Source of the DNA: a virus
Length of the DNA stretch: 22,099 nt
Strand: one strand, 5' to 3'
IMG/VR virus record: IMGVR_UViG_3300035698_004518
Location: 1-22,099 of that record
Positions 1-22,099 of this stretch are shown in pieces. Both the position numbers and the translations under genes were made by a program. Position 1 is the stretch's first letter. Each line of letters opens with the position of its first letter. The notes beneath the pieces were generated by a model, which saw only the letters and a program-made list of their open reading frames with translations, was not told the origin of the DNA and did no database searches.

Positions 1-110
1 AACCTCCTTATTGCCTGAATCTCTATTAATAGAGATTTATTTATTTGTGTTGAAACCACTATGAATTGTTTAATCTCTTTTAATTCCTGAAACTGTTTTT
101 CTTCAATCAT
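1..110 (-). CDS. Partial small tail-region protein, cut by left window edge
   Basis: The reading frame opens at an ATG (110-108) that overlaps the tape-measure stop in an ATGA junction, and it stays open for 36 codons to the edge of the window. The visible peptide begins MIEEKQFQELKEIKQF and is rich in charged and hydrophobic residues in a helical, coiled-coil-like pattern. The last visible codons, AGG AGG, also form a ribosome-binding sequence (GGAGG), so another gene may start just beyond the edge and this one may end soon. By position it belongs to the tail module after the tape measure. Its function is not recognisable. The ATGA coupling is the main reason to believe it is real. Confidence 0.6.
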   Translation of the reverse strand, partial: MIEEKQFQELKEIKQFIVVSTQINKSLLIEIQAIRR

Positions 111-1042
111 TGTGGACTAAACCCCCTATTTCCTAATTGTTGTAATCTTCGTGAAATCATATCAACCAACCTTCTCATATCTTGTTCACTTTGAAAATTA
201 TTTCCAGTTACATTAATATTTATAGCTCCACCCGCTCCATTAGGTGTTATACTTCCAGAGCCTGAGGGAGTGAACATTTCTGGACCATTTTCTCCCACTA
301 AATAACTTGAACCAGAGCTCACAGGCCCTCCTGCTGCTCTTTTTCCTCCAAATAATCCTCCTACAAAACTTCCAATTGATTTAAGAGCGTTTTTTATCCA
401 ATCCCAAATCATTCTTCCCAAATTTCCTATAAATGATAATCCAGATTTTATTGCTTCCCAAATCTTAACACCCAAATCTACAAAGAATAATAATCCATTT
501 ATTATTGGCTGAATTATTGCTGAGTATAACCAACCTCCAACAGCTGCTCCAAAATCAAATATCGGTTTTAATATTGCATCATATAACCATTGTCCTATTT
601 TCATACCAAATTCAAAGATTGGTTTGATAATACCATCCCATAATATTTTACCCCAATTTTTAAAATATTCAATTATGCCATTAGCAACTGTTAGTAGAGC
701 TGGAAATAAAAATGATTTTATAAATTCAAATATGTTTATTTCACCCTTAAATAATTTCATAATTCCTGTAATTATTCCAGCTAAAGCTTTTGTAAGTGCT
801 ATAACTATTGGCATTAGAGGTAAGAAAACTATAAAGAATAATAGACTTAACATTTTTGTTAACGGAGCAATGACCTTCATTAATCCTTCTAAGGCAGATG
901 CAATTATTTTCGTTAAAATATTACCTGCTAATACAGCTCCTGTTAATTTTTTAAAACCAACACCGCCTCCACCTCCTCCTCCAGAGTCTCCACTAGTTGA
1001 ACTCTTTACATCTATTGGTACTTCAATTTTAAACTCTGACAT
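107..1042 (-). CDS. Short tail tape-measure protein
   Basis: This 311-aa protein probably sets tail length and leaves with the DNA. It starts with a Gly tract (residues 21-27), followed by strongly hydrophobic helices (about 55-125). Next come about two and a half tandem repeats of about 20-22 residues (about 133-195), built around KPIFEFG, KPIFDFG and QPIINGL with WLY/WDG spacers. Near the C-terminus (238-268) is GGPVSSGSSYLVGENGPEMF, the GGPV...YLVGE.GPE signature seen at the ends of many tape-measure proteins. It lies right after the frameshifted tail chaperone pair, as usual. A ribosome site AAGGAG precedes the ATG by about 13 nt. It is much shorter than typical tape measures (600 to over 1500 aa), which predicts a short tail, or else the protein is split or specialised. 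Confidence 0.75.
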   Translation of the reverse strand: MSEFKIEVPIDVKSSTSGDSGGGGGGGVGFKKLTGAVLAGNILTKIIASALEGLMKVIAPLTKMLSLLFFIVFLPLMPIVIALTKALAGIITGIMKLFKGEINIFEFIKSFLFPALLTVANGIIEYFKNWGKILWDGIIKPIFEFGMKIGQWLYDAILKPIFDFGAAVGGWLYSAIIQPIINGLLFFVDLGVKIWEAIKSGLSFIGNLGRMIWDWIKNALKSIGSFVGGLFGGKRAAGGPVSSGSSYLVGENGPEMFTPSGSGSITPNGAGGAININVTGNNFQSEQDMRRLVDMISRRLQQLGNRGFSPQ

Positions 1043-1043
1043 T

Positions 1044-1265
1044 TTATTTTTGATTCTCCTTCATTTTTATTTCTTTGAAAACAGTCATTAAATATGATAA
1101 TCTATCGTTTGGAATATTATCAACTTGTTCTGGTGTCCAATGAAAAGCATATGCAAACCAACCGTACATGGCTTCATTATTAGCCCATTCATTGTCGGTC
1201 TGTCCTTTAAAAGCTTGCACAACTAATCTTTTTTTGTTTCTGAAGGCATTGAAAAATCTGCCCAA
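1044..1265 (-). CDS. Tail assembly chaperone, frameshift (T-like) extension
   Basis: This frame overlaps the end of the upstream chaperone gene by 43 nt and lies in its -1 frame. Its first possible initiator is a TTG with no ribosome site, so independent initiation is unlikely. At 1235-1229 on the minus strand the overlap contains seven A's, read A AAA AAA G in the upstream frame, four nt before the upstream TAG. A -1 slip there joins 115 residues of the upstream protein to RLVVQAFKGQ and onward, giving a product of about 176 aa. This matches the gpG/gpGT arrangement of tailed phages, in which the extended form binds tape measure and tube protein. The tape-measure gene follows after 1 nt. Confidence 0.75.
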   Translation of the reverse strand: MGRFFNAFRNKKRLVVQAFKGQTDNEWANNEAMYGWFAYAFHWTPEQVDNIPNDRLSYLMTVFKEIKMKENQK

Positions 1266-1573
1266 GAACTCATTAGATAATCAGCTACTTCACTAGGTAA
1301 GTTTCTAATTCCTTCCAAGTCATGTGGAAATGGTGCTGATACTATTGCTGCATGTAAAAGTTGTATCTCAAATTCAGCGTCGTTAATGTCAACACTAGGT
1401 TGTCCTGCTAAGTATCTTGTCTTTGTACAAAGAGACCTTATCTTCCCTCGTACTCCAGAACTTAGTTTTCTTAAAACAACCTGTTGAGTTTCGTCATTAA
1501 CCACTATGTCAAGAGACATAGTTTCCTCTACAACTTTCCCACCTTCAATTTTCATCTCTGGTATTTTATCCAT
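1223..1573 (-). CDS. Tail assembly chaperone (gpG-like)
   Basis: This 116-aa protein lies between the tail tube and tape measure, the standard place of the tail assembly chaperone. It begins MDKIPEMKIEGGKVVEETMS, has a beta-rich start followed by helices, and ends SETKKD just after the slippery A-run. A clear AGGAGG lies 11 nt before the ATG. No catalytic motif is expected in this family. The identification rests on position, size and the conserved -1 frameshift architecture rather than on a sequence signature. The unshifted product should be the more abundant form and the shifted form a minority. Confidence 0.72.
   Translation of the reverse strand: MDKIPEMKIEGGKVVEETMSLDIVVNDETQQVVLRKLSSGVRGKIRSLCTKTRYLAGQPSVDINDAEFEIQLLHAAIVSAPFPHDLEGIRNLPSEVADYLMSSWADFSMPSETKKD
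1229..1235 (-). promoter_or_regulatory. -1 ribosomal frameshift slippery site
   Basis: The minus strand reads C AAAAAAA GATTAG. In the upstream frame the codons are ACA AAA AAA GAT TAG, so the A-run is a classic X XXY YYZ heptamer (A AAA AAA) followed by a stop four nt later. The -1 frame stays open for 61 further codons and its product leads into the tape-measure gene. I see no obvious strong downstream stem, although the sequence after the stop could fold weakly. Confidence 0.75.
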
Positions 1574-1647
1574 GTTTCTGTTTTCCTCCTGTTTAATTGT
1601 ACCTAAAAAATTAAAAAAAATAAAATTTAGGATTTTGTTTTATAAAC

Positions 1648-2649
1648 TTAATTACTAGCTTCTGCTGGTGCTAGTTCAATATCATTTGTATAAATAACAT
1701 TTGTACAAGCTCTCGCCCAACCAGTAACATTTTCTTTTATAACTTCGTTCACATTTTGAGGTAACGTTTCCTCATTCAAATGAACTCCTGTTAAATTGAA
1801 ATCTAATATATCACCGTCGTCGTTAGTAAATGTTAACTCCATTGTTGCAATCTCAGTCCCTGAACCTGTTGTAGGTGCAGTAGCTGAATTAGTACCATTC
1901 AAAAATCTAGTCAATAATGTTGTGTGGTCTTTAAATGCTGCTGTAATATTGAAATTGTATTCTCTATTTTTAGCCACATTGTCTGTTAAGAACCTACTCC
2001 CAACACCGTAAACTGTTTCTAAATTATTATTGATTGTTAACTCAACAGTTTGTACTGCTGCTATAAGAGTACCATCTGGTAATTCGATTGAACCATGTGC
2101 AAATGTGAAAACTGGTTCTGTATCTACAATGTTTGTACTTGCTGTAGTTCCTAATGTTTCATATCTGTATGGTGCTTCAATACTAAATCTTAAAGCTTCG
2201 TTAACTGCTGCAGTCATAGTAAATGTGTCAATTCTACATCCTACCATAATACTTTGTGCATCAGTAGTCCCCAATTCAAAAGCCGATTTCAATGTGAAAC
2301 TTGGTAATCTATTAGCTTCTGTGTAAGTATGAGTATAAGCTCCAACTGAACCTCCATTGGTGTTTGCTCCTAAAACTCCTAGTAACCACCAAGCGTTTGT
2401 TAATGCTCCATTAATTGTTGCCGTTCCTGAATATTGTTTATTCACTGTCGCTGTTGCATTTCTTGCTCCAACCCCAACAATTCTTTCTGCATTATTATTT
2501 CTACTTATAGATATATCAACTCCTTGTCCAAACGGAACATAAGTTTCATCTGACGCTTGATGTGATGCTGCTGCATTATCCCAAGCTGTTGGATTTTCAT
2601 AAGCATATAAACCTACAGTGTCTGCTCCCGAAATATAATTATTCGCCAT
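1648..2649 (-). CDS. Major tail tube protein
   Basis: This 333-aa protein is rich in Thr, Asn, Ala and beta-prone segments, with very few Lys or Cys. It begins MANNYISGADTVGLYAYENP and contains long alternating polar and hydrophobic stretches such as ATATVNKQYSGTATINGAL and FNLTGVHLNEETLP. It lies between the tail terminator and tail chaperone genes, as tube proteins do in long-tailed viruses. The start is fixed by AAGGAGGT about 10 nt upstream. That ribosome site lies inside the preceding 45-aa gene, whose stop overlaps this start by 11 nt. The tube fold is inferred from order and composition, because tube proteins diverge strongly. At 333 aa it may carry an extra surface domain. Confidence 0.75.
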   Translation of the reverse strand: MANNYISGADTVGLYAYENPTAWDNAAASHQASDETYVPFGQGVDISISRNNNAERIVGVGARNATATVNKQYSGTATINGALTNAWWLLGVLGANTNGGSVGAYTHTYTEANRLPSFTLKSAFELGTTDAQSIMVGCRIDTFTMTAAVNEALRFSIEAPYRYETLGTTASTNIVDTEPVFTFAHGSIELPDGTLIAAVQTVELTINNNLETVYGVGSRFLTDNVAKNREYNFNITAAFKDHTTLLTRFLNGTNSATAPTTGSGTEIATMELTFTNDDGDILDFNLTGVHLNEETLPQNVNEVIKENVTGWARACTNVIYTNDIELAPAEASN

Positions 2650-2776
2650 TTTGTTTTTTACCTCCTTGTGTTTTTTTAATTATTCCTTTGGCTCTTTGCC
2701 ACTCTAATCTTTTTAGTCTAATCATTTTATCCTTGTCTAAAACTTTATCTTCATAATTTGGAATTTTTCTTTTCAT
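2639..2776 (-). CDS. Small basic protein of the tail module (45 aa)
   Basis: This gene is too short for usual cut-offs. It starts at an ATG (2776) one nt after the tail-terminator stop (TAAaATG), with GAGGATT about 12 nt upstream, and overlaps the tail-tube start by 11 nt. The product begins MKRKIPNYEDKVLDKDKMIR and continues with Lys/Arg-rich helical sequence (LKRLEWQRAKGIIKK) to a Gly/Lys/Gln-rich end. It has no membrane segment or cysteines. The tight coupling on both sides argues for a real translated gene. It could help translate the tube protein by coupling, or act as an assembly cofactor. No family is recognised. Confidence 0.6.
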   Translation of the reverse strand: MKRKIPNYEDKVLDKDKMIRLKRLEWQRAKGIIKKTQGGKKQNGE

Positions 2777-2777
2777 T

Positions 2778-3431
2778 TTAATCTGAATCCTCGAATACAA
2801 ATTTAACCATGATGTCTTGGTTTCTTTGCATAACTTTATTTTGTCCGAACGGTGTAATTAATAACGGTCCCATATTTGTAACTGTCAAGAAAGGCATATA
2901 GAAAAAATCTTTTTTGTTATCTAATAACTTTGTTCTAATTGTTGCAATAGCTTTTTCAACAGTATCCTGATTTCTATCATAAAAGGTTATAGAAATAATA
3001 TATTCAGACTGACTAACCAATGCTCCAATTCCAAATTCAGAAGTTGCTCCAGAAATTATATCAAATCCTATTCTAGGAAAGTCACTTATCTTTTTATTTG
3101 CCTGAGGATAATCCGGGAATACTCTATCAGTACTACCAGCATCATATCTAATTAAATATGCTCCAGTTTGGGCAGAAGTAAATGTTATTTCACCTGTTGT
3201 ATAATTCACAGTATAATCATCTCCGAATACTAATGCAACAGATGATACAGTTATCAATCTTACATTTTTTATTAATGTAGGAGTAGTTCCCACAGTCACA
3301 GATGATACGTTTGAAAAACTTCCAGTTTGATTAGTAGTTGTAACCCCTCTATCTGTTATAGATATTATATCAGAGTTTCTAAGAAATATTAATAATTCTT
3401 GTTTTATTTCATATATTGAAGTCTTTGCCAT
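2778..3431 (-). CDS. Putative tail terminator / tail completion protein
   Basis: This 217-aa protein sits between the HK97 gp10-like gene and the tail tube, where tail terminator (gpU-like) genes occur. The N-terminal helix (IYEIKQELLIFLRNSD) leads into a beta insertion (about 25-100) containing DYTVNYTTGEITFTSAQTG, a repeat-like beta element common in virion proteins. The second half (about 105-215), with FPRIGFDIIS, SEYIISITFYDR and a long helix before LLDNKKDFF, resembles the strand-helix core of terminator proteins. The role is inferred mostly from gene order. A GAGG lies about 15 nt before the ATG. The 75-nt gap upstream holds a copy of the recurring element described at 3499-3510. Confidence 0.55.
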   Translation of the reverse strand: MAKTSIYEIKQELLIFLRNSDIISITDRGVTTTNQTGSFSNVSSVTVGTTPTLIKNVRLITVSSVALVFGDDYTVNYTTGEITFTSAQTGAYLIRYDAGSTDRVFPDYPQANKKISDFPRIGFDIISGATSEFGIGALVSQSEYIISITFYDRNQDTVEKAIATIRTKLLDNKKDFFYMPFLTVTNMGPLLITPFGQNKVMQRNQDIMVKFVFEDSD

Positions 3432-3498
3432 TTTAGTTAATCGTCCTCACTCTCTTGAGTTTATACAGACATTATAATAATAAAAAAATAATTCTTTT

Positions 3499-3510
3499 TA
3501 AAACCATCAA
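3499..3510 (-). repeat. Gene-end repeat element, copy 1
   Basis: The minus strand reads TTGATGGTTTTA followed by AAAAG and a T-rich stretch, and the gp10-like stop codon TGA lies inside the element. The same core is found at 9039-9052 and 16514-16527, also at stop codons. Including flanks, copies 1 and 2 match at 19 of 20 positions. Confidence 0.6.
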
Positions 3511-3923
3511 TCCAACCTATCAATATTACTTTTGATTATTTTTGGTAACTCTGTATGCAGTGTAGGCCGTAAGAACGGCTGAGGTCGTGGACCATATAAA
3601 GAAATTCGTTTTGCTATAGTGTTGGCAACTGACTTAACAGCTCCCTCTTTATTTTTTCCAGTATAATTATCCATCAATTTTTGTTCAACCCATTCAAACA
3701 ACTCTTCACCGGTTGTAGGGTTTGGTATTCCATACTCGATGTATTCTAAATAATCAACCATTGTTATAACAAGTTTATTTTTTTCGACAATAACCTTGAC
3801 ACTGCTTGCTCCTTCTCCAGTGAATTTAATTCCCATTGTTAAAAGCTTTTCTTTAATAGCTTCTTGTAAATCAATTGCAATTCCCCAGAAAAGTTTGTTA
3901 AGTTGTTCTTCAGTTACACTCAT
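3507..3923 (-). CDS. HK97 gp10-like neck / tail-joining protein
   Basis: This 138-aa protein has features of the HK97 gp10 family of neck proteins. An N-terminal helix is followed by a beta segment with YLEYIEYGIPNP, then a helical part, and then SLYGPRPQPFLRPTLHTELP near the C-terminus, the typical G..P.PFLRP ending. It should act at the head-tail interface between the head closure protein and the tail terminator. It overlaps the upstream head-closure gene by an ATGA junction (3920-3923). The 3' end is followed by a repeated element and T-rich DNA, perhaps a boundary between head and tail transcription units. Confidence 0.72.
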   Translation of the reverse strand: MSVTEEQLNKLFWGIAIDLQEAIKEKLLTMGIKFTGEGASSVKVIVEKNKLVITMVDYLEYIEYGIPNPTTGEELFEWVEQKLMDNYTGKNKEGAVKSVANTIAKRISLYGPRPQPFLRPTLHTELPKIIKSNIDRLD

Positions 3924-4306
3924 TCTATTAAGAAAAGATTACAAGCTGTGTAAACAAATGATGTTCCGGAGCCTGTAGAATCATAGACTCCAGGAACATT
4001 AAATGCTTCTTTAACTCTGAAATCGTTTCCCTCCACGGTAATTTTGTCATTTTTTACAACACCTGATGCATACTTTGCGAGAACTACAGCATCACCCTTT
4101 TCAAAGAATCCTGCTTTTTCAAAATCCCATCGCTGGTTAGTCCTCATAAAATAAGCTTTAATGGTAACTGCTGTTCCATCCGTTAATGTTTCTTGACCTG
4201 AAACATTTGATACAGTTTTAACTATAGGAGTGTGTGTAAGCTGTCTTCCAGCATAGTCTGATAACATTCTATCAAAATCTTTTACCGTTAATATGTTTTG
4301 TACCAT
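3920..4306 (-). CDS. Putative head closure / head-tail joining protein
   Basis: This 128-aa, beta-rich protein begins MVQNILTVKDFDRMLSDYAG. Segments such as TAVTIKAYFMRTNQRWDFEKAGFF, KGDAVVLAKY and KITVEGNDFRVKEAFNVPGVYD fit the small beta-barrel head closure proteins (SPP1 gp16 / lambda gpFII type), which often carry a G-D-A-x-V-x-x strand and a V.Y...G...F.V pattern. Its position between the connector and the gp10-like gene supports this. It ends in an ATGA overlap with the next gene. The family assignment is by pattern and order only. Confidence 0.6.
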   Translation of the reverse strand: MVQNILTVKDFDRMLSDYAGRQLTHTPIVKTVSNVSGQETLTDGTAVTIKAYFMRTNQRWDFEKAGFFEKGDAVVLAKYASGVVKNDKITVEGNDFRVKEAFNVPGVYDSTGSGTSFVYTACNLFLIE

Positions 4307-4308
4307 GT

Positions 4309-4584
4309 TTAATGTGTATGTATTTTAATTGAATCAAATGGGGAAGCTTGTTTCTCAGGAACTGCCTCAACTTTAGGTTCATTGATTTTATCAACAATTT
4401 GTTTAGCTGCTTCTGCAATTGGGTCTACCTTAGGTTCTTCCTTTACAGGTTCCTCCACAATCGGTTCTTCTACAACTACTTCCTCAGTTTTTACAGGTTC
4501 TTCCTTAACTGGTTCTATAATTGGTTCTTCCTTTACAGGTTCTTCTACAACTACTTCCTCTATGATTTTTGTTTCTTCTGTCAT
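4309..4584 (-). CDS. Acidic Glu/Pro-repeat protein (91 aa)
   Basis: Residues 1 to about 52 are an imperfect repeat of V-E-E-P-V-K-E-E-P units (for example EEVVVEEPVKEEP), highly charged and probably extended or disordered. A short helix follows (IAEAAKQIVDKI), and the end is SPFDSIKIHTH. It is clearly translated: GGAGG lies 9 nt before the ATG, and the gene sits between connector and head closure genes. The same EEPVKEE units occur in the linker of the prohead protease-scaffold gene (about residues 219-247). The function is unknown. An extended linker on the capsid or neck, or an assembly chaperone, are possibilities. Its length probably varies between relatives through repeat slippage. Confidence 0.6.
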   Translation of the reverse strand: MTEETKIIEEVVVEEPVKEEPIIEPVKEEPVKTEEVVVEEPIVEEPVKEEPKVDPIAEAAKQIVDKINEPKVEAVPEKQASPFDSIKIHTH

Positions 4585-4601
4585 GTTTATTTTCCTCCCT
4601 T

Positions 4602-5480
4602 TTATGCAAAAAGTGTGTAGGATCTGTATGAAGCTCCTGTTCGGAAATCTCCTCCAATTTGCCCTTCACCTTGTGTTCCATAAACTATTCCTCGTGCTTC
4701 ACCTTGTAATTTGTTTAGTGATTCTCTAATATTTGTATAAGGCTCTCCCTTACTTCCACTAAATCCTCCTGGTAAAGTCACTGTTGTGAAATCATCATAT
4801 GTTCCAGCAATTTGTGCTGTTAAAGTTCTTATCCCTGCCAATACAATACATAATCTTTTTATGATTCTTGGTATTGGATAAACACCATAAACATATTTCA
4901 AATTAATTAATTGTGGATTATTGCTTGCAAACCAACCAGCCTCGGCTGATGAGTTTAATAATAATCTACCTGAATATTTATATTGATAAACTGATGTTGT
5001 TGTAATATCTACTGAATCGATTGTAAGCACATTTAAATTAACTAAAGGTTGATTTTCTACAAACATTTCCTGTGTTCCAGTCCCATCAACTGTTTCATCG
5101 ATGTATCCTAATTTAACTATTCTATACGTTGATGTTGCATCCGGTGTAGTATCAAATGCTGGTGACACTGTAATCTTTGTAGTATCATTTGCTGTTATTT
5201 CTCTATACTGTCCAGAACCTGTTCCTCCGTAAATCCATGCCACATATCCAATATAAACATTAGAATCCCATGCTTTATTACTATCAGAAAATGTAGTTGT
5301 AGCAAAATCACCGTCGGCAGTTCCATATTGTTCAATGTTTCCAAATTTAGTTTTATAAATATCTTCAATCTCTTCCTCAGCGTCTAAAATAAAATCATTT
5401 ATTACTGCATCTTGTAATGGAGCTCCGTCTAATGGATAGCTAACTGCTTGTTTTACCTCTTTTGATGTACAATATGTCAT
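4602..5480 (-). CDS. Head-tail connector (adaptor) with inserted beta domain
   Basis: The N-terminus (MTYCTSKEVKQAV...INDFILDAEEEIEDIYKTKFG) and the C-terminal helices (about 205-245, YPIPRIIKRLCIVLAGIRTL) fit the helical adaptor proteins (HK97 gp6 / SPP1 gp15 type) that bind below the portal. At 292 aa it is far longer than a minimal adaptor (about 100-150 aa). The excess lies mainly at about 55-200 and includes a beta-rich module around SNVYIGYVAWIYGGTGSGQY and TYRIVKLGYIDE, a repeat-like motif (G.GSGQYR.I..N..T..TV.PAFD) common in virion surface proteins. A GAGGT lies about 13 nt upstream of the ATG, and the preceding gene ends 1 nt earlier. Confidence 0.65.
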   Translation of the reverse strand: MTYCTSKEVKQAVSYPLDGAPLQDAVINDFILDAEEEIEDIYKTKFGNIEQYGTADGDFATTTFSDSNKAWDSNVYIGYVAWIYGGTGSGQYREITANDTTKITVSPAFDTTPDATSTYRIVKLGYIDETVDGTGTQEMFVENQPLVNLNVLTIDSVDITTTSVYQYKYSGRLLLNSSAEAGWFASNNPQLINLKYVYGVYPIPRIIKRLCIVLAGIRTLTAQIAGTYDDFTTVTLPGGFSGSKGEPYTNIRESLNKLQGEARGIVYGTQGEGQIGGDFRTGASYRSYTLFA

Positions 5481-5481
5481 T

Positions 5482-5679
5482 TTATTTTTTATAACCTCGT
5501 AATGATTTTGATTTAAGTTTAGGTTTTTTCTCTACTTCTTCTATGATTTCTTCCTTTATTATTTTATCCTTTCTAAAAAGATAACCTTTACCCTCGGAAT
5601 CAATTCTTACTTCAACCTCTGGTGTTCTATCTTTCATGTATTCGTTATTTGTTATACCTGTATTTGTTGTTAATGCCAT
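5482..5679 (-). CDS. Small Lys-rich protein of the head module (65 aa)
   Basis: The product begins MALTTNTGITNNEYMKDRTP and ends in a Lys/Arg-rich tail (EKKPKLKSKSLRGYKK). Its start codon directly follows the stop of the 45-aa membrane-protein gene (TAAATG), with AAGGAGG 9 nt upstream inside that gene. It ends 1 nt before the connector gene. Both junctions indicate translation in a tightly packed operon. No family is recognised. The acidic middle and basic end suggest a small virion or assembly factor that binds DNA or capsid. Confidence 0.5.
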   Translation of the reverse strand: MALTTNTGITNNEYMKDRTPEVEVRIDSEGKGYLFRKDKIIKEEIIEEVEKKPKLKSKSLRGYKK

Positions 5680-5817
5680 TTATTTCTTCCTCCTTGTCTG
5701 TTTTGTTAACCCTTTATTTTTCTTATCAAAATAAAAAAATTGAATAGCTTTGATAAGTGCTCCTAAAAAGAATACAATAGCAATTGTGTCTTGGATACTT
5801 AAGTGTTTTTCAATCAT
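5680..5817 (-). CDS. Small single-pass membrane protein (45 aa)
   Basis: The ATG (5817-5815) overlaps the stop of the upstream 145-aa gene in an ATGA junction, and the stop abuts the next ATG (TAAATG). The protein begins MIEKHLSIQDTIAIVFFLGA and has one hydrophobic helix at about residues 10-30 (TIAIVFFLGALIKAIQFFYF). A strongly basic end follows (DKKNKGLTKQTRRKK), suggesting an N-out/C-in single-pass topology. A small membrane protein in the middle of a head operon is unusual. It could be holin-like, a virion-associated membrane factor, or a viral membrane-targeting peptide. None of these can be decided from sequence. Confidence 0.6.
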   Translation of the reverse strand: MIEKHLSIQDTIAIVFFLGALIKAIQFFYFDKKNKGLTKQTRRKK

Positions 5818-6251
5818 ACTGCTTCGCTCCCGTCTCCTTTTCTCCAATCGTTTACTTTACCCAATGGGTGTAGTACACAATTTAGATGGTTACCTTTGAT
5901 GCTTTCAGTCCTCCGTAAATCCGATGATTTTGTTTTATCTAAATCATCCTCGATTGGTTTTAGGAATTTGAAAAACTTCCTGAAGTATTTAATGTATTTA
6001 CTTAGTTTCGCATGTAATTCCTGTGTGGTATTCTTTTGATAGTTCGAATTTTTATCTTCGTTATATCTAGTTAAGTCCTTTAGGTCGGCCAAAACTTCTT
6101 CATACCCACATTCATTGAAATTAATATTATACATTTTAATTTCACGAAACCGTACTTTACACTTTCCGTTTGCGTATTCTTTACCATGAAAATAGTTTTC
6201 AACTCTTTTCAACGCATCAGGATACCCTTCTCCAATTGCTATTATATGCAT
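5814..6251 (-). CDS. Hypothetical protein of the head module (145 aa)
   Basis: The protein begins MHIIAIGEGYPDALKRVENY and is lysine- and aromatic-rich. A helical middle (about 85-105, HAKLSKYIKYFRKFFKFLKP) is strongly basic and amphipathic. The end contains GNHLNCVLHPLGKVNDWRKG, with two His and a Cys close together that could bind metal. No family is recognised. Its start lies 6 nt after the decoration-like gene stop with only a weak GGGGT about 15 nt upstream, and it couples by ATGA to the membrane-protein gene. Its composition (more Lys, Cys and aromatics) differs from the neighbouring virion proteins, so it may be a non-structural insertion (moron). Confidence 0.55.
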   Translation of the reverse strand: MHIIAIGEGYPDALKRVENYFHGKEYANGKCKVRFREIKMYNINFNECGYEEVLADLKDLTRYNEDKNSNYQKNTTQELHAKLSKYIKYFRKFFKFLKPIEDDLDKTKSSDLRRTESIKGNHLNCVLHPLGKVNDWRKGDGSEAV

Positions 6252-6257
6252 TTTTAA

Positions 6258-6551
6258 TTATTTACCCCAAATTATAAAGACCCTTTTAGCGTCTGAATTT
6301 GTTGAACCACCTAGAGTGATTGTTAAAACTCCTGAACTTACCGCTGTAGTTGGTGCCTCAGTTGTTACTATGCTATTTTCTGTATCATGTGAAAATCCTA
6401 CAATTCCTAAGAATGTAGACATTCCATATGTTGCCATATTAACTGCAACTGTATCGGCTGTATCGGCTGTAGTTGGTGTTTCTACCATTATACATTTTCT
6501 GCCTAAAGCTGGTATTTGGTCTGTAACTGTTGATGTTGTTATTGCTGCCAT
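6258..6551 (-). CDS. Capsid decoration-like protein, second copy (97 aa)
   Basis: This small, Thr/Ala-rich beta protein begins MAAITTSTVTDQIPALGRKC and ends SGVLTITLGGSTNSDAKRVF then IIWGK. The closing pattern (V-L-T-I-T-L-x-G...F-I-I-W-G) matches the end of the neighbouring 87-aa protein (N-I-I-T-L-T-G...F-I-I-F-R), so the two are probably diverged paralogues. Small beta proteins just after the major capsid gene are commonly decoration (cement) proteins on the shell. An AGGAGGT lies 8 nt before the ATG. The role is inferred from position, size and composition. Confidence 0.6.
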   Translation of the reverse strand: MAAITTSTVTDQIPALGRKCIMVETPTTADTADTVAVNMATYGMSTFLGIVGFSHDTENSIVTTEAPTTAVSSGVLTITLGGSTNSDAKRVFIIWGK

Positions 6552-6591
6552 ATTATTTTACCTCCTGTTAATGTTTAATTATTCAATAATC

Positions 6592-6855
6592 TTATCTAAA
6601 GATTATGAAACCACTTGCTGCACCATCTGCTGCACCCGTCAAAGTGATTATGTTTGTACTTATAGTACAAGCATCTAAAGTTCCAGCACTGTCGTCAGTG
6701 ACAGCTGCGTACAAAACTTCCTTAGCATTCTTAACTGTCCAAGTGTCGTTCTGTGCTGCTTTCGCTGCACTATCTACAAATCCGATTTTTATACCAGAGT
6801 TTGTTGCTCCACCTAGTTCCGCTAATCTTCCTGCTGTAACATTTGTGTTTGTCAT
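6592..6855 (-). CDS. Capsid decoration-like protein, first copy (87 aa)
   Basis: The protein begins MTNTNVTAGRLAELGGATNS and is rich in Ala, Thr and Gly, with alternating beta strands to the end ITLTGAADGAASGFIIFR. It is the first gene after the major capsid protein and probably decorates or stabilises the shell. It shares its C-terminal pattern with the 97-aa gene that follows. An AAGGAG lies about 11 nt before the ATG. The 110-nt gap upstream contains two hairpins and a T-rich tract, so its expression may be tuned separately from the capsid gene. Confidence 0.58.
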   Translation of the reverse strand: MTNTNVTAGRLAELGGATNSGIKIGFVDSAAKAAQNDTWTVKNAKEVLYAAVTDDSAGTLDACTISTNIITLTGAADGAASGFIIFR

Positions 6856-6892
6856 TTTTTGGTTTTCTCCTTACTTTAGTTAGATGTTTAAT

Positions 6893-6904
6893 GTCCTCAC
6901 GGAC
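6893..6904 (-). promoter_or_regulatory. GNRA-tetraloop hairpin (GUCC-GUGA-GGAC)
   Basis: On the minus strand this is GTCCGTGAGGAC, a 4-bp GC-rich stem closed by GUGA, a member of the very stable GNRA tetraloops. It lies 3 nt after a second perfect hairpin, in the capsid-to-decoration intergenic region. RNA structure is likely, but its function is not known. Confidence 0.5.
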
Positions 6905-6907
6905 TTC

Positions 6908-6924
6908 TACCTGGAAACCAGGTA
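6908..6924 (-). terminator. Perfect 7-bp hairpin after the major capsid gene
   Basis: The minus strand reads TACCTGG TTT CCAGGTA, a perfect 7-bp stem with a 3-nt loop, about 40 nt after the capsid stop codon. The U-rich tract lies before it, not after it, so it is not a textbook bacterial intrinsic terminator. It could protect the 3' end of capsid mRNA, mark a processing site, or work with the T-rich tract as an archaeal-type terminator. Confidence 0.45.
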
Positions 6925-6961
6925 AAAATTTAAAAAATAAAAATAAAAATAAATTTTATTC
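6925..6961 (-). terminator. T-rich tract after the major capsid gene
   Basis: Immediately after the capsid gene the minus strand is almost pure A/T with repeated T4-T6 runs (ATTTTTATTTTTATTTTTT). Archaeal transcription termination uses such U-rich runs without a hairpin, so partial termination here is plausible. It would reduce expression of downstream genes relative to the capsid gene. Confidence 0.4.
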
Positions 6962-6973
6962 CAGCTTAAGCTG
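6962..6973. repeat. 12-bp palindrome over the capsid stop codon
   Basis: CAGCTTAAGCTG is a perfect palindrome that contains the capsid gene stop codon (TAA) at its centre. It could be a coincidence of the codons around the stop, or form the base of the structured 3' end of the capsid message. Confidence 0.4.
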
Positions 6974-8060
6974 AAATTTCTGTAATACTTGAGCAAAAGC
7001 TTGTTGCTTTGATTAAGAAAGCCTCGTAAATCTTTAACATGAATTTCTCTGAATCATTAGTTTTAGCTAAATCTTCGTATGTTAAATCTTGAAGAACTCT
7101 CATTTCCACAACACTCATATCCAAGAAGTAAATTGCTTTACTTCCACTAACATTTGACAAATACATTGAAGGTATTACTGGAACTTTTCCTACCATTGTG
7201 TTTAACACAATAGTTGAGAATCCCCAGAACACTTGTTCACTTGCTTGTAAGTAACCAATCTTCGCTGTTAATAATCCTAGTAAGTCTTGGAAAACTCCAC
7301 TAGAACAAACTGCTAAGTTAGGTCTACCACCGTCGTCAAATGCGTATCGGATTGCTAAGTCAATATCGTTTAAAGTAATTGCTGATGTGTTTTTATCAAC
7401 TGTGTTAGTTGCACCCATCAATTTAACAATACCTGAATATTGAGTAGCGTCTGTTGAGGCGTCACCGTTAACGATTAGTTCTTCTTCTAACTCTTTAATT
7501 TCCCTAGTCTTTACAAGTACTTCCATCTGTTTAGCGTTAGTAGCGTTCTGGTCGTTGAATGCACCAGTTGCTCCACCTGCCGGATTAAGTCCACCTAGAG
7601 ACCAAGCTGGCATTGCTGCGATTGATGGTCCGGTTACTCTTCCTGTAGAATACAAGAATTTAATCTGTGTACTTTGTCTGTCATAAGTAGTATCTGTTTC
7701 AGTTAGAACTGCGTCTTCAATTGCAGTAACTCCTCCTCCCTTTGCTGTTATTACGTTATAATCTGCATACATTCCCTGGTTAGTTACCCTTGGCACTAAT
7801 TCAACTAATGGTGTGTATTTTCTAGTTTGGTCAATCACTCGAGGGTCTACAAAGATTGGTACCATTGCGTAACCTGCAGTTCCAGCTCCACCAGCAGTTG
7901 TGCTTAGTGCTTTCATTGAGATTTCACTATGTTTGTTTCTTAAAGACTCTAAATTAATTGAACCACTATACTCAACTCCTTTCATTGAAATCCCCATTGG
8001 ATTTGAATAAATCGTATGGTTTGGCGTGTTGAGGAATGTAATTCCGTAATTTCCTGACAT
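6966..8060 (-). CDS. Major capsid protein (HK97 fold)
   Basis: This 364-aa protein lies directly after the prohead protease and before decoration-like genes, the canonical capsid position. An N-terminal stretch (about 1-55) precedes STTAGGAGTAGYAMVPIFVD, which resembles the start of the mature shell domain. Then come an extended-loop-like region (about 100-140), a helix with KTREIKELEEELIVNGDAST (the spine helix typical of HK97-fold proteins), and the C-terminal core with GKVPVIPSMYL and KAIYFLDMSVVEMRVLQDLTY. The GDAST tract and the ending YEAFLIKATSFCSSIT are also typical. AAAGGAGGAT lies about 14 nt before the ATG. The protease may trim the N-terminus, but the site is not evident. Confidence 0.85.
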   Translation of the reverse strand: MSGNYGITFLNTPNHTIYSNPMGISMKGVEYSGSINLESLRNKHSEISMKALSTTAGGAGTAGYAMVPIFVDPRVIDQTRKYTPLVELVPRVTNQGMYADYNVITAKGGGVTAIEDAVLTETDTTYDRQSTQIKFLYSTGRVTGPSIAAMPAWSLGGLNPAGGATGAFNDQNATNAKQMEVLVKTREIKELEEELIVNGDASTDATQYSGIVKLMGATNTVDKNTSAITLNDIDLAIRYAFDDGGRPNLAVCSSGVFQDLLGLLTAKIGYLQASEQVFWGFSTIVLNTMVGKVPVIPSMYLSNVSGSKAIYFLDMSVVEMRVLQDLTYEDLAKTNDSEKFMLKIYEAFLIKATSFCSSITEISA

Positions 8061-8095
8061 TTTTCTGTTTTTTATCCTCCTTTGTTTATTATATG

Positions 8096-9025
8096 TTAAA
8101 TTAAACTGAGCATATTTATTGATTTCTCAATATTTTTTACTTCAGGTTTAATTGTCATATGACTCTTGAAAACTGGTTTCTTTTCTAAATCTTTTAACTC
8201 AGTTTTTTGTTTTTCAATAGTTGCATCTTTATCTTTTACTAATGCTTTTAATTCGGTTATAAGTTTTTCATTATTCTCTTTTTCTTTGTCTATAACAGGT
8301 TCCTCGATAACTTCTTCTTTTACAGGTTCCTCGATAACTTCTACCTTAATGGGTTCTTCAATTGGTTTTTCTTCCATGTCTTTTACCTCCATAAGTTTTT
8401 CTAAAAATGATTTTGAAACTAGAACCCTCTCTTCGTTAACCTCCGAATCTGTTATCGCTTTTAACATCACTGATTTCATTCCGAACTCAGTCATAGTTGC
8501 ACCTTTATTTACTGGAGCACCTGTGAAGGCCACATTCAATAATCTTAATTCTTCAATAAGTCTAACTGTTACACCATCAACTTCTTTCTCTATAGTTAAC
8601 AATGGTTGGAATGCAATTGAAAAAGCGTTAATGAATCCATCCTTAATACTTCCCCATAATGCTTTATATTTTGGTGAATTTTTATTTAAGATTGCTTTTA
8701 CCCATAGCCCCTTATCATCAACTTTTGCTTCTACAATTTTTGCAACTGGTAAAATAGAATTATCATCTCTCCAGGCTTCATGCTCATAATCAATTGTGAT
8801 TACAGATTCTTCAATTTGTTTTAACAAAGAATTCATAGCATTCATCGTTACTAAATCATTATATAAATCTACTTCGGGAACAGAAATATATCCGGTAACA
8901 TATGCTTGTTTTTCTCCTTTTAATTCAACAGTATCGAAGGTCATTGTATCAGTATTAAACCGATAACTAGATTGATTATTCATTGTATTTTTCATCTCTT
9001 GAACTGTTTCCATATTATTTGTCAT
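8096..9025 (-). CDS. Prohead protease fused to a scaffold-like C-terminal region
   Basis: Residues about 25-190 are an HK97-type (S78-like) prohead protease: GYISVPEVDLYNDLVT (45-60), then IDYEHE with the likely catalytic His82, then INAFSIAFQP with the likely nucleophile Ser136. LIEELRLLNVAFTGAPVN follows and supplies an acidic residue (Glu158-160) as probable third member of the triad. After about residue 205 the protein changes to acidic EEPVKEEV repeats (219-247) and a Lys/Glu coiled coil (about 248-283), which resembles a delta or scaffold domain fused to the protease. It probably organises capsid subunits in the procapsid, cleaves them and itself, and leaves. Only 26 nt separate it from the preceding gene, and that gap contains the recurring gene-end element. 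There is no obvious GGAGG; ATGs at codons 5, 11 and 15 are possible alternative starts. Confidence 0.8.
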   Translation of the reverse strand: MTNNMETVQEMKNTMNNQSSYRFNTDTMTFDTVELKGEKQAYVTGYISVPEVDLYNDLVTMNAMNSLLKQIEESVITIDYEHEAWRDDNSILPVAKIVEAKVDDKGLWVKAILNKNSPKYKALWGSIKDGFINAFSIAFQPLLTIEKEVDGVTVRLIEELRLLNVAFTGAPVNKGATMTEFGMKSVMLKAITDSEVNEERVLVSKSFLEKLMEVKDMEEKPIEEPIKVEVIEEPVKEEVIEEPVIDKEKENNEKLITELKALVKDKDATIEKQKTELKDLEKKPVFKSHMTIKPEVKNIEKSINMLSLI

Positions 9026-9038
9026 TTTTTATTATTTT

Positions 9039-9052
9039 TAAAACCATCAAAC
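9039..9052 (-). repeat. Gene-end repeat element, copy 2
   Basis: GTTTGATGGTTTTA on the minus strand begins within the TAG stop codon of the virion beta-protein gene and lies 14 nt before the protease start. It is identical over 14 nt to the copy at 16514-16527 and over 12 nt to the copy at 3499-3510. Confidence 0.6.
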
Positions 9053-9660
9053 TAATTTTTGTCGGTATGCTCGTACCATTCTGCACACCATGAGACTGTA
9101 TTGTTTAGATTTGTTTGGTTAGTTAATTTGAAAATGTATACAGTATTTTGTTTTAGAATTATTTCTCTTTCTCTTTCAGCAAACCCAGCAACCTTGTTTG
9201 CTCCTGAAAATTGTGCATAAATACTTGTACCCTCAGAAGTAAATGTGTCCCCAACTCTTGCAATTCCTGATGTGACATTTGCACTATTACGGTTATTATT
9301 TCTAGGTATTAGAACAATTCCGGCAGCGTCAACTACTGCTCCTTCAAAAATTTCAAATGATATAGCACCAGTTCCTTGAAATGCAAATGTTAAATGTAAC
9401 CATTCAACTGTGTTAGATGTTGTATAAGTAAAGTCTTCAATATCTCCACTGCCTAAAGTTTTATAATTACATAAATAAAAATGACTTCCAGAATGGATTT
9501 CATGATGTTCATAATTTATACTTTGTAATGTGTTTGTACTTGAATCAACACCTATACTATTACCAATAGAATCAGTCATAGTAACTCGTCTAGCTTCGGC
9601 TGTGTTCTCATAAGTTCTTTGGTCTTGTTCTTGTTTACCTATTTTTGTATCATATGTCAT
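9052..9660 (-). CDS. Conserved virion beta-sandwich protein
   Basis: This 202-aa protein contains SINYEHHEIHSGSHFYLCNY (about 48-67), then strands with FTYTTSNTVEWLHLTFAFQG, IVLIPRNNNRNSAN, and near the end EREIILKQNTVYIFKLTNQT before VSWCAEWYEHTD. I recognise this layout (YEHHEIH.GS.F, NNNRNSA, ILKQNT.Y, EWYEHTD) as a widespread protein of tailed phages, especially environmental ones, annotated as structural but without a settled role. It probably sits on the virion surface as a decoration or adhesion-associated protein. Here it ends the adhesion cassette just before the protease. The first ATG overlaps the previous gene end by 11 nt. The family recognition is from memory of motifs. Confidence 0.6.
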   Translation of the reverse strand: MTYDTKIGKQEQDQRTYENTAEARRVTMTDSIGNSIGVDSSTNTLQSINYEHHEIHSGSHFYLCNYKTLGSGDIEDFTYTTSNTVEWLHLTFAFQGTGAISFEIFEGAVVDAAGIVLIPRNNNRNSANVTSGIARVGDTFTSEGTSIYAQFSGANKVAGFAEREREIILKQNTVYIFKLTNQTNLNNTVSWCAEWYEHTDKN

Positions 9661-9955
9661 TTTCTATTTTTTGAATAAATTCTTTTTCCTCCTCTTCAAC
9701 TTCTTCTAATTCTTCCTCTTCTCTTTCGTATTCTCCGAATTTTAAAACCTTAGTAATTAACTTATTGTCTGACATGTATTTCTCAATAAAAAAGATATTC
9801 TCCTCGCTGTTCTCTGACTTTTTCCAAACAGACCTTATCAAAACAATTCCTTCATAAGTAATGAACTCGAAAAAAGATTCATGTTCTTTTACAAAGATTG
9901 TATTCTGGTTAAAAAACTTTAAATGAAAAGTTTCCCATTCTATATCTATTATCAT
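9650..9955 (-). CDS. Hypothetical acidic-tail protein (101 aa)
   Basis: I place the start at the ATG at 9955, not at the in-frame ATG 15 nt earlier. The later ATG forms a TAATG stop-start overlap with the previous gene and has GGAGTG about 9 nt upstream. The product begins MIIDIEWETFHLKFFNQNTI, a compact beta-rich region (strands such as FFEFITYEGIVLIR), and ends in a Glu tract (residues about 79-95, YEREEEELEEVEEEEKEF). The acidic tail is probably disordered. No family is recognised. Its place in the adhesion cassette suggests an assembly chaperone for fibre or lectin, or a small virion protein. Confidence 0.5.
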   Translation of the reverse strand: MIIDIEWETFHLKFFNQNTIFVKEHESFFEFITYEGIVLIRSVWKKSENSEENIFFIEKYMSDNKLITKVLKFGEYEREEEELEEVEEEEKEFIQKIENDI

Positions 9956-10305
9956 TATGTTGCACTCCACTCAAAAACAGTTATAGGCTCACATGGTTGA
10001 GGGTTTTCCTCATCATGTGTACAGTTATCAAACTCTAACATAATTGCATGAGTTAAACCAGTCTTTGCCCATCCATTCCAAGCACCGTTTACAAAACCTT
10101 TATATTTGTTTACCTTATTTGGTTTTATCAAATACAAATCACAATCTAATGTAAATTCTCCAGTGTTCAAATCATCTTCGATTATTTCACATACTGGGTC
10201 TTGGTAAAATTCAATTGGATTGAACTTACTTTCTAAAAACATTTTTATTTCTTCCAAAGAACTTAATTCAGTTCCTTTAACTTTTAATCTAAAAAATCCT
10301 ATCAT
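9955..10305 (-). CDS. Hypothetical protein of the adhesion cassette (116 aa)
   Basis: The ATG at 10305 is preferred over an in-frame GTG at 10323 because it gives the TAAaATG stop-start spacing seen elsewhere in this operon. The protein begins MIGFFRLKVKGTELSSLEEI and has a beta-alpha pattern with a helix at about 17-27 (EEIKMFLESKF). The later part has YKGFVNGAWNGWAKTGLTHA, and FDNCTHDEENPQPCEP carries paired Cys and His. Its function is not recognised. It lies between the LamG lectin and the acidic-tail protein, so a role in the tail tip or fibre complex is a reasonable guess. Confidence 0.5.
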   Translation of the reverse strand: MIGFFRLKVKGTELSSLEEIKMFLESKFNPIEFYQDPVCEIIEDDLNTGEFTLDCDLYLIKPNKVNKYKGFVNGAWNGWAKTGLTHAIMLEFDNCTHDEENPQPCEPITVFEWSAT

Positions 10306-10306
10306 T

Positions 10307-11074
10307 TTAATATGTTGAACCACTCCCTGAATTATATAAATCTGTAATTTCTCCCGATGTTAATTCTTTCTCCCAAAAATACACATCATCCTGAAGTCCG
10401 CCAAAAGGAAGAAAAGTAGAATGTGATATTCTAATTCTTGTCATAGTAAAATCAGTAAGAGAACCAGCACTAGACCTATTAACTGATTGCAATGTTCCAT
10501 TTAAATAAATTTTCATTCCAGAAGAGACACCGCTTCCGCTATAAGTTACACAAACATGATACCAGACAGCAGTAGAAGTTAAAACACCAGAAGATGTTGT
10601 AGTTCGTAGATTATTCGCTCCATCAAAAAGTAGAAAATCAATCTCTCGACTAGCGAGAACCCCTACCCTAATTTTTGAAGCACCAGTTGCATTTGGAATC
10701 CAAAAATTATATTCCGTACTTGTTGCTAAAAGCTTAATCCATCCAGAAAAACTGTATGCATCACTTGTTAACTTCCAACTATATGTATTAGCACTTTGGC
10801 TTAATTCATCATTAACCCCATCAAAAGAGGCACAATCCCCAATAACTCCTCCTGATACGAATGAAACTCCACTACCAGGGTTTGGCATATCGGCTCTTCC
10901 AACACAGCTTGTAGTATCGTTTAGTTTCCATCCATCAGTTAATCCTGTGTTAAGTGTCGCATGACCACCAAAGCCGATATAAGTATCATTTATTTTATCT
11001 AAATCTAATTTTGCATCATCATTATTTTTTGATATTAGATAGATTGATTTATTATTTATTTTTCTAATTCCCAT
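10307..11074 (-). CDS. LamG/concanavalin-A-like lectin domain protein
   Basis: This 255-aa protein starts with a short N-terminal segment (1-45) that may anchor it to the virion. One LamG-type jelly roll then spans about residues 46-250. Landmarks are LTDGWKLND (45-53), CASFDGVND (81-89), YSFSGWIKLL (107-116), AVWYHVCVTYSG (169-180), MKIYLNGTLQ (187-196), and LQDDVYFWEKELTSGEI (227-243). These are the usual LamG repeats (FDG, W.H......G....Y.NG, DDV..W...L). Such domains bind glycans, so this is probably a receptor-binding protein. Its ATG overlaps the stop of the long fibre gene (TAATG), which indicates co-expression. Confidence 0.75.
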   Translation of the reverse strand: MGIRKINNKSIYLISKNNDDAKLDLDKINDTYIGFGGHATLNTGLTDGWKLNDTTSCVGRADMPNPGSGVSFVSGGVIGDCASFDGVNDELSQSANTYSWKLTSDAYSFSGWIKLLATSTEYNFWIPNATGASKIRVGVLASREIDFLLFDGANNLRTTTSSGVLTSTAVWYHVCVTYSGSGVSSGMKIYLNGTLQSVNRSSAGSLTDFTMTRIRISHSTFLPFGGLQDDVYFWEKELTSGEITDLYNSGSGSTY

Positions 11075-13857
11075 TAAGCTATCTCCTGATATGTTTGACT
11101 AGGATTAAAATAAGCTATATCTGCTGAAACAGCATGACCAATAATTCTTACAATATCAGCACTTGCACTTGGTGCAGTTTCTGTTGTACCGCCTGCTGTT
11201 GTACTAAGAAATAATTCTGCTCCAACTGTCCAAGCCCAAGTATCATATCTCAAAAATCCTCTCAATAAGAAAACACCAGCATTTGTTGCAGTAATAGAAT
11301 TTGTTGCCATTACTAACATTCCTTTACTTGTTGCAACAGCGTCTGCATCACATAAAGTAATTCCACCTGCTGAATCTAAATAACCCACCTGGCCAATTGT
11401 AAATGAACTTGTTGCTGTAAAACTTGCTACATCCCCACTCCAATTTAAATTGGCTGAAGGTGTTGAATCTAACACTCTTGATTTTGCATAAATATTATCC
11501 CACTTCTTAGCATCTGTTCCAAGGTCATCTGTTTCATCTGTGTCAGAAATTAATGAAGTATTAATTGCAACCGAAGCCAAATTATCTAAAGCTGTTGTTG
11601 CTCCACCTGTTGCTGTTGATGCTTGGAATGATGGTGCTGCTCCAGCTCCATTAGAAGTAAGAACTTGTGCTGCAGTTCCTATTGCTATTTCACCAAAAGC
11701 AGTTGTTGATGAAGCATATGGTATTAAATATTGTGTCCTTGCATATGTGTTTTGTGTATCAGGTGCCAATCCTGTAATAGTTGTAACAGTGCCTGCATTT
11801 CCAGTTATTGAACCAGTGATTGCATTAGTAACTGTTAAATCTGTAAACCATCCCTTAGTTATTCTAGTTCCTGTACTTCCAATATCACCGGTTAGTTGAA
11901 AATTCGAACCATCATAAGTCAATCCTGTTGTACCTTCAATTGTACCATTACCAGTCCATACTCCAACTTGATTATCAACAGGTGTACCTACTTTTGTAAC
12001 ATCTCCACTTCCACCTCCACCAGCAGCCCACTCTGGAGCAGTTGCTCCAGCATTCATTGTTAAAACTTGCCCAGCCGTTCCTTTAGCCAATCTAGTTAGA
12101 ACATTTGAAGATCTATAATAAGTATCACCATCAGCGTCAGAACCTAAAGTCATTGTAACACCACCCAAAACATTTGTAGAATCTGTTATTGTTTTATTTG
12201 TTAAAGCTTGAACAGCAGTTAATCCAGCTAATTGTTCAGAAACTCCAGAAGCATCGTATGTTGCAATAAGCATATCACCACCTCCAGCGGGTGTTGTCCA
12301 TTCAGGAGCAGTTGCTCCTGCATTAACTGTCAAAGATTGTCCATTTGTTCCAATACCAAGACGTGTTAAAATACCACTACCGTTTCTATAATAAACATCT
12401 CCTTCAGCGTCAGAACCTAAAGTCATTGTAACACCATCAATTGTTGTAACAGTTCCTGCATTTCCAGTTATTGAACCTGCAATTGGATTTGTAACAGTTA
12501 TGTCTGTAAACCATCCCTTAGTTATTCTTGAAGCCGTGGCTCCAAAATCTCCAGCCATTAAAAAGTTTATAGTATCATAATATAAATTTGTTGAACCTTC
12601 AATAGTGGTGGCGTTTGTCCATACAGCAATTTGGTTGTTAACTGGGGTTCCAGTATTTGATACGTTTCCAGTTCCAGCAGTTACCCATTCTAACCCCGTT
12701 GCTGTTGCACTGTTTGCACCCAAAACTTCTCCATTAGCACCAACTCCTAATCTAGCATCAACAGTTGTATAAGTAAAAATGTCTCCCTTAGTTGTTAAAG
12801 GGTTTGGTTCTCCTGCTCCTAATTGAAAATCATTACCACCATCATCAGTAAACCATAATTGGTTTGGTGTAGCTGTTTTTACCCAGAGCTGTCCATGCCC
12901 AGGAATGTCACTTGATGCTGAAGCTTGTTCTTTAACATATGCAACACCTGATGAAATTGTAAAATCTCCACCCTGTAATCCAAGTCCTTGTAAAAATGAA
13001 CCTATAGGTATAAAAGCTACTTGACTAGCCGTGAATGTTGCAACAGCCGATGAACCTGCTGTAATATATACAGCTGTTCCAGTTTTACAAGCTAATTCTA
13101 AATTATCTGAAGCATTACCACCAACTCTGTGACCAGATGAAGATACAGTTCCCCAATGGTGTTGGTCTCCAATTGCTTGTAACATTCCACCATTAACGTA
13201 TAATTCAGCTGTTGCATCTGAAGCTCCATTAATTCCAACATTACCACCATAAGTTATTCCATTAGTGTCAACTGTCCAAACACTATTTATTGTGTTACCT
13301 GTCCAACTTAATCCTGTTCCAGCTGTAATAACCGTCGAAGGTGTTGCTGTGAACGATGAGTTTGTTGTAACGCTACTATTATTTGAAACCTCAGTATCAA
13401 AATCTGAAATATTTGAAGCAGCTAAAGAAGTCCATAATAAACCTGTAGTTTCACCACTAGCAGCTAATAATGCCTGTCCATCTGTTCCAACTGCTAATCT
13501 AGCGTCAACAGTTGTGTAAGTATAAACATCCCCTTTAGTTGTCAAAGGACTACTAGAACCAGCTGATGAAAATTCTAAAGCTGTTTCACCAGAATTAACT
13601 GTTGCTACTTTACCAGCTTGTCCAGAATATGTCGAAGGTGTGTCTGTCAATCCTAAAAATGTTGTAATTCCTACAGCTGCTGAAAATTCTAAAGCTGTTT
13701 CACCAGAATTAACCTGAGGAAATTTCCCAGCTTGTCCAGTATAAGTGGATGGTGTATCTGTTAATGCTATAAAATCAGATGTTCCCGACCCTGCTCCGCC
13801 TTCAAAAGTCACCGTAATAGGTTGTGCGTCTTCAATTGTTGCAGTTATTTCTGTCAT
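11074..13857 (-). CDS. Long tail fibre / adhesion protein built from repeats
   Basis: This 927-aa protein is rich in Thr, Gly, Ala, Ser and Asn and is typical of viral fibres. I see four kinds of internal repeats, each present twice: LTDTPSTY.GQAGK...VNSGETALEFS (32-59 and 70-97), LTTKGD..TYTTVDARL.VG (105-130 and 354-380), a 72-residue unit ending RITKGWFTD and ITGNAGTVTT (402-473 and 623-695), and GVTMTLGSDA.GD.YYR...LTRL..GT.GQ.LT.NAGATAPEW (475-520 and 566-610). The C-terminus (about 800-927), with GVFLLRGFLRYDTWAWTVG, ELFLSTTAGGTTETAPS and IIGHAVSADIAYF, is a common closing module of fibre proteins. It probably forms a trimeric fibre contacting the host. It follows the BppU-N-like gene after 2 nt. 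Confidence 0.78.
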   Translation of the reverse strand: MTEITATIEDAQPITVTFEGGAGSGTSDFIALTDTPSTYTGQAGKFPQVNSGETALEFSAAVGITTFLGLTDTPSTYSGQAGKVATVNSGETALEFSSAGSSSPLTTKGDVYTYTTVDARLAVGTDGQALLAASGETTGLLWTSLAASNISDFDTEVSNNSSVTTNSSFTATPSTVITAGTGLSWTGNTINSVWTVDTNGITYGGNVGINGASDATAELYVNGGMLQAIGDQHHWGTVSSSGHRVGGNASDNLELACKTGTAVYITAGSSAVATFTASQVAFIPIGSFLQGLGLQGGDFTISSGVAYVKEQASASSDIPGHGQLWVKTATPNQLWFTDDGGNDFQLGAGEPNPLTTKGDIFTYTTVDARLGVGANGEVLGANSATATGLEWVTAGTGNVSNTGTPVNNQIAVWTNATTIEGSTNLYYDTINFLMAGDFGATASRITKGWFTDITVTNPIAGSITGNAGTVTTIDGVTMTLGSDAEGDVYYRNGSGILTRLGIGTNGQSLTVNAGATAPEWTTPAGGGDMLIATYDASGVSEQLAGLTAVQALTNKTITDSTNVLGGVTMTLGSDADGDTYYRSSNVLTRLAKGTAGQVLTMNAGATAPEWAAGGGGSGDVTKVGTPVDNQVGVWTGNGTIEGTTGLTYDGSNFQLTGDIGSTGTRITKGWFTDLTVTNAITGSITGNAGTVTTITGLAPDTQNTYARTQYLIPYASSTTAFGEIAIGTAAQVLTSNGAGAAPSFQASTATGGATTALDNLASVAINTSLISDTDETDDLGTDAKKWDNIYAKSRVLDSTPSANLNWSGDVASFTATSSFTIGQVGYLDSAGGITLCDADAVATSKGMLVMATNSITATNAGVFLLRGFLRYDTWAWTVGAELFLSTTAGGTTETAPSASADIVRIIGHAVSADIAYFNPSQTYQEIA
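11773..12798 (-). repeat. Intragenic duplicated fibre modules
   Basis: The segments 12439-12654 and 11773-11991 encode two copies of a 72-73-residue unit (GTPV.NQ..VW... RITKGWFTD... SITGNAGTVTT). The segments 12298-12435 and 12028-12162 encode two copies of the GVTMTLGSDA...NAGATAPEW unit. DNA similarity is visible, for example shared runs such as CCATCCCTTAGTTATTCT and AACCTAAAGTCATTGTAACA. This suggests internal duplication and possible length variation by recombination. Confidence 0.7.
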
Positions 13858-13859
13858 TT

Positions 13860-14216
13860 TTATGCTACTGAATCAGTTACTCCTTGTACTAAATTATAAT
13901 TTCCTCTTAGAACAGTTCGAACATCTCCCCCCGCTGTTTTAAATTTTATATCATATGGATAAATTCCAGGTGTAATGTTTAAAGTGTCTGCTCTATCGAT
14001 TGTTATTGATACCACTCCCAATGTTGGACTCGGAATCGATGTAATTGTTTTTTTATAAATAGATTGTGCATCTGAATCGCTTTTATCCTTCTTCAATGTC
14101 ATATAAAAAGTATAACCTGTTAAATCAATGGGGTCTGAACTACCATCAACTAATGTTAAGTTGTATGGAAAATCATCTCCTTCATCAAAGTTTAAATCTT
14201 GGTATTGTGCTGCCAT
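13860..14216 (-). CDS. BppU N-terminal-like (baseplate/fibre-anchor) protein
   Basis: This 118-aa beta protein begins MAAQYQDLNFDEGDDFPYNL and contains IDLTGYTFYMTLKKDK (31-46), then LGVVSITIDRADT, then PGIYPYDIKFKTAGGDVRTV with a short end. The pattern (GDDF...L......IDLTGYT..MT.K, then G...I.I....T....PG.Y.YDI....GG....) matches the N-terminal domain of BppU-type baseplate proteins, which anchor receptor-binding fibres. In lactococcal phages this domain is fused to longer proteins, whereas here it stands alone just upstream of the long fibre gene. It probably anchors that fibre to the virion. No strong GGAGG precedes it, but its start lies 1 nt after the MuF-like gene stop region. Confidence 0.62.
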   Translation of the reverse strand: MAAQYQDLNFDEGDDFPYNLTLVDGSSDPIDLTGYTFYMTLKKDKSDSDAQSIYKKTITSIPSPTLGVVSITIDRADTLNITPGIYPYDIKFKTAGGDVRTVLRGNYNLVQGVTDSVA

Positions 14217-14217
14217 C

Positions 14218-14868
14218 TTAGTTGTCCTCCCTTACAAATCTTATAATTGTTCTACAGTTGGGATGAAAAGGCGGATATAATGTCGTGTATGTTTTATTGT
14301 CTACAGTAACTTCAAATTCTTTATCTAAAGGAATTGCCTCTTCCTTTGTTCCATATTTTCTATGTTCATGTTTACAAATATTAGATGTTTTATCGTCTAA
14401 AGTTATATGTAAATATTTCTTTAAAACTATTCCAGCTGCTTGGGCCTGTTCAGCTCCAGAAAAAGCACCAGCATTGTTTGCTCTTAACTTCTCCGTCCTC
14501 ATAACTGTTTTTAATCTGTTTGAATATTTTGAATCGTCAAATACTTCTTTTACTCTTTTCTTCAATTGTTGTGGTGTTTCTTTATTCATAATTCCTCTCT
14601 GTAATTCCTGTCTTAACTGATTACCAACTTCATCCGCATGGGATTGTAAGTTTTGAAAAACATATTCATTTAGGAAATTTATATCTTTATTACTAGCTTC
14701 AAAGTTAATATTAGGATTAACTTCATTCTCAACCTTTTCCATCGAGCCTATAAACTGTTTTCTTAAAAAATCATTAACTTTAGGTTGAAACGGTCTTATA
14801 GACATAATATCTAAAAATTTATTGATAATGGTTTCAATCAAACCTTTATACTCGAAGCTCGTTTTCAT
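14218..14868 (-). CDS. MuF-like minor head protein
   Basis: This 216-aa protein has the MuF / SPP1 gp7 head morphogenesis domain in its C-terminal two thirds. Landmarks are ETPQQLKKRVKEVFDD, NRLKTVMRTEKLRANNAGA (118-135), LDDKTSNICKHEHRKYGT (157-174) and LYPPFHPNCRTIIRF (197-211). The R.ET...N, C.H...G..., PP.HPNCR pattern is diagnostic for this family. Cys165, His167, His202 and Cys205 may bind metal. Members sit inside the capsid near the portal and may be injected with DNA. The start overlaps the portal gene by 23 nt. Confidence 0.8.
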   Translation of the reverse strand: MKTSFEYKGLIETIINKFLDIMSIRPFQPKVNDFLRKQFIGSMEKVENEVNPNINFEASNKDINFLNEYVFQNLQSHADEVGNQLRQELQRGIMNKETPQQLKKRVKEVFDDSKYSNRLKTVMRTEKLRANNAGAFSGAEQAQAAGIVLKKYLHITLDDKTSNICKHEHRKYGTKEEAIPLDKEFEVTVDNKTYTTLYPPFHPNCRTIIRFVREDN

Positions 14869-16474
14869 TAAGGTTACCTACCGCTATTTCTATATCCTCG
14901 CCTATTGTATCAATATACTTTTCTATTTCTCCTAATGGATTAGACTCCGCTTTCTCTTCTGGTTCCTTCTTCTTTGGTTTATCCTCTTTCTTGTTAAAAT
15001 TATCATTACCTTCTTCCTTAAACCCGTTCTGTTTGTCAATCATTGCCATTTCCTTTTCTTCTTTCTCAACCATACCCTTTTCTAATTCAACAGTGTCAAT
15101 ACCTAATTCTTCTGCAACCATCATAGGGGTTTTAATTCCCATCCGTATTTGCTGTTCCAACAATGTGTGCTTTGCAGTATCTTCTTGAACATCATATTCG
15201 TCGAATACAAATTCAAGAGGCACATCTGCTGGGTCTGCGTTATCAAAGAATTCAGTTAATAATTGTGTATTAAAGTGGTATGATATAACATCTAAGATAG
15301 GTTTGATTGCTTTACGTTTGAATGCTTTTATTTGTACTTCACTTGTTGATTTATTACTATCTTCGGTGAAACCCATTTCTTCTGCATTAACTCCGTAACA
15401 CATCCACATTACTTTAGTAAACCATTTTTGTTGTGCCATAACTTCCATATCCTTAGCTGTGAAGGAAAAAGGTGTGAACTTTATTTCACTAGTTGAAACA
15501 GGCATCTTGTTAAACTTCTTTCTATTGTTTCCAAACTTATCCTTGAATGTAAATTTAGATACAAAGTTTTCTTTAAAGTTTTTTAGAACATCATTGGTTG
15601 CACCGATTAATGATATTGCTCCATCAGGCATATTGTTGTTAATATAGAAATCTAAATTGAAATCTGCACCATAAATTAAGTTCATGATAATTTCTAAAAG
15701 TCTACCAGTTGGAGAAGTTCCATAAATTGAATCTGAACGAGGCATTTGCATCATGTAGATTATTTCTCTCTTTCCGAATGGTATTGGCATTGAACCTGCT
15801 GTCCATCCGTATTGGAAATAAGCAGCATCTTCTTTATACAATAAAGAATATGTTTTCATTATTTGTTGTTGAGACACCGTTGGTGTTCCACCAAAGTCAA
15901 TATTAACTCCTGTAAATCCATCAGGTAAAGGTAGTACAAAGTCTGCACGGTTTCCAATGTATCCATAAATGTCTGGGTTCTTTAAAAATAATGAACCATC
16001 TCTTGAAAACATTTGAGTCATCTTTTTCTTATGGTCGAAAACTTTAACAAGAACGGCGGAATCGGTTTCCAATAAGTCCGTGATTATTTGTCTTAATAGG
16101 TGTTTTAAAGATTCCTCATTACCGTTTGGGTTTCGTAGAAATTTAGTAATATCTTTAATCTTATCGGTATAATCAACTCCGTCGTCTTGAAATCCGTCTT
16201 TTACTTTTACTTCCCAACCATTTGAAGTTGCTTCATCACATAAGGTCTTTATCACAGAAAAAACATATGGGTTTTTAGCCAACATCTTTTGCTGTGGGGT
16301 ATTATCTTGTCTCGGCATTCCATATGGTGGTTTGTAAAGAAAATTAGGTATGTATGCTTTGAAGATGTCAGAGTTCTTTGTTTCAATATCAACCCCAGAA
16401 TTGTCTTTAGAATTATCTAAGGCTTTAACTTCAACCGGTGTTCCCGACCTCTTAAAATAATCAAACATACCCAT
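14846..16474 (-). CDS. Portal protein
   Basis: This 542-aa protein is of HK97/SPP1-type portal size and forms the dodecameric ring at the packaging vertex. The start is KNPYVFSVIKTLCDEATSNGW (68-87). The middle has LLETDSAVLVKVFD (134-147) and the core signature YGTSPTGRLLEIIMNLIYGA (251-270), followed by FYINNNMPDGAISL. The stem and wing region holds KWFTKVMWMCYGVNAEEMGF (350-369), KSTSEVQIKAFKRKAIKPIL (375-394) and EEL.ID (455-460). The last 70 residues are Lys/Glu-rich and probably disordered. The ATG at 16474 has no clear ribosome site; codon 3 is an alternative start. T-rich and TATA-like DNA and the recurring element lie upstream. Confidence 0.85.
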   Translation of the reverse strand: MGMFDYFKRSGTPVEVKALDNSKDNSGVDIETKNSDIFKAYIPNFLYKPPYGMPRQDNTPQQKMLAKNPYVFSVIKTLCDEATSNGWEVKVKDGFQDDGVDYTDKIKDITKFLRNPNGNEESLKHLLRQIITDLLETDSAVLVKVFDHKKKMTQMFSRDGSLFLKNPDIYGYIGNRADFVLPLPDGFTGVNIDFGGTPTVSQQQIMKTYSLLYKEDAAYFQYGWTAGSMPIPFGKREIIYMMQMPRSDSIYGTSPTGRLLEIIMNLIYGADFNLDFYINNNMPDGAISLIGATNDVLKNFKENFVSKFTFKDKFGNNRKKFNKMPVSTSEIKFTPFSFTAKDMEVMAQQKWFTKVMWMCYGVNAEEMGFTEDSNKSTSEVQIKAFKRKAIKPILDVISYHFNTQLLTEFFDNADPADVPLEFVFDEYDVQEDTAKHTLLEQQIRMGIKTPMMVAEELGIDTVELEKGMVEKEEKEMAMIDKQNGFKEEGNDNFNKKEDKPKKKEPEEKAESNPLGEIEKYIDTIGEDIEIAVGNLNENELRV

Positions 16475-16513
16475 TTTAAATATAAGACATAAAAAAGAAA
16501 AAAAATATATTTA

Positions 16514-16527
16514 TAAAACCATCAAAC
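16514..16527 (-). repeat. Gene-end repeat element, copy 3
   Basis: GTTTGATGGTTTTA on the minus strand directly follows the TAA stop of the coiled-coil gene. It continues into TAAATATATTTTTTTTC and a second T-run, about 40 nt before the portal start. It matches the 9039-9052 copy over 14 nt. Confidence 0.6.
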
Positions 16528-16974
16528 TTATTTCAGAACAGTGTTTAATGCTTTTAGGTCAGAATTTACTTCTTTTGATTGTTTTTTAAGATAATCTAAT
16601 TGTAATTTCATCTGTTTCTTATTAGTCAAATCAATAATTCTCTTGTTCAGTGCTTGCATTTGAAGTTTGAAAGCCTTTGAACCTTTTTGAATTGCATCAG
16701 TTGCATGTTTCATTAGTTTATCATCAATATCTTGTAAATCTTTAACCTTATCATACTGTTCTTCCAATTGTTTGATTTGTTTACGTGCATTAGTCTTTTC
16801 ATTAACTATGAAAGATTTTAATATTTTAATTTTATCTTTCTTAATTGTCTGAACAGTCTTTTGTGTAAACGAACCAACTTCTTCCCTCTTATCACCATTA
16901 GGAATAAATACAGTATCACTAGCATCAACAGTTACCTGAAGATTTCCTTTTACAATTTTAAATGTTTTTGTCAT
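16528..16974 (-). CDS. Coiled-coil protein between terminase and portal (148 aa)
   Basis: The start is the ATG at 16974, not the one 24 nt earlier, because AAAGGAGGAC lies about 13 nt before it and it overlaps the previous stop in an ATGA junction. The N-terminal part (about 1-45) is beta-like (MTKTFKIVKGNLQVTVDASD) and leads into a long, Lys/Gln-rich helix. This helix (about 50-148) has heptad-like spacing (KQIKQLEEQYDKVKDLQDID, LNKRIIDLTNKKQMKLQLDY) typical of coiled coils. No catalytic residues stand out. It may be a packaging or procapsid assembly factor, since it lies between large terminase and portal. The function is unknown. Confidence 0.55.
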   Translation of the reverse strand: MTKTFKIVKGNLQVTVDASDTVFIPNGDKREEVGSFTQKTVQTIKKDKIKILKSFIVNEKTNARKQIKQLEEQYDKVKDLQDIDDKLMKHATDAIQKGSKAFKLQMQALNKRIIDLTNKKQMKLQLDYLKKQSKEVNSDLKALNTVLK

Positions 16975-17252
16975 TTTGTTTTTTGTCCTCCTTTGCATTT
17001 TGTATAATGTACAGTTCGAAATTTTTTCCTTTCCTTATCACTCATTGTATGCCATAATATAATATTTGAATCTGCTTCCATTCTAAAATTACGATTACAC
17101 CTCCGACATGTGAAAATCAAAATACTATCATATATAATCTTTACTCTAAATCTTCCAACGGTATTCGGAACCCTTACACCGTGTTTAGATTCATGTTGTG
17201 TACAGTATGGACATTGTAAATATTTCTCTGTAGCTTCCTCGGGTAATTTCAT
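16971..17252 (-). CDS. Zinc-ribbon protein (93 aa) downstream of the large terminase
   Basis: Two CxxC knuckles, CPYC (Cys14, Cys17) and CRRC (Cys49, Cys52), are separated by about 31 residues with beta strands (VGRFRVKIIY, SILIFTC). This is the layout of a zinc ribbon that could bind nucleic acid or protein. The rest is basic and ends KCKGGQKTK. It starts one nt after the large-terminase stop (TAAaATG) with only a distant G-run upstream, so translation probably depends on coupling. It may be a terminase accessory factor or a DNA-binding regulator. A second small zinc ribbon lies upstream of the terminase (19024-19203). Confidence 0.65.
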   Translation of the reverse strand: MKLPEEATEKYLQCPYCTQHESKHGVRVPNTVGRFRVKIIYDSILIFTCRRCNRNFRMEADSNIILWHTMSDKERKKFRTVHYTKCKGGQKTK

Positions 17253-17253
17253 T

Positions 17254-18768
17254 TTAAATAAACAACATTCCCCCAGTGTTAATAGTCATTAATTCTAAAG
17301 CATATCCAAGAGCAATTGGAATGTCTGGATGCACACCAGCCTCAACAAGTTTACCATCTGACAATGCAAAAGATATACATTCAGATAATATTCTATTGCC
17401 AATTATTTTGTCTTTTTCTGTTTTATATGGAATAACTATTCTACCATTTTCAAATGCTGTAGCCAATCTCATAATAAGATTAATCTTACCGACGGTATGA
17501 CGTTTATCACTCCAATCGTAATCAGGTTTCCTTCTCGCTGCAGGATCAGATGCTGAAGTCCAGAATAATGTTATAGGTAAACCCCATTGTTGAATGTCTT
17601 TACTGATTGCTTTAATTGAATTCTCTTCTAAACCAATTTGGTCATACTTATGTCTTTCATATAATATATCTTTTATCAAAGACATTTGTTCATTCACAGA
17701 TAGACCCTTTTCACTTTCACAGTTTGTAACATAATAACTTCCATTATCTTCTCCTAATCCTACAAAGGCTGAACTGTCTGCTGTTACTCTATCTGAGAAT
17801 GCAAAATCTACTCCAAGTGTTTTCATTGAGTATCCACCCTTAGCTGTATTATCAAATGAAATAGTTTCATCGAATGCTTCTTCAACCCATTCACGTTTAA
17901 TTATTGAAGATGTTGTGTCAATAGGATTATTCAGATACTCTTGTTGGAACGGTATTGACCCTATTGACCTTTTTATTGCTAATAATTTATCCTTAGTAAA
18001 ACGTTCAGGCCATAGAATATTATTTAATTCAGGATCACATGCAGAGAATGTTTTACCATTATACAGTTTTAACTTTTTGGCTAGCAATGAATCGTAATGT
18101 AATAATGTTCCAATCATTTTGAACCGTCCATTAATATCTAATGATGGAATAATAATTTTATTTAACTTGTTTGAATCTTTAATCCTTAAGTCTGGATTAA
18201 GCACTCTCTCATCAGATTCAATATCATCACCAATGATTAAAGTTGGTCTAATGTTTCTATGTTTAAAACCTCTTATATTCTTTTCGAACGACGCTGCTTC
18301 CACTCTGCACCCCTTCAAATCAAAACAGTCTTCACGGTCTTTACCGTCGTCATCTCTAGCTTTTGATGGAGTTAAATCACCATACACAGATCTTAATAGT
18401 TTATTCTCTTTGAACTCATTTCTTATCGGGTCAAGAAACTGAACTGTTTTAGAATGATTTTGTGATACATAAACTATGTACTTTTCTAACTCATTAACTA
18501 TAGAATAGATTAAAAAGATTATTCCTACTACCGATGATTTAGCATGACCTCTTGGAGCAGCTAGAGCACCATCACCTGTTTTAAACATTTCCTCATAAAT
18601 GTGTTTATGGAATGATGGAGATTTATTTGTACAAGTATTTGGAAAAAACACTTCACCAAATAAACTTATATTTTCTTTAAAGGAAAAAACATATTGTAAT
18701 GCGTTTTTTATTTCTTCATCATTACCATTATTTATTATATTTTTAATTTGTCTCTTTGTTCTTATCAT
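17254..18768 (-). CDS. terL: Terminase large subunit
   Basis: This 504-aa packaging ATPase-nuclease has its N-terminal ATPase motifs intact. Walker A is APRGHAKS (71-78) with Lys77. Walker B is TLIIGDD (176-182) with catalytic Glu at 184. The coupling motif is MIGTLLHYDSLL (218-229). The C-terminal RNase H-like nuclease has LGVDFAFSD (Asp321), QIGLEENS (Glu381/382) and VHPDIPIALGYAL (Asp482), giving the expected acidic triad. IPFQQEYLNNP (272-282) is also typical. It works with a small subunit and the portal to cut and load DNA. A 12-bp-stem hairpin lies just before the ATG and includes its likely ribosome site (GAGGTAA). Confidence 0.9.
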   Translation of the reverse strand: MIRTKRQIKNIINNGNDEEIKNALQYVFSFKENISLFGEVFFPNTCTNKSPSFHKHIYEEMFKTGDGALAAPRGHAKSSVVGIIFLIYSIVNELEKYIVYVSQNHSKTVQFLDPIRNEFKENKLLRSVYGDLTPSKARDDDGKDREDCFDLKGCRVEAASFEKNIRGFKHRNIRPTLIIGDDIESDERVLNPDLRIKDSNKLNKIIIPSLDINGRFKMIGTLLHYDSLLAKKLKLYNGKTFSACDPELNNILWPERFTKDKLLAIKRSIGSIPFQQEYLNNPIDTTSSIIKREWVEEAFDETISFDNTAKGGYSMKTLGVDFAFSDRVTADSSAFVGLGEDNGSYYVTNCESEKGLSVNEQMSLIKDILYERHKYDQIGLEENSIKAISKDIQQWGLPITLFWTSASDPAARRKPDYDWSDKRHTVGKINLIMRLATAFENGRIVIPYKTEKDKIIGNRILSECISFALSDGKLVEAGVHPDIPIALGYALELMTINTGGMLFI

Positions 18769-19023
18769 TTTAATATGATTACCTCATCTCTATGGGATAA
18801 AGATGAGGTAATACGGTTACCCCTTTTTATCATCTATATCAACCAGAATGTTGTGAATTCGCATACACAAAATCTTATCCTCCATATATCAGGAGTTGAT
18901 TGATACAATAGACCTCACGATTTTACCCTTCGTTTCCACTAGGGTTTTTGGTCTTGATGAATATGATGAGTGAGGGAAAAAGATTGTGTTGAAAAAACCC
19001 CCACCCAACATCTTGATTTTGCG
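18769..19023 (-). other. Non-coding leader region before the large terminase
   Basis: These 255 nt lie between the 59-aa zinc-ribbon gene and the large terminase. They hold a 12-bp-stem hairpin at 18778-18812, a small hairpin overlapping the zinc-ribbon gene end (TCTTGA and TCAAGA arms around 19011-19029), a G-rich then T-run stretch on the minus strand (GGGTGGGGGTTTTTTC), and a GGAGG. That GGAGG stands about 12 nt before a 15-codon frame (MRIHNILVDIDDKKG). No longer credible gene is visible. Confidence 0.5.
18778..18812 (-). promoter_or_regulatory. Hairpin covering the large-terminase ribosome site
   Basis: The arms ATTACCTCATCT (18778-18789) and AGATGAGGTAAT (18801-18812) are perfect inverse complements of 12 nt with an 11-nt loop. 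In the minus-strand message the 3' arm contains GAGGTAAT, the only good ribosome-binding sequence before the terminase ATG at 18768, and it would be paired in the folded state. This suggests control of terminase translation by RNA structure or a binding protein. Confidence 0.6.
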
Positions 19024-19203
19024 TCAAGAGTATGATTTTTTACGGTAGCCTCTTCCTTCTACTACTTCACCGTTTTCGTTTTTATTACAGTCTAAACATA
19101 TTTTTTGTTTTTTACTTGTTGGCATGTACATTTTATCACATCGTTTACAAGGTTTTCTTAGGAAAGCCCTGGGTTTATATTTTCCTCTTATGAACTGTTT
19201 CAT
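19024..19203 (-). CDS. Small zinc-ribbon protein (59 aa) upstream of the large terminase
   Basis: The gene is short but clear. Its ATG (19203-19201) lies 2 nt after the stop of the putative small-terminase gene. The product begins MKQFIRGKYKPRAFLRKPCK and contains two CxxC pairs, CKRC (Cys19, Cys22) and CLDC (Cys36, Cys39), spaced as in a treble-clef or zinc-ribbon fold. The linker MYMPTSKKQKI resembles small viral and archaeal zinc ribbons. The ends are rich in Lys and Arg, which suggests nucleic-acid binding. It may regulate late genes or assist packaging. It is followed by a weak hairpin and G/T-rich sequence. Confidence 0.65.
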   Translation of the reverse strand: MKQFIRGKYKPRAFLRKPCKRCDKMYMPTSKKQKICLDCNKNENGEVVEGRGYRKKSYS

Positions 19204-19205
19204 GT

Positions 19206-19664
19206 TTAATCATTTGATAATCTTATAACTAAATCCTCTTTTTCTTTATCTGTTAAAACTATGGCAGAAATTAAATGTTTTGAATCATTTTCTTTTGTTC
19301 CGTGTTTTTTAGCATGCCAATCTAAAGCCCTTTGAACTGCTATATTCATATCTTTTATTTCATGTGATTCTTTAATCATCTTTTGAATATATTCAAGAAT
19401 ATACATTTCAGACATATTATAATCAGTCATCATTCTAAAAATCATTGCCTCTCCCTCATTGTTCAAACCTTTCTTACGCATCTCTCTGAGTCTTGCAGCA
19501 ATTTTTGCGTTTGGATTATCTTTTAATGCCTTACCACCATCACTACGTATCTTTCTTTGTTCTACCTCTCCCCTGGTACTAAGTATTTTAAGGTTTTTTA
19601 ATGAATTAGGATGCATTTTTTTAGTCTTCTCAGAGTAGTCTTGAGTTATTTCATCACCTGTCAT
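19206..19664 (-). CDS. Putative terminase small subunit
   Basis: This 152-aa protein is the first minus-strand gene and lies two genes upstream of the large terminase, the usual place of the small subunit that recognises viral DNA. Residues about 19-60 (HPNSLKNLKILSTRGEVEQR and then RSDGGKALKDN) resemble the N-terminus of phage small-terminase-like proteins that carry an N-L-K....R....GGKA motif. The remainder is helical and ends with a charged helix (LTDKEKEDLVIRL). I infer the role from place and this motif only. The ATG has no ribosome site, but a TATA box is centred about 24-25 nt upstream, which suits a leaderless archaeal transcript. Confidence 0.5.
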   Translation of the reverse strand: MTGDEITQDYSEKTKKMHPNSLKNLKILSTRGEVEQRKIRSDGGKALKDNPNAKIAARLREMRKKGLNNEGEAMIFRMMTDYNMSEMYILEYIQKMIKESHEIKDMNIAVQRALDWHAKKHGTKENDSKHLISAIVLTDKEKEDLVIRLSND

Positions 19665-19684
19665 ACGATAATAATAATAATATT

Positions 19685-19692
19685 CTTTATAA
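19685..19692 (-). promoter_or_regulatory. TATA box for the minus-strand structural operon
   Basis: The minus strand reads CAGAAAC TC TTATAAAG, a TATA element preceded by an A-rich BRE-like segment and centred about 24-25 nt before the first ATG (19664). Archaeal TATA boxes are centred about 26 nt before the transcription start, so transcription would begin at or beside the ATG. The absence of any ribosome site is consistent with a leaderless message. Confidence 0.5.
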
Positions 19693-19708
19693 GAGTTTCT
19701 GAAGCAAG

Positions 19709-19812
19709 TGGACAGTTATGACCGTTATCCAAGGTATTCTATACTATACGCGAGAGACTTAAAAAATTCTCTTAAGGGTTGAAAACTACGGGATACCGGT
19801 CATTTCTGTCCA
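19709..19812. repeat. Imperfect 22-bp inverted repeat in the divergent region (candidate origin/operator)
   Basis: The left arm (19709-19730) reads TGGACAGTTATGACCGTTAT then CC, and the right arm (19791-19812) reads GGATACCGGTCATTTCTGTC then CA. The arms are inverse complements at 19 of 22 positions. The 60-bp spacer contains ATACTATACGCG, an inner AGAGA/TCTCT inverted pair (19753-19772) around AAAAAATT, and CTTAA/TTAAG. The location between divergent packaging and replication genes, next to the primase-helicase, fits a replication origin or a two-site operator controlling both promoters. Confidence 0.55.
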
Positions 19813-19841
19813 TATTTTGACTAAAACACCCAATTTCACTA

Positions 19842-19868
19842 CAAAATTAATATAAATATTTAAATATA
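19842..19868 (+). promoter_or_regulatory. BRE/TATA promoter for the primase-helicase gene
   Basis: CAAAATT (19842-19848) fits the archaeal BRE consensus cRnAAnt exactly. It is followed by AATATAAATATTTAAATATA, which contains TATA-box matches. A start about 25 nt after the first TATA (near 19880) would give a leader of roughly 50 nt before the primase ATG. A bacterial-type reading is also possible: TTGACT at 19817, 17 nt, then TACAAA. Confidence 0.5.
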
Positions 19869-19910
19869 AGTGGTTGTAATATCAATTATGGCTCTAAAAG
19901 TGTGTGATAA

Positions 19911-19918
19911 AAAGGTGA
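19911..19918 (+). promoter_or_regulatory. Ribosome-binding site deciding the primase start
   Basis: AAAGGTGA lies 10 nt before the ATG at 19929. It complements the 3' end of 16S rRNA in archaea and bacteria. An in-frame TAA at 19908-19910 closes the frame just upstream, so this ATG is the first possible in-frame ATG start. Confidence 0.65.
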
Positions 19919-19928
19919 AATTCTCAAA

Positions 19929-22099
19929 ATGTGTATAGAAATCCCATCAAATCTAGACGAATTACGCTTTATCAATCTACATCAGGACAATCCTACTAAA
20001 CAAAAACACCCATATGGGAACGCTTGGACTAAGAATCACTTCTCACACTCTGAGCAAACTCAACGTTTGAACGGTGATAAATCTTATGGAGTAATGTGTG
20101 GACAGTCAAATCTAATTGTTGTAGATTGTGATAGAAAAGAGCTTCAAGATGTAATTCTTCAAAATTCAATGCTATCAAACACTTTCACAGTTAAGACAGC
20201 GGGAAAAGGATTGTACCATTTCTACTTCCAAATTGACCCTGACCAACCATTTCCCGAAAACCCAAGTTATCCAGGTCAACCAAGAGGCTACAAACTAGAC
20301 AATGTAAAAGGTGACCGAATTGGAGATGTTCAAGGTTCTGGAACTCAGGTAGTTGGTCCTAACTCAAAAATGATAGATGGTAGAAGATATGAAATCGTTA
20401 AAGATGTTCCAATTGTCAAAGTTCCTTACGATTATCTGAGAAATCTACTTCTAAACACAGACATTGGAATACATATCATTGAAAAGGAATCTAAAATAAA
20501 AAACCACTCAATATCAGATGAACTCCTAGAGCTCTCAGACCCCCAGACAGCCGCCATAAAGAGCAAAGTTAAAATATCTGACCTATTACCCAAAAAACTG
20601 TTAAAACTCTACCAGGAGTCTCCTAGTGGCCATACTGGGTGTCCCTTCCATACATCTGAGTCCAATTCTTGCTTCCACATCACAGATAACAAGGTTTTCC
20701 ACTGTTTCCACTGTGGAAGGGGTGGAGATGTCATATCTCTTCAACAATATCTAAACGGTGATGATAACTTCATAAAAGCAAAGTTTGACTTGATGAAGAA
20801 AATCGGATTAATAACAGAACTAAAGGCTCAGGTTATAACTGCTTTGGCTAGTAAGAAGCAAAAGGACAAGAACAAGGCATTTGAAATGATGGCCAATGAA
20901 TTCATTAAACTTTACAATGTTAAAACCGTTAGGTCTGATATATCTCCTGAGGTTTGGATTTACGATAAGGGAATTTACGTTCCTAATGGAAAAACCTACA
21001 TAAGAACTTTCATCTATGAAAACATTGGGGCTCTTTCTAATCAACAATTTGACAATCGTGTAATCGATTTAATCATGAAGAAGACTTGGATTGAATATGA
21101 TGACTTTTTTCGAACTACTTATCCTGCTAAGATTCCTGTAATGAATGGAATATTAAATACTGATACACAATCTCTGGAGATATTCTCTCCGAACTATTTC
21201 TTTTTCAATAAACTGCCTGTTTCATTTGACCCAACTGTTGGGTTGCCAAAAACTTTTATGAAGTTTCTAAATGAAATACTTTCAACACAATCTGACCGTG
21301 ATGCTATTCAAGAGATGTTTGGTTATTGCCTTTATCGTGACTACAAATGGCAGAAAGCGTTCTTACTGGAGGGTAACGGTTCTAACGGTAAATCTGTTTT
21401 ATGTAGAATCTTGGAAACTATGTTAGGAAAATATAATGTTTCAAATTTGACTCTTCAATCTCTGGAGACCGAGAAGTTTATGTTACACAACTTAATGAAT
21501 AAACTTGCAAACATTGACGCTGACTTACCTAATAAAACTCTTGAACTTACAAACCGTTTTAAGGCTGCAACGGGTGAAGACCCTTTAGACATTGATAGAA
21601 AGTTTAAGGAGCCTGTGAAGTTTAGAAATTATGCTAAGATGATTTTTGGTTGTAATAACGTTCCTAAAACTAAGGATACTTCTGAGGGATTTATGAGGCG
21701 TTGGATGATTATACGATTTCCTTTCGAGTTTGTTGACAAACCAATTAATCCTAATCAAAAGTTAAGGGATATTAACATTGTAAAATCTTTAACTACTGAC
21801 AAGGAAATGAATAGTATTTTGAATTGGTCGTTGATTGGTTTGAAAAGGTTATTCGAGAATAATAATTTCACACACAACCAGGGTACTACTGACATAAGAA
21901 ATTTCTGGAAGAGGAAGTCCTCAATTGTTGCAGCATTTATCGATGATAATTTAACCGAGGAAGCTGGTGAGATGATTTTGAAGTATACATTCCTAAAAGA
22001 ATTAAAGGAGTATGCACAGAATGAACGGTTACCAATTTGGAGACAGATTAGTAATGAGTTAGAGGAACAGGGAATATTCATCGAACGTAAAACTGTTAA
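19929..22099 (+). CDS. Primase-polymerase / CHC2 zinc finger / SF3 helicase fusion (3' end outside window)
   Basis: The frame is open for 723 codons to the right edge, so the protein is at least 723 aa. An N-terminal archaeo-eukaryotic primase-polymerase domain (about 1-170) has IVVDCDR with Asp66 and Asp68, AGKGLYHFYF with His97, and GDVQGSGTQVVGPNS with Asp133. A CHC2-type zinc finger follows: CPFH (Cys238, His241) and CFHC (Cys259, Cys262), then GRGGDVISL. The C-terminal D5/P4-type superfamily 3 helicase has Walker A GNGSNGKS (482-489, Lys488), Walker B NIDADLP (Asp530, Asp532), motif C FGCNNVP (Asn576, Asn577) and the arginine-finger region GFMRRW (Arg590, Arg591). The remaining part looks like a winged-helix end. 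It should prime and unwind viral DNA, acting at the neighbouring repeat region if that is the origin. Confidence 0.88.
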   Translation, partial: MCIEIPSNLDELRFINLHQDNPTKQKHPYGNAWTKNHFSHSEQTQRLNGDKSYGVMCGQSNLIVVDCDRKELQDVILQNSMLSNTFTVKTAGKGLYHFYFQIDPDQPFPENPSYPGQPRGYKLDNVKGDRIGDVQGSGTQVVGPNSKMIDGRRYEIVKDVPIVKVPYDYLRNLLLNTDIGIHIIEKESKIKNHSISDELLELSDPQTAAIKSKVKISDLLPKKLLKLYQESPSGHTGCPFHTSESNSCFHITDNKVFHCFHCGRGGDVISLQQYLNGDDNFIKAKFDLMKKIGLITELKAQVITALASKKQKDKNKAFEMMANEFIKLYNVKTVRSDISPEVWIYDKGIYVPNGKTYIRTFIYENIGALSNQQFDNRVIDLIMKKTWIEYDDFFRTTYPAKIPVMNGILNTDTQSLEIFSPNYFFFNKLPVSFDPTVGLPKTFMKFLNEILSTQSDRDAIQEMFGYCLYRDYKWQKAFLLEGNGSNGKSVLCRILETMLGKYNVSNLTLQSLETEKFMLHNLMNKLANIDADLPNKTLELTNRFKAATGEDPLDIDRKFKEPVKFRNYAKMIFGCNNVPKTKDTSEGFMRRWMIIRFPFEFVDKPINPNQKLRDINIVKSLTTDKEMNSILNWSLIGLKRLFENNNFTHNQGTTDIRNFWKRKSSIVAAFIDDNLTEEAGEMILKYTFLKELKEYAQNERLPIWRQISNELEEQGIFIERKTV

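Follow-up and report, generated by a model that had tools for sequence, protein, structure and literature searches.

A candidate replication origin with paired 9-bp iterons beside the Prim-Pol/SF3 initiator gene of a likely archaeal tailed virus

A long inverted repeat between divergent gene modules

The window, by which we mean the whole stretch of DNA analysed, is a linear IMG/VR virus fragment of 22,099 bp. A gap of 264 bp separates a leftward structural module on the − strand, which comprises TerS-like, TerL, portal, MuF, protease and SU10-type MCP genes, from a + strand gene for a Prim-Pol/Zn/D5-SF3 protein, here called the initiator. The terminase, portal, protease and capsid genes are those of a tailed virus and not the gene set of a PICI satellite. 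The TerS-like gene owes its name to its position ahead of TerL and to being conserved in that position, while the initiator gene presents 723 open codons and runs rightward off the contig end, its C-terminus being cut off. The gap holds an inverted repeat of 104 bp which ends 116 bp ahead of the initiator gene. The features of the region are as follows.

19206..19664, − strand: TerS-like gene, first in the divergent module; no family match
19686..19693, − strand: putative archaeal-type TATA box CTTATAAA before the TerS-like gene, from a consensus match
19709..19730, + strand: left arm, two tandem 9-bp iterons followed by ATCC
19709-19717 and 19718-19726, + strand: left-arm iterons TGGACAGTT and ATGACCGTT
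19731..19790, no strand: spacer of 60 bp, 67% AT against 70% for the intergenic region; putative melting/priming region
19753-19757/19768-19772: inner pair of the spacer, no better than chance
19791..19812, − strand: right arm, inverted
19812-19804 and 19803-19795, − strand: right-arm iterons TGGACAGAA and ATGACCGGT
19859..19866, + strand: putative archaeal-type TATA box TTTAAATA before the initiator gene, from a consensus match
19929..22097, + strand: initiator gene (Prim-Pol, DnaG-type zinc ribbon, D5_N, SF3 helicase (DUF5906))

A large imperfect inverted repeat had been reported here in a preliminary description of the sequence, and it withstands comparison with randomized DNA. The arms (TGGACAGTTATGACCGTTATCC and GGATACCGGTCATTTCTGTCCA) are complementary at 19 of 22 positions across the 60-nt spacer and form the highest-scoring inverted repeat (span 80-135) of the entire 22-kb record; the score of 21.0 (22-nt arms) was reached in none of 60 whole-window shuffles, which attained at most 17.5, and in none of 2000 shuffles of the intergenic region (maximum 19.0). 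Two details of that description have to be given up. The A6-centred inner pair AGAGA/TCTCT equals the expectation from shuffled spacers (p = 0.55), and the palindromy claimed for each arm, from which dimer binding had been suggested, is weak at 8/14. A 9-bp direct repeat, TGGACAGTT/ATGACCGTT (6/9), fits the left arm better than a palindrome, and the idea of near-palindromic arms that bind a dimer should give way to one of two sites in tandem within each arm. The 9-bp repeats of the window are imperfect, with the right arm taken alone matching at 4/9, and the AT content of the spacer does not exceed that of the flanking DNA.

The hairpin folds better than its shuffled counterparts (z −5.1 for the + strand, −2.7 for the − strand) and a TATA-like site, which at 19686..19693 reads TTTATAAG on the + strand, precedes the left arm by about 20 bp, both as might be seen for a structured RNA (a non-coding RNA, leader or terminator) made from one strand. 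We consider such an RNA very improbable, given that Rfam and tRNA/tmRNA scans gave nothing above threshold, that the predicted core promoters of both genes face away from the element, and that tandem 9-bp repeats within the arms are no requirement of an RNA stem. The length of 104 bp and the inverted ends are also reminiscent of a MITE-like insertion bounded by terminal inverted repeats of 22 bp, an explanation to which we attach almost no weight: target-site duplication is not obvious at the element edges, a second copy of the element is absent from the record, the exact arm pattern does not occur in 2.9 million viral contigs, and the relatives described below carry different sequence at the same place.

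The TATA box TTTAAATA is near-palindromic and hence readable on both strands; sigma-70 promoters are no more frequent than expected by chance. GC skew is uninformative at the element, since that is also where the coding strand switches. No nicking-initiator (HUH-type) domain, such as a rolling-circle double-strand origin would call for, was found in the nine window proteins scanned from this fragment. Two further features of the window were observed. A 16-codon ORF (MALKVCDKKVKFSKCV) at 19888-19938 follows the TATA box, extends into the beginning of the initiator gene and could possibly encode a leaderless leader peptide. At 18778-18812, just upstream of the TerL start codon, lies a hairpin with 16-bp arms (ATTACCTCATCTCTAT-GGG-ATAAAGATGAGGTAAT).

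Viral relatives and the initiator protein

TerL profiles retrieved 47 viral loci of relatives; single-sequence scans with the primase and TerS returned none, and no match of the TerL profile in GTDB genomes was confirmed. Among the relatives' records searched with the initiator, three (L021, L042 and L055) encode it at ~40% identity, in the same divergent order with the terminase as in the window. Each has a large inverted repeat of 104-107 bp in the same gap, with unrelated sequence.

L021, 3514-3617: 104 bp, the ends having been chosen by us to yield 22-nt arms
L042, 5460-5563: 104 bp, 22-nt arms and 60-nt spacer, the exact dimensions of the window element
L055: 107 bp with weaker arms (15/21), spotted by eye and scoring under the scan threshold

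Conservation of the arms in relatives with the same gene order, on which the preliminary description had staked its reading, is thus of a particular kind: the sequences are unrelated, while position, size and 9-bp design are kept. The exact 104/60 agreement of the window and L042 concerns two cases only. Inner spacer pairs exceed chance in L021 (p 0.02) and L055 (p 0.002), unlike in the window.

Archaeal-type TATA boxes adjoin the elements of these relatives too, and among the best cellular relatives of the initiator are several from Diapherotrites, Woesearchaeota and Pacearchaeota MAGs; on these two grounds the host is likely archaeal, perhaps DPANN. Another relative, L002, whose capsid protein (MCP) is 86% identical, carries a different replication module (BT4734-like_N plus AAA_25). 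Its divergent region (2086-2620) is full of ACGTGTGTCAA repeats, with 11-bp spacing at 2358/2369 and 2412/2423, and contains an inverted repeat with 27-bp arms at 2464-2526; L002 represents a swap of both replication module and origin type.

Both a profile search (E 2.1e-32, profile positions 27-715) and Foldseek (2.8e-22) identify the SaPI5 primase-helicase (7OLA, of which ~445 residues are resolved) as the solved relative nearest to the initiator, and ORF904 of pRN1 also matches by profile. The C-terminus missing from the window protein is present in L021, where the last 100 residues are modelled as a winged-helix fold (pLDDT 86). Among PDB entries this domain matches the RFX DNA-binding domain best (prob 1.00, E 0.026), and the P4 alpha origin-binding domain (1KA8, weak) and Cdc6/Orc1 rank lower; no PDB match falls under E 0.001, a value passed by ten viral models, some of them named primase or helicase. 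As judged from the predicted models, the initiators of the relatives end in an RFX-like winged helix.

A 9-bp period within the arms

Sequences of the Sulfolobus plasmids pRN1, pRN2 and pHEN7 and of pDL10 were examined and have their elements at the expected place. When the arms are aligned side by side, each resembles two tandem 9-mers, with a clarity that varies by member, as in these pairs.

Window: TGGACAGTT ATGACCGTT
L042: ACTTACCAA ACTTACCAA
L055: TTTGTCTCA TTTGTCTAG
pRN1: TTATGTCCA TAGTGTCCA
pHEN7: GTCACCACT GTCACAACT

Over nine replicons the self-identity of the arms at lag 9 amounts to 133 matches against 61 expected (z 8.8; 0 of 20,000 permutations), every other lag giving z ≤ 1.3; pDL10 and the right arm of the window (4/9) are individually weak. 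Comparable repeats lie beside a Prim-Pol/SF3 gene, or its SF3 part, in archaeal plasmids, DPANN/Thermoproteota contigs and phages. The same pattern is seen in the Diapherotrites locus L079, mycobacteriophage Adephagia and two haloarchaeal plasmids, of Halomarina and Halarchaeum, in an 8-bp version in a Streptococcus phage, and in the following loci, each given with its doubled 9-mer.

Pacearchaeota, L082: AATGTTAGG
Woesearchaeota, L081: TGAACCACC
Desulfurococcales, L083: AAGTACCAT
Bordetella phage BPP-1, NC_005357 26607-26710 (L089:4608-4711), 104 bp, between bbp27 and bbp28: TTTGCCTCG

The period holds in 34 later loci outside the set from which the idea was formed, drawn from 371 genomes of the phylum of the Pacearchaeota hit and 300 of that of the Desulfurococcales hit, each represented by its top inverted repeat beyond the body of the initiator gene: lag 9 reaches z 10.1 and all other lags z ≤ 0.5, in a count in which L118 and L125 overlap and one element is entered twice. 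Lag-9 identity is 0.469 compared with 0.289 in shuffled copies of the same regions. GC-rich coding DNA acquires lag-9 identity through codon periodicity as well, but accompanied by lags 6 and 12, which are not raised in the arms studied.

Sites bearing the signature number 16 in 563 kb, under thresholds picked after the data had been seen; 12 of them fall in the 50 kb of DNA that surrounds the ends of initiator genes and four in the other 513 kb, while 326 kb from relatives in which the initiator was not found contain none. A first comparison of adjacent DNA with DNA elsewhere was not significant (p 0.36) and misfiled elements, counting as ‘elsewhere’ the many that are embedded in the 3′ end of the initiator gene. 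In the archaeal loci L106, L108, L111, L114, L115 and L129 the inverted 9-bp iteron element overlaps the initiator reading frame at its 3′ end or is contained in that end.

The median span of 32 curated elements is 104 bp (IQR 95.5-110.5), a value that is not evidence by itself because spans of 80-135 bp were admitted by the scan and the median for shuffled regions is 105. A GGYA core occurs in the iterons of 10 of 33 origins, against 1.9 expected with the tandem arrangement kept and at most 7 in 500 shuffles; as a common core of the iterons it is suggestive only, and the window lacks it.

The pattern has its exceptions. No such element was found in L069 (which has a different N-terminal domain), phiC31, Bernstein, an Oceanotoga phage and others, L067 has spacings of 10 and 18 instead of 9, and the spacing in Javan389 also differs. 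Directly upstream of a distant Prim-Pol gene, L070 carries a 119-bp near-perfect palindrome (5777-5895; 53-bp arms, 13-nt loop) without a lag-9 repeat. A search of open-licence papers found no earlier description of the paired 9-bp layout, and the rule appears to be new.

The candidate origin and its comparison with known replicons

We propose, with a probability of about 0.8, that the element is the replication origin of an archaeal virus and is recognised by the C-terminal winged helix of the neighbouring initiator, a proposal drawn from sequence and from analogy with characterized replicons. The preliminary description had already considered an origin; the relatives and pRN1 lend this reading good support, while the conserved arm sequences that it foresaw are not there. 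The winged helix would recognise the 9-bp iterons, two in tandem per arm and inverted across the spacer, so that two sets of protomers would load head to head and SF3 rings would assemble on either side. The ~60-bp spacer would then melt, perhaps aided by cruciform extrusion, and DNA synthesis primed there would launch two diverging forks.

The same binding may also serve to repress the initiator and terminase operons or to set their timing, since the element lies between both core promoters, and it might couple replication to the expression of the two operons. The preliminary description went further in offering a dual operator as an alternative, in which the arms bind a regulator, or the initiator acting as a regulator only, that switches the divergent operons, the element not being an origin. 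Inverted iteron pairs are typical of operators as well and the location between two archaeal-type core promoters allows a second role of this kind, but the same design recurs 3′ of initiator genes or inside their 3′ ends, where it could not be a promoter operator, and the pRN1 element is needed for replication and functional when moved (PMC4234260). We therefore judge operator function to the exclusion of origin function improbable.

In pRN1, a 100-bp stem-loop with a 58-nt loop lies beside orf904, which encodes a Prim-Pol/SF3 protein, and is needed for replication; together with the replication operon it is required and sufficient in cis (PMC4234260, PMC3869888). Within the pRN family the shape of these stem-loop origins is constant and their sequence variable (PMC4234260). 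In gel shifts and footprints ORF904 failed to bind the pRN1 origin specifically, and restoring symmetry rescued one mutation of the stem, which favours shape over sequence (PMC4234260). These experiments weigh most heavily against the proposed mechanism and leave room for a role of a cruciform or a host factor. An origin recognised purely as a DNA cruciform, with the 9-bp repeats as mere by-products, would be in keeping with these data as well as with the stable hairpin and the unrelated arm sequences of the relatives; we nevertheless hold it to be unlikely, as lag-9 identity recurs in unrelated sequences and at no other lag, pairing alone does not demand one fixed period inside an arm, and iterons that change together with each initiator would account for the sequence divergence. 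The authors of the pRN1 work stated that the plasmid is devoid of iterons and that initiator binding motifs were not yet identified (PMC4234260). The 9-bp pattern, as read from the plasmid sequence, contradicts the former statement, and for the latter the paired-iteron rule provides testable candidate sites.

Beyond the window, we consider it probable, if with less assurance than for the window element, that one origin format is common to Prim-Pol/SF3 replicators of archaeal viruses and plasmids and several bacteriophages: each arm would hold a tandem pair of 9-bp iterons, the two arms would stand in inverse orientation around a spacer of ~40-90 bp, and an RFX-like winged helix would read the iterons. 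If true, the pRN-type ‘stem-loop’ and the PICI-type ‘iteron’ origins would be unified, archaeal plasmids, archaeal viruses and several bacteriophages would be joined in one origin design, and origins would become predictable from sequence, offering a route to those of uncultured viruses. For BIP-1, near-identical to BPP-1, another stem-loop at the end of the primase gene has been proposed as the origin (PMC4234260), and the BPP-1 element at 26607-26710 points to an origin other than the published one.

Among known systems the window element most closely calls to mind those of the pRN plasmids and the PICIs. With the former it shares an inverted repeat of ~100 bp that encloses a 58-60-nt spacer and adjoins a Prim-Pol/SF3 gene, arms of two tandem 9-bp units, and a layout that is kept, also across L021, L042 and L055, while sequence is not. 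The pRN1 element is 3′ of its gene and its arms pair perfectly, whereas those of the window and its three nearest relatives are 5′, that of the window lying between divergent operons of a tailed virus and having three mismatches; function has been demonstrated for pRN1 only. The 3′ position is not functionally essential in pRN1, where the stem-loop works after relocation (PMC4234260).

In PICI/SaPI origins (pri-rep-ori), two sets of iterons surround an AT-rich region adjoining the initiator gene, an organisation which, according to its describers, no other known replicon of bacteria shares (PMC6092414). The window has two putative, imperfect iteron sets on either side of a possible melting region, next to the gene of a primase-SF3 initiator whose nearest solved relative is the SaPI5 protein, yet PICI origins are carried by satellites of bacterial phages and are placed 3′ of the gene. 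Downstream of the primase in the Streptococcus satellite Javan204 (L145, ~4095-4210), GGTGACATA GGTGACGTT lie on one side and AACGTCACCCGTCACC on the other of an AT-rich stretch, which from its sequence we take as a PICI-type origin of similar design, differing in its more numerous GGTGAC iterons at 8-10-bp spacing. The winged-helix domain of phage P4 alpha binds repeats at the P4 origin (PMC4234260), and the weak match of 1KA8 to the C-terminal domain of the relatives hints at a comparable origin-binding domain on a primase-helicase; the P4 primase is of the Toprim type, and the comparison with P4 covers the proteins. The element is thus most likely a pRN1/PICI kind of origin in an archaeal tailed virus, differently placed at the 5′ side of its initiator gene.
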